From contig NC_089867.1 in NCBI RefSeq assembly GCF_036373705.1, positions 14,981,501-15,045,500 of the forward strand: a DNA stretch of 64,000 nt. The letters run 5' to 3'. Under the pieces are notes generated by a model. That model made no database searches. It was given only the letters and a program-made list of their open reading frames with translations, and was not told the origin of the DNA. This stretch comes from Amia ocellicauda. Lineage: Eukaryota; Chordata; Actinopteri; Amiiformes; Amiidae. Position 1 is the stretch's first letter. Each line of letters starts with the position of its first letter. This document shows, piece after piece, positions 1-64,000 of this stretch. The position numbers and the translations under genes are program-made.

Positions 1-2789
1 CGCTGAATAATTCATCATCTCCTGCCACGCAGTGCACCAGAAACCCACGCGGCTTGGCTGGGGAAGGAGAGGGCGAGGGTGAGGCTGTAAACAGGGCTCT
101 TTAAGCGCAGAGTCTGAACAAACGCAGTGTGAAATATTGATGAGCGTCCTCGTTACGGCGCAGCACTTAGAGAGCAGCTAAACTCCGGCTGATTACTCCA
201 GCACACAGCCGGGGGGGTGGGTGGCACACTGGTATCCAGGCTCTTTATTTTATTTGATATAAACAGCTGCTTAGAGGCTGTCTGCCAGAGGGACACACAG
301 ACAGAAAGACAGAGCTCCGAGCTCCGAGATCGAATCCATCCTGGTATGTAATTTCAGACAGAATCAGCTGCTCACAGAGGTGCCGCTGGCATTGGGCAGT
401 GCAGCTGCTCCACAGGGCATGGGCACAACCAGGCACGTTAATCAATCTGAGCTCAGTGCTGGTAAGCGCGCTGCTGAAGTATGTTTGTGTGCCGCAGCAT
501 GTCTGGCTGTTTTTCACATGGCCTCCCTGCTGAAGGCTATAGTTGTGTGCTGGACAGAGAGATATGATTTTCTCACTTTTGGTCTTTTGACTATGAATTC
601 TTAATGGCCAACAATTGTGGTTTACATTCCTTACTGCTTGTCTGGAGTGCTAGTGCGGTCAGAACTCCGCTCTGGTTCGAACCGCCATTTCTCAGCACAC
701 CCCACTCTGCACAGCCTCAGCAGTAGAGCGATAAACCGCTATGCCAAAAGACAGGTCCCCTGGCATGGGGGATTTGTACACTTGGCTGCATTCAGATAGG
801 GTTTACGACACCATAATGAGCTCATCCCCTTTCACTGGGTTAAAAATGCGGCCTATCCACACAAACTGACTGAGACACTTCTGACACCCACGTCTTGCCT
901 GAGCCCCGGTTTTTCAGCGCTGATGGAAACAGACTGCTTCTGAAACTGCTATCCCTTTATTACCAGAGAGGAACAGCAACGGGTGTTTTAGCAGACAGCG
1001 GTTATAGATGTTCAGTTTAATAATCAGCGCATGTCTTAAGCAGTCACAATGGCACAATCTGTTCTTATCTTAAAGAATGCCCTTTGCTTCACAGAGACAG
1101 TGCTTGACACAGACAGGTTACTACATGACAAAGCAGTCTTCAGCAGCGCACTTCACACCAGCTAAGTTCAGAGCCCAGAACCAGAGAACAGTTGTGAGTT
1201 CAAGGAGCAAATGTCCAGTGGAGTTGTGGATGCAGGCTCCCCGGTTTCAAGGGGGGCAGTGCTGGTCTGTATCTGTCTGTGTCTCTCTGACTGAGTGTGT
1301 GCATATGTGACTTTGAGTGTGCAAGGAAAACAGAGAAACATTGCTAAAGTTAGGGGAGGGAGGGAGGGAGAGAGGGTCTCCTCAGACACATTCAGCAGCA
1401 GTTTCTGTGGCCCAGTTCTGTCTGCGTGTTTTTGTTGTAATGAATAATTCAGCACAGCGGAGCAGTGCCTCCCTAGCAGACACACTGAGAGATTTATTAA
1501 CAAGGTTATCCTCACAGCGCAATAGACACTGACAAGACTTTTGGGGATGTGGGAGAGGAAGGTTGGGGGTAGGGGGGGTTGTTGGGGAAAGGAGAAGGGA
1601 GAGAGAGATTGAAAGTGTGCAGAGATGTCTTTATCACAGCAGTGACAGCAATGAGAACTCATGTGGAGCAAGGGAAGCAAGGGGTGTTGGGGAGGCTTGA
1701 GGGGGAGGGAGATAACTTCTTTAAACATATCGCGCACAGTGTCTGTGTCTCAGACTGGTCAGCAATAATCCGACTGAACTCTGAAGTCCTCTGGCAGAAA
1801 GAAGTGGATTTTTCAGGTTGGTGGTGGGGGTGGTTGGGATCCCACAGTATCCTTTCATCCGTGTCTCTAAGGTGAATATGCATGTTGGTAAATTAGCATT
1901 AAAAAGACAAATTCAGTGGGGAAATGAGGATCCACCGAGGACACACAGACTACATATTGGGTGATGCTCTGTAAGAAAGACTGGTGGTAGTGTAGTGTAT
2001 CCACTTGGGGTCAAAGTGCTGGCCCAGGCACACCTCCCAGCACCTGGTCCCCAAAGCAGTCCACATGAGTGACAAATCAGACCAGTCTCCTTATGGGGGG
2101 GATTTGAATGCTGTACCAAGACTAGAGGGACTGACACACACACACACACACTACTCTCTTACTCAGTCGCCCTCTCCCCACCAGGCTCACTGCCCACCCC
2201 ACAACAGGCAGCTGTGACTAGGGCTGGTCTGTGCGGAGCTTTGTTCTCAGCCACATTCAGAATTGGCTTCATTAAACAGCAGGCCTAATTATCAGCTATA
2301 AATAGTACTGTCTGGGAACAGAAAAAAAAAACACTTTGAGAGAGGAAGAGAGAGCATCAATGAATCTCTCACTGCCCTGTGTTGATGAGTAATACACAAT
2401 CAGAGAGCTGTATGGTTTTGACACCCAATGGTCCCCTGTGCAGCTGGACTGGGCTGGTAGTGGCCCAGGCTAACTCGTTGTCACAAATAATGGCTGCAAC
2501 AACCCCCCCCCTACCACCACCATCACCACCATATCCACATCCTTCCAGCTGCCCCTCACTCTCCCTCAGTTCAGCTCCAGCACTTTCCACATGGGGCGAC
2601 CCTGCTGTGGTCTTTCACTGAGAGGAGGAGATCCTCTCTCTCTCCCACTGAAACTCCCTGATTCAGCTGATGGCTCCAGTTGCAGCTGTGGCCGTGTCTG
2701 TAGAGTGTGGGTGAGAGCGCGTGCGTTCAGGGCACTGCAGTCACATACAGCGCAGAGTTAGTGCAGCAGAGGTTATTTCTGTGCGTTAA

Positions 2790-2792
<3 letters not shown>

Positions 2793-2841
<49 letters not shown>

Positions 2842-2850
2842 TGTGTGTGT
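2793..2850. repeat. (TG)n microsatellite
   Basis: A run of about 28 TG units with one interruption (ga near 2840). It lies in the last myo1d intron and merges into the minisatellite that follows. Confidence 0.95.
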
Positions 2851-3115
2851 TAATCCTTTGTTGGTCTGTGTGTCTGTTAATGCTGTTTGTGGGTAATTCT
2901 GAGTGTTAATGCTGTGAGAATCACTGTTGTGCATCTGATGTGTTTATATAAACGCTGTATATCATGACCGTGTATTCATTAATGCTGCGTGTGAGTTTTA
3001 ATGCTGTGAGGATATTACACTAGGTATTAAGGCTGTGAAGGAACACTGTCTATATTAACACTATGTGTGTATTAACCCTGTGTATTAATCCTGTGTATTA
3101 ACCCTGTGTGTGCTG
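2851..3115. repeat. degenerate minisatellite, unit about 12-18 bp (gttaatgctgtg-like)
   Basis: Diverged copies of gttaatgctgtgtgt or attaaccctgtgtgt recur at irregular spacing up to the splice acceptor of the last myo1d exon. The array probably grew out of the adjacent TG tract. It occupies the branch-point/pyrimidine-tract region, so allele length could influence acceptor use; that is inference. Confidence 0.6.
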
Positions 3116-3127
3116 TTTACTCGACAG

Positions 3128-3290
3128 GGTGAAGCACAAGCCCCTGCAGGTGACGGTGCGCAGCACAGGCCTCCAGCTGCACATGCGTGGAAAACCCAAG
3201 TCCGTCACTGTGGAGACCAAGATTGGCCAGCCCACCGCTGACTTCCGCAAGAGCTCACAGGGGTTTGTCCTGCTGCTGCCCGCCAACTAG
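3128..3290 (+). CDS. myo1d: unconventional myosin-Id, last coding exon (C-terminal end of TH1 tail)
   Basis: After an acceptor AG at 3126-3127 the frame reads VKHKPLQVTVRST...GKPKSVTVETK...PTADFRKSSQGF...LPAN and stops at TAG 3288-3290. This looks like the extreme C-terminus of a short-tailed class I myosin, where the TH1 domain binds acidic phospholipids; myosin-Id is a membrane-linked actin motor involved in left-right asymmetry. The exon begins with one base of a split codon. Only about 54 codons are in the window; motor and IQ domains lie upstream of base 1. The convergent cdk5r1 gene 10 kb away supports myo1d rather than another class I myosin. I identified the tail from memory of the family, without an alignment. 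Confidence 0.8.
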
Positions 3291-3990
3291 GAGACCCACA
3301 GAACCCGCTTTGCAAGAACACGCCACACACAATGCCACCCAAGCCCTCCATGCACCACTTCCCTCCAGCACAGACGAACACTGCCCTGTTCCAGCATCCT
3401 CAGGGGTTGGCACCGATGTCAGGGCACTGAAAGGCAGGGATCCTAGCCAGAGCATCCTGGTCACTCTCTGGGCAGCAGGGCAAGCAGGGCAGGCATCACA
3501 GTTGCAGAGCTTTAGCAAGCGGCAGTCTACTACCAGGATGGGGTAGGACTCAGCACAGAGGACCTGATCTATGAAGGAAACAGGCTGCCAGTCTCATGGC
3601 CTGATCTCTAGTTTTTTCTTTTAATTCAGTGTATTTTTCAGATGTTTATTTTCATAGCAGAAGACCATGCTACCCTTTTTATTCTACAAAGTATTTTTTA
3701 TAAAAAATGTTGTGTAATATATTGTATTTAATAGTCCACTGATTGGAGTGTGGGGCCTGGGTATATAGGGATGTACTGAAGGAGAGTTTCTGGCTGTAAC
3801 TCACCTGCACTGAGACACTTGTCCTTTCACTGGAGCCAGGCAACCCCCGGGGACCTTTTGCCTTTACGTGTCAAAGAAATATGCTTGCACATATATGACT
3901 ATTACTGAAGGAAAATGATTGTTGATTATCAGGTGTGAAGTATTTCTTGTACAACTTCAATTGCAATTAAAGACATTTATTTTTGTCACC
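3291..3990 (+). other. myo1d: myo1d 3' UTR
   Basis: Non-coding sequence from the stop codon to the first convincing poly(A) signal. It becomes AT-rich from about 3600, as 3' UTRs usually do. The end is approximate. Confidence 0.6.
3966..3971 (+). terminator. myo1d: poly(A) signal ATTAAA for myo1d
   Basis: ATTAAA is followed within 25 bases by the T/GT-rich stretch ttatttttgtcacctgtg, the usual downstream element. It is the common one-base variant of AATAAA. Confidence 0.6.
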
Positions 3991-4983
3991 TGTGCGTGAC
4001 TTCCACCCTGTGCGAGCCACCAGTGGAGAAATGCCTGTGGTGCAGCAGTCGTACAAGGCAGTTGTATTTAGGTCACTTTAAAATACTAAAAATAATGACA
4101 AATATATTTTATATATGGGGCTCAGAATTGTCTAAATATAGATTTCTGTCAGTTTCATTTCTTCATGCATGTAAACAGGGCGTAAGCCACCATTGTGGTT
4201 CAGCTACTTGATGTCAAGGTGACCCAGTAAAATGGACATTGTAAGCTTCCATTTACATGCTTGTTTCTACCGGGGAGACCCACTCTCGAGCTGGCAGGGG
4301 CACTGACATCCGACAGGGTCGGCTGATGCACAGACAGAGCCCTGACCCATGGCCTCCTCCACACTTCCTCACCATCGGTGCTGTTTCTGTAAATGCTCAA
4401 GCCTCTCCAAGTGTACAGATTTTGTTGGGATTGCTGTTAATCTCTTGTCAGAGCTGGGATAAAGAGCTGGAGCCAAGGAATAAAGTGAGAACATGCAGAG
4501 TCTCATTCTCTTGCAAGATCTTTATTATTATAATTTTTTTTTTTTTACTGTTCTGACTCCGCCTACAGTTCTTGCTTTACACATAACAAACCTCATACAG
4601 TGATTCACCGTGACACCTAGTATATTTTTGTATAGATATGATAAATACTTGAAATAATCAAAAACACCAAAAATCCTATTGGCAACACCAATGGTGGAAC
4701 ATTTAAAAGTCCATTCCTTGTGCATTGCATTGTGTCACTGTATGGTCTATAGCCAATCAACAATGAATCATACAATCAATAGCCAATCACAAGTAAGGAT
4801 ATACAGCCGTTCAAACAGATGCCTTTCCTTTAAAATAATTGTCAAATATACTTTGTCTCCCAGTCAGTGATGCTTATTCTTTCTGCATTGCTGGGTTGCA
4901 CTGTGATTTCCCACTGTGGTGCTACATTTAGATTTTTTGTTATAATATTATATAATACTAATATTAATACTTATAATAATTAA

Positions 4984-5036
<53 letters not shown>

Positions 5037-5053
5037 ATAATAATAATAATAAT
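4984..5053. repeat. (TAC)n followed by (AAT)n trinucleotide repeats
   Basis: About 16 units of tac/act run into about 7 units of taa/aat. This is a compound microsatellite in the intergenic region. Confidence 0.95.
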
Positions 5054-6555
5054 ATCCATCTATATCAATAACAAACTTTGTAGGTGCTATCTATCACACT
5101 GGTCACTGCTGAGAGCCCTGTAATTGTACAAAGCACTGCGTTATTGATCTGCTAGAAAAAGTGTCTCTCTTGCTTTACTAATGGTGCTTCTTCCTTCCCA
5201 AGCTGTTCCCTCGGCTCAGTTATATAAAGCTCTGGCCTGAGCGGCGCAGAGTTTTTACTGTCAGCGATGTGTTTGAAGACGAAAAAACACTTGACAATCC
5301 GAGGAGCCGCAGCCGCCAGGTTTTCTTTTATTTAAGTGAAGAAGCACAACTTCAGAGGGAAGAGCATGAATGTAGCGTTGGCAGGTCATTATAACTGTTG
5401 CAGCATGGCCGGGGATTGGAGATGTCAGACTCCTGTGAAGCAACTCCTGGTGCAGGTTAGTGTGAACAGTAATGAGTTTTAGTCTGAAACCGCCTGGAAC
5501 TGTGTTGAAAGCCAAGACATGGCCTCTTGCCTCTTGCACACAGTCCCAGCAAGAGTCCCTGGGAATCCACCGCAGCCTGAAGAATCAACTAGATGAGAAA
5601 CAAGGCTTCACAGAAGAGTATTTATGCATCCAAGACTTGCATCTAACCATGAGAAACCATGTGCACAGCCTGCAAAATGATTCCATCACACAGGATGTTA
5701 CTTTGCATAAACCAGTCAAGCATCGCCACCAACTTCAAGTGTCGAAAACTTTCCACAGCAGAAGTCTGTGTGAGAAGAGATATGCGCTGCTTTCCCCTTT
5801 GCTGTGCTGGTTGTTACTGCACCATGTTTTTTTTTTAACTGCAGTGTGCTGATCTACAGTAATTTTGTGGTTTCTGACATAATTTAAGGTTGAAGAAAAT
5901 TTTATGTTTTATTGGCCACTGTTTCCAATGCGCAGAAAATCGACCATTTCATCCAGAATGGCATGTCCCCATATTTATTTTTTCCAAACTGGTGTTCATT
6001 TTCATTTTCTCATTCTTGTGGGATCCACACTAATCTCTAGCATGCCTGAAACTCTAGTGGCTGGTTTCACAGACCTTGATAAGCACTAGTCTAGGACTAC
6101 CCTACCTAAAATAACATTGGCTAATCCATGACCAGTCCTAATTTGGGTCTGTGAAACCAGCCGTCGATGTCTCACTGACTGTTGGAGCAGCCCCAGCCAC
6201 CCGTCTGTCCTTCAGATCCCAGGATCACCCAGCTGACCTGCATGCCTGTGTCAGGTTCACAGAGTTGATTTCACAGCACATTGTGTGAAAGCACAACCAA
6301 AACCGCTCATTAGAAAAGCCTGTTTGTAAAGAATTTGAGCCTCTCGTTTAAAAACATCAGAGAATACAGAGGGACAGTGTGGGCCAAGTGTATTGGGCTA
6401 TATTTATATAATATTCTACAGTTCTACCCTGAGCTGTAATTGATATGGTCTGAGACTTACCTGCACCTTGATTTGTTTCACTTTCTGCAGATTCAGTTTT
6501 CAGTGAAGCAAAATAATGGGATCCCCACAGCAAACTGTGTTTTGGGCTGGTTTCA

Positions 6556-6578
6556 TTCTCTCTCTCTCTCTCTCTCTC
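6556..6578. repeat. (TC)n microsatellite
   Basis: A short, nearly pure TC run, with further imperfect TC/TA units to about 6615. Confidence 0.85.
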
Positions 6579-7119
6579 ATTCTTACTCTCTAACTCACTC
6601 TCTCGCTATATATAGTTCTATCTATATGAAAAAGAGTACAGACATTTTCATGGCAGGTATACTGGGACAGAGATACCAGCTGGCGAGAAGTCAGTGAGGA
6701 GTAGCCAGACTGACCATCTGTCCCGAGCGGGCAGCTGCTTAACTCCCCTCCCCTCTCCCACACTCCTGTCTCCCCTTTGCTCTCCCATCTTCCCCACTTC
6801 TCTGTCCCTTTCTTCTCTCTACAGTGAGAGAGAGAGCAGCGTGTCCTAAAGACAGCACTGCAAACACACAACCAAGCTGGGTGCTCCCTGGCTTTTATAT
6901 CGGGAGAGACTGCGCTTTGATACAGTAAGGTCAGGAGAAGTGTGTGAGGTTGTGAAGAGGCAGTAGAGGTCTGAACCCTGTCAAGCAGTGTGGGTGGGTG
7001 GGTGCTGGGTGCTGCAGTGCAAAGCTCACTTCTCTTTCTCCCTGCGTCACTTCAGCTCTGAGTCAGCCATTATCACACTCTTACTTAATCACAGGAAGGA
7101 AACGCTAGTTTGTCAACAC

Positions 7120-7125
7120 TTTATT
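7120..7125 (-). terminator. possible distal poly(A) signal for cdk5r1
   Basis: On the - strand this reads AATAAA within ttcAATAAAgtgttgac. It would give cdk5r1 a 3' UTR of about 6 kb, long but conceivable for a brain-regulated mRNA. Other TTTATT sites exist between here and the gene, so the true end is unknown. Confidence 0.25.
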
Positions 7126-8167
7126 GAATAGTAACAATAAAAAAAGAACATTTGCATTGAAATTCAATGACAACAACAGCAACAAAAAACCTGTGACAGT
7201 TTGTTTGTTTTCAAGTTTTCTCAACATACAATACAACAGAAAAATAGGAAGTGACTTCACAAAAGTCACTCCACGTACAGATCCGCATTATCGCACATCC
7301 TCAGGTAACCGTGGACACGAAAGACTGGAAAAGTGGTCGCTCATATCAATGGTTACTGCCAACAGATGAGCTGATTGACAGGTTTTGCCTCAGCATTTAC
7401 ATTATGGGACAGCTGAGAGGGTGGGAGCTGGGCTGGTGACCAGGGAACAGGTGAACCCCAAGGCAACTGAAACCACACAGGGCTCTGAGCGTCTTTAGGA
7501 GTGTCCACTCTGACTCAGCATAGCAGTGGGGTAGAAACAGCCCAGTCAGCAGGGTGTACAGTGGCACCTGATGGGGCAACAGAGCTGGGTCAGTGCCAGG
7601 GGGCTGGGCAGGGATTCCTCTTGCAAACTGCTCTTTTATTTATGCAAAAAGAACAGTAAGAAATGTATTCCCTGCTTTCCCAGTCATTCAGTGGATGGGA
7701 GAAAATTGGACACTGGTCTTCATGTACAGCATTAGTAAAGAGGTACAAGACATATTTTGTTTATGCATCTTGAAATGCTCCATAATCACACAATAAGAAT
7801 AACAGTAGCAATAAAGAGTACATGGCTGACATCTTTCACATACGGAGGCTGTTAATAGAGAACCATGTTGTGTTTCACTTTTCCGTATTTCTCAAACTTG
7901 TCTGTTCTTGCACAGCACCCCAGGTTTCACAACCCTGTGTACTGCAGACAGAGACAGACGCGAGGGCAGTAAGGCAGTGGCTGCAGGTCACACACTGTGA
8001 GTGTCACCATCTCTGACCGCAGTCTGCCCTCCCTCTCAGCCCCCAAATCCTTATTCACCTGCTTCTCAGTTAGAAGTATTTATATTTTCCCAGAGACATG
8101 ATCATTTCTCAGTCTTTCAGCCAGTTCTTGCACACTGATCTGTGCTTCTGGGTATTTATATACTGTA

Positions 8168-8214
8168 TGTGTGTGTGTGTGTGTGTGTGTGTATACACAC
8201 ACACACACACACAC
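8168..8214. repeat. palindromic compound microsatellite (TG)n-TATA-(CA)n
   Basis: About 12 TG units pass through a short tata centre into about 11 CA units, so the tract is self-complementary. If transcribed on either strand it can fold into a long hairpin. Confidence 0.9.
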
Positions 8215-8395
8215 GCAATAACAAAATAACAGATAAACGTGACGTTTTTAAAACAGCTTTGACATTGGTCAAAAGTCACGTGCTTCAAGATTTTTTAGCT
8301 GCAGAAGATGAGACGAAGGAAATCTGTATTTAAAATAAAATAAAAATAAAAAATAATACATTTGAAGATTCCAACCTGTCTTGGCAAACACAAAT

Positions 8396-8422
8396 TTTAA
8401 TAATAATAATAATAATAATAAT
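8396..8422. repeat. (TAA)n microsatellite
   Basis: About 8 units of aat/taa. Confidence 0.85.
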
Positions 8423-10159
8423 ACTGATAAGATATCTCCCCAAAATGGGATAAACCAGTGCATCTTTTTCTTTCTTTTTAAGTTAACAAAAACAAACCAT
8501 TTCAATTTAACTACAGAAACAATAAAAAAAAATACCTGAAACACCTATTAAATGACTGCCAGCATGCACACCATCACAGTAGCAAGACATTGCGTAGGTT
8601 TTTTTTTTGTGAGTGTTTTTTTGTTTTTTCTCAGTCTGCAACATATTTACACTGTCCTGTTTTACATTCACAGGCATGCAGATACTGAGAGACTGGTCAC
8701 TGAGCTGGACAACGATATAGCAGCAAAACTCGCATTGCCACAACTCACAGAGTTGCGACTTTTTCCACAGACAGGTTTGAGTTTTTAATTCTAGTTTCCT
8801 CTCCCCTCCACCCCCCCAGTCACAGGGATTTGGGAATGAGAAGGAAAGGTGAGGAAGGGTCAAAGTCAATCCCTGCAAGGGCAACATTATCCTGAACCGA
8901 TGGGATAAACCAGCACTTCAGAAACACAGAGCACAGAGAGGGGGGGACAGGGACGGGGACGGGGATAAAGACAGAGATTGCGAGTGCAGGAGTGTCAGGT
9001 GCAGCTCCCATTTCCAGGGACACTCTTCAGATGTATTCTGGAAGATTTAGTACATGTAGACTGGTCTTTACAAGGTGTCTCTTTTAACAATGCTGTGGAT
9101 TGTTAAAACAATAAGAAAAGGAATACATGATCTTATTTGTTCCACTTGTCTCTTGATGCTGGGACCAGCTGGCAGAGCATGCAATGAAGGAGTGGAGCGG
9201 GGGGGCAGAGAGGGGGCCACCTGGGCCCAGCAGCACAGTACCAGCATCACACACACACACTCTGAATCACTGCCTTCTGGGAGCCTGCGGGGGGCAATGG
9301 AAACAATTGAGGGGGATTCCAAAATGTGTGTGGTGCACCTGTAGTCCCCTTCCCTTCTCCCCTCATGTGCATAGTCAACTATTTAACATATGCACACAGT
9401 TTCCATAATCACAAGGAGTGGTTAAATTACTCCCAGGCCTAATTAGTGTTAAATATTTCCACAATCGAAGAGGGAACAAAAACCAGAAGCAGCAGCTGTC
9501 ACTAAGCAAATACTGCTATTGCAACCCACAGGCCATTGCCCACCGGGGACACTTTCAACTGCGAGGCCTGCCCACAGAGAAGATGGTCCCAGGTCCCCAA
9601 CACTGGCTGCCCTTCTTGAGAGGGAACAAGCAGCGTGTTTGTGCGCCGCCCTGCACAGGTTAATGTATCTGGCAGCAACAGAAAACAGAACAGCTTTGTC
9701 TTCGCTCTGCAGAGGCCAGCAGGGTGTGTGGAGAGCATCGATCCATGGCGCAGAGAAGGTCAGGCACAAGAAAAGGCCATTCAGCCGCAGGCGAGCTGGT
9801 CCTGCCTGGTGAGAGCGCAGGCTGTGTGCCTGGCCTGCCCCCCTGCCTGCTGCCCTGAAAGCCCCCAGTGTATCAGCTCTGACAGCCCAGCCTGATTGCG
9901 CTGAATGAGCGAGGAAGACACTGTCTCCTGCGCCCCCCTCCGTCTGCCTTTCTCCATCTCGCTCCCCCTGCTGTCCTGCCCTGCGCTGCTATTGTCTCAG
10001 TCCTGGAAAGCCACCAGTTGTGCTTTATTGCGAAAAGAGAAAGAGAGACAGAAAAAGAAAGGAAGGATAAGGATTTTCAGGCACTTCCTTAAGAATGCTG
10101 AATCCATGACTTCCTTTTCTTTCTCTCCCTCTCAAGCCCTCTCTACTGCCCACCACCTC

Positions 10160-10160
<1 letters not shown>

Positions 10161-10192
<32 letters not shown>
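10161..10192. repeat. (TC)n microsatellite
   Basis: About 15 TC units ending at ggtctccagg. Confidence 0.9.
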
Positions 10193-10195
<3 letters not shown>

Positions 10196-12933
10196 CTCCA
10201 GGCCCCATGGTTATGCTAGGGTTATTGTTGGAGTTCTTTACCCCCAGGACAGCTGTGCTCATGTCGATAGGATTAAGGCGTAAGTTCAGGTTGTGCTAAC
10301 ATGACAACCACTACACCCCCTCCCTGCCATAGACCCCCAGATAACATTGCTCTCTCTGCTGAGGATGACACACACACACACACACAACCGGATTTACTGC
10401 GCAGTGACAAGACCTCTCAAGCTCACAGATGACATCTCCCTCTCTCACAAAGGAACCTGAAGATTGTATTTTCAGCTTTACAAGAATTGCGCTCTCTCTG
10501 ATCTACCCTGCAATGGATTTTTCCCCCCTTCTGGTGGGTCAGAGAGCCTGTATGCCTCACATAGTCAGAACAGAACTAAACCGAATGAAAGACTGGGATC
10601 CCCCACTCCATTAACGGGACCAGTGGTGTCTTGGATTCTGCTGGCAAGAGGAGACCTGAATCCTGCAGCAGGACAGTGTGCCCCTGTGGCCACAGCGAGG
10701 GTTGATGAGAAGGAGATGGAGGGAGGAGGAGAGGAGGAGAGCAGGAGGTCTGTATGTTTCTCCACAGAGTTGCTTGTTCACATCTGTGTTATCTACTCCT
10801 CTACGGACACAGCTCTGTAGTCAGTCCCCGCTCTGATACAAAATGTCACAGAGAGTAAAGGACTGCAATCGCAGGGGGACACTGACAGGCAAAGACTGAG
10901 CTCCCCCCCCACAGCACTCTCTCTCGCTTGCCATCCCAATGTCTCCATCTCTCTCCCTCCCTGTGATGCAAGCATCCACATTGTCATGGAAACTCAAGTT
11001 TTATGTCCACAAATAGCACACACGTCTCCGCTTCTCTCCCGATCTCTTGCTCCCTTGCTTGTCTTTTTCCTACACACACACACAAACACACACTCCGATC
11101 ACCTCCCTGCAATAAGGGCACTGGGCTCAGCTGGCAGGTTCACATTACACTGACAGGGGACGACAATTACTGTAATTTGTAAGAGACAAACAACAAAAGA
11201 AAAATGCAATCATGCAAGCCTCACAGGGAAAAAGAAAACTAAACCCCTGGCTGTGGTATAGTTACATGTATACCTGCAGCCAGAGATGCACAGTTTTCAC
11301 ACTGCCTGCTTGAATGAATATTTACCCACTTGTAGTGTATATGCCAGTTAATACTTCTGCTTCTGTTTAGGCAATAAATACAGACATCCATCCACACTCA
11401 CTCACTCCTAGTTTGTGAGCTCTGCGCATCCGTGCTGAAGGCAAATGAACTGACATCGTTAGTTTGCTTTCAGCGCAGACACACGCACACACACACATTC
11501 ACACATGTGTACACAAGCACAATCAGGGAGCCCCAATTAAATTAGCAAATATGGATTTGTTTTTGCTAGAGGGGAATAAACACACGAGATCTTGGAAGTG
11601 CATGGCATGCCGTGCCATGCATTAAGCCCAAATAGTGGGGATTAGAGGTGGAATTGATCATTAATCTGCTAATCCCATTAAATGAACTATGGCAACTATG
11701 CTGACGACAGCGCAGGACAAACTGGGCCACAACAGACAAGACAAAAAGTCTCCCAGTGTAACCTGCAACACTGATTGACAGCTCACAGTCAAAAAATAGG
11801 CACTGGGCTCCAACTGCAGACCACCCACTGTTAAATTGCCCAGGGCAAGGGGCTCCCTGAGGGCATTCTCTCCCCATCCTGCTACCATTGCCTTTCCTCC
11901 TGGAGTTTATGAAACACGTTGCCATTCTGAGCTCTAGGGCTGCTGATATTTGCTCTTGAAAACCAGACGTCTGCTGCGATTTTGTCTGGATTTCAGTAAG
12001 CGCTGGAGGTAACAGTGTCTCGCATGGAGGACTGCAGTGAAATTATTCTTCACAGTCTCTCCAAGATAGTGCTAGAGCAATATATATATATATATGCTAG
12101 ACTACACTGCCTGCAAACAATCAGCCTGTTACTAGGTCACAGAATCCAGCACAGGTCGAGAACTAATATGAGGTAAATAAAATAAGTTTTGGCAGAAATG
12201 TAGCAGAGAAGACTGGCGACTCCCCCGATCAAAGGTACAAAGTCAATCACTAAACGTGCCTGGTGGGAAACACAGGGAAACTAACCAGTCTCTGATGTCA
12301 CAACAACAGGCTGATTGCCATTAGAGTGTGCGGTTACTGTGGGATCAATCTCGTACAAAGTGCATCAGTTTCACAGGGAACTGATCTGTTTATTGATTTA
12401 TCGTCTGTCGTGGGCACAGTAGCCAGACTCCAGTCCCAGCTTCCGCTGCATCGTGAAGGCCTGCACGGTTTGACCAATTGTCTGTAAACAGTGCAAGGAG
12501 CTCAGAATGGCTGCACACTAAAGCATGGTAGGGGCGAGGGAACTAAAACAACAGGAGTGAGGCGGGTGGAGGGACCAGCACATCGCATGTCAGAGAGCGG
12601 GCAGGACAAGCAAAGTCGCATGTCAAAGGGGAGCCCTGCAGAGCTTCAACAGTCTTTTCAAGTACAGTCAGGTCATGTATCGAGTGTGGGGGTGGGAGTG
12701 GAGCCACCGCCAGTGTGTCCAGATTGAAGAACTGCGAGAGAGACTATGAGGAGGTGTTGGGTGCGCAGCTGCATGGGTCAGCAGTTTGATCAACTGGTGT
12801 ACTCTGGGCTGCTTTTGTACCTGTAAGCATTCCACACGCAGTCCACAAGCACCATAGACCAGTAATCAATAATAATACAATTAAATAAATAAAACTAGTA
12901 CATTAGACTTGGGAAACATGGATCAGGAAAAAC

Positions 12934-12937
<4 letters not shown>

Positions 12938-12994
<57 letters not shown>
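12938..12994. repeat. (AT)n microsatellite
   Basis: About 28 AT units, 230 bases downstream of the cdk5r1 stop codon, hence probably in its 3' UTR. Confidence 0.95.
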
Positions 12995-12996
<2 letters not shown>

Positions 12997-13221
12997 TGCT
13001 TGTTTGCACTCCACAAATCGGCAGCAGATTAAGCCCAGGTCTGCTCGGCTGGAATCACTACCGAGCAGCAGGAGCAAGTGTCGTCCAATCCTGGGGAGTT
13101 GTGTAGTGGTCCAGGGAGGCTGGGAGATGCCCTGTGCGATAGGCATGTCAATGAAAATGGGGACAGAGGAGGCAGGAGGGACAGGGGAGGGACAGAGGGA
13201 GAGGGGCAACTTCTCCTCCTC

Positions 13222-14142
13222 TCACCGGTCCAGCGTGCGGCTGTAGTCCTCACTGCCACCCTCGCTCTTGAGGTCGGCGAAGACCTGCGTGAAGAAGTGC
13301 GGGTCGGCGTTGATCCGCAGCATCTTGGCGCTCATGGTGTCGATGATGCGCAAGCAGCGGTCCCAGAATGCCTCCTTGCCGGCCTCCACCAGGAAGGGCT
13401 TGAGCGGGTAGGAGATCTCGTTGCCCATGTAGGAGTAGGACAGGTAGAGGCAGGTGAGCAGCGTGGCCTGCAGCTCGTGCTCGGTGGACACCAGGTCACC
13501 GTCAATCACATCGCGGCACAGCAGGTAGACGAACACTACATTGGCGGGCGTGACGAAGGCCTGGTCCTGCCACCCTTGCAGCAGCAGTGAGCGGTCCACA
13601 CTGCGCAGCCACAGGATGGGGTCGGTGGGCGACAGGTGCTTGAGGCGGTAGCAGCGGCCACACAGGAACTCACCAAGGCATTTCAGCAGCTCGCTGGTGG
13701 AGGCCTGCACAATCACTCGCTTGGGTGACCCACCAGCCGGGCAACCCCCCGACTGCACCTTGGCCACGGAAGAGAGCTGGGGCTTGGCATGAGGTGCGGC
13801 CAGGGGCCCCTCGTAGCTGGTCAAGTTAGCGCAGGACAGCGACTTCTTGACGTTCTCATGGTTCAAGTGTGTCACGTCCTTCTGATAATTGTTGTTGTTG
13901 TTCAGCCCCACCCCCGCGCCACCACCCCCGGCCTTCTTGGAGCCCCTCTTCTTGGTGGATGCCACCAGCCGCTTCCAAGTGATGGCAGGCAGGAACATGG
14001 ACTGCCGCTTGATGTTGCGCTCCTTCTGCATGCTTAGGGACTTGCTGCCAGCCAGCCCGGCATAGTGGCTGAGGGAGCCAGGTCCGTCCTCATAGAAATG
14101 GGCCTTTCTGGACCCGGGAGACAGAGACAGCACCGTACCCAT
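13222..14142 (-). CDS. cdk5r1: cyclin-dependent kinase 5 activator 1 (p35), single coding exon
   Basis: A 306-residue frame, close to the 307 of human p35. The start [10 protein letters not shown] keeps the Gly2 myristoylation motif that tethers p35 to membranes. A basic stretch (about 55-72) and an [16 protein letters not shown] block (92-107) match p35; calpain cuts mammalian p35 just after this region to give p25. Residues 141-290 form the cyclin-like fold that binds and activates CDK5, with [14 protein letters not shown], the [16 protein letters not shown] block and [16 protein letters not shown] very well kept, ending in LDR. The SLSCANL block and the ending favour p35 over p39 (cdk5r2). 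A run of five Asn (81-85) and a Gly-rich patch (72-79) are local expansions. It acts in neurons on migration, cytoskeleton and synapses. The gene converges on myo1d. Confidence 0.95.
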
Positions 14143-15167
14143 GGTTAGGTTTAGCTGCTGCCCTTTCTTTAAAGCCAGATGCTGCCACTCACTGGGACTG
14201 ATTCGGCTGGCCTGTCTGAAGTTAGAGCCAGCTTTGCCAATTTCTCCCTTTAGATAACAATATGTTTACAAACACAGACAAAAGGAATGGCGAAGGACAG
14301 GCAGTGGCATATAAAATCAGATATATAATTCAGTGGAGGACTGCTGTCTCCAGCGAGAGAGATGCTTGGCCCTGATGCTCAATTCATTGCCTTTTCACAG
14401 CTGGTCTCCCGGTCTGCGCCGAGCCTCCAGGGACACAGAAGGGTGGACTGCTCTGTAATGGACAAGGACAGGGACACAATCAATACCAGGGTTTGTGTGC
14501 ATGATAGTGCCGGCACAACAGCCAGAAGCAGCAGAATAGGAATTGATTGATAATGAGTTGAATGGATTGGAAAGCGATAGCTGTGAATGACAGACATTTC
14601 CCAACCCCCCCCCACACCCGATGCGCTGATCTCACACAGCTCCTTCCCCTGCTGCTGTACCAGCGCACAGCATTTCACTGGTGCTCTCTCATTTGTTCTG
14701 ACCCAGCTGGGCGACAGAACAACACTCCCCCCTGTCTCTCTCCTTCCTACCCTGTCTCTCTTCCCCCCATCTTTCTCCTTCCTTCCTTCCTTGTCTCTTT
14801 TCCCTTATCTGTCCTTCATTCCCTTTCTCCCCCCCCCCGTCCTTCCATCCCTATCTATCTTCCACACTGTCTCTTTCCTTCCTCCCCTGTGGTTCGGGAC
14901 GCTCTATAAAGAACAGACAGGGTTAAAAGAAAAAAGAAAAAACTAAAAAAACGTATCATATCTTAGCATATTGAATTGCACATAAACTTCTCCTGCATCA
15001 AGCAGCCTTGGTCTTGTTTATATGTTATACACTACAGCTTTATGTGGTTTATTTGTTTTGACACTGTCAGTCTAGGCAGCAAGTGTTTGAAATGCTTCAA
15101 TAAACAGTCTCTCCTCTCTTGGGTATTTACCCGAACTGAATTAAACAAAACAAAAGCCGCCACTCAC
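14143..15167 (-). other. probable 5' UTR intron of cdk5r1
   Basis: On the - strand a strong donor, CAG|GTGAGTG, starts at 15167. A possible acceptor, taacttcag|acagg, ends at 14216, which would leave about 70 nt of 5' UTR in the coding exon. No coding frame is visible between. The intron is inferred from splice motifs only; the acceptor choice is weak. Confidence 0.35.
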
Positions 15168-15345
15168 CTGTGCTGGGGCGGGGGTGGTCGAGGAGGCGGG
15201 TCCCTGATCGATTGGTCTGTAATCCAGACTGTCCCCACCTGCGTTTTATAGACTCACACTGCTAACGACCACCCGATCCGTCCCGGGACACTCGGGCGAT
15301 ACAGCGCTGCGGTGGCGCCGGCTGGGACGCGCTGATCCCCGCAGA
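15168..15345 (-). promoter_or_regulatory. probable cdk5r1 core promoter and untranslated exon 1
   Basis: Read on the - strand, a CpG-rich segment (15255-15345, with many cg dinucleotides and ggcgcc) precedes TATAAAA at 15250-15244. A start site about 25-30 bases further on would fall near 15217, and about 50 bases later comes the donor at 15167. The order CpG-rich DNA, TATA box, short exon and donor is coherent. No transcript evidence is available. Confidence 0.4.
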
Positions 15346-15873
15346 GAGAGAGAGACGCTCCCCCCTCTCTCGGTAAAGCTGAGCTCTTCTTTTTATTGCC
15401 TTTTAAATCCGATGATTCTCACCCATTTTCACTAAAAGCAGGGGATTATACCGACAGACGCCCGCTTGCTGCCTTTTGTTTTGTTTTTCCAAGAAACGAT
15501 GTTAAAAATAAATAAAACAACATGCGGCGCTGGGCATCACAATGAAACAACCTGGAGACAAAAAACGTCGCTCCGGATCGGTGGGGGGATAAATCACAAT
15601 CCCGGTGAAACATAAATAATAATGGCTATTATTAAATAAATAAATCAAGTCTATACACAAATCAAATGTAGAAAACGCATATGCAGATAAAAGTCCCACA
15701 CACTCTTCTCTGGGTCAGACTGCGAGGCGCAGTGCTCTGTGTGGACCCGTGTTGTGGACCCCTGGCTGCAGAGGAGTCCACGGGCAATGGTGTCGCCTGT
15801 GGAGAGAGACTGGCTGTGGACTGAGCCGAGCTCTGCAGCAGCATCTGTTGTGTGAGGAGCACTGGAGAAATGC

Positions 15874-15876
<3 letters not shown>

Positions 15877-15938
<62 letters not shown>
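15877..15938. repeat. (CT)n microsatellite
   Basis: About 31 uninterrupted CT units, roughly 0.6 kb upstream of the inferred cdk5r1 promoter. Confidence 0.95.
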
Positions 15939-15942
<4 letters not shown>

Positions 15943-16034
15943 ACTGAGCGCACAGCCTTACTGCTCACCAAGCCGCTCCTTCTGACAGTCAGACTCCACC
16001 TCGCAGCCTCGCTCTCTGCACAGCTTAGTGTAAC

Positions 16035-16037
<3 letters not shown>

Positions 16038-16065
<28 letters not shown>
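16038..16065. repeat. (CA)n microsatellite
   Basis: About 14 CA units between gtaaccg and aaagtaacg. Confidence 0.9.
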
Positions 16066-16066
<1 letters not shown>

Positions 16067-16384
16067 GTAACGTACTCCCTCTCACACACTCACTAACTCT
16101 TTTTGTCGCTCTCTCTCTCACACACACACTCGCGCACTTTGTGATGTGGGCCAAGGAAGTGCAAAAATGTAGTGATGCAGATGCAAACGGAAAAAAGAGA
16201 AGCAGAGCACTCATTGACAAAGACGCGGTGGAAAGGCAAAGGGCTGCATTGAACTGTAGAGGCACACAGAGCCAGCTGCCGGTGCAGACTGACAGACACA
16301 TGAGGGGGTTTTCTCACTTGTCTCTTAGACAAATGAGGGGTGTGAAGGCAGATGTAATAAGAAAAGTCCTGTCTTCTTATTCTC

Positions 16385-16417
<33 letters not shown>
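16385..16417. repeat. (CA)n microsatellite
   Basis: About 16 CA units. A diverged second stretch follows with similar flanks (ctctgt, cacactcactaactctct), suggesting local duplication with the tract at 16038. Confidence 0.9.
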
Positions 16418-16419
<2 letters not shown>

Positions 16420-16865
16420 ATACACTCTCTGTGAAACACACACACAAATTAACATACTCTCTGTCTCACACGCTCACTAACTCTCTCACTCAAACACACA
16501 TACGCAGCTCATAGTATCAGATCCGCAGTGCTCTATGTGCCGTGGGGGAATGCTCTCGATAGCCTGTCACACGTGTGTCAGCACAACACAAGGAAGTCGG
16601 CACATATGGTACATCACATGAGTGTGTGACCTCTCAGCCCTGCTGGGCCCCTGTGCCTGCAACATTGCACGGCACTACCATCCCAAGCCGAGGAGCAGAG
16701 ACGTGCTCTATGCAGCAACTGCCGGATGCTCCATGGCTGTACAATGCGAACAGCGCAGACTCTCCCCCACTCATGAAAGGCAGGGAGAGATCCTACACAT
16801 GGACAATCGCAGGACCAGCCCGGCGTTGGTCATACTTCTCAAAGCAGAGCATTATCAATCACAGC

Positions 16866-16920
16866 CAGCTCTTCAATTAGCTAATTAGACTAGCCATTAA
16901 TCAATTAACTAAGCAGTTTA
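16866..16920. promoter_or_regulatory. cluster of TAAT homeodomain-type sites, possible enhancer element
   Basis: Within 45 bases there are several TAAT/ATTA cores, two of them in the palindromic arrangement caattagctaattag and attaatcaattaac. The surrounding 150 bases are AT-rich without being a simple repeat. Such blocks are common in conserved non-coding elements near neuronal genes. There is no comparative evidence here. Confidence 0.25.
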
Positions 16921-19900
16921 TTTCTCCCAGATTCCTGGAATAGAATATTTATTTATGGATCCCTGCCATGTTTAATTGAGCAGTTGTGACCCACAAATAA
17001 TGTCTATACGCTACATAAAACCATGTACAAAATGGAACAAATCCAAACACAGTGAAGTTCAGTTTCTTGGCCTCGTTTGTCACGCAGGGCCTGACACAAA
17101 TGACAGTGTACCACAAAAGATCTGCAGTGTTTAGGGGTTGGCTAGGGTGAGAGCTTGGAGTGGGTATATGGGGCCTGGTACACTGTGAGATTAAACAGAG
17201 GAATAGCTCACCAGCCATGTTATGTCATCACCTTTTATTGGAAAACAAATAATTGCAGCAATACTGAAATGATTCTACTACGATTTAAATAACAGGCCAC
17301 AAAACTGGGTGGTAATGCAGCCTGGAGGGGGAGTCTGCAAGAGCTGCTGGAGTCTCAACCAGTGGATGCTCCCCATGTGCCTCTGCTCTCAAACCTCCCT
17401 CTCCCCACCACATCACAACACAGGGATCATGCACACAGGAGACAGTGTGTGTGTGTGTGTGTGTATGCCGAGGGCAGATCCAGCCAGCCGGCTTAGCATA
17501 CAACAAACAACTGCCCAAAATAGCTTATCTTACAGATGTCTGCTGGGAACTTCCTGTACTGTTTTAGTTTACGTCGGGAGTAAAGCAGTGTTCATTTACA
17601 GGTGCAATATCATGGCAGTGGCATTGTCCTTTTCTTGAGTCAATCAGATCTCAATCATTAGTTCCTCAACATGCTTTACAATTGAGTTGTTTCTTAGAAT
17701 TCTAGTTTTCAAGAGCGTGTCTCCAAATCACCCAAAATGTTGCTGACTAATAAACACACACACATATATAATAGACACTCAAGGCTTATATACTGTTGGC
17801 AGATCAGTTATACAAATAATCAAATAACCATTTCCATTTGATTTGTTCCAGGGTGATTTCTCTGTGTGTGTTTGGAGTGTCACGGTCTTCTGCCCACGTC
17901 TGTGTGTCCTGTGATAAAGAAGATGTTGTCCATTAGCAGGTGGGTAGACAGTGTTTCTCACACAGCTGTAGGTTTCACTGGCTGGGGAATCTGCACACAG
18001 TAGCATCTCCCCGCCACCCACACACCAGGCCACAACATCTGCACAAACCCAGGACACAGGGGCAGCCAGCATGGCATCTTCTCTGTGGCTGAAGAAAACT
18101 GGTTTGGGTTGTAATTCCTTGGAACTGCTGCAACCCCCCCCCATGCACACACACACACATACACACACACGTCTTCTGACATAGGATGGGCACGTTTGAA
18201 GAAACTTCTCGATGCACACATTTATTAATAATTATTCTGAGAGCCCCGTGGCTGATTCAAATATGGTTCAATTTTGAATGCGTGCTCACTGCAGGCCTCG
18301 GGGGAGGAAGACTGCAGCGTGAGGAGACGCACTTGAAAGATGCAGACTGTAGAGGCAGGGGCTACAGGCTCTTCACTCAGACTGGTGCAGAACAGGACAG
18401 GCTGACCTCTCTGGCTGTTGCATCCGAGAGAAGCAAAGATGTGGGGAAGTGTCCCATCAGACCCTCAAATTGAACAAGATTTTTGTTATGGGTCTTGCAA
18501 AGGTACTTTGCTTGCAATCCTTCTGTACTCCCTTTTAAATCTTTGCTGCCTGGGTGAGTTTAGACTACAGTGTTTGGGTCTTTTTGCCTTTCTAGTAGTT
18601 TTCTTTGATATTTCCATCTCTTTGCTATCATTCTATTTGTCCTCTGTCGTCATCTTGAATCTCTACATATACTACATGCCTTTGCTGAAGTTGTCTTTGA
18701 TGTTAGTGATTATTGGTCTCTTTTCTTCCCCTTTCAGCATGTATTCAGAATCGTGTCTGTCTTCCACTCTATATTTTGTGAGTGCCTATTACTGTTATTA
18801 TATCGTTACGGTTTCTTATTCTAGCTCTTGGTATTGCACTTACTAGGGGAATGTGGAGTTGAATATCTGATGTCAGTGAAAAAAAGGGAGGTGGGGGGCA
18901 GAAGACTTTCTTCGTGCTGCTGAAGTTTTGAATTTGCCACGCTTACGTCATATTGATTCTTACAGCTGTGTCTGTGGCCGGTGACAATTTGCATTCTGGG
19001 TAATGATTGTTACTGTTCTGCCCATGTGTGACAGAGGCAGGGCTGTCTTCTAACTCTCTGTCATGGCTCTGTAAACAGGCCCCTCTATCACACAGCGGTC
19101 ATGAGGACATTACATCACCGCTCCCTTCACATGAGGCAGAAGCTGTGGACATGAAAGGGAGCAACAAGCACAGAGCTGGCCACACCGCTTCAGATGACAG
19201 CACCTTTTCAAGAAACCTGCACAACGAGGAGAGAACTGAGCAATAAAAACATTTAAGAAAACTCACAGATAACTGAGGGATTCAGTTGCTTGCTGGGCTG
19301 GCCGTTACACAGCCGTCTCTAAGGCCTAAATCCTGGAAGCTGGAGCGCTGTGTGTTGCCAGGTCTGAGGACTGCCTGAACGTGTCCTGTGCAGTGCGACG
19401 AGATCTTCCTCCCTCCCTTGACAGAGCAGGGAGATGCCTGCCTGCGGAGAAGGAATGCCACAATGTGGTCTGTTGACCCATCCTGCTGTTAATGTGCCTG
19501 ACAGGACGGCCGGCCTCCTGACGGGCCCATGCTTGGGACACCGCGGGGAGCCGCAGTCCAGGACCCTCCCGGCCAGCACAGAAGCAGCTATGATATGGCC
19601 AATGGAAAGAGAGTAGTTTTATTTTTATAACCGTAGACAAGGAAACTCTTAGTGCAATGATGAACTGGCTGCTAGAATCCCTATTCATCCTCTTTCATTC
19701 ATATGGGGGATGAGGGCATAACTTCTCCTTGGGTACCGCAGCGTTTATCTGAATCCATCCATTGGTTACAGCACCTGGGTCAATCTTTGTAATCAATTGA
19801 TCCCATTAATGAACGGGGGATTGTTGATCCAGTTTGTCAGGGTCCAGTGGCATGCATACAACACAGAGGGCTACACTAGGCCTGTGTCCCTGCAGGACGT

Positions 19901-22900
19901 TGACATTGCAGGGACAATGTAATGCCAAACCTTGTGTGCTGAGGCGGGCACACACTAATCTACCATTGTGTGGTAGTGTCTTTTGCCACTGTGCAATACT
20001 GCACGGCACCTTTAGCTCAGCTGGTCACTCGGCTGCCTTACAAAAGTGTTGTTTGCAGGACCATCTTGTCCACTCTGTGCATGCGTGAACAGAGGCCCAG
20101 ACTCGCCAGCGCCTGTCTGTGAGTGTGACTGATGCCTTTTGACAGTGAGTGACAGCTGAGCCCGTCTCTGCTGCAGGACAGATCTCACGCTCCCAGACAC
20201 CAAGGGAGGCCCTGAAGAAAAACTATTTTTGTTTGCTGCGTTCTCTGCCGAGTCCTGTTTAAATCAAAGACTGAGGGTGCGAGAGGAATGGAAATGCAGG
20301 AATTAAAACTCTGGAGGCAGTGAGCAGGGGCTACAGCCTGAACTGGGACTGCATTTAGTGATCCCCACCCCCCATCTGTCTCTGCACAGGATATCCAGTG
20401 TGGGGTGTGGAGAACGCTGTGTGAGGGACGGGGCTGTGCAACTCAGATCCCTGGCTGGTTATGTCTTGTAACGCACACTTGTTTTTCACAAGGGAATTAT
20501 CAGCTTAGAGCTCCTGATCCCCCAGGCTGGCTGTCGTCAGTCTGGGCATCGGGGCTCCGCGCCTGCAGTCTGCCGAGCCGGCCTGAAAAATCCCATTAAT
20601 TCATAAGAACAAGAAGAATATTTATACCAGGGCAGCAGGATCTGGTCACTGGGCACAGGCACTGGCAGTCAGTTCAGTCGGCCTAGAGAAGTGTGTGCAG
20701 TTGGCTGTGGTGCGTGTTGTAGCCGTGAGAATATTCAGCGCTCTGAAGTGATGTCTGGTGCACAATCTGCTCCTCTCCCCAACAGTGTCCTCATTCTCGG
20801 CTTCACCTGGGAGAGTCTGGGACAGCTTTGCTCACGAAGGCCAGGGGAATTGCCAGCTCTGTGATCATGGTCAGACAGTCACCCAGGACAGGAGACACCG
20901 CACAGAAAGGATTTCTTATTTTTGTACCGTTTATTTTTTACCCTAAGTAAATAATGAGATGAATTAAGTACAGTGCCTTAAGGTTGTGATGATGGCCAGA
21001 TATCATTATCGCTTCTGTTTATTGTGCCTGCAGCAGTGACTGTACCAGCCTTCTTATGGAGAGTCTGGTCACAGCCCAGAGGGACCACCACCGAGCTGGC
21101 AGGCGAGGCTGGGTGGATCGTGGTTGCAGAGGTTTACAGCACTGTGGTCCAGGTTGGTGGTTGTTATCACTGTGACAAGGTGGAATATATAAATATAAGC
21201 AACAAGCCAATATCTGACTTGTACCCAGAGTTGAGGAAGCTGGCTCTTCAGAGACCCGTGCTATGGAGGAGGATGGAGCCCTATCAGTTGATCCAGCTCA
21301 GTTGAGAGCCCTGCTGACATGGGGAGGTGAAGTGTGCCAGCTCTCAGTGACTCTTCCCTGTCTCTTGGTCTCTTGGTGGTGGCGACTGTAATCATGGCTG
21401 ATTATTTACACCTGTCTGCTCCGCCACAGTGCCCAGCGGCGCCCCACCACACTGCCACTCTTAACACAACAGCAGCTTGCATATTTATAGCTCTTTTCAT
21501 GGCCGCTGCCTCCGTCTCTCTGCAGAGACAGCAGCTCTGAGTCACAGCCTGACGTGTGTTCCTGACAGACTCACAGGCAGAACGGCTGCAGGTCTGTCTC
21601 TGAGACTCGCTTTAGTCTCTTTGCGATTCAAGGTCTTTAACAGCGATTGAACAGCTGTTGTTCAGGCTGGGGCTGATGGACGGTCTACACACCACCAAGT
21701 TCAGCCAAGGTTAAATTGAAACTTCATGTGACTTTTCCTTTTATTATACAGCGAGTGTGCTCCTGACCAGACCTCTCTGTCTGTTTTATCCATCTTGCCA
21801 CAGATCAGATATAAGCAGGAGATGGAACCTAGAGTAAACAGTATAATTCCTGGACTGAAAGACGTTTCTTCAATAGAGAGACTAAAGCAACTCTGTTAAT
21901 CTGATGCAGAGTGAGTATCAGTGGGTGTCTTTCCTGCTCTCTCAGGCCAATCTAAGCAGACCTCCTCCCTTTAGAAAAGTGTCCCAGTGGACACAGCCAG
22001 AGCCGCCCAGCAGGGGTCACTGTTTCTTCTCCAGCCTTCCTCTGTGTTTGGTCTGCTCTGCTGCCTTTCTGCCTTCAATTCACATCAATCAACCTTTCTG
22101 TTTCTCGTCTCTTTCTCTCTCTCAGTCATTCTCATTCTTTCTCTCTTGCTCGCACACTGCCTCTCTCCTCTGCGACCACATCCTGTGCACAGAGGCAGCT
22201 GTGTGGTCCCCAGTGGCAGTGTCAGTTCCTGTGTGCTTCCCACTCCCCTGCGCTCCAGCACACAAACAAACAGGAAGCAGACAGTGAGGCAAAGAGATGG
22301 GGAAATGAGGAAGGAGGCTGGGGGGTTTGATGTCACAGAGAGCAGTTCATAGAGAAAGCGACGCCAGGTTGTGGTGTGAGGGGAAGTTCATGCCCCCAGC
22401 TGACCCTGCGTTGCGTTGCCCAACGAGGGAGCTCTGGTGGACAGAAGGTCACCTAGGACACAAGCCCAGAGTCCAGAGAGTGTGGAGAGAGTCCGTACTG
22501 GCATAGTTGTTGCCCTGTGATTGCTGATTTCTCAAAAGAACCGAGGTGGTGGTGGGGTGGCAGGGCAGCCACACAGGAAACATTAAAAACATTTCTTCTC
22601 GGTACTCTGCAGCTGTTGAGTTAACGTCTGCCGACACTGTCACTTTATCTTCAAATCAATCAGCGGATTTCAATGTGAGATTGCGTGGAGAGCCCAGCCC
22701 TGCAGCGCTGTCAGAACGTCACGGTTACACGAGGGGTATCAGCACAAGACTCCTCTATCAGGGAGCAGCCAGATCTCAGATAACCAAAGAGGAATTTACG
22801 GTTACAAATTGCTAATAATAACGGCAAAGAAGCCATGCGGATATTCATGCCTTACATTGTGGAGAGGGACAAAGGGTCTTTTGTAGTTTTCTGCTTTTTA

Positions 22901-25116
22901 CAGATTTGTGATTCCGTCACTGGACGGCCCCTTTCCCCTCTTTCAGAAATTCTAACCATGCAGTTTGGCCTTCGGAGAGCTGTTGAGCTGGCTGCTGTGG
23001 CTGTTTCTGTGGACTGTGGGGTCTAGGAAAATGAGGGGGAGTTGGGGGTTATTTTAAAGTGACACCTGGGTTTAGGGCTGGGATTAGAATCTGAGTTTGG
23101 AGTTTGGAAAGAGATTAAAGCTCACTTCCAAACACTGGAACCACGGATGACAAAGACAGTACCCTTCTTCGATAGCATCCCCCTTCTCCCTGGCCCAGCC
23201 CAGCCCAGACCACACCAGCTTGCTGCCAGGGAGGAGCCCCCAGTCCTCAGTACCACCTCACTCTGTGCCAGGATGCCCAATTCGGAGGGCACAGTGAAGG
23301 CACAGGGCAGGCTGGGTCTATTCTCAGTCCTTACACTGACTGTGCTCTGGGCTCTTGCTGCCCAGACTGCTCCAGAACACCTCACTGCGCTCAGGAGTCG
23401 GGAGCACACCAGTCAGTGCACGGAAATTAATCTTTGGTGAATCATCCCGTTTTCCTCCAGGACAAAAGAAATCTCAGTCTTCAATAGGGAAGCCTTTTGT
23501 AACGCTCTGGAGTCTCTCGATGGGTTTTGTCTTCCTCGGGTAGTACTCTATAGACCCTGGTTTACAATAAATCATCTCCAAGGTTACTGTGCCTGAGCCC
23601 TATATTTAGTGACTGTTGTTGCTCAGGAGCAGAGCGGTGAGGGAAGGCTGTGCCATCTGAGACGTGTGCTTCCCCCTGGTGGTGACTGTTAGTAAACACA
23701 AGGAGTGCCAACAGCTGAGCAGTGCAGAGAGATCCCCTCACCTTGAGCAGCGCATTCCTGTCTGGTGTAGTTCAGTAAAAGAAACCAACAAAAGGAAAGA
23801 GGGGTGAAAGAGACAGACGTAATTTGTCATTAAACTTTTGTATCTTTATACCTTATAATGTATACGATTAAAAATACAGACAGTGGTGTTTATTGTGTAT
23901 TTCCTGCAGCAGTCACTGTTGTCATGCTGTATACCTGAGGTGCTATTAACAGATCACCAGTAACACTGTGGAATAATGGGCTATTGACTCAGTGTTCATA
24001 TGAATCCAGTGATCTTCATCCAATCCGTGTCACCGGTTACCAGAATTTCTTCAGAAGTCAGATATCTGGATGCTTTTTCTGTGTGACACTCAGTCAGTCA
24101 GCATTAGATGCACAGATTAAAGTTCTGGGGGTTCCCAGCTTGGAATATGATTAGATAGAGAGAATAAGGAGGGGTGTGTGGACTGCACAGTGACTTGTGT
24201 TGTCTCCGCTTCCTCTGTGTTTCTTCTCCAAAGCAAATTGTGGAATTGTTTACAATCTGTGACTGAAGTGTGTAGACAGAGAGAAATATGTATGGCTCTG
24301 GAAAAATTGTAGTCTGTCGATTGGAGTGCCTTTGGTAAACTGATTTAATGTTGTTTCACCCAATCAGCTATCCTGCCCACTGACTGGGGGGGAGGTGGGG
24401 GCAGATGTGTAGTGCATAATCACACTTGTCCTTGAATCCAAAGTGACAACTTGTAAAGGTCAGCGTTCAGATTGGAGCCATTCTTCAGGTTTGGTTTCAG
24501 GTCACAAACATATACCTAAGGTGCTGCTGTTCAGTAATAGTTCTATGCGTTTGTTTGATTTTATTTAATAGGCAGAAGAGCGAGACACTTTTCCTTCACA
24601 GTGGTCTGATCAGTTCCATTGTAATGAAATGACAGGTGAAAATAATGACACTGATCTGTAAACTACAGGCATTTGGATAAGCATGAGGAAACACAGTTTT
24701 TCCAACAAAGGAAATACTGTATTGGCAGACTGACACTGTTGTCTGTAGAAGGAAGTGAAGGGCTCTGTGTGGCAGGCTCAGTGCACACTCTGTGTTGTGT
24801 CTGTGATGCACTGATATGGTACTATGACCTAGAGAATCCTGGCATGCCATTCCCCATGTGACCGTGCTGATTTTAGGGACTATCTGTCCAGACAGGGCAA
24901 GATGAGAAAGTCAATTGTTTCACGTTTTAAAGGACAAACTGTTTGTGGAATGAAAAGTCAGATGCTTATGAATGAAGGGAACACAAGGAGAAAGCAAATC
25001 CCTTTCTGGAGTGCTAGCCTTTCACAAACAAAACTAAAACTGAGGTAGTTATCAATGTGAGAGAGCTGAATTCCTTTTACCCAACACAGTCTTGAAACAG
25101 CAAAGATCGAGCCTAT

Positions 25117-25235
25117 TATTGTTATTTATTTATTAGCAGACACCCTTATCCGGGGCGACTTACCATATATGCAAGACACATTGTAAAGCATTACAAAAGC
25201 ACTACAATCATTACAAAATACATATAAAAGCTTTA
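25117..25235. repeat. interspersed repeat with AGCAGACnCTTATCC motif
   Basis: tttattagcagacacccttatccggggcgacttacc is a diverged copy of a motif seen in many fish repeats. A second copy is at 31418-31478. I cannot assign the family. Confidence 0.5.
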
Positions 25236-25902
25236 GAAAATTATGACTAAATAAATTCAGTCAAATTACAGTCACAGATATTATCACAGTTACTGCCAAT
25301 CATTATTGTTCCCCCCCAAACCAAAAAGAAAGGGGAGAGATCTGAGACAGGGAGGGAACTTGTGTCGTTAGATTTGTTAGCATAGCGAATATTCTATTTT
25401 TCACATTCTTTCAAAATAGACGGACTTCAGTTCAAATAAACCTGCCCGAAGGCACTGTGGCCGAGTCCTGGATTTAGTGGCGGTGACGGAGGGTTGTGTT
25501 ATCGGAGGTGTGTGCGCTCTCCCTAGTGGGGAGTTAGAGTAAATGCATCCAGTTCCAAGGAGCCACACAAGTATTCCACTGTATTTTCAAAACTATATAA
25601 ACTAAAATCAATATTAATGTCCTGCTCCTGCTCTGTCTCTTGCTAGATTTGCTCATTGATATTTAAGTTGCTTTTAGAAAATTTGGTCTCTGGGCCAAAA
25701 AACTATTTGGAAACTGGTGGAATCTCAGTCAGGCCTTGGTATTGACTCAGTCACATACGAAGTCACGCATGTATTTGAATGCACACGCACATAGGAACAT
25801 AAACAAGCAACCCTGCCACGGGCACACCCACACACACTCACGTACATACATACGCAAGGAAGCCGACAGGGCATCAGCTGCTGGTTTTTCCAGTTCGGTG
25901 AC

Positions 25903-25908
25903 TTTATT
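25903..25908 (-). terminator. possible poly(A) signal of the 26286-29217 gene
   Basis: On the - strand this is AATAAA within caAATAAAgtc, about 380 bases after the TGA at 26288-26286. It is the first good candidate downstream of that stop. Confidence 0.35.
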
Positions 25909-26285
25909 TGATTCTGTTTACAAATCCAGGAATCCAGACTAGTGATAAACAAATAAAGCAACAATAAAAAAATACACACAAATTAAAATACTTTCTTGTC
26001 AAAACATCCATACTTTTTCAGAATTGTGGAGCCCTGATAGGAGTGCTGATAGCAATTAATAAAACGATACAAAGAATTTGAATTCTCATAGAGATACAAA
26101 GTTAAATGGATACACCAGTGTACACTTCGGAACAATTGTGCTCAGTGGGGCTTGCAGTACTGTGACCCGCATAGTACACATGGTGCCCAGCTGCTTCCCT
26201 GACCTGCAGGACACAGCTACACTGATGCTGGGGTTGTCGCTGACCCAGTGCACCCAGGGGGCTGTTTCAGAGCTGGGGACGGGGT

Positions 26286-26420
26286 TCAGTGCGTGTCCGT
26301 CCTTGCGTCTCTGTATTTTTTGAAGATCTGCAGTGTCAGGGAGGACATGGAGGGGTCAGCATCCACCAGGCCGGCGGACAGCAGCAGGGCTACACACTGC
26401 AGGTCATTCTCACTGGCGTC
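26286..26420 (-). CDS. exon 4 of small membrane protein (C-terminal domain and stop)
   Basis: 135 nt including the stop. The acceptor is cttgtttcccctgaag. It encodes DASENDLQCVALLLSAGL and continues to KKYRDARTDTH. GC-rich codon third positions and a clean frame distinguish it from surrounding DNA. Confidence 0.6.
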   Translation of the reverse strand, partial: DASENDLQCVALLLSAGLVDADPSMSSLTLQIFKKYRDARTDTH

Positions 26421-29217
26421 CTTCAGGGGAAACAAGCAGCGGTGGGTTAGTACACACATTGTTGAAGGCCTGTTCCATACGGCTGGCTTTATTTTGTGTA
26501 CATGTGGCGCCCTTCATTGGCTGTTAATGAAATTCACGTCCACTTCAATTCATGAAGATGGATTAATAATGTTGAGGCTAATTTTCCCTCTATATAAACA
26601 CAAACAAAGCTGTCTGGAGCAGTGTGTGTGTGTGGGAGGGGGTGCTGGTGAACACTGCCTCCCTGGCTTCAGTGGTAAGGAACCTGTTCCACAGGCGCTG
26701 TGCTCCTGACAGGGAGAGGTGCCGGCGGTGACCTCAGCCACAGTCAGCTGAGTCCCGTTAAAACTCTGACGAGGTCTGATGAAATCGGGAGTTTATTATT
26801 AGTTTTGTGACGTGAAAGAATGATTGATTGATCTGATGTTCACCACTAACTCACAAAGTTCAGACTAGCTTATGGGAAAGCTGTTTTGGTTTCTTGAGCA
26901 ATAAAAAGATTTTATCCTTTGTTTTTGTTTTGGTTTAACATTTTTCTCGTGTTAAGACGCTCTGAGGGGAACCAGGAAAACACGGCCAGTGGATGATTTG
27001 AAAGATGATTTGTTTCCAATTTGTTTCCAGTGAAAGGCTTTGTCACCTGAGCAGGTGTCATCTGTGTGCAATGCTGGGGAACAAGTTCTGTTGCCTCCTT
27101 CCTCTAGCTCTACACTGCCTGCCACACATGCCCCTGCCATATTAAAACGAGCACACCCCAGACACAGAGGAGTTGCCCAGGTGGTGCCCATCATCTGTAC
27201 ATCTGTCTGATCTACCTGAGTGTCTGTGTGTCGGGCCCTGCATGGTACACAAAGCTGAGGGAGCACAATCGGATACTCCATTTTGTGTAGCATTGCATAC
27301 TATACATGCAGTGTATGCATTTTAGTGTTCCAGTATCTTCACTGATTCACGATCGCACCAGTGCTCCTCAACAGGGACCCACCGGATTCATACCAGGCTT
27401 GGTGTAGTGAGGTGCACTGGTACGCTGGCTCTGACAGGGAGCAGGTCAAGGCTGGCACACAGCAGTGGGGGGATTAAGGAACAGAAAGCTCCGACTCACC
27501 AGCACATTCCTGACCCTGTGGCCCAGCCTCTCGCGGTCCTTTCGATGCATCCGCTCTTCTCTCCCCGGCACCTCTCTTGCGGTCACCTTCTTCTTCTTCT
27601 GTAACACAAGATGCGTTGTTATTTCCATGTGCCAGGAAAGAAAACAGATAAGACAAGTTGGGGGTTCCAAAGCTTTTTGTTCAGTGGCAGAGGGATAGTT
27701 TCTGCTTCCTACAAGAACTTGTTATAAAGTTGTAAGATGTGAAAGATAACACCAGGGGTGGAAAGAGCAGTGCACGTATTTGATATATGTAGATTTTGTA
27801 GAGACCGAAACCTGCCCTGGGGCAGAAAGGTTGGACGGTCACCCTCGCAGTGTTCAGTCATTGCACTGAGTCTGCTCACTCTCACATGACATCAGCTAAT
27901 AGGAGTCACCACAGTCAATAGAAACAATTAGCCCTCTCTTTAGTGCCAGGTGTAAACCACTTGTAGCAATTGAGCTGCTTAACACTGAACTGAAAATCTT
28001 GAGTATTCACTGTCTGTGTCTAAGAAGAGAAAGTGGGGGTTATAAAGTTATAAAGCAGCTCTGTAGCAGCTCTGAAGCTGATGTCAGGACCATATGTAAC
28101 ACCACAATATCACTCATATGGAAAAGTATACAAAGCATCAGCTAACCATATACTAGAAGAAGAGGATGAGGAGGACAAGGAAGAGTTTCATAATCTTGGC
28201 CAGGCTTGTTTTACAGTATCAGGAGAGGTTTTCGAATATTTCCTTATAATATAGTCTACGGCAGTGTAATGTGTCAATTCCCCATTTAAGTGTGGGAAGG
28301 AAAAGAAAAGTGAAATTAATGTAAAGCTTGAAGAGGGATAGTATAGTATACCATCAAAACCCTGGCAAAGCAAAGTTCATGCAATGGTTTATCCAAGGGG
28401 AGAACTAGCAAATGACTCTGGATGGAAAGTTAGACCTCTTATGAATGTTTAGCGCAGTGAGACCTCAGTGTTTGATTTGTGATTTCTTCAGCAGACTCTA
28501 GGCTCAGATTTCTTAAAAAATGCAGTTCAACTGCTCAGTCAGCTGCAGTCAGGTGTTCAGGAGGGCGACACTGTGTATTATCAGGCCAGCAATCTAGATA
28601 TGTGAGCTAGACTGGGCTAGATCCAAACACATTTTAATAGCACTCAGTAAAACATTTTTTTTACATTTTTTGTATTGTCAAAAACTCATAAAAGATGAAA
28701 TTGTTAAAGTTTACATTGTGTTCTGAAACAGTGATGCATTTCTCCTTCATCTCAACAGCTCACTGAGTTGTTTTAATTTTTGTATACTTTTTTAATATAA
28801 AAAACATAAATCCTAGTTGCTCCAGAGGTACAATGGAGGAGTGATTGTAAGAGAGAGAAATAATCAGAAAGATGATCTCACCTGCTGCAGCCCCTTTGAA
28901 ATGCCCATGATGAGCAGAATGGCACTGACAATAAACTGCAGAGGAAAAGACCCATGAATGCCAAACAATAACACCTTAAAAAAGTTAACAACATGTGAAT
29001 TCAATAAAATAAAATGTCTGATGAGAGTCAGAAATTAATTATTTAAGCAAATATGATCAATAATGGAGAGAGTGATAAGCTCCCAAAAATCCTAGCACTA
29101 CCTCAGAACACATACAATCACCAGGAGAACTGATCGGTTTAGTTGTTTTTGTGACTCTCCAATCCTTGGCACAGCACAGTAAACAAACAGTAAAGTGACT
29201 TGACTCACCCACAGCAT
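26286..29217 (-). CDS. unrecognised small single-pass membrane protein, four-exon gene (98 aa)
   Basis: Four - strand exons join in phase 0: 29217-29209, 28935-28882, 27598-27500 and 26420-26286 (stop TGA 26288-26286). Every junction has GT/AG, with strong donors TGG|GTGAGT, CAG|GTGAGA and CTG|GTGAGT and pyrimidine-rich acceptors before exons 2 and 4. The product starts MLWFIVSAILLIMGISKGLQ, one hydrophobic segment (about residues 1-17) fit for a signal anchor. A highly basic stretch follows (KKKKVTAREVPGREERMHRK and on), then a predicted helical C-terminus with CVALLLSAGLVDADPSM and TLQIFKKYRDARTDTH. An in-frame TAA lies upstream of the ATG with no other ATG between. The start context is weak (C at -3), so an upstream coding exon is not excluded. 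I do not recognise the family. The coherent frame across four spliced exons is the evidence that it is real. Confidence 0.55.
27500..27598 (-). CDS. exon 3 of small membrane protein (basic linker)
   Basis: 99 nt (33 codons). It starts with four Lys codons after the acceptor gttacag and ends RVRNVL before donor ctg|gtgagtcgg. It is rich in Arg, Lys and Glu, consistent with a cytosolic positively charged linker after a membrane anchor. Confidence 0.55.
28882..28935 (-). CDS. exon 2 of small membrane protein (transmembrane segment)
   Basis: 54 nt (18 codons) between acceptor cctctgcag and donor cag|gtgagatc. It encodes most of the hydrophobic segment, FIVSAILLIMGISKGLQQ. Confidence 0.55.
29209..29217 (-). 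CDS. exon 1 coding part of small membrane protein (MLW)
   Basis: ATG CTG TGG followed directly by donor GTGAGTC. Upstream in frame there is no further ATG before a TAA, which supports this start, although the Kozak context is poor. Confidence 0.4.
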
Positions 29218-30139
29218 GTGAAAATCTTGCTCAGCTCTCAAGTGTCCCTGTATGAGTGTGTCCCTGTGCCTCTGCCTGGCAGTGAGTTATACCGTGCGCA
29301 CGGAGAGAGAACACGCCTCCGACACGTGCAGTCTGTCTGAGGCCCCCCCAGGGAGCGGAGCCGAGCTGGGAAATTCCCTGGCAGAGCAGGAACCTCTTGC
29401 CTCACTAACAGAGCAGTGCTGGCAGGTTTACTCCACTCAGGCCCAGCATGATACTCAGACGGACTTCGATGACATTCTGACCCCAGTATTCTGAGACAAG
29501 TTTAACAGACATGTCACCCTGCAACAAATCAACACGTTAACAACATATCTTTAATATTTAAAGCTCTAGCCAGGTACAAATGAAGGCATGAACCCACAAC
29601 AGCATCCATAACTGCAATACAAACGTTTCAATTAGCAAGGATACAAATGTGTATATTTACTGTACTCTGCACATCTGTAGTCACTTTGGAACAGTAAATA
29701 TATCAAGATACATAGTATACACACATGTATTGGCATCTATAATTAGTTTATAAATGGATCTCACACTTTGAGAAAGCAATTAAGTTCCTGACCTCTTGTG
29801 CAGTCTTTACGCGGGATGTGGTCACTATTGTGACAGATTGTAAACAAACACTGGGCTGAATGTCTGCCTATTGTCCTCCATTGTGTGGAAGAAGTGCAGC
29901 AAGTTGTTCTCTTTCTTTTGCAAATAGAAAAGCATAAAGACAGGTGGCGGTGGTGACACACTGGCCTGAGGGTTTAGTCTGATCGCACCCTGCTGCCTCT
30001 GAAGAGGAAAGGAGAGGAGAGGAGGGAAGGCGGAGTCTGTAGAGCCAGGAGTGACAGAAAGTTTTCTGACTGACAGTATAGACAGGTCGACATGTCTAAT
30101 TTGTAGTTTAATGTAGCGTTCTGTAGTTCAGAACACCCC
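29218..30139. other. no gene seen
   Basis: Upstream flank of the small membrane-protein gene. It would contain that gene's promoter and 5' UTR, but I see no clear TATA box or CpG cluster apart from scattered cg near 29290-29340. Confidence 0.4.
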
Positions 30140-30968
30140 AGGCTTCTATAGGAAAGAGGGTGTCAATTAGAGGAGTTGTTTCTAACTGGAGTGAGGTTGT
30201 TAGTGGAGTTCCACAGGGATCAATACTAGGGTCTTTGCTTTTTCTAATCTGTATATTAATGATCTGGACTCTGGGATAGTTAGCAAACTGGCAGATGACA
30301 CAAAAATAGGTGGCTCAGCAGATACAATCTCGGCAGCACAGGTTATTCAAAGGGACTTAGATAATATTCAGTTGTGGGCCGCCACCTGGCAGATGAAATT
30401 CAATGACGACAAGTGCAAGGTATTACATGCAGGTAACAAAAATGTCCACTATAATGACACTATGGGAGGAATAGAACTGGAAGAAGTAAAGCATGAGAAA
30501 GACCTAGGAGTCTACGTGGACTCCTCACTTTCTCCATCCAAACAATGTGGGGAAGCAATAAAAAAGGCAAACAGAATGTTAGGGTATATTGTCAAAACAA
30601 GGGCAGTGATGTTCAGACTGTACAATGCACTAGTTAGAGCTCATCTGGATACTGTGGACAGTTCTGGGCTCCACACTTCAAGAAAGATATCGCTGCTCTA
30701 GAGGCAGTTCAGAGGAGAGCAACCAGACTTATTCCAGGTCTGAAGGGAATGTCCTACTGAGAGACTGAGGGAACTGAACCTTTTCACCCTGGAACAGAGG
30801 AGACTACGTGGGGACTTGATCCAAGACTTAAAAATCATGAAAGGCATCGACCACATCAGACCAGAGGAGCTTTTCCACATCAGCAGGGACACACATGGAA
30901 ATTGGATCACTTACTTATTAATGGACACCAAACATCGGTAAACGTTCTTATGTTATTATGTTCTTATG
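30140..30968 (+). mobile_element. CR1/Rex-like LINE fragment, reverse-transcriptase C-terminus to 3' tail
   Basis: The + strand reads VVSNWSEVVSGVPQGSILG, the conserved RT block, and after frame shifts WQMKFNDDKCKVLHAGNK and HEKDLGVYVDSSLSPSKQC, then [12 protein letters not shown] and RRLRGDLIQ in other frames. It ends in an octamer-like tail (gttcttatgttattatgttcttatg), as CR1-clade elements do. It is 5' truncated and frame-shifted, hence dead. The same family occurs at 36653-36868 and 62185-62935, both on the - strand. Confidence 0.8.
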
Positions 30969-31010
30969 TATGCTGCTGTGTGTGACTGGTCTTTACATAC
31001 AATGTGGATT

Positions 31011-31333
31011 GATTAGAGCAGGGGTTCCCAATGTCTGGTGATGGAGGGCCAATTTCTGGAGGGAAGGGGATGGGGGGTGGCAGTAGAAAATGAACAATCA
31101 ATGAAAACTAAATATGTCCCAAATCATACCTTTTTATCTCTGTTACGGGACATATATTAACTTTAATTGTTGTTTTATTATTTTCCCCCAAATTACATGT
31201 GCAATTTGTGACATATTTTTTCTGAAAGTGTTAAAATATAGTAAAGGTGCAGAAGAGGGGTGGTTAAAGTTTGGCTTTGGGGGGCCACACCAAACATCAC
31301 TGAGGGCCACATTTGGGAAACCCTGGATTAGAG
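31011..31333. mobile_element. hAT-type MITE with 8-bp target-site duplication
   Basis: The 307-bp core 31019-31325 begins CAGGGGTTCCCAATG and ends CATTTGGGAAACCCTG, inverted copies of each other. It is flanked by a perfect 8-bp direct repeat, GATTAGAG, at 31011-31018 and 31326-31333. Eight-bp duplications and CAGGG-type ends are hallmarks of hAT transposons. It has no coding capacity, so it is non-autonomous. The internal gggccac text is typical of such fish elements. Confidence 0.9.
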
Positions 31334-31417
31334 GGTAGGGCAATGAAGTGTCATAAAGGGGACTGAGGGAATACAAGCCCAGTTACTGCACCATGTGGTA
31401 ACTGTGTGTAATGACAC

Positions 31418-31478
31418 TGAGTTTATTACTTGATTTCTTAGCAGACACCCTTATCCAGGGTGACTTACAATTATATCA
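31418..31478. repeat. interspersed repeat fragment with AGCAGACnCTTATCC motif
   Basis: ttcttagcagacacccttatccagggtgacttacaattata, the second copy of the motif at 25117. A heptanucleotide array follows it directly. Confidence 0.5.
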
Positions 31479-31493
31479 CGTTATTTTTACACA

Positions 31494-31537
31494 GCCTGGA
31501 GCCTGGAGCCTGGAGCCTGGAGCCTGGAGCCTGGAGC
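31494..31537. repeat. heptanucleotide tandem repeat (GCCTGGA)6
   Basis: Six perfect units of gcctgga in a row, ending gcccagacc. Confidence 0.95.
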
Positions 31538-31865
31538 CCAGACCACTACTCTACACTACTGTGAATACTCACTTCTACCCACCTGCAATCTCCCTCAGAG
31601 AGCCTTACAATGTTGCAAAAGAGCAAATTATTGCAGACTCTCACACACATGCACACAGGGCCTTTAAGGGAAAGGTAATGCATTTGTTAATAGCTGCATT
31701 GAAAATAATATCAGAGCAGCAGACACACATTTCAGCTGAACTGACAGCCCAATCTCACCCACACAATATGATGTTTCACAGACACCATCCTGTGGAGATA
31801 GAGGAGTATGGCATGGGGGACAGCAGAACTCAAACAAATCAAGACACTTTGTATACATATTCAAT

Positions 31866-32075
31866 GCAATGCTGATGATACACAGTTGTACATCTCTCTG
31901 AAATTTGTTGGTACTTCGGTTATATCTGCTTTATGCAAAATTGTCTCCCAAAGCATTACAATTAAACTCAGAGAGGTAATAATAATAATCCCATAATATT
32001 CCTCTGCTGGCATGTTTGCACTGGCTGCCAATCAAACACTGGACTGACTCTCAGATTTGACTGATTACACACAGA
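31866..32075 (+). mobile_element. L2-type LINE fragment (RT ADDTQLYISL block and downstream)
   Basis: CNADDTQLYISL matches the YADDTQLY catalytic block of L2-clade reverse transcriptases, with the Tyr changed. About 130 bases on, translation gives LHWLPI-like text (gcactggctgccaatcaaacac), the usual C-terminal motif. The interval is internally deleted. Confidence 0.6.
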
Positions 32076-32289
32076 GCACTTAATGACAAGTGATTGGTGG
32101 GACAGTGTCGTTTCTCCTGATCCCTGGTGCTTTGCTCATAGACTAGCTACAGGAGAGCCCCCTGCTGGTTTTAGTATGTTGTCTGCACAGTCAAGCAGTG
32201 ACATGTGGAGCACTGAGCTCCCTGTTTAACACAACTATACCTGGGGTGTGTGTTTCATAATGTCTGCCTGAACAGCAATAGGCAGGACT

Positions 32290-32590
32290 GACTCCAGAGC
32301 TCAGTAGTTACAGCATTGGTCTTGTAAACGAGGGGGTGAGTTTGAACCTGATGGGGCTTGCAATGTTGTTTCTGCAATTTGAAAGATTTCATATAAAGAG
32401 TTGTGTTCACAGCAAGAATAGTAATTAGAAAGTTTTGTATATTCAATCTCATGGTCAATGTCCTGGAAAGAAATCCTGTTTTTAATTTCAGCTATTTATT
32501 TGTTCATTATTATTTAAAGCCTTTGTCTAAAGCAGTGAACATGAAGTTGATATTTTGCTCCTGTTTGGAGAAAGGATTGTGGTTCGACAG
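32290..32590 (+). repeat. tRNA-Thr(UGU)-headed SINE-like element, copy 1
   Basis: 32290-32360 resembles tRNA-Thr: a box A-like agctcagtagtta, an anticodon loop cttgtaa, and a box B-like gagtttgaacc, closing with a ggggct acceptor-like arm. About 220 bases of unrelated body follow. A second copy of head and body is at 52766-53030, so this is an interspersed family and not a functional tRNA gene. Confidence 0.6.
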
Positions 32591-33566
32591 GACCAGGGCT
32601 GAAAAGCATTTATCTACAGTCAAACATATTTGCATTTATTCATTTATTTCGATTATTTTCCTTGAATGTTCTGTCGCTCATCACTGAAGGTCACTTTCAA
32701 TTCATACACACTCTAAAAAGTTTTCATGACACTACTCAAAACCCCCAGCTGACACAGTTCAATACTAATTCATACAATACATACAATAAAAACACTACTG
32801 CTACATGCTTTCATACAAGATACAATTGTACTTTTCATTTACATAGCAGCTTTTCATATTGTGACCAAAATCTTCAAAATGTTTCCATAAAAACTTGTGT
32901 TCAATACCGCACTTTACCAGGAGATGACAGTGTAGCCTGTATATAATTGAGCAGGGACGGGAAAACCAGTGCGTTAGAAACAAAATAGCAGGTCTCAGTA
33001 GCCTGCAGGTCGGTTCAATGTTGTTTCAATGGGAAATAGATTTATAAAAGTAGTCATGTGCCGACAGCAGGTGTTGTGATGGGATGGGTACTGACTGAAT
33101 GATAAATCATTCCTTATGGATAGATGTGCTGCGTCTTGCATCGGATTCAGCACTAAAATACCTCTCTGCCATTTGAAGTTAAGAAGTTTGAATTGTGACC
33201 CTAATTTTATTTGAGCAAGTAATAATGTATTTGAAGCTATCCAAAGCAATAGTAATGTATGGTAGCCTATCTAATAATAATCGCATGACTGTCCACCTTT
33301 TCATGGGATTGCCTCCCCAGTTTCTGAATTCCTGAAGATTTCACTTTCTGCAGGGAGTGGTGCCTGTGATCATTTAAAATGCCATTTGTTATTTCACTCA
33401 ATAATCCCGATATTTCTGAAACAGAAAGGGCCTCAACAGAAAAGTAGCAAGAGCCGGTTAGTTTCGTTTCCATGTAGAAGTGCGGACACAAGCTTTGCAA
33501 AACACCACAATCGAAACAGAAATGAAAAAAGGTGTGGTCACCCAGTTTCCAGCTGCAGAGAGCAAG
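32591..33566. other. upstream flank of HSPA12-like copy A
   Basis: AT-rich, with no exon seen. The promoter of copy A should lie here, but I cannot point to a TATA box or CpG cluster with confidence. Confidence 0.3.
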
Positions 33567-33844
33567 ATGTGCCACTCGTTTCTCATAGTGGCTGTGGACT
33601 TCGGCACAGCGTACAGCGGCTACTGCTTCTGTGTCCAGTCCTGCACGGACAACATCCGCTCCGTGTCCTGGGGCTCGGAGCGCGGCTACAGACCCCCCAA
33701 ACCCCGACCTGCGCCCTGTTCAACCCCCACAAGAAACTCAGTAGATTTGGCTATGACGCCGTCATCAAGTACAACACCATGGCTTCGGAGGAGTCCAGAA
33801 AGTGGTATTTCTTTGAAAACTTTAAAATGGAGCTGTACAATAAG
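33567..33844 (+). CDS. HSPA12-like copy A, exon 1
   Basis: Starts MCHSFLIVAVDFGTAYSGYC, matching the MAPSFFTVAIDFGTT start of copy C, and ends MELYNK before donor gtaggag. The frame shifts by one missing base near 33706-33712; the second half (CALFNPHKKL onward) is in another frame. Two earlier in-frame ATGs (33480, 33522) are less likely starts. Confidence 0.75.
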
Positions 33845-36285
33845 GTAGGAGAAATACTTAAACATATTGAAATAAATATATACACAAATGATAATGCGCT
33901 TTTAAAAAAAGTGTACAATAAAATGTATTAAAAACTTGTGAAGTGAAAGTTTGCAGGATCAAAGTGTATTTTCATTCCAACTTCACTCTCTGCTCCACTG
34001 AGAAACCCGGACAGACACTGTAACCTGGTGCTCCCAGTCCTGCAGTCTTGCTCAGTCTTTGGCCTCACTGAGCCCTCTTTGACTATACTAGGTGGAGGCG
34101 GTCTAAGGGCTCCTTTCCTCTCTGTGGAAACATTTATATTACATTTTTCATATGTTCTATTCATTACTTTTTAACAGCAAGTAATGAGCTGCACAGTATG
34201 CATCATTGATGTGGAGTAAAATACACACAAACATATACATTTACATGGATGAATTTATCATTTTCAATACAATGTTTCATTCTAAATGTGCTCATCTTCT
34301 TCCCAAATGTAGAAAATCACTAAAGATTTGATGATCCCTGCTAAGAGTGGAAAGCCGTTCCCAGCTCTGACGGTGTTCTCTGAGAGCCTGCGCTTCCTGA
34401 AGGACCATGCCCTGAGCACCATCAGCGACCAGACCTGTGGCAGGAAGTTCATCTCCTCTGATGTCACCTGGGTGCTGACAGTGCCGGCCATCTGGGACGC
34501 TGCAGCCAAACAGTTCATGAGACTGGCGGCCACTGAGGTGGGTCTCAGTTCCTTACCAACAAAGATATCCAGCTTTTGCATGAGTGACAGTGCATGAGGT
34601 CCGGGAGAACGGCTCCCTGAAAGAGCTGCAGGGGGTGTCTGGAGGGGGTGGTGAGGCACGTTTGCAGACAAAGATTTCAGAGCCTTTCTCAAAGAGATTT
34701 TTATCTTGGCATTCATATATATGTGTTAACAGCTACAAATGCATATATGCATATTGACAAGTTTCACGATGTACCTTATAAATTCAGATGCAATGCCCAG
34801 GTTAACAGATGGTTTACCTCCCTCCTGCACAGGCGGGTCTGGTGTCAGAGCTGGACTCGGAGCAGCTGATTCTTGCCCTGGAGCCGGAGACAGCTTCCAT
34901 GTGGTGTAAGCAGCTGCCCAAGGAAGGGTTTGTGGGAGAGGGAGGAAGGGACAACACCTTTGACCAGACACCGGGAGTGCAGTACATTGCTGTGGACTGT
35001 GGTGGTAAGAATCACTTTTTATTTTCCTTTTCTTGTCAAACTTAAACTTCAATAAGGTCTTCCCATGTATGACATTTTATGGTCAGTGGAACTCTATTTC
35101 TACATTGCCTGTCCAGTTGTCTCAATACAGTATATAAGAAGTAAAGATTTACACATGAACATGAACTTGCTCTCTACAGTCGGAAACTGGCTATTGAACA
35201 TAATCCTTTCTTAAATACTTCTTTCTGTCTCTGTTCTTACAGGGGGGACTATAGACATCACAGTGCATAAGGTCCTGGAGAACGGCTCCCTGAAGGAGCT
35301 TCAGAGGGCGTCTGGAGGGGGGTGGGGGGGAACGTCTGTAGACAAGCAATTCCAAGCCTTTCTCAAAGAGACTTTCAATCTGGGTGTGTGGGACAGGTAC
35401 AAGAGGGAGCACCCTGGAGAGCTGCACAGGATGATGTACAGCTTCTCCACTCAGAAGTGTACATCAGGAGAAGAGGACCTCTACATCATGTGCTTCGCCA
35501 ATTTAATCAGATGTGCAGAGGAGCAGAAAGAGATGTCTGAGTATTTTAAGCATGTGGACGGTGTGTCTTGGTCAGATGGGTGTATTACGATTTCAAATAA
35601 CAAGCTCAGAAGCTTCTTTGAGGGTAGCTTGAAGAGGATAGTGAATGAAGTAGAAGCAATCCTGTCAACACCTGAGATTCACATCGACTACATCCTCTTG
35701 GTCGGGGGCTATGCTTCTAGCACGTTCCTGAGAGAGGAAATCCGTCAGCAGTTCAGCAGCAGGTGCCGAGTGCTGTGTCCCTATGACTCCCAGCTGGCAA
35801 TTGCAAAGGGAGCAATTCTGTTTGGAAACGACCCCAAAATAATCACATCCCGGGTCAGTGGCCTTACCTATGGCATTGCAGTAGCTAAGGACTTTGATTC
35901 TTCAGTCCACGACCCCAGAAAACGCAGAGTAAATAAAGCTGGGGACTATGTGTACTGTGCGGATGTGTTTGCTAAATTAGTGGAAAAGGGTCAGTCTGTA
36001 GCATTTAATGAAATCTCAGAGTATTTCTATTCACCCATAGATAAAGAGCAGAAGTCCATGCATTTTAGATTTTTCCACACAGAAAAGCTGTGTGCCATGT
36101 ATGTGGATGAGGCTGACATGCAGAGAATCGGCTCCTTCACTGTTACGATGCCCGATACCAGTCTGGGCAGGATGCGCAGAGTCAGACTGGACATTAAATT
36201 TGGTCTAACAGAAATACAGGCCACAGCCACTGATCTGTCATCCTATGAAACACAAGCAATCAGCCTGGACTTTTTGACTGAGTGA
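33567..36285 (+). CDS. heat shock 70 kDa protein 12A-like, copy A (four exons; one-base frame shift in exon 1)
   Basis: Exons 33567-33844, 34313-34537, 34833-35004 and 35243-36285 splice in phases 0, 0 and 1 to a product of about 573 residues, the usual size for this fish HSPA12-like group. The Hsp70-type ATPase signatures are present: VDFGTAYSGY (phosphate 1), VDCGG|GTIDITVH across the exon 3-4 junction (phosphate 2) and LLVGGYASSTFLREEIRQQF (adenosine). VTWVLTVPAIWDAAAKQFMR is the most diagnostic block. Like HSPA12A/B it lacks the classical Hsp70 substrate-binding domain. As written, exon 1 loses one base after PPK at about 33706-33712, so the frame changes before the FGYD block; restoring frame makes exon 1 exactly 93 codons. 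This is either a sequence error or a recent lesion. The chaperone or signalling role is inferred from the family. Confidence 0.8.
34313..34537 (+). CDS. HSPA12-like copy A, exon 2
   Basis: 225 nt, phase 0 on both sides, with acceptor cccaaatgtag and donor gag|gtgggtc. It encodes the FPALTVFSESLRFLKDHAL helix region and VTWVLTVPAIWDAAAKQFMR. Confidence 0.85.
34587..34709 (+). pseudogene. partial duplicate of exon 4 inside intron 2 of copy A
   Basis: About 120 bases match the start of exon 4 (35260-35385): gtgcatgaggtccgggagaacggctccctg against gtgcataaggtcctggagaacggctccctg, continuing to tttctcaaagaga. It lacks an acceptor and sits before exon 3, so it is out of order and non-functional, left by local duplication or unequal exchange. 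Confidence 0.85.
34833..35004 (+). CDS. HSPA12-like copy A, exon 3
   Basis: 172 nt, acceptor cctcctgcacag, donor g|gtaagaat. It encodes ELDSEQLILALEPETASMWC and ends YIAVDCG plus one base. Copies B and C are shorter by 1 and 13 bases, breaking their frame. Confidence 0.85.
35243..36285 (+). CDS. HSPA12-like copy A, exon 4 (C-terminal half)
   Basis: 1043 nt, acceptor tgttcttacag, stop TGA 36283-36285. It holds the rest of phosphate 2 (GTIDITVH), YILLVGGYASSTFLREEI, CPYDSQLAIAKGAILFGNDP and the C-terminal RRVRLDIKFGLTEIQATATD block typical of HSPA12 proteins. Confidence 0.9.
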
Positions 36286-36299
36286 TGTAATACTGCTGT

Positions 36300-36305
36300 A
36301 ATAAA
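36300..36305 (+). terminator. poly(A) signal AATAAA of HSPA12-like copy A
   Basis: AATAAA lies 15 bases after the stop codon, which would give an unusually short 3' UTR; a distal site is possible. Confidence 0.45.
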
Positions 36306-36652
36306 AAGTATATGGGTCACCTGAAGTCCTGCCTGCGACTGATATTTATGTTCCATTCTTTTCACTTAAAATGCAATGCAATTAGGTAATTGTTTAAAAT
36401 TGCATACTTGCACATTAGATGGACAAAATATGTATTTTCAAAATTCAGCAAGTGCTAGATTGCTCAGTTAAAAGCTCTTTTAGCATTGTGTGTAGTAGCT
36501 CAGATCAGTTATGTAATACAGATTAACAGCAGAACATCGGGAAAAGCTCAGTTTTTGCACTCACTGTCAAGATCCTCTGCTCGATTTTGCTCTGGGTCCC
36601 CCACTTTGCCCAAGGAGTGTTGTAATACATAGGAAACCTCTAGTGTGCTGAC

Positions 36653-36868
36653 CATTAATAAGTAAGTGATCCAAAGATCCTATCCAGTCTTTTTAAATGT
36701 TCCCAAATTATCACTTCAACCACATCACTGGGGAGATTGTTCAGATTGTGACGCCTCTCTGTGTGAAGAAGTGTCTCCTGTTTTCTGTCTTGAATGCCTT
36801 GAAGCCCAATTTCCATTTGTGTCCCCGGGTCCCCTTGCAGATCTGGAAAAGCTCCTCTATACGATATA
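36653..36868 (-). mobile_element. CR1/Rex-like LINE fragment (ORF2 C-terminus)
   Basis: On the - strand it reads EELFQICKGTRGHKWKLGF and RRHFFTQRGVTIWNNLPS, then tggatcacttacttattaatgg, the same end sequence as the 30140-30968 copy. It is a short 3' fragment. Confidence 0.7.
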
Positions 36869-37298
36869 AATGATTATCTCAGTAGCATTTACACATGAAA
36901 TGTGGGTTTACATGCAGAGACACCATGGGGGCAGTGGCTCAATAACAAAAAAGGGCAAATGCCCCCACCCCCAGCAAAATCTGCAAATTCTTCCTGTGGG
37001 GCTGCATTCTCTGGAAGAGATGTATTACTTCATCATCTTTGCTGATTGGGATTTCCTTCTCTATGGACAGGAGAAGCAGATCAGATAGCCTTTCTTGACC
37101 ACAGAGGTTTTCGGACCTTTGTTTTATGCAGCTTCATCTTTGAGAATGAGCACTCCACAGTGGCCGTTGATACAGGCAGTGTTTCAAATATTTTCACTAA
37201 TTTAAAGTGTTTTAAACCACCGATGATCATCAAACTCTTTGAATATTCCCTGCATTGCTGGGGCAGGAATTGTCTCAAGTAGAGTGCAATAGTATTGT

Positions 37299-37299
37299 G

Positions 37300-37356
<57 letters not shown>

Positions 37357-37357
37357 G
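37299..37357. repeat. (TTA)n microsatellite
   Basis: About 19 units of tta/att, explaining the poly-Asn open frame on the - strand. Confidence 0.95.
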
Positions 37358-37502
37358 CTGTTGTTAAGTGCAATCATTATTTGTATCTCTGATTTTGGAA
37401 TGCCACAGAGACAGACTTAAAAATTTCCACAACAATACTGCCAAGAAATTTACAATCCTTATTGTAACAGCAGTAACAATATTATTTTTCTAGGGCAGGC
37501 TG

Positions 37503-37700
37503 CTAAAACCATCTCTTCCTCCCAGAGTCTGTCACCCTCTCACCTGAAGCTGTCTTATGTTGACTCTGGATACCAAATGCCTCTGTCTCTTTCAATTCAT
37601 GTCTCTCAATAGGCTCTCCCTCACTCTCTGGGTCTGAATTGCAACCTTTCTCAGGGTGGCTTTGAGGATCTGGCTGATCATCGTGAAAGGAATTTGTAGA
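37503..37700 (-). other. possible orphan exon, unrecognised
   Basis: An open - strand frame with ordinary amino-acid composition (PESEGEPIERHELKETEAFG, then SQHKTASG). It contains a good donor, cttcag|gtgagagg, and a possible acceptor, cacgatgatcag, upstream. No partner exon is visible. It could be a remnant of the 39667-40364 gene or chance. Confidence 0.2.
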
Positions 37701-37934
37701 ATATTTCACTCATGATATATAATTATCAACTCACATTTTTTCTTCTTCATTTTATTAAGAATAGTATGTTAAACAGTGCTTAATTTAAGTTTAACACTGT
37801 GTTCTGGAAGCCATAAAACATTATTGCTTTACCAATAAGTGCATAGTTATAAATGCCTTCCAGGTGACTCATCAATCACACATTACTTGAATCGTCAACC
37901 TCGACTGACTCAATATTCAGGCAGGCTGCCAGAT

Positions 37935-38698
37935 GTCTTTTTTTAGCTCCTGATGAGATGGCGGATGGTGTCCTGGGGGATCTCCTCCCAGACCTGGATC
38001 AGGGCATCAGTGAGCTCCTGGACAGTCTGTGGTGCTACTTGGCAGCGGCGGATGCATGGCTACATCTCAATTGGATTCAGGTCTGGGGAACGTGAGGGCC
38101 AGTCAATGGCATCAATGCCTTCATCATCCAGGAACTGCCTACACACTCTGGCCACAGAGGTCGGGCATTGTCCTGCACCAGGAGGAACCCAGGGCCCACT
38201 GCACCAGTGTAAGGTCTGACGATGGGTCTAAGGATTTCATCCCGGTACCTGACAGCAGTCAGGGTACCGTTGGCTAGCACGTGGAGGTCTGTGTGACCCT
38301 CCAAGGATATGCCTCCCCAGACCATCATTGACCCACCGCCAAACCAGTCATACTGGATGATGTTGCAGGCAGTGTAACGTTCACCACGGCATCTCCAGAC
38401 TCTTTCACATCTGTCACATGCGCTCAGTATGAACCTGCTCTCATCTGTGAAGAGAACGGGGCGCCAATGGCGGACCTGCCAATTCACGTGTCTCCTGCAA
38501 AACCATTCCCTTTTGGTGGTTGACTTGCTGTTGCCTCTCCAGTGCACATGTTGTCACTTTCATTTGCACCAAAACAGGTGACATTGATTCACAATCGCTT
38601 AGACTTCCTAACTGGACAGATTAATATCCCTGAAGTTTAATTGACTTGGTGTTATACTGTAATGATTACGTGTTCCCTTAATTTTTTTGAGCATTGTA
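37935..38698 (-). pseudogene. Tc1-like transposase relic (C-terminal DDE part) with one inverted-repeat end
   Basis: From 38547 downwards the - strand reads RPVLFTDESRF, VWRCRGERYTACNIIQYDWF, GGGSMMVWGGISLEG and LLVQDNARPLWPECV: the DDE region of a widespread fish Tc1 family distinct from the Passport-like elements here. The frame then breaks, with IRRC.VAPQTVQEL text still legible. The right end keeps gtgttcccttaatttttttgagcattg, the family's terminal repeat; the other end is missing, as is the N-terminal half. Inactive. Confidence 0.8.
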
Positions 38699-39666
38699 CA
38701 AAGCAAGAAAAAAACATGCAGGAGGGGAGGGCACTTAGGGCTCTGCGGACCAAAGGGGCAGTGGCTCTCGCCCCCCTGCCCCTCCCTCATGTCCCTGCTG
38801 GAAATAGGCATGTTTTCATAATTTTTACATAATTTCAGTGTTTGGGATTGACCCTGTCCTTCCCTGTGGCTGTTATTTTGGCCACAAAACCTGATTCTGC
38901 CAAGTTTCGGGGCTAACGTGCATGGGCCTCATCACTTCATGAGTTAAAAACACTGCATGTAAACTCCCATTATGATCTCTGTATTATGTATGTACTGTCT
39001 CCATCTCTTGAGTTGGGTTGAATCAGAATTGGTAAAATCCCTGGGTTACATTTTTTTTATTATGAAATTAAATTGAATAAATACACAGTGCAGCCCTTTC
39101 ATACATTTACAATTCTAATGTATTTATTTATAGTGATTTGCATCTCAAAGAGCGTTCCATGTATTCAAATAACAATTGGCATTGATATGTTTGACACTAG
39201 GTTAGAGGATACATTTCACTAGTAGATCAATTACATAAATTGAGATTGTTTAATAATATGTAGACAAATTACTGGGTTTAGCCATAATAAATTGTGGATA
39301 AAAATAGCTTTGTCAAACTGTTTGGTCTCCTGGCATATGAAGAAAACATTAATTAAACATCAATTAAACATCAATTAATGAAATGTTAAAAAGGAACATA
39401 TTTTGTTTTGATAATACAATATCTCCCTAAAGTGGTATAATAATGCATGCAGAATATACAGAATATAAGCTTCTCTTTCTAGGTTTACATTAGTAACTTA
39501 AATCTAACAAAAATATTTTTTATATTAGGAATTCCAAGTAAAACTATTTCAAATTACTACAGGCATTTTATAAAATGTTTATAGAATATCACCAACATCC
39601 AACAAGTATTTCTGAGTACATATAGTTTTCACAAACTAAATGATTAATTCTCAGAATCTTCTCAAA
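38699..39666. other. AT-rich, no gene seen
   Basis: No exon or recognisable element. Short direct repeats of attaaacatcaatta occur near 39350-39380. Confidence 0.4.
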
Positions 39667-39930
39667 TAACTAGTTCTTATATGGAAATGGCAAAGGCATA
39701 AATACTGTATTTGAACCATTTGTAATGAGTGGAAATAATGTTATTATTTTTTCAATATTTTTTCTTGATCCTTTTGGGGGGACCTGAGGATTGCTTTCAT
39801 TTAGAACAATAAGAGGAGGATTATGGAGGGCCATCAAGCATCCCAGGTGGTAGCAATCTGCTGCTATATTAACAAACTCTTGGTGGAGATCCTTACGCAC
39901 TTTCATTTCAGGTTTCATGAGTAATTTCTA
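39667..39930 (-). CDS. terminal exon of the unrecognised gene
   Basis: 264 nt including stop TAG 39669-39667. The codon content is ordinary and the frame fully open from the acceptor to the stop. Confidence 0.5.
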
Positions 39931-40194
39931 TACAAGAAAACATGAGATTATATTAATACAGATCACTCACAAATTGTATTTTTGCAAATAATACTGCAAA
40001 GTAAGAGAAAGAGAAACAGAGACTACACTGTACCGCTGTGTTATTGTGTTCTAGGTTTGTTAAAACATTATGGGCAATCATGCTGTTTGCCTTTCCAATA
40101 AATAAGCAGAGCCTGCAAAAGCTACATGTTTGATATACTACATAAATTAATGTAGGTAATAACTACTTATTAGTATATGTTTCTCACACAGAAT

Positions 40195-40267
<73 letters not shown>

Positions 40268-40364
40268 GAACTTACCAGAACAAGTCTCTTATAGACATCC
40301 ATGCTGCATCTGGCAAACTGTCTCTGTAGAGCTCTAATTGTTTCTCTAACATCTTCCTTCTACA
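39667..40364 (-). CDS. last two exons of an unrecognised gene
   Basis: The - strand exon 40364-40281 (84 nt, acceptor aatttatgtag, donor ctg|gtaagttc) encodes KEDVRETIRALQRQFARCSM and DVYKRLVL. It joins in phase 0 to 39930-39667 (acceptor ttttcttgtatag), which encodes KLLMKPEMKVRKDLHQEFVN, AADCYHLGCLMALHNPPLIV, then a tail ending PLPFPYKN and a stop. Both exons have natural composition and consensus splice sites. The first part looks helical. Upstream exons are not evident beyond the Tc1 element at 40421-42017, which lies just upstream, so the gene may be partial or dead. I do not recognise the family. Confidence 0.5.
40199..40264. repeat. (TA)n microsatellite
   Basis: About 32 TA units, in the intron between the two exons of the unrecognised gene. 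Confidence 0.95.
40281..40364 (-). CDS. penultimate exon of the unrecognised gene
   Basis: 28 codons, phase 0 on both sides, with an almost ideal donor (CTG|GTAAGT). An (AT)n tract lies in the intron on the downstream (left) side. Confidence 0.5.
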
Positions 40365-40649
40365 TAAATTAAGCAAAATAAATATGATATTGAGTATATA
40401 TATATATATATATATATATACAGTGAGGGAAAAAAGTATTTGATCCCCTGCTGATTTTGTACGTTTGCCCACTGACAAAGAAATGATCAGTCTATAATTT
40501 TAATGGTAGGTGTATTTTAACAGTGAGAGACAGAATAACAGCAAAAAAAATCCAGAAAAACGCATTTCAAAAAAGTTATAAATTGATTTGCATGTTAATG
40601 AGGCAAATAAGTATTTGATCCCCTATCAATCAGCAAGATTTCTAGCTCC

Positions 40650-40746
40650 CAGGTGTCTTTTATACAGGTAATGAGCTGAGATTAGGAGCATTCTCTTAAA
40701 GGGAGTGCTCCTAATCTCAGCTCGTTACCTGTATAAAAGACACCTG
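40650..40746. repeat. 41-bp palindromic arms in the 5' leader of Tc1 copy 1
   Basis: Left arm 40650-40690 and right arm 40706-40746 are inverted complements with one mismatch, separated by 15 bases. The structure sits between the left inverted repeat and the transposase ATG. The same hairpin is in copy 2. Confidence 0.95.
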
Positions 40747-40788
40747 TCCACAGAACCAGTCAATCAATCAGATTCCAAACTCTCCACC

Positions 40789-41802
40789 ATGGCCAAGACC
40801 AAAGAGCTGTCCAAGGATGTCAGGGACAAGACTGTAGACCTACACAAGGCTGGAATGGGCTACAAGACCATCGCCAAGCAGCTAGGTGAGAAGGTGACAA
40901 CAGTTGGTGCGATTATTCGCAAATGGAAGAAACACAAAATAACTGTCAGTTTCCCTCGGTCTGGGGCTCCATGCAAGATCTCACCTCGTGGAGTTTCAAT
41001 GATCATGAGAACGGTGAGGAATCAGCCCAGAACTACACGGGAGGATCTTTTTAATGATCTCAAGGCAGCTGGGACCATAGTCACCAAGAAAACAATTGGT
41101 AACACACTACGCCGTGAAGGACTGAAATCCTGCAGCACCCGCAAGGTCCCCCTGCTCAAGAAAGCACATGTACAGGCCCGTCTGAAGTTTGCCAGTGAAC
41201 ATCTGAATGATTCAGAGGAGAACTGGGTGAAAGTGTTGTGGTCAGATGAGACCAAAATCGAGCTCTTTGGCATCAACTCAACTCGCCGTGTTTGGAGGAG
41301 GAGGAATGACCCCAAGAACACCATCCCCACCGTCAAACATGGAGGTGGAAACATTATGCTTTGGGGGTGTTTTTCTGCTAAGGGGACAGGACAACTGCAC
41401 CGCATCAAAGGGACGATGGATGGGGCCATGTACCGTCAAATCTTGGGTGAGAACCTCCTTCCCTCAGCCAGGGCATTGAAAATGGGTCGTGGATGGGTAT
41501 TCCAGCATGACAATGACCCAAAACACACAGCCAAGGCAACAAAGGAGTGGCTCAAGAAGAAGCACATTAAGGTCCTGGAGTGGCCTAGCCAGTCTCCAGA
41601 CCTCAATCCCATAGAAAATCTGTGGAGGGAGCTGAAGGTTCGAGTTGCCAAACGTCAGCCTCGAAACCTTAATGACTTGGAGAGGATCTGCAAAGAGGAG
41701 TGGGACAAAATCCCTCCTGAGATGTGTGCAAACCTGGTGGCCAACTACAAGAAACGTCTGACCTCTGTGATTGCCAACAAGGGTTTTGCCACCAAGTACT
41801 AA
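40789..41802 (+). CDS. Tc1-family transposase, intact ORF (337 aa)
   Basis: Start ATG 40789 (context ccaccATGg, optimal Kozak) gives [20 protein letters not shown], the usual N-terminus. Residues 1-110 hold two helix-turn-helix units that bind the inverted repeats. The catalytic triad is visible as D153 (LWSDETKIE), D241 (QHDNDPKHT) and E276 (NPIENLW), the D-34-E spacing of Tc1 enzymes. It ends NKGFATKY, and 337 residues is about full length (Sleeping Beauty is 340). An upstream in-frame ATG at 40705 lies in the leader hairpin and is unlikely to be used. No frame shift or stop is seen. Confidence 0.9.
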
Positions 41803-42017
41803 GTTGAAGGGGTCAAATACTTATTTCCCTCATTAACATGCAAATCATATATATATATTATAACTTTTTTGAAATGCGTTTTTCTGGATTTTTTTGCTGT
41901 TATTCTGTCTCTCACTGTTAAAATACACCTACCATTAAAATTATAGACTGATCATTTATTTGTCAGTGGGCAAACGTACAAAATCAGCAGGGGATCAAAT
42001 ACTTTTTTCCATCACTA

Positions 42018-43247
42018 TCTATCTATCTATATATATATATATATATATATATATTGGTTTACAAATAAATACCCAGACCCAATCAAACACGCAAACTGAT
42101 CAGGCATATACTGTTTTTATTGTTTTGGTATTTTACATTTACAAAATAAAAACATTCAAAATTGTAATACTTATGATTACATTTTTTTTAAATCAATTCT
42201 AAAACCACCTAAAACGTTTAAAATCTTAAAGTGAAAAAAAAAATACAGTGATATAACAATATAATAATCAAATGTGTTATGATCAGGCATATACAGCTAA
42301 TGCTTACAAGCACCACCACAAACCGACAAATAGCCAAACATTGTGGTTTGGGGTTGACTCAAAGACATGAGTTCTGAGAGAGGGTAGAAAAATCTGACAA
42401 CACACATATAAATATATTGGTGGGTAAAGATACATTTTACCCTCAAACAATAATTAATGTACAATAATTAACATTTATACAATTATTAAGAAAAAAATAA
42501 AACCATAAAACAACAGGAAACTGCCACAATGCATTATGGGTATGTTAAATTATTTTACAGTACAGTCCAGTACAGTGTAAAATCAACACTCTTTAATTTG
42601 ACACCCAGTATTAACACTGACTCTCGCGATGGTTTAACTCTCAAAGTGTCAACTGGATATTTTTAGATTTTGTGTTGTCATTGAACAAACTCAGAATGTG
42701 TTAAATTTAACACATTAGTCCTAAGAGTGTAGCAGACACTGGGCATAAAGTGGGATTACACCCTGGACAGGACTGTGAGGCAGCAGTGCAAAAGACCATG
42801 CCACCGTGCCACCCATTTATTGAACAGGTTTAAAGTGAAGCACATTTGTTGTTAGACCGTTTTAACAAAAACATGGATTATTCACATCAGGACATTCACC
42901 CCCACATCAGATACAGGACAGCAGGATAATATATAAACATTTTTTTTTATTTTATATGTGGTGGGGTGCTGTTGTAATCTTGGGACACTTTCTCTTTACC
43001 TGATAATTAGCTCCTACACCTTTGCTCAAATTCATAATTGTGCTTAATTATCATGCAGGGCAAACAGTGGCATAATTAGAATAATAATAATGGCTACAAT
43101 AATACTTTTCATGTATTACATTATTATTAATCATAATAACGTTTCCTTTGATCATATGCAGACACTAATATGTTAATTTTTGGGGCAGGGAGCTCTGACA
43201 ATGGGAGATGTTCTACTAAGGAAAGAAAACAAAGGGAAACTGCTAGT
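42018..43247. other. AT-rich, no gene seen
   Basis: No exon found. Near 42720-42830 there is text resembling an interspersed repeat (gtagcagacactgggcataaagtgggattacaccctgg), family not identified. Confidence 0.4.
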
Positions 43248-43445
43248 AGGAAAGTCCTGAAATGTTTGCACCTCAATGCCAGGAATATAAGGAACAAGAT
43301 GCTAAAGCTAGAAGCCACAGTGCCGGCATGTGACTATGATGTTGTAGGAGTGACAGAAACATGGCTTACAGAAAATGATAGGGATGAATACAAGTTGGAA
43401 GGATACAAACAGTTTAGGAGAGACCAAATTGCTGGTGAAAACTGG
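43248..43445 (+). mobile_element. LINE fragment, endonuclease N-terminal part
   Basis: KCLHLNARNIRNKMLKLEAT followed by DYDVVGVTETWLTEND matches the start of the apurinic endonuclease domain of CR1/Rex-type LINEs (LNARSI...ITETWL). It breaks off after about 66 codons. Confidence 0.75.
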
Positions 43446-43714
43446 TTCTTATCAGACCCTGTTCTTCTAGGTATCAGGGTAGAACTTTAGCACAGTACCG
43501 TAGCACAGTGAGACAGTGAGACAGTGACCTTTTTCACACAGACACACAGGGAAAGAAATGCAGTTCTTCAGTTATTATGTTAATACTGTATTAAATTGCC
43601 ATAAAGTGTGATTATTCTCCCAATCAGTAACATTGCTCAGCAGTTCGGAGGCAGGATGTTGAACTGATCATCAGAATGACTTGTTTGTTGACTTGTCATT
43701 CAGCAACCAGATTA

Positions 43715-43830
43715 TTTACACATTTATTTATTTAAATTTAGCAGCTAATTTTAAATCCCATTCTGTCTCAAAATGTCCTGGATTGTGGGGTCAGGTGGCA
43801 GCCCTCTTGTTTCTTCACTGTAAGTGTACG
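43715..43830. repeat. duplicated block, counterpart of 58115-58285
   Basis: tttagcagctaattttaaatccc, gggtcaggtggcagccctc and tttcttcactgtaagt recur in order near 58130-58275, about 1 kb before exon 1 of copy C. Here the block is about 2.8 kb before exon 2 of copy B. It is either shared upstream sequence of the duplicated genes or an interspersed repeat. Confidence 0.55.
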
Positions 43831-44734
43831 TTTTTTTATGGCTTTAATAATGCAGAGATGCTGTTATTGTGTACCTGGATGCAACCATATATAATACAGC
43901 TATTTATCATGGTATCTCTCCCCTGGGTGCATTATTATTATTTTTTGGTAACGTATTTCCTTTAGTGCTAATGCAGCAAAACAGCCTGAGAGACGGTGAG
44001 CTTGTCATGGTGTGATGTCACGGTAAAATTAGCCGCAGCTTCGAGGGAGCTGGACTTTTCATAGAGGTGTCACTTCAGACATGTTTTTTATACAGTTATA
44101 TATAAAACCTTTAAAGAGTGGTAATTCCACTGAATTTTTTTTTTTTTTCTTTTCACTTTCTGATGAAAATTTGAGTGACGAGAGGGGAGGCCAGTGGGGT
44201 GGCCAAGCTTCTTAGCCTGAGATTTTTGCGACAATGCATGAGATGCCCTCAATGCATTTTACTGCTTCTGACATGTCAAAGTGACCTGTACTCACATGTG
44301 GAAAATAAAGCCATACTATTATGGCAAGCCAAATTGTGTCTGGGTATTTGCTGAAGTCAGTGCAGTTGCGCAGTGAATGGCAGGGCAGTGGAATGTCATT
44401 CCTAGCAACGACAATGCTGCTAGTCCCAACAAATGCATGATTGTCAAAAAACAGAGTACAAAAAAACCTATATGAACACAAGCACTTTTGATCTCATCCC
44501 CCCTTCCAACCCGCTCTCATTCTATAGGTAAATACATAATCGGAAAGTATTGTCCAATCCTGTAAAATGAATATCAGATATTGGTATTGGCCCAGAATTT
44601 TCATATCAGTGCATGCCTGAAGTGTTCTAGCAATGTATGAGTAAGCAGTATAATGAAACAGTTATATAAAGTGTACAATTTAAGAAGTGCTGAACAACAC
44701 AGGAGCATAAGATGCTAAATTACAAGTTCAGTCT

Positions 44735-46165
44735 CAAAATAGATGTGTCTTGAGTAATTGCCGGAAGGTTGTCAGGGACTCTGCTGTCCTGACCTCAGTG
44801 CAAGGTTGTCCAAACTTTTTTCTCAAAGGGCCAGATATGAAAGTTTATTTTCAGGGGCCACATACAAATCAAAGCATATAATTACTTGTTTTTGTTCACA
44901 GTCACAAGAGAGAATGTCGAGCCAATGTATGTTGAGCCAAACAAACTGAGGATGCTTTGTGTGGGGTCTTCAATGAGGGAACCTGGTCTGGTCCAGGCTG
45001 TGCTTTTGGCGATCGTGACATTGCACTGCATGTCTATCAGTTCTAATCGCTGGAAAAGTTACCTGGATAATGTTTTCACTTTCAACCAGTGCCTTGTGAC
45101 TGTTCTTCGGGGTACTCCGAGATGGAATACATAAATAAATACATATGTGCTAACATTAGGCTACATAAACCTACTTAATATCATCATCATAATAGTAATA
45201 ATAATGCTATTTCTTCAATAATCTAGCATCTGTAAGCAGGACAATTATCTCCTTATGTATTTTTTATAATCCTATTCAAATGCAAGATTATGCCATTCAA
45301 TATATTTATTCAATACAAAATTTACTTATATTCCACTGTTTCATAATGAAGAACTTACAGCCAATCGCCTGCTTGCATAACGTTTCCAAACTCCAGTATT
45401 CTCTTTTATAGGTTTCTTGTTTAAAATTATTTTAACCTGGTAATTTATTTGGAATTCCAGCTCTGTGGGCTGTCACTGTGCTTAGTCCCGCCTTCAAGAA
45501 GTAAATTACCCATACAGGCATGTCAAATATGTCCAAATATGACAACCAATCAGATGTCAGTAAACAGCAATGCCTAAACTTTAGCCCTTTGAAATGCATC
45601 TAGTGAGAGTGGGTTGTGCAGTCACATTAGAAAGGCTGTAGCTTAACCTTATTGTTTATGGAGGAAGATTCTCACGCTGGCCACATTTAACATTAATTTA
45701 CACACCACGTTACAGGCCTTTTATAAATTATAAATCGGTCACATCTGACCTGCAAGCCATAGTTTGGACACCCTGCCTCAGTGAGAAGGTTCTTCCACCA
45801 CTTGGGGGCCAGGAATGAAAAGGAACAGGCTGTGGAGAAAGAGGAGGAAATTTTAATTTTCTTGCGCAATAGGACCAGAGTGTAGAAGAGTGCAGGATCA
45901 AGGGTGACTCCTATATTCTTAGCAGAAGGAGAGGGAGTGATCGATTCCAAGGAGAGTGAGATGGAGAGATCAGTAGAAGGTGAGAAGGAGGAGGGACAGA
46001 AAAGGGGTTCAGATATAGAGAGGTTCAGCTTTAGGTGGTTCGAGTGCATTCAGGAGAAAATAGCAGACAGACAGGAAGATAATGCGAGAGGGGTTGAGGG
46101 GGTCAGAAAAGGGAAAAGACTGGAAGAAACCCCTGTCTGGGCATCATCTGCACAGGAATGGTAGG
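44735..46165 (-). mobile_element. L2-type LINE fragment interrupted by a hAT element
   Basis: Reading leftwards on the - strand from 46165: ADDAQTGVSSSL (RT catalytic block, degenerate), SWMHSNHLKLNLSISEPLF, NIGVTLDPAL, LAPKWWKNLLTE, then after skipping 45783-44801 VRTAESLTTFRQLLKTH. These are the ordered C-terminal motifs of L2 reverse transcriptases. There is an internal deletion after TLDPAL and no open full-length frame. Confidence 0.8.
44793..45783. mobile_element. hAT-type element with 8-bp TSD, nested in an L2 LINE
   Basis: The 975-bp element 44801-45775 starts CAAGGTTGTCCAAACTTTT and ends ATAGTTTGGACACCCTG, imperfect inverted repeats. It is flanked by the perfect 8-bp duplication CCTCAGTG (44793-44800, 45776-45783). 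Removing the element and one duplicate restores a continuous LINE reading frame, which proves the insertion. No transposase frame is present, so it is non-autonomous or internally decayed. Confidence 0.9.
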
Positions 46166-46602
46166 AGAATCCATGGGGTGCGAGTAGGCACAGATCATGT
46201 GTATAGAGAGAACAGGAGGAGATGAAGGGGAGTAGATCAGTTACGTGGAGAAGGTGAGTGGGGAGGGGGTCGACGACGCATGTTGTGGGTTTCTGGCTTT
46301 GAGTTCAGAGTCAGAGAGAGGTGAGAATGAAGAAAAGAAAAATCAGTTGGCTGTTGAAGTGTTTACGGATATCCGTGATTTCTAGTTTGCTACTAGGGCT
46401 TCAATCAGTGGCTAAAGACCTCTTATAAAAAGGGTGTAAGTTTGATGCATTAATTCCATCGAAATGAACACAATAAGACATAGTTTATTAAACCAAAAGC
46501 CAACTACATGCAAGTAATCATAAAAATGACCAGTAATTTTCTGTCTCAACTAAAAACTGATTTGTTTGCTATAAATAAAACTGTTAAATCTGCACTTTTT
46601 AA

Positions 46603-46827
46603 ACAATTTCAAAAAACCTCATGATCTCAGCTAAAAATGGAGAACAATTTCCTGCACTGAAGGTATTCTCAGAGAGCCTGGGGTTTCTCAAGGAGCATGC
46701 TCTGAAAACCATCAGTGACTCCACAAGCGGGAAGGAATTTATCGCCTCTGATGTGACCTGGGTGCTGACAGTGCCGGCTATTTGGGACTCTGCTGCAAAA
46801 CAGTTCATGAGACTGGCAGCCACTAAG
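46603..46827 (+). pseudogene. HSPA12-like copy B, exon 2
   Basis: Encodes TISKNLMISAK, then FPALKVFSESLGFLKEHAL and VTWVLTVPAIWDSAAKQFMR; donor aag|gtgagtc is good. The acceptor dinucleotide is AA, so normal splicing into this exon is not expected. Confidence 0.8.
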
Positions 46828-47164
46828 GTGAGTCAATGTTTTCCTTTAACTTTCTGGGTTCTAAAACAATGAACATGCAAGTCTGCATTGTATTCAACAC
46901 AGGAGCTGCTCTTTATAAGTGATACACACTTACATTGTCCTGACATGATCAATTGTTTAACACTAAACCCAACAAGACTCAGGAGGAAAGGCGACCTCCT
47001 GCCCAGCCAGGGTGTTTAAACAAGGTGCACAGAGGGGTAGGGACATGCAAGACAGAGCACACACAGCCATATTACAAATATTTACAATTGCCACTCCTCC
47101 ATCCACACAGTCCAGCCAAATTCTGCTAGGCAAGCAAGTGAACATTTTGTCCTCAAAGTTGATG

Positions 47165-47463
47165 TCACAAGCAGGAAAAATGGCCAAGCGTAAGGATCTG
47201 AGTGACTTTGACAAGGGCCAAATTGTGATGGCTAGACGACTGGGTCAGAGCATCTCCAAAACTGCAGCTCTTGTGGGGTGTTCCCGGTCTGCAGTGGTCA
47301 GTACCTATCAAAAGTGGACCAAGGAAGGAAAAGCGCTGAACCGGCAACAGGGTCTTGGGCGGCCAAGACTCATTGATGCACGTGGGGAGCGAAGGCTGGC
47401 CTGTGTGGTCCGATCCAACAGACGAACTACTGTATCTCAAATTGCTGAAAAAGTTAATAGGTG
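47165..47463 (+). pseudogene. Tc1-like transposase relic, N-terminal DNA-binding part
   Basis: [40 protein letters not shown] and [20 protein letters not shown] are the paired helix-turn-helix domain and GRPR linker of a very common fish Tc1 family. The actual ATG is at 47180. The frame ends after EKVNR and the catalytic domain is absent. It lies in intron 2 of copy B. Confidence 0.85.
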
Positions 47464-49381
47464 ATCGGTGTATATAGATAGCTAGAAAGATAGATTTAGA
47501 TATAGATGTATAGATATACATTCAACTAAATTCACATTAAATTCAAATTTGCTTTATTTGCATGACAAAGAATGTTTTGCAAAGCTTTTTCTTTGCATGT
47601 ACAGGAAATTATAATAAAAGTCATATATATATATATATATATATTAGAATTGTTCTGGTCTATAAAGATTATTCCAAATGCACTCCATCCCATGTTTACT
47701 CTTATCATTTCTTCAATAATATCGCCATCTGTGCTGATTTGTTGTCCATGGTAGACATAACTTTAGACTTATGTATCCGCTGATTTACTTAAATATAGCA
47801 AAGCTTTAAAACATTACTAATGTTTCACTCTGGTTAATTTTAAGCCCAGTTTTCTTGCTCAAGGTCTTCTGGTGTTTTTGCAAATATGACAATGTAGCGT
47901 AAGGTACACTTATAAATTTCAATTAAAGAAGTGAATTTATAGTATCGCCTTATCACGAATCCTAGAATCTTGTAGAACTCAATTTCCATAATAATTGGAT
48001 GCAGACACCAATTCCAAAGATTTAAATTGTCAAATTTATGAAAAACAAAGACTAAATGTAGCACTACACTAATTATACAAAAGGGAAAAACTAAAATTCA
48101 ACTCTAGATCAACAAATCATAGACAAATCACTTCCGTGACCAAATCAAAGACCATGGGATCGCATATGATAACACAAATCGTTAAACAAAAAAGGTTATA
48201 AACACATTGACTACAATACTGGTTAGTAAGACGAAGGTGAGTCTCTTGTTAGTATTGTTAGTCAGACATTAAATAACTACGCAGGTTAGTATTTATGTCA
48301 GGTAACTTCTCGTTATATATATATCAGTCTCATTTACGTTTAGGTGCCGAGAAAGATCCTAGCATTACTTGTTACCACAATTTCCCTTAACTGATTATTA
48401 TTCAATGATTAAGGATAGGCAGGGCCACCAATAATCTAATGTCTATTAACTTGTGTCAATTTCAGACTAAACAGTTAAACAGGAATGAGAAGATATTTCT
48501 CGGCGTTGACAGATTTTATTTCTAAATTTATCAACAAAACAGTTTAATGCAACACACATTTATATTTAAGAAAATGAAATTATATTACACATTCTAGAGT
48601 TATGAATCACAGATAAACATTTCTAATTGATTTCTCAAATGTCATGAATCATGAACTCCAAACTGTTAAACTTATCTGAACTTCGTCGCAGAGAGGCCTC
48701 TCTGGCTTCGGGCTCAGATAACAGCACACGGCACGAGGTCCGTGTGGTTGGAACAAAGGCAGTCCGGTTCGGCTTTGTCCAAGAACTTCCACTCAGTCGA
48801 TGCACCTGGAAGTTGGGGTTTCGCGAAAGTAGAGTCTTTTCCAAACAGATTTTCCACTGGTTTGAAGGCTCCAAGGTTGTGCACAAAATCTTCTTTGTAA
48901 GCAGGGGTTCCACCGTAGTTATTTGAAGACAAAGTCTTTGAGGAAAGCAGGGCCCTGTTCGTTCCAAGGGTCAAGTTTCTTAAGTCTCAAATAGCTATTT
49001 AATAGCTCTCGTCCATTTCAAAGAGTTTTTATTACCTACAGGCCCCCTTCCCCAGACATCTCACAGCAGGGATTCTAAACTATTTGGCCTATTCTCGGTG
49101 CCATCCTCCAAAAACTGTCACTTTGATGTAAACCAGTTCACAGCTGATGAGTTAAGGAAATCTGATAACTTTGGGGGGAGAGGTCTTCTTTAGATCAGTG
49201 CTTCAGCTCAGAGCTAAAATGCTCTTAATGCCCGAACCATTCTGTGGTCGCTACCAGTATTGAATCTGTTCAGGACCGTGCAGTCTTCAATTATATGTTA
49301 CTGTTCGTTAGAATGTAAGATGATCTATTTTACTTTTTCCTCCATTAGGACTTCTCCAGGTCCATTTTATATATATATATA
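47464..49381. other. intron 2 of copy B, no gene seen
   Basis: AT-rich to about 48.6 kb, then a more balanced stretch (48.65-49.3 kb) with a different base composition that might be part of an unidentified repeat. No exon is supportable. A short (AT)n tract is at 47624-47644. Confidence 0.4.
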
Positions 49382-49588
49382 CAGTGAGGGAAAAAAGTAT
49401 TTGATCCTCTGCTGATTTTGTACGTTTGCCCACTGACGAAGAAATGATCAGTCTATAATTTTAATGGTAGGTGTATTTTAACAGTGAGAGACAGAATAAC
49501 AACAAAACAATCCAGAAAAACGCATTTCAAAAAAGTTATAAATTGATTTGCATGTTAATGAGGGAAATAAGTATTTGACCCCTTCGAC

Positions 49589-50589
49589 TTAGTACTTGGT
49601 GGCAAAACCCTTGTTGGCAATCACAGAGGTCAGACGTTTCTTGTAGTTGGCCACCAGGTTTGCACACATCTCAGGAGGGATTTTGTCCCACTCCTCTTTG
49701 CAGATCCTCTCCAAGTCATTAAGGTTTCGAGGCTGACGTTTGGCAACTCGAACCTTCAGCTCCCTCCACAGATTTTCTATGGGATTAAGGTCTGGAGACT
49801 GGCTAGGCCACTCCAGGACCTTAATGTGCTTCTTCCTGAGCCACTCCTTTGTTGCCTTGGCTGTGTGTTTTGGGTCATTGTCATGCTGGAATACCCATCC
49901 ACGACCCATTTTCAATGCCCTGGCTGAGGGAAGGAGGTTCTCACCCAAGATTTGACGGTACATGGCCCCATCCATCGTCCCTTTGATGCGGTGCAGTTGT
50001 CCTGTCCCCTTAGCAGAAAAACACCCCCAAAGCATAATGTTTCCACCTCCATGTTTGACAGTGGGGATGGTGTTCTTGGGGTCATTCCTCCTCCTCCAAA
50101 CACGGCGAGTTGAGTTGATGCCAAAGAGCTCGGTCTCTGACCACAACACTTTCACCCAGTTCTCCTCTGAATCATTCAGATGTTGGCAAACTTTAGACGG
50201 GCCTGTACATGTGCTTTCTTGAGCAGGGGGACCTTGCGGGCGCTGCAGGATTTCAGTCCTTCACGGCGTAGTGTGTTACCAATTGTTTTCTTGGTGACTA
50301 TGGTCCCAGCTGCCTTGAGATCATTAACAAGATCCTCCCGTGTAGTTCTGGGCTGATTCCTCACCGTTCTCATGATCATTGAAACTCCACGAGGTGAGAT
50401 CTTGCATGGAGCCCCAGACCGAGGGAGACTGACAGTTATTTTGTGTTTCTTCCATTTGCGAATAATCGCACCAACTGTTGTCACCTTCTCACCAAGCTGC
50501 TTGGCGATGGTCTTGTAGCCCATTCCAGCCTTGTGTAGGTCTACAATCTTGTCCCTGACATCCATGGACAGCTCTTTGGTCTTGGCCAT
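49589..50589 (-). pseudogene. Tc1-family transposase, disabled copy
   Basis: ATG at 50589-50587 ([20 protein letters not shown]). Compared with the intact copy two deletions stand out. Four bases are lost in the codons for KFASEHL (about 50185), shifting the frame. Nine bases are lost from WSDETKIE (about 50133), leaving WSETE and removing the first catalytic Asp. The second Asp (QHDNDPKHT) and the Glu (NPIENLW) remain. So it cannot make active enzyme but could be moved by the other copy's product. Confidence 0.9.
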
Positions 50590-50631
50590 GGTGGAGAGTT
50601 TGGAATCTGATTGATTGATTGCTTCTGTGGA

Positions 50632-50728
50632 CAGGTGTCTTTTATACAGGTAACGAGCTGAGATTAGGAGCACTCCCTTTAAGAGAGTGCTCCTAATCTC
50701 AGCTCGTTACCTGTATAAAAGACACCTG
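50632..50728. repeat. perfect 41-bp palindromic arms in Tc1 copy 2
   Basis: Arms 50632-50672 and 50688-50728 are exact inverted complements around a 15-base loop. It is the counterpart of 40650-40746. Confidence 0.95.
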
Positions 50729-51186
50729 GGAGCCAGAAATCTTGCTGATTGATAGGGGATCAAATACTTATTTCCCTCATTAACATGCAATTCAATGTAT
50801 AACTTTTTTGAAATGTGTTTTTCTGATTTTTTTTGCTGTTATTCTGTCTCTCACTGTTAAAATACACCTACCATTAAAATTATAGACTGATCATTTCTTT
50901 GTCAGTGGGCAAACGTATAAAATCAGCAGGGGATCAAATACTTTTTTCCCTCACTGTATATATATATATATATATATATATAAATGAGTGGTTAAATATA
51001 GTGGTTCTTTATTTTTTTCTGTCAGTTTATACAAAAATAATGCTGGATGTAGTACAAAACATATCCCAGTACTCAGTTTACTTTGCTGTTCTGGAATACT
51101 ATAACTGATTACATAAAATACTAACAAAGCAATGCATTAGGTATTTTTTAATAAAAGTAACCCTTCCAAAACTCTCTAAATTGCAG

Positions 51187-51357
51187 GCAGATATGGTGTC
51201 TGAGAGTGACTCAGAGAATCTGATCATTACCCTGGAGCCTGAGGCAGCCTCAGTGTGGTGCAAACAGCTGCCTAAAGAGGGCTTTGTGGCAGAGGGAGGG
51301 GATCAAGACAAACTGCAGCAGAAGACTGGGAACAGTACATTGTTGTCGACTGTGGAG
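51187..51357 (+). pseudogene. HSPA12-like copy B, exon 3
   Basis: Acceptor taaattgcag, donor gag|gtgaggc. It encodes ESDSENLIITLEPEAASVWC, then shifts frame by one missing base near 51330, so the Asp-Cys-Gly phosphate-2 codons are read out of frame (NSTLLSTVE). Confidence 0.8.
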
Positions 51358-51688
51358 GTGAGGCATAACGCATCGATAATACCTTAAAACCCTACATTAA
51401 GAACTCTCAAAAAGGCACTTGTCCTTGTAAGTTCATAGGATATCTGTGTTCAAATTCATGAATTTATCATTTTAATCTTAACATGGCTTCTGAGTCTCCT
51501 GAAGAACTCTGTCAAGATGTTGTTTTCCATTTTTCTGTATGATCACTAGCCAATTGCATAATATTTTAATCTAGGCCTGGCTGCTTCAGCAGTGGAAACA
51601 AGGCATTATAGTAACACTGCCATCCTTTATTCAGCTTTAATAAATGTATATATATATTTAAAAAATGTTTTGGTTATTGTTCTTGAAG

Positions 51689-52731
51689 GTGGAACAATTG
51701 ACATCACATTGCACGAGGTCCAAGAGAATGGATCTCTGAAGGAGCTGCGGAGAGCGTCTGGTGGGGGATGGGGTGGAGGATCTGTAGATGACAATTTCAT
51801 TTCCTTTCTGAGAGATATATTTCACACAAATGTGTGGGACAAGTACACAAGAAAACACCCCGGAGAACTCCAAAAGATGATGTACCATTTCTCCATTCAA
51901 AAATGTAGTGGACAGGCAGAAGACATATACATTACATGTCACTACAATTTGATCAAATTAGCAGATGAAAAGCAGCCAATTTCTTATTTTTTTTCTGATG
52001 TTGATGGGGCTACTTGGTCAGATGGCTGTATCCAAATCTCGTATGACAAGCTCAAGAGCTTTTTTGCGTACAGCATTATGAAAATAGTTAATGAAATAAA
52101 AGCTATTCTTACAACACCTGAAATCCACATAGACTACATCCTGCTGGTCGGGGGCTATGCTTCTTGCAAGTTTCTGAGAGAGGAGATCCGTCAGCAGTTC
52201 AGCAGCAGATGCAAAGTGCTGTGTCCCTACGACTCCCAGCTGGCCATCGCAAAGGGAGCCATTCTGTTTGGAAACGACCCCAAAATAATAGGGTCAAGAA
52301 TCAGTGCCCTGACCTATGGCATTGATATGTGTTCAAAATTCAATCCTTTGATTCACAACCCCCAAAAAATGAGAGTTAATAAAAAAAGAGATTATGAATA
52401 TTGTACTGAACTTTTTAAAAGATTTGTGGAGAAAGGTCAGTCTGTAGCTTGCAATGAAGTGTCAGAACATTTCTATTGCCCTGTAGATGATGACCAGAAA
52501 TCAATGTTCTTCCAATTTTTCAGCACAGAAAAGAAAAATGCCAAATATGTGGATGAGCCTGGGCTAAAGAGGATTGGGTCATTTTCTGTTCCAATGCCTG
52601 ATATCAGACTGGGCAGAAGTCGCAGAGTGAGATTGGATGTCAATTTTGGTTTAACAGAAATAAAAGCAACAGCCACAGATTTGACATCAAGTAAGACTCA
52701 ATCGATCAGACTGGATTTCTTGACAATGTAG
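51689..52731 (+). pseudogene. HSPA12-like copy B, exon 4 (fully open)
   Basis: Acceptor tgttcttgaag, stop TAG 52729-52731. GTIDITLHEVQENGSLKELR, YILLVGGYASCKFLREEI and CPYDSQLAIAKGAILFGNDP are intact. It has the same length as copy A's exon 4. Confidence 0.85.
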
Positions 52732-52765
52732 GTGGCCATATTGCTTTTGTGAAGCTGAAAAAAAA

Positions 52766-53030
52766 TACAGCATTGATCTTGTAAACAAGGGGTTGTGAGT
52801 TTGAACCTGATAGGGCTTTATGTTTCTGCAATTTTAAAGATTTCATATAAAGAATTGCATTCACAGCAAGAACAGTAATTATGAAGTTTTGTATAATGAG
52901 GCCATCTCATTTAAAATGTCCAACTTTGGTCCTGGAAATTCTGTTTAATTTTTGTATTATGTAAAACATTGTCTTAAGCAGTGAACATGAAGTTGATATT
53001 TTGCACCTGCTTGGAGGAAAGATTGTGAGT
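52766..53030 (+). repeat. tRNA-Thr-headed SINE-like element, copy 2
   Basis: From tacagcattgatcttgtaaac the sequence follows copy 1 (32290-32590) through the body to gtgaacatgaagttgatattttgc. The first 20-odd bases of the tRNA head are missing. It starts 34 bases after the stop of copy B, within its 3' UTR. Confidence 0.6.
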
Positions 53031-53212
53031 ATTTATGAGTTATTTGTGGAGCCTGAGGGGGCTTTATATTTCTCCAATCTCTCTTTGTGCAACTTTTACT
53101 CAAGGTAGTCAAGTACTTCACATATGCAACAGGGGGAACTGTATACACATTGCAGGGACACACACTATCTGCAGTACTTTAGCTAATCTGTGGAATTGCT
53201 GTAATAAAGCCA

Positions 53213-53218
53213 CGGAAA
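53213..53218 (+). terminator. possible poly(A) signal for copy B
   Basis: AATAAA in ctgtAATAAAgccac, about 480 bases after the stop and beyond the SINE-like insertion. Confidence 0.3.
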
Positions 53219-53766
53219 CTCAGGCTTCTGAGACCACCTGTTCTCATCCCCCTTTGAGGTGGTGTCTTCTCCTGGAGGAGCGGGGTCCTGGAGAAAGGAA
53301 GGGAGACTGACTGAAGAGTGCCACCCAGAGGAGCCCTGACATCCACTGGATAAAATTACTTGCCTGCTATTGTTGTGGGAGTTTGAAACTTTGTCTTGGA
53401 CAGATCTGCAAGAGACTGATGAACAATATTGCACTTTTCCTTTTTTTAAGCCAGTCAATTCCTATTGCTGCTAGCTTTGCTAGGGGAAACCATTGTTTTA
53501 GACTGGTATCATTTTGCTCTAGTCAGTTTATTAGGTTAGGGTTTTAGGTACTTTTAATCACCCAGTTATTCTGTTTCACTAATGACATTTCATGTATCCT
53601 CTTCAATCTATGATTTAGGTTGAAAGCCCAACTTTCAAAGGAAATGTATCAAAGTGGGAATTGGTCTGAAACTATTGTGAGAATTTCTAGTATTAATCAG
53701 TATTAAACTATATTGATCTAAATTAATTCATTTTGGCTCATACAGGGCCTGTGTGTATCTGGGGTC

Positions 53767-55280
53767 CATGACAATTCGTCCCCAACAAATCATCCCTGAC
53801 AATTCGCACCGGCAGAAATGTGTCCCCGTGAAAGTTTGCCCCTACATCAATTCGCCCCATAACAATTAGTCCCCGATGACAATTCACCCCCACATCAATT
53901 CTCCCCCATCATTATACGTTCTCCACTTGAGCATTTGTAACCATGAGTGCATTAACTTATTGTAGAGCCATATAACATACATATGTGTATATATAGTAGG
54001 CAGGCTATATATATAAATAAATAATTGTGTGTGTGTGTGTGTGTATTTGTTATTATTTATTATAATGAATGTTTTTAATTGATATATTAATTTGAGACTA
54101 TAACCCCAATAATACAGTTTTATACAATTAATCATGCAAGTGGAAGCGGTGGCTAAAGGCTACTTAAAATAGGTTTTAGGTTAAATGCGTATAACAGCTT
54201 GCGCAGTGGTTAAGGAACATTGTTTTGTACCTGGCAATCTGGGTTTGATTCCTAAGTAGTGCTTGTTATTTTCTTATGTGTAGATACTTTTTTTATCATT
54301 TCCTGGTGTTAAACGGTATCAGAATAGAATGAACAATTACAAGGCGATTAATAATTAAAATTGCGTTTCAATAACACGGTTCAGGGAACATTTACTAGAA
54401 GCAAATCAGACAGAGCAAGGCAGATTCAGTCATTGATATCCAGTTAGAGTGGATCATTATTCAAAATTCTGCCAAACTTAATGTAAGAAATCAATAACAA
54501 TAAACATAATACTATTAAGGCATCCACATATGCACTGAATTTAATGCTTAAGTGAAAAAATAACAAATGAATAAATTAGATTTGTCCAAAGGACTAACCC
54601 TCTATATGTAAACACTGTATTTTCAAAAGCCTTCTAATTGTTCGTTCTACTCTGTTACCGTTTAGTTACAGGTTCACCAGTATCACCAGGTTTGCAATGC
54701 CAGGTTTATTCACATTTAACCTGAAACCTATTTTAAGTAGCCTGCAGTCACCTGCCAGTTGCATGATTAATTGTATAAAACTGTTGGAACAGCCTGTGAT
54801 TTCAATTGTTTACTTTGATTTTCGGTGTGAGTTTGAATCCAGTCCTCAATCGGTTAGTGATTTTGGTTTCCATTGACTGTTGTTACATCATTTTGTTCTC
54901 AATGACTTACAAAATGTACAGTAAAGATTTTGATGTTTGATATATTTCGTTCATTGAGATCCGATGTGTGATTTAAGTGTTCCCTTAATTTTTTTGAGCA
55001 GTGTATATTGCCTGCCTACTATATATACAGATATGTGTGTTCTATGGCTCTACAATAAGTTAATGCACTCATGGTTACAGATGCTCAAGTGGAGAACGTA
55101 TAATGATGGGGGTGAATTGTCGTCAGGGATTAATTGTTATAGGGGCGAATTGACAAGGGGATGAACTGTCACGGGGATGAATTGTCAAAGGGACTAATTA
55201 TCGCGGTGGCAAATTGTTACCGGGGAGAATTGTCGGGGACAAATTGTCGAGGGACGCATTGACGGGGACAAATTGACATG
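53767..55280. mobile_element. foldback element with long inverted arms and subterminal 14-15-bp repeats
   Basis: The left arm (53767-54010) and right arm (55006-55280) are inverted copies. Each consists of variants of gacaattcgtcccc in tandem, then a shared unique part (cttgagcatttgtaaccatgag and on, to tatatagtaggcagg). Further in, 54113-54180 and 54719-54785 are also inverted to each other (ttttatacaattaatcatgc). No coding frame is seen. A 27-bp Tc1-like terminal remnant (gtgttcccttaatttttttg) sits at 54978-55004, next to the right arm. I cannot assign a superfamily. Confidence 0.7.
54199..54252 (+). repeat. tRNA-like box A/box B pair, possible SINE head
   Basis: ttgcgcagtggttaagg resembles box A and gggtttgattcc box B, about 42 bases apart. 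It lies in the interior of the foldback element. No full tRNA fold was found. Confidence 0.3.
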
Positions 55281-55709
55281 CTCCCGTGTAGCTGCCTGTC
55301 TTTCTGTGTCTTGAGAAGTCTGTAGCATACAGAGACAGTCGGTTCACAGAAAATTTGATTTCCCTTGCCTTGACACTTTCAGGGCATGAAGTAAACATGG
55401 CTATATTGATGATAAACCTGCCTGTCTTTTCTGAGAGTCATCCAGTCACAGAAGTGGTAAGGTGAAATTGTACCATAGGGTTTGATAGCTATATTTTTGA
55501 TTATTCTTTAGCCCATATTATCTGTTAGAATTTTATATTAATCAGCATTTAATGAATATTAATTGATTCTTTCAATTATTCCTGTACATTGACTTATTTG
55601 TGCGATTTTGAGGATCCTCTGACTATTTTATTGAAACTGGTATATGTATAATATGGGTAGTTGCATTATGCTTTAATTACAAATAAACTATAATATAAAC
55701 CAATTTTGC
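55281..55709. other. no gene seen
   Basis: AT-rich DNA between the foldback element and the pentanucleotide array. Confidence 0.4.
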
Positions 55710-56005
55710 AGTGCAGTGCAGTAGACATTAATAGAGTGCAGAGTAGTGTAGACTACTGTACTTTCCATTGCAATATAGTTTCTGCCACTGTATAGGGCCA
55801 TGCAGTACAGTACAGTACAGAGCAATACAAAGCAACACAGAACAGCATCCCACACTGCAATACAGTATAGCTGGGAATAGTGGGGTGCAGTAAAGTGCAG
55901 AGCGGTCCAGGAGGGTATGGTATGGTACAGCACAGCAAAACGTCAGCACTAGCAATAACACAGAACAGCACAACAACGCACAGCAGAGCAACACACCAAA
56001 ACACA
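55710..56005. repeat. degenerate pentanucleotide satellite (acagt/acagc)
   Basis: Units such as gcagt, acagt, acagc and gtaca recur with 5-base periodicity over about 290 bases with many substitutions, for example cagtacagtacagtacagag. The - strand frames rich in Cys, Leu, Tyr and Ser are a by-product of this repeat. Confidence 0.75.
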
Positions 56006-57170
56006 GTAAGTGGATAGTGTGTACAAGATTGTCAGGAAAATCAGAAAACATCACCAGTAAGACATTTTTATTCATGATGAATCACAGGTTAAAAATGGCT
56101 GCTAAGAAAACAAATGTTTATGAAATGTGGGTCTGTTACGTATTTGTATATCTAGTTAAAATGTATAGTTAGAAAATTATATACATAAAATAAATTAAAA
56201 AACAAGCCATAATCTGTTTACTAAATTTTCATTCAAAGGCAGTGTTTGAATCTTCAACAAATGATCTGGATGAAATGAAACAATATTAAGTGTATCTGAA
56301 GCTGAAATAAAACCTGGGTAATATAAACAGAAAATGCTATATTTTGTACATCATCATGTCAAATATCTCAGGCAGTGTGGCAGGGGTTCCCTACTCTGGT
56401 CCTGGAGGTCTATGGTGTCTTCACTCTCTCAAATCTCAATTATGCAATAAAGCTAGGATCCCTAAGAGGTCCCCCCCATTTTCGCCTGATTTTACTGTTG
56501 TCATATTTGTACTTATAACTCTGTAACTACAAGGGCTAGAGCCAATTGTTTTATATGGAAACACTCAGCACAAACTGGAGATTCAGAAAATAACATACAT
56601 AATAGTGTTTGTCCCACCAGAGTTAATAAATAAATCAAAAAAGTGAAGAAAAACAAAAGTGCTTTTAAGAAGAAAGTGAATTTATGGTAAATATAACACG
56701 TTTTAAGTGCTCCAGGCAGACTTTTGACACTGGGCAGTGAAACTTCAAAGTCTTATGAAATTCTGTAAAAAATACCTACTCAAATCTGATCTCCAGAACA
56801 GAAATGACAGCCATTTATATTAGACTACCAACAGCCAGAATAACTATATACAAATAAAAAATAATACTAAACAGGAAAACAGAATTCCAAACATCTGGCT
56901 TTTGAATATTGTCACTTTAGGCCTTATCTAGACACAGGCTATTCTTTATTGTTGTACTCATTCCAGCCACAAAGCTGCCATAGTTTTCTATTCTAATAAA
57001 GAATAGACTGGCAGTGCCTTTCATAGTTTTGTAAACAGAATCAGCATCTGTGATTTGTTTTTGAAGGGTAAGGCATTTTATTTTTTGTGTCTGATTCCAT
57101 TTTTCTACTTTGTATTTGGTTTTCCTGCTGTATCGCGTCTTTCTGCTCTGTCTGAGAACAAATGCGTTTC
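56006..57170. other. AT-rich, no gene seen
   Basis: No exon or recognised element. Confidence 0.4.
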
Positions 57171-57589
57171 GGTAGTGTCATGGTTCCCAGGCTCTTACCC
57201 TTTATTACCACTAGAGGCCGCCATTTCTCCGCCTTTTCAGTCACTTCTCCCTGATCTCATCTCTCAAATCATCCACTTAGCATTCCTCTACACCCATGTG
57301 CACTCATGTTCTCTCCCTCTGCTCCCATTCGCCCTGCACCTCCCAACCTGGTTTCTTGTTACCTTCATAAACCCCTCACTGCCCTCACTCGGGGTGAAGT
57401 GTTGTCAGCCCTGCCCACAACTCCAAGCCTTGCTCCCCTTGCGCCCCACCTACTTGATCCTGACCCACGCCTGTGACCTCGATTATGTCTTTGCCTAGCC
57501 CTTAATTGCCTTAATCAACCTCCTCTGAGAGCACTGCACTTCGGTTCCCTGTTCCCGTGCCCTGCGGCCCTTGTGACCGTGACAGGTAG
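57171..57589. mobile_element. solo LTR with 5-bp target-site duplication
   Basis: A 409-bp unit 57176-57584 starts TGTCATGGTTCCC and ends GACCGTGACA (TG...CA with a short inverted repeat). It is flanked by the perfect 5-bp repeat GGTAG at 57171-57175 and 57585-57589. It contains no coding potential beyond a chance 147-codon frame. The ends and 5-bp duplication fit an LTR retrotransposon, probably Ty3/gypsy-like, reduced to one LTR by recombination. Confidence 0.8.
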
Positions 57590-58114
57590 CTCTGCACTGC
57601 TTATACAGAAATGGCTGTAACTAGGCTCATTCGAAAGCTAGAGACCTGCGGTTTTCGGAAGTGGCAGCCTTAAACACCTATGGGAGAGAGAATTAGAGTA
57701 ATATGACATAGAATGCTCGGCCTGCCTGGGACGTTTTGCAAAGAGCGGACCCCAGAGAGATAGAGTTCCCAATGATTGCATTTGTACAGCTTAGTGTGGG
57801 AAAATGTTTTCTGCCTCTTGATACAGTTCCACATGATAGATATAAGAATGCATGAGTATGACTGGCAGAACTAATCTCTACAATTTCCAAGCTTACCAAT
57901 ACAGTGTGTTGTTACTGTTCTTATGTCGTTAAAGGTAAATATTAAACCTTATTCTCTTCTCTGAAGGAAATGGAGAGATATATAGCACTTAAGAAATCTC
58001 TACAGAAAAGATTGTTCAGCTGCAGCACAGAGTTTTATGAGAAACATGATGTGCCATTATCCATCTTAATAGCTCACCCAAGCACAGCTTATCAATTTTC
58101 CTGAACGTGTATTT

Positions 58115-58285
58115 ATTTCATTTTAGCAGCTCATTTTGAATCCCCCTCGGTCTCCATGTCCCATTATTGCGGGTCCAGGTGACAGCCCTACAGAGCAACA
58201 CATCACAGAAAGAGGTGTGTCTCCCAGCTCGGGAATTCTCTACAAAATAACTAGTCTCTCATTTCTTCACTGTAAGTTTAAGTTT
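58115..58285. repeat. duplicated block, counterpart of 43715-43830
   Basis: ttttagcagctcattttgaatccccc, gggtccaggtgacagccct and tttcttcactgtaagttt match 43715-43830 in order, with a 50-base insertion here. About 0.9 kb upstream of copy C exon 1. Confidence 0.55.
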
Positions 58286-58599
58286 TTAAGTGTCATTGTA
58301 TGAGAAAACCAGGCCATAAAAGTTAATTTAATAAAATCCCTGATCCCTACGGTGGCCCTGAAGTGCAACTGCTGAAAAAATAAAGCAGCTGCTGCAGCAT
58401 TTTCAGAAGCAATTACGGAAAGGGAGGGACATTGTGAAATATATTCGAAATATATAGAATTGTAAACAAAAAAAATGTATCCAAAGCAAAAAAAAAACTG
58501 CAGCCCCTGTGGTTGCTTGCGATGCTACAATTTTTACTTTCGCAGCCAGTTTCTTTGCTTTGATTTATTTTTTTCGTTAAGGGTTTTGTCGCTGTTTTG

Positions 58600-58800
58600 T
58601 CGTGAGGGCGGGATTTACAGGGAGGCGTGGATCCTGGGTCTCCATTGGTCCAACAGGTTTGAGTGACGGTTCTTCTTACCCAATCAGTGCGCAGGTGGGC
58701 TGGTCTGGATGGTATCGACTGTCTCGGTTTCAACAGCAGCGCCGGTTCAGCGACTCATTGACCCCCTGTGTGCGCAGACCTGCAGTCAAGAGCTGCGCAG
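58600..58800 (+). promoter_or_regulatory. possible promoter of HSPA12-like copy C
   Basis: A GC box (gggcggg, 58606), an inverted CCAAT box (attggtcc, 58644) and a CCAAT box (ccaatcag, 58680) fall within 80 bases, in the only CpG-containing stretch upstream of copy C, 400-600 bases before its ATG. No TATA box was seen. It is inferred from motif clustering only. Confidence 0.35.
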
Positions 58801-59204
58801 TCACTGATCACCACCATTGAGCCCAACATACAGCACTGACACACAACACAGGATCCGTGCACAGTAACATGTTTAATATCATGTGCATATTAATGTCACC
58901 TGCACAGCACTTTAATTCAGCTGCTCAGATAACACAGCGCCATACTGATGGAGATCGCAGCATTTAGCAAGAGGCAATGGAGGGGCATCGTATTCATTAA
59001 GAGCATGTGATGCCCCAGTTTATGTTTAGGTAAGAAACACACACATGCACACATACACACTATGTGCATTATACATCCTACATTAATGAATAGTTCCGCC
59101 TATTCTGTACATTACTTGTCACCAGAAAGCAGCTTTTCCTCTCACACTGAGTGAAGGATACGTGGATACACGCAACTTATTCGACAATACTTTTAAAATC
59201 ACCA

Positions 59205-59472
59205 ATGGCACCGTCATTTTTCACAGTCGCTATAGACTTCGGGACCACATCCACAGGGTACTGCTTTAACGGAAAAACATCGGACGAAAACAGGCGTGTA
59301 TTGTGGGGCAGCGAGTACGGCATCAAATCCTGTAAAACACCCACTTTTCAGCGAAAAACAAGAATTCATTGAATTCGGATTCGAGGCTGTGCATAAATAC
59401 AAATCACTGAACTCAGCGGACGCGTCACGATTTCAGTTTTTCCACCATTTTAAAATGGAATTATATAACGCA
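59205..59472 (+). pseudogene. HSPA12-like copy C, exon 1
   Basis: MAPSFFTVAIDFGTTSTGYC start; after SCKTPT the frame changes (about 59340-59348) to LFSEKQEFIEFGFEAVHKYK. About eight bases appear lost relative to copy A. Donor gca|gtaaga. Confidence 0.8.
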
Positions 59473-60089
59473 GTAAGAATACTTTACATATTTACTGTAT
59501 GTATAATCCAGGATTTATTGCAACTTGATAATATTGTTTGAGAAGTTATTACAGAAATTGTGATTTATGTTTGGAAGCGTTTATACAAATCTCTTTGTTT
59601 GGCGTGTAAAATGAAATAACGTAGATTGTACAGTTCAGAAAAAAAAAAAACATTACAAGGTTGTGGAAAACAATATTTGGAACAATATAGCCTATACAAC
59701 TAATCAGTGCTGGTATGCACTTCTGCTGTCTGTTTGTCTGTTACCCAATCCAAATACCCATAGTGAGCATGAATCATTTTAGCATTTAAGAGTTTATCAG
59801 TTAAATAGTGGTTGCTTTTGTCTTGCCACTCCCCCCAAAGAAATGCGATCTGATATTTTAAACTTTACATATTTAATAATTCCACACATTTATCCTAAAC
59901 ACAATATATTTCAAGAAATATCTTGCATATCCCGTATACTGTGTGGGTATTCCAGTGTTTGGTGAAAACGCAGTGGCAATACAAATAAACAAACAAAACA
60001 TATAGAAAAACAAATGTGTACATTTGCATTGATGTTTGTTTGTGTGTTAATTTAGTACTACAAATCAACTTTATAATTATGCTTAACAG

Positions 60090-60314
60090 GATGTCCACAC
60101 AGACTTTTTGATTTTAGCAACAAATGAAAAGCCCTTTCCTGCCCTGAAAGTGTTCTCGGAGAGTCTGCGGTACCTGAAGGATCATGCCCTAAAAACCATA
60201 AATGACCACTGGAATGGGTTTCAGGTCAACCCCTCTCAGGTCACCTGGGTGCTGACAGTGCCGGCTATCTGGGACTCTAAGGCCAAACAGTTCATGAGAC
60301 TGGCAGCCACTGAG
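60090..60314 (+). pseudogene. HSPA12-like copy C, exon 2
   Basis: 225 nt, open. Acceptor gcttaacag; donor gag|gtggat is poorer than the gtgggt of copy A. Confidence 0.8.
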
Positions 60315-60733
60315 GTGGATGTTACTAAAAACAAAAGTAAGAGCAAAAAAAACAAAACAAAAAAACAATCATATTTTTAAATATAAATCAAGAATGAATA
60401 AACTTTACTCTGTAGAGTTTATAAGGGCGTCTGCTAATACATAATTTACAATAATAATTTACAATAGGTCAAATATTTATATTTTGTTTGAAATACAGTA
60501 TGTGCAAACTCATTAAGTTACAAACATGTTTCTTCAGTGCTATGTAAATTGGTATGAGTGATTAATATTATATTAATAATATACAAAAATATTTCATTCT
60601 TAAATTACAGTTTTTCATATATCATGACATGCAGGATGTCATAATTGTATTCGATAATTAAAAGTGTTTCATATTCAGTTAATTCAGTTGGAGGGATTGA
60701 TTGATATATCCATTAATAAAATAATATTTCCAG

Positions 60734-60892
60734 GCAGGTCTGGTTCCTCACATTACTTCAGACAGTCTGCTAATTGCTCTGGAGCCTGAGGTTGCCTCAG
60801 TGTGGTGTAAACAGCTCGCTGTGAAGGGCTTCCTAGAAGAAAAGAAACTAGAAGATTCTCCAAGAAACAGTACATCCTTGTGGACTGTGGAG
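60734..60892 (+). pseudogene. HSPA12-like copy C, exon 3
   Basis: 159 nt, 13 fewer than in copy A. It encodes SDSLLIALEPEVASVWCKQL but ends in the shifted reading NSTSLWTVE, as in copy B. Confidence 0.8.
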
Positions 60893-61454
60893 GTGAGATA
60901 AAGCTCCCTGCTGGTATCAAGAAGGTAGTACAGTATGTCCGCTTGGGGAGAAACATGTTTAACAATTCTATGTTTAACAATTGTTTTGGTTATATTTGAC
61001 TTTTATTCCGTGTTACACAAAACAAATAAGACAATAAGTCCCAGATGCAAGTTTAAGTTCAGACAGAGACTAAATTCATACATGTTAAATTAAATGTAAG
61101 TGTTGATAAGAATTGATTTTGAACAATTCTATATGGGAAGCATTCAGTTTAATATAAGAAAGCATGGACAATGATTTGACAATATTAGTAGATAACGGAT
61201 TTCTGAATATATTTCAGGGAACATATTAGGAAGTGACATTTTATTTCTCCACAGATGAACACTTTCAAGTTTATTTGGAGGATTTTGATATAATGTTAAT
61301 GTAGCATGATATTACAATTAACAGTATTCAAGACCAATCATTTCCTGAATTTCCTTAAGTAAAATCCGCAATTCCATGTGAAACATTTAACATTAAAATC
61401 AGATGATAAGTTATTAATCATTAATAATCTATTGACATCTGTTTATATTTGTAG

Positions 61455-62170
61455 GTGGCACAGTTGACATCACTGTGCATGAGATCCTTCCTGGAGGATT
61501 TCTCCAAGAACTTCACAGAGCCACTGGAGGGCCATGTGGGGGTTGGAGTGTAGATGAAAACTTCAGGCTCCTTTTAAGGGACACTTTTGGACATGAATGC
61601 TGGGATAGGTATGAGACCAATCATCCTGCCGAATTTCAGAAGATGATGTACAACTTCTACTTTAAAAAAAGCATAGAAGAGGATATCTTCATTGACTGCT
61701 ATTACAGCCTCATAAAACTGACTGAAGAGACGAAAGACCAAGCTTTGTTTCATAAAGTGATGTCACACTGTCAGATGGCACCATCAAAATCACATACAAG
61801 AAGTTTGTGTCACTTTTTGCTGAAAGTTTATGGGAGATAGGAGGCAGAATTGAGGCTTTACTGAGTACACCAGGCTTCAAAATAAACTACCTGCTGTTTG
61901 TTGGCGGTTACGCTTCAAGCAAATGTCTCCGTAAATAGATGATGTAGCAGTTTGGCAGCAGGTGCACTGTGTTGTTCTCTTGTGATCCACAGATGGTCAT
62001 CCTACAAGGAGCCATTGTTTTTGGAAAAAATCCTAAAATTATCAGATCCCAAGTCAGTGCTCTGACTTACGGCATTTCTGGATGCGTGGTGTTTGACAGC
62101 ATGGTCCACAGACCTGAGAAAATGAGAATAACTAAAACAGGACTGCACAAGTCTCTTTAAAAAAATGAAA
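61455..62170 (+). pseudogene. HSPA12-like copy C, exon 4 remnant
   Basis: Acceptor atatttgtag. Open to about 61755, then shifted in frame; a later frame carries INYLLFVGGYASSKCLRK and then two stops. The homology ends at TKTGLHKSLF near 62165. Confidence 0.8.
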
Positions 62171-62184
62171 AAGAAAAAAGGGAG

Positions 62185-62935
62185 TGCAGACTCCTAGGTC
62201 TTTCTCATGCGTTACTTCATCTAGTTCTATTCCTCCCATAGTGTAATTATAGTGGACATTTTTGTTACCTGCATGTAGTCCCTTCCACATTGAATTTCAT
62301 CTGCCAGGTGTCGGCCCACAACTGAATATTATCTAAGTCCCTCTGAATAGCCTGTGCTGCCGAGATTGTATCTGCTGAGCCACCTATTTTAATGTCATCT
62401 GCAAATTTGTCAAGTTTGCTAACTATCCCAGAGTCCAGATCATTAATATAGATTAGAAAAAGCAAAGGCCCTAATACTGATCCCTGTGAAACTCCACTAA
62501 CAACCTCACTCCAGTTAGAAGCGACTCCTCTAATCGACACCCTCTGTTTCTATACATCAACCAGTTCATAATCCATCTACTTACATTACCCTGAATGCCT
62601 ACAGCTTCCAATCTGAGGATCAGTCTTTGGTGTGGAACCTTATCAAAAGCTTTCTGAAAATCTAAGTATATCATATCATATGCTTTCACATGATCTACAG
62701 TTGCAGTTGCATGTTAAATTGCATAATAAATTAGTAAGACATGATCTGCCTCCTCTAAACCCATGTTGACTATCTCCAAGAATATGATTTTCATTAAGAT
62801 GCTCCTCTATTTTCTGTCTATTCATTTTTTCTAACATTTTACAAGTGATGCAGGTGAGACTGATTGGTCTGTAATTTCCTGGCTCAGTTTTGTCCCCTTT
62901 CTTGTGGATTGGTGAGGATTATTTTGTAATTTTGT
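62185..62935 (-). mobile_element. CR1/Rex-like LINE fragment (reverse transcriptase)
   Basis: On the - strand: MIYLDFQKAFDKVPHQRLIL, VSGVSQGSVLGPLLFLIYIN and FADDIKIGGSADTISAAQ are RT domain blocks, followed by LWADTWQMKFN and, in another frame, the NKNVHYN segment. It is nearly the same sequence as the 30140-30968 copy but covers the 5' part and is cut before the 3' end, so this is a deletion remnant and not a fresh insertion. It abuts the truncated exon 4 of copy C. Confidence 0.85.
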
Positions 62936-63443
62936 TAATTTACTTCTGTAAAAACCTGGAAGCCTGAATGTATAAATAATAAAAATGTGCTGCAAAGTAG
63001 AATGGGCAGAACATCTTTTTTATCTTATCAAAGAGACAGCAGTGAAATGAAGTGAGACTCACACTTCCAATGCTGACAGACATTTTGGACTGCATTTAAC
63101 TATTGGGATGAATGGCCTCTTGCTGGTAAACGTTTCGTCATGTCTTGTGTTTTTAAGTTTCAATTCCACCTGAGGCAAAAAAAGCTGCTAAACCTACATG
63201 ACTAGGTGCAACTACTGGTATCAGCTTGGAATATAAAGCTTTTGGATGCTCTCAGACTCTGTTTTTAATTATTTACATATCATGATAAAAAATGTAATAT
63301 GAACTTGTAGATGTGTATAATAATACATTTTTATTTAAAGAGCACCTTCCTTAGAGCACAAAAAGTGAAGAACAAATCAGAAAAAAACAGATGCACAACA
63401 TGAGCAAAATCTAAACAAAGAATGTTTACAGGTACAGGCAGTG

Positions 63444-63803
63444 GACAAAAAATGGAAACGCCAACAAAATGTCACTCAGTAGAGTTTGACCACTGCATGC
63501 AGCCAGGACTGCTGCTCTTAGAGGATGATGTCTTTCCCAGGCTGACATCACTTCAAGACAGTTAGTCTTGACACACTGAAGTGTGTGCTAAACACTCGCC
63601 AACAATTACACCACATTCACTGTCACCTCTTGCAGCCATTCTGGTTCATAATACCAGACTCAAGGCACAGCCTGCTGAAACAAAATTATACCACAGGTGT
63701 GCTGGGAAGAGATTTGTATATTTCACACACCAGCCACATATGTGTGACTGTGACATACTTTGTATACATGGTGTATGGCCATTGTGGTGTTTCCTTTTTT
63801 GTC
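63444..63803. mobile_element. possible MITE with inverted ends
   Basis: gacaaaaaatggaaacgcca at 63444 and tggtgtttccttttttgtc ending at 63803 are inverted with one gap and one or two mismatches. The 360-bp interval is non-coding. No clear target-site duplication was found. Confidence 0.45.
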
Positions 63804-64000
63804 TAGAACCTGTATATATGTATATAAGACTTATTAAAAGAATCAAAATAAAAACATAAAATATAAACAACAAAGGACTGTCTATTGGGCAGATCTAAAC
63901 CACATCAGCACATTTCTCAAGACAACCTATTAAAGGGCTAATATCTATATCAGAGGCAGAATCAGGTCCAATAAGACCAGGATGGAGAGAGCATTTGAAT
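63804..64000. other. no gene seen
   Basis: AT-rich end of window, without a recognised exon or element. Confidence 0.4.

Follow-up and report, generated by a model that had tools for sequence, protein, structure and literature searches.

We analysed a 64,000-nt stretch of the Amia ocellicauda genome (the window; C24:14981501-15045500 in a genome of 988 Mb). In and around it, the genes follow the order myo1d (+), cdk5r1 (-), a candidate microgene of four exons (-), HSPA12-like (+), C-type lysozyme (-), CYHR1-like (-) and TONSL-like (+). The neighbour that the sequence-only reading had named cdk5r1 is indeed a CDK5 activator (PF03261, 1.5e-100). Searches also confirmed the lysozyme (PF00062), an NSF-type CDC48_N domain (PF02359) and a TPR domain in the TONSL-like fragment, and psmd11 was confirmed by a PDB match. 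The names CYHR1-like, myo1d, ETS and HSPA12-like are presumptive assignments from the sequences. The CYHR1-like and myo1d fragments had no Pfam match at 0.001. The HSPA12-like (Hsp70-related) cluster occupies 33470-36285, 46663-46827, 51187-52731 and 60118-61840 on the + strand; one of its ORFs (379 aa) has a sub-threshold HSP70 match and another (340 aa) has no Pfam match at 0.01. Two Tc1/Sleeping Beauty-type transposases are also present, one as a single open frame of 365 aa (40705-41802, +), whose identity a database search confirmed, and the other split between two frames, of 165 aa and 188 aa (49589-50673, -). Just upstream of the microgene lies a reverse-transcriptase-like remnant (30204-30500, +; PF00078, E 0.002, 18.3 bits versus a cut-off of 29.6).

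The microgene had been proposed to consist of four minus-strand exons with GT/AG junctions, all in phase 0 and forming a single frame from ATG to TGA. Every coordinate proved to be as claimed (Table 1). The joined coding sequence of 297 nt (9 + 54 + 99 + 135) specifies 98 amino acids followed by TGA, and the product reads MLWFIVSAILLIMGISKGLQQKKKKVTAREVPGREERMHRKDRERLGHRVRNVLDASENDLQCVALLLSAGLVDADPSMSSLTLQIFKKYRDARTDTH. Because the exons encode only 3, 18, 33 and 44 residues, such a gene is easily missed by annotation. As to the remark that the exons are too short for an ORF scan, there is no ORF of at least 100 aa in the microgene frames; from stop to stop, the frames of exons 3 and 4 extend over 91 and 75 aa, respectively.

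Table 1. Coding exons and putative processing and promoter signals of the microgene (positions in the window)
Feature	Position	Strand	Description
Coding exon 1	29209..29217	-	ATG CTG TGG (MLW), donor GTGAGT; 9 nt
Coding exon 2	28882..28935	-	FIVSAILLIMGISKGLQQ, bulk of the hydrophobic segment; 54 nt
Coding exon 3	27500..27598	-	Basic linker KKKKVTAREVPGREERMHRKDRERLGHRVRNVL; 99 nt
Terminal exon 4, including TGA	26286..26420	-	DASENDLQCVALLLSAGLVDADPSMSSLTLQIFKKYRDARTDTH; 135 nt
Branch-point-like TACTAAC	26446..26452	-	In intron 3; its A, at -27 from exon 4, is the putative branch point
Polyadenylation signal AATAAA	25903..25908	-	Begins 378 nt past the end of the stop codon
GT-rich stretch	25831..25850	-	53-72 nt beyond AATAAA; may serve as a downstream element
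TATAA-like box	29287..29291	-	Begins 74 nt before the ATG; from a pattern scan; putative promoter element
CACGTG E-box	29328-29323	-	37 nt upstream of the TATAA-like box; putative promoter element

The exons are accompanied by candidate signals for transcription and processing (Table 1), including a branch-site-like heptamer, TACTAAC, in intron 3. Transcription would start near 29260 and the mRNA would be polyadenylated near 25885. CpG is slightly enriched over the putative promoter (0.42-0.47 versus 0.35 for the window), and no tandem repeats were found at the microgene locus. A bacterial promoter scan (101 bases) is uninformative for a fish gene.

Splice sites were scored against the window background with consensus matrices that, like the human codon table used alongside them, were entered by hand. 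With both strands counted, the window has 7462 GT sites, among which the donors of exons 1, 2 and 3 (at 29208, 28881 and 27499) rank 44th (4.97 bits, top 0.6%), 12th and 14th. Of the 8704 AG sites in the window, the acceptor before 28935 (exon 2) ranks 19th. The acceptors of exons 3 and 4 (before 27598 and 26420) rank 325th and 205th and thus reach only the top 2-4%.

We then ran a home-made dynamic-programming gene-finder without supplying it with any coordinates. Over the 5-kb stretch 25200-30200, its best chain is exactly the four-exon microgene, with a score of 44.3 bits. When candidate internal exons were collected from the window, 13 non-overlapping ones were obtained, among which exon 3 is the sixth. 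Judged by their translations, ten of them belong to cdk5r1, HSPA12-like genes or transposases, and two to the microgene, while one (53287-53238) is unassigned.

The weakest part of the model is exon 1, which contributes little to the chain score. First-exon scores combined donor, codons and start context and deducted a fixed cost for the start. Exon 1 obtains 0.6 bits and ranks ninth of the 21 candidates over 6 kb; up to about 5.4 kb from exon 2, no candidate scores better. A real gene with a wrongly placed start has to be considered: the first exon may lie elsewhere, or translation may begin at the internal ATG 28908 and yield a soluble, basic protein of 86 aa without an anchor. A three-exon chain from that ATG retains 37.7 of the 44.3 bits, the ATG at 29217 sits in a poor start context (C at -3), and eight upstream candidates outscore exon 1. 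However, all eight have donors (34435 or 34468) within an HSPA12-like exon on the opposite strand (34403-34537), whereas donor 29208 is among the strongest GT sites and a TATAA-like box stands upstream of its ATG. On balance, we consider a different start unlikely, while giving it more credit than any other alternative discussed here.

If the four-exon model is right, the protein begins with a hydrophobic stretch of about 16 residues (hydropathy 2.66 over residues 1-15 and 2.03 over residues 1-19, values that rely on exon 1). The four best 15-residue hydropathy windows are all N-terminal, so that the 98-aa frame has one strongly hydrophobic segment. The protein has a pI of 9.9 and a single cysteine. 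Five lysines fall within the nine residues after the hydrophobic segment, and there is no basic residue before it or within the N-terminal 16. By the positive-inside rule, a lysine cluster after the core and none before it corresponds to N-out/C-in anchoring; it is this arrangement of charges that suggests a signal-anchor of that orientation. Exon 4 modelled alone, with no alignment, forms a hairpin of two helices, residues 2-16 and 23-43 of the exon (mean pLDDT 79.4, pTM 0.47).

The claim of a single-pass membrane protein is thus made plausible by the hydropathy and the flanking charges, but it hinges on the 9-nt exon 1, and the same N-terminus might instead be a cleavable signal peptide. Cleavage, for example after Ser16 or Gly18, would release a secreted basic peptide of about 80-82 residues from an otherwise real gene. 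The hydrophobic core is short, Gly14 would break a helix there, and the residues at -3/-1 are small, in keeping with the cleavage rule for signal peptides. Against this, the lysines that directly follow the core, with nothing basic ahead of it, favour N-out/C-in anchoring, and the parent protein of the predicted peptide has only one cysteine. We regard a secreted product as improbable, more so than a displaced start.

It could also be that there is no gene at all and that splice-like signals in non-coding DNA happen to line up. The tiny first exon and the lack of a homologue in the databases and genomes searched would both fit such a chance chain, but three lines of evidence speak strongly against it. 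The first comes from shuffled sequence. The limits of the gene-finder (first exon of at least 3 nt, introns of 70-2500 nt) were chosen with the claimed model already known, so the fair control is provided by shuffles searched under identical limits. In dinucleotide-preserving shuffles of 25200-30200, the best chain scored 4.0 bits on average and 27.2 at most, and none of 1000 reached 44.3. With three intron penalties and 1000 shuffles for each, the maxima were 27.2, 16.2 and 33.9 bits versus 44.3, 35.3 and 50.3 for the real sequence, again without a single shuffle (0/1000 each) attaining the real score. The microgene chain is far beyond chance.

The second line of evidence is a benchmark on 244 kb of real DNA, made up of 80 kb of C3, 50 kb of C22 and 114 kb of C24 (the window included), which was cut into 188 overlapping 5-kb tiles and searched on both strands. 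Of the 30 chains of at least 40 bits, each could be assigned by eye to a Tc1-type transposase or a recognisable gene, in which it lies or to which it is antisense; the rest of the benchmark DNA holds no chain of that strength. The genes carrying them are myo1d, cdk5r1, psmd11, TONSL-like, CYHR1-like, lysozyme, NSF, ETS-domain and HSPA12-like. The microgene itself appears there only as partial chains (37.7 and 32.3 bits) because the tiling cut through it; in a whole tile it scores 44.3. The finder's score by itself is no proof of a gene, since chains on the strand opposite real exons were returned too, at up to 53.4 bits. We recognised no gene opposite the microgene on the + strand.

The third line of evidence, codon composition, makes no use of splice sites. 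The codon model was trained on 2227 codons from gene-finder chains of neighbouring genes and from the cdk5r1 ORF, a set that may include wrongly called exons, and the background consisted of equally long, mutually overlapping open segments from hand-masked non-coding DNA of the window. Of such segments, 3 of 3207 score as high as exon 3 and 1 of 2009 as high as exon 4; both exons are thus above about 99.9% of the open non-coding segments and look coding-like. Exon 2 does not stand out in codon usage, with 627 of 6276 segments scoring as high, as might be anticipated of a stretch that is short and hydrophobic. Taken together, splice-site ranks, the gene-finder, codons and signals give strong statistical support to the proposal that a small spliced gene lies upstream of cdk5r1, and a chance chain appears very improbable.

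The microgene is apparently single-copy. A protein-level search of its own 988-Mb genome returned only its own exons among the five candidates scored, apart from a stretch on C23 (34% identity, an internal stop, E 2.8) that we take as a chance match. A search of the same genome with exon 4 and part of exon 3 found only the query itself (one candidate scored), and a DNA search confined to 28800-29250 likewise matched solely itself. Relatives are absent from the viral contigs and the bacterial and archaeal genomes searched, as expected for a fish gene.

The same genome has a second cdk5r1-like gene, with 68% identity, on C3. C22 carries a third CDK5 activator (61% identity), which is probably cdk5r2. 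Neither the 80 kb around the C3 gene nor the 50 kb around the C22 gene contains a convincing match to the microgene (best E 2.4). The C3 cdk5r1 is adjoined by psmd11 (C3:25790001-25810000), which is the mammalian gene order. In the corresponding place on C24 are the microgene and the HSPA12-like genes, followed by lysozyme, CYHR1-like and TONSL-like. These differences between the C24 and C3 neighbours point to rearrangement or loss after duplication. The lack of a C3 copy means either that this copy was lost or that the microgene reached its C24 site after the duplication. A decayed gene, or a non-coding transcript derived from one, would agree with the missing copy beside the second cdk5r1, but a decayed gene usually shows at least one lesion, while here neither the frame nor the stop codon is damaged and every intron keeps both of its splice dinucleotides, and we hold this to be the least probable of the alternatives.

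A separate observation concerns gasdermins. The fish gasdermin GSDMEc is described as linked with MYO1D and CDK5R1 in a published study (PMC9355259). In line with that linkage, a weak gasdermin-like exon (24.8 bits, or 25.2 with its in-frame neighbours) lies at C3:25921130-25921330, some 125 kb away from cdk5r1 on C3. None of the eight reported gasdermin matches falls in the window, and gasdermins are unrelated to the microgene.

Taking all readings with an expressed coding gene together, we consider it highly probable that the gene is real. Our preferred reading, to which we assign a probability of roughly 0.6, is a four-exon gene, situated between cdk5r1 and the HSPA12-like cluster, whose small product has an N-out/C-in signal-anchor followed by a basic linker and, in the cytosol, a helical hairpin. 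Residues 1-16 would insert into the endoplasmic reticulum as an uncleaved signal-anchor, leaving the N-terminus outside and the C-terminus in the cytosol, where the basic linker and the hairpin would make up the exposed part. Judging from this anatomy, the cytosolic part may be a small module for docking or regulation that serves a larger membrane protein or an acidic lipid surface. Docking or regulation of a larger membrane protein seems the likeliest of roles, yet even with the anchoring granted it is a guess that we would sooner expect to fail than to hold. Of the original interpretation as a whole, the spliced gene is strongly supported, the absence of a catalogued family is supported as far as Pfam, NCBIfam and the PDB go, and the membrane part is plausible.

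In kind, the microgene is an ordinary object, probably a gene for a small membrane protein, of unplaced family. It illustrates how annotation guided by ORF length and homology can lose genes that are split into very short exons. Tentatively, and with somewhat less than even odds, it may represent an undescribed fish or wider vertebrate family of 98-residue signal-anchored proteins with a cytosolic hairpin, lying outside Pfam and beside one of two cdk5r1 copies. If it is conserved, it adds an uncharacterised family of membrane microproteins that laboratory fish would make accessible to experiment; if it is already present in public annotation as an uncharacterised protein, it is an ordinary but unstudied gene. 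The titles and abstract openings searched name no such gene.

That the protein went unrecognised in the sequence-only reading agrees with our searches of Pfam, NCBIfam and PDB sequences, which gave sub-threshold matches only. With the 98-aa protein as query, Pfam profiles yielded just two matches short of their cut-offs, to TRM13 at E 0.012 and to MAPEG at E 0.076; NCBIfam yielded one sub-threshold match to a bacterial permease (E 0.029, 14.7 versus 120 bits); and PDB sequences gave nothing better than E 0.7. As a control, we searched block-shuffled versions of the protein, six out of nine of which matched some Pfam family (best E 0.021-0.11). Since shuffles match at the same order of E, neither TRM13 nor MAPEG was counted.

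The likeness to TRM13 methyltransferase (PF05206) is a weak match of the basic linker, residues 19-57, covering 39 of 257 profile positions with 15.6 bits versus a cut-off of 26. Its E-value is slightly better than that of the best shuffle (0.021), though of the same order. MAPEG (PF01124) was weighed seriously because hydrophobic segments align over equal lengths: residues 5-73 of the microgene protein match profile positions 7-75, with the first hydrophobic segment placed at the start of the profile. The score is 13.6 bits versus a cut-off of 23.4, and shuffles match other families comparably. Moreover, MAPEG proteins have four membrane-spanning helices, whereas the microgene protein has one strongly hydrophobic segment. 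A likeness of another sort is that to the SMIM class and to micropeptide genes. SMIM, for small integral membrane proteins of vertebrates, is a naming class and not a homologous family, and Pfam gave no match above the cut-off. What the microgene shares with such genes is a product of just 98 aa with a single predicted hydrophobic segment, and exons that fall below ORF-length rules.
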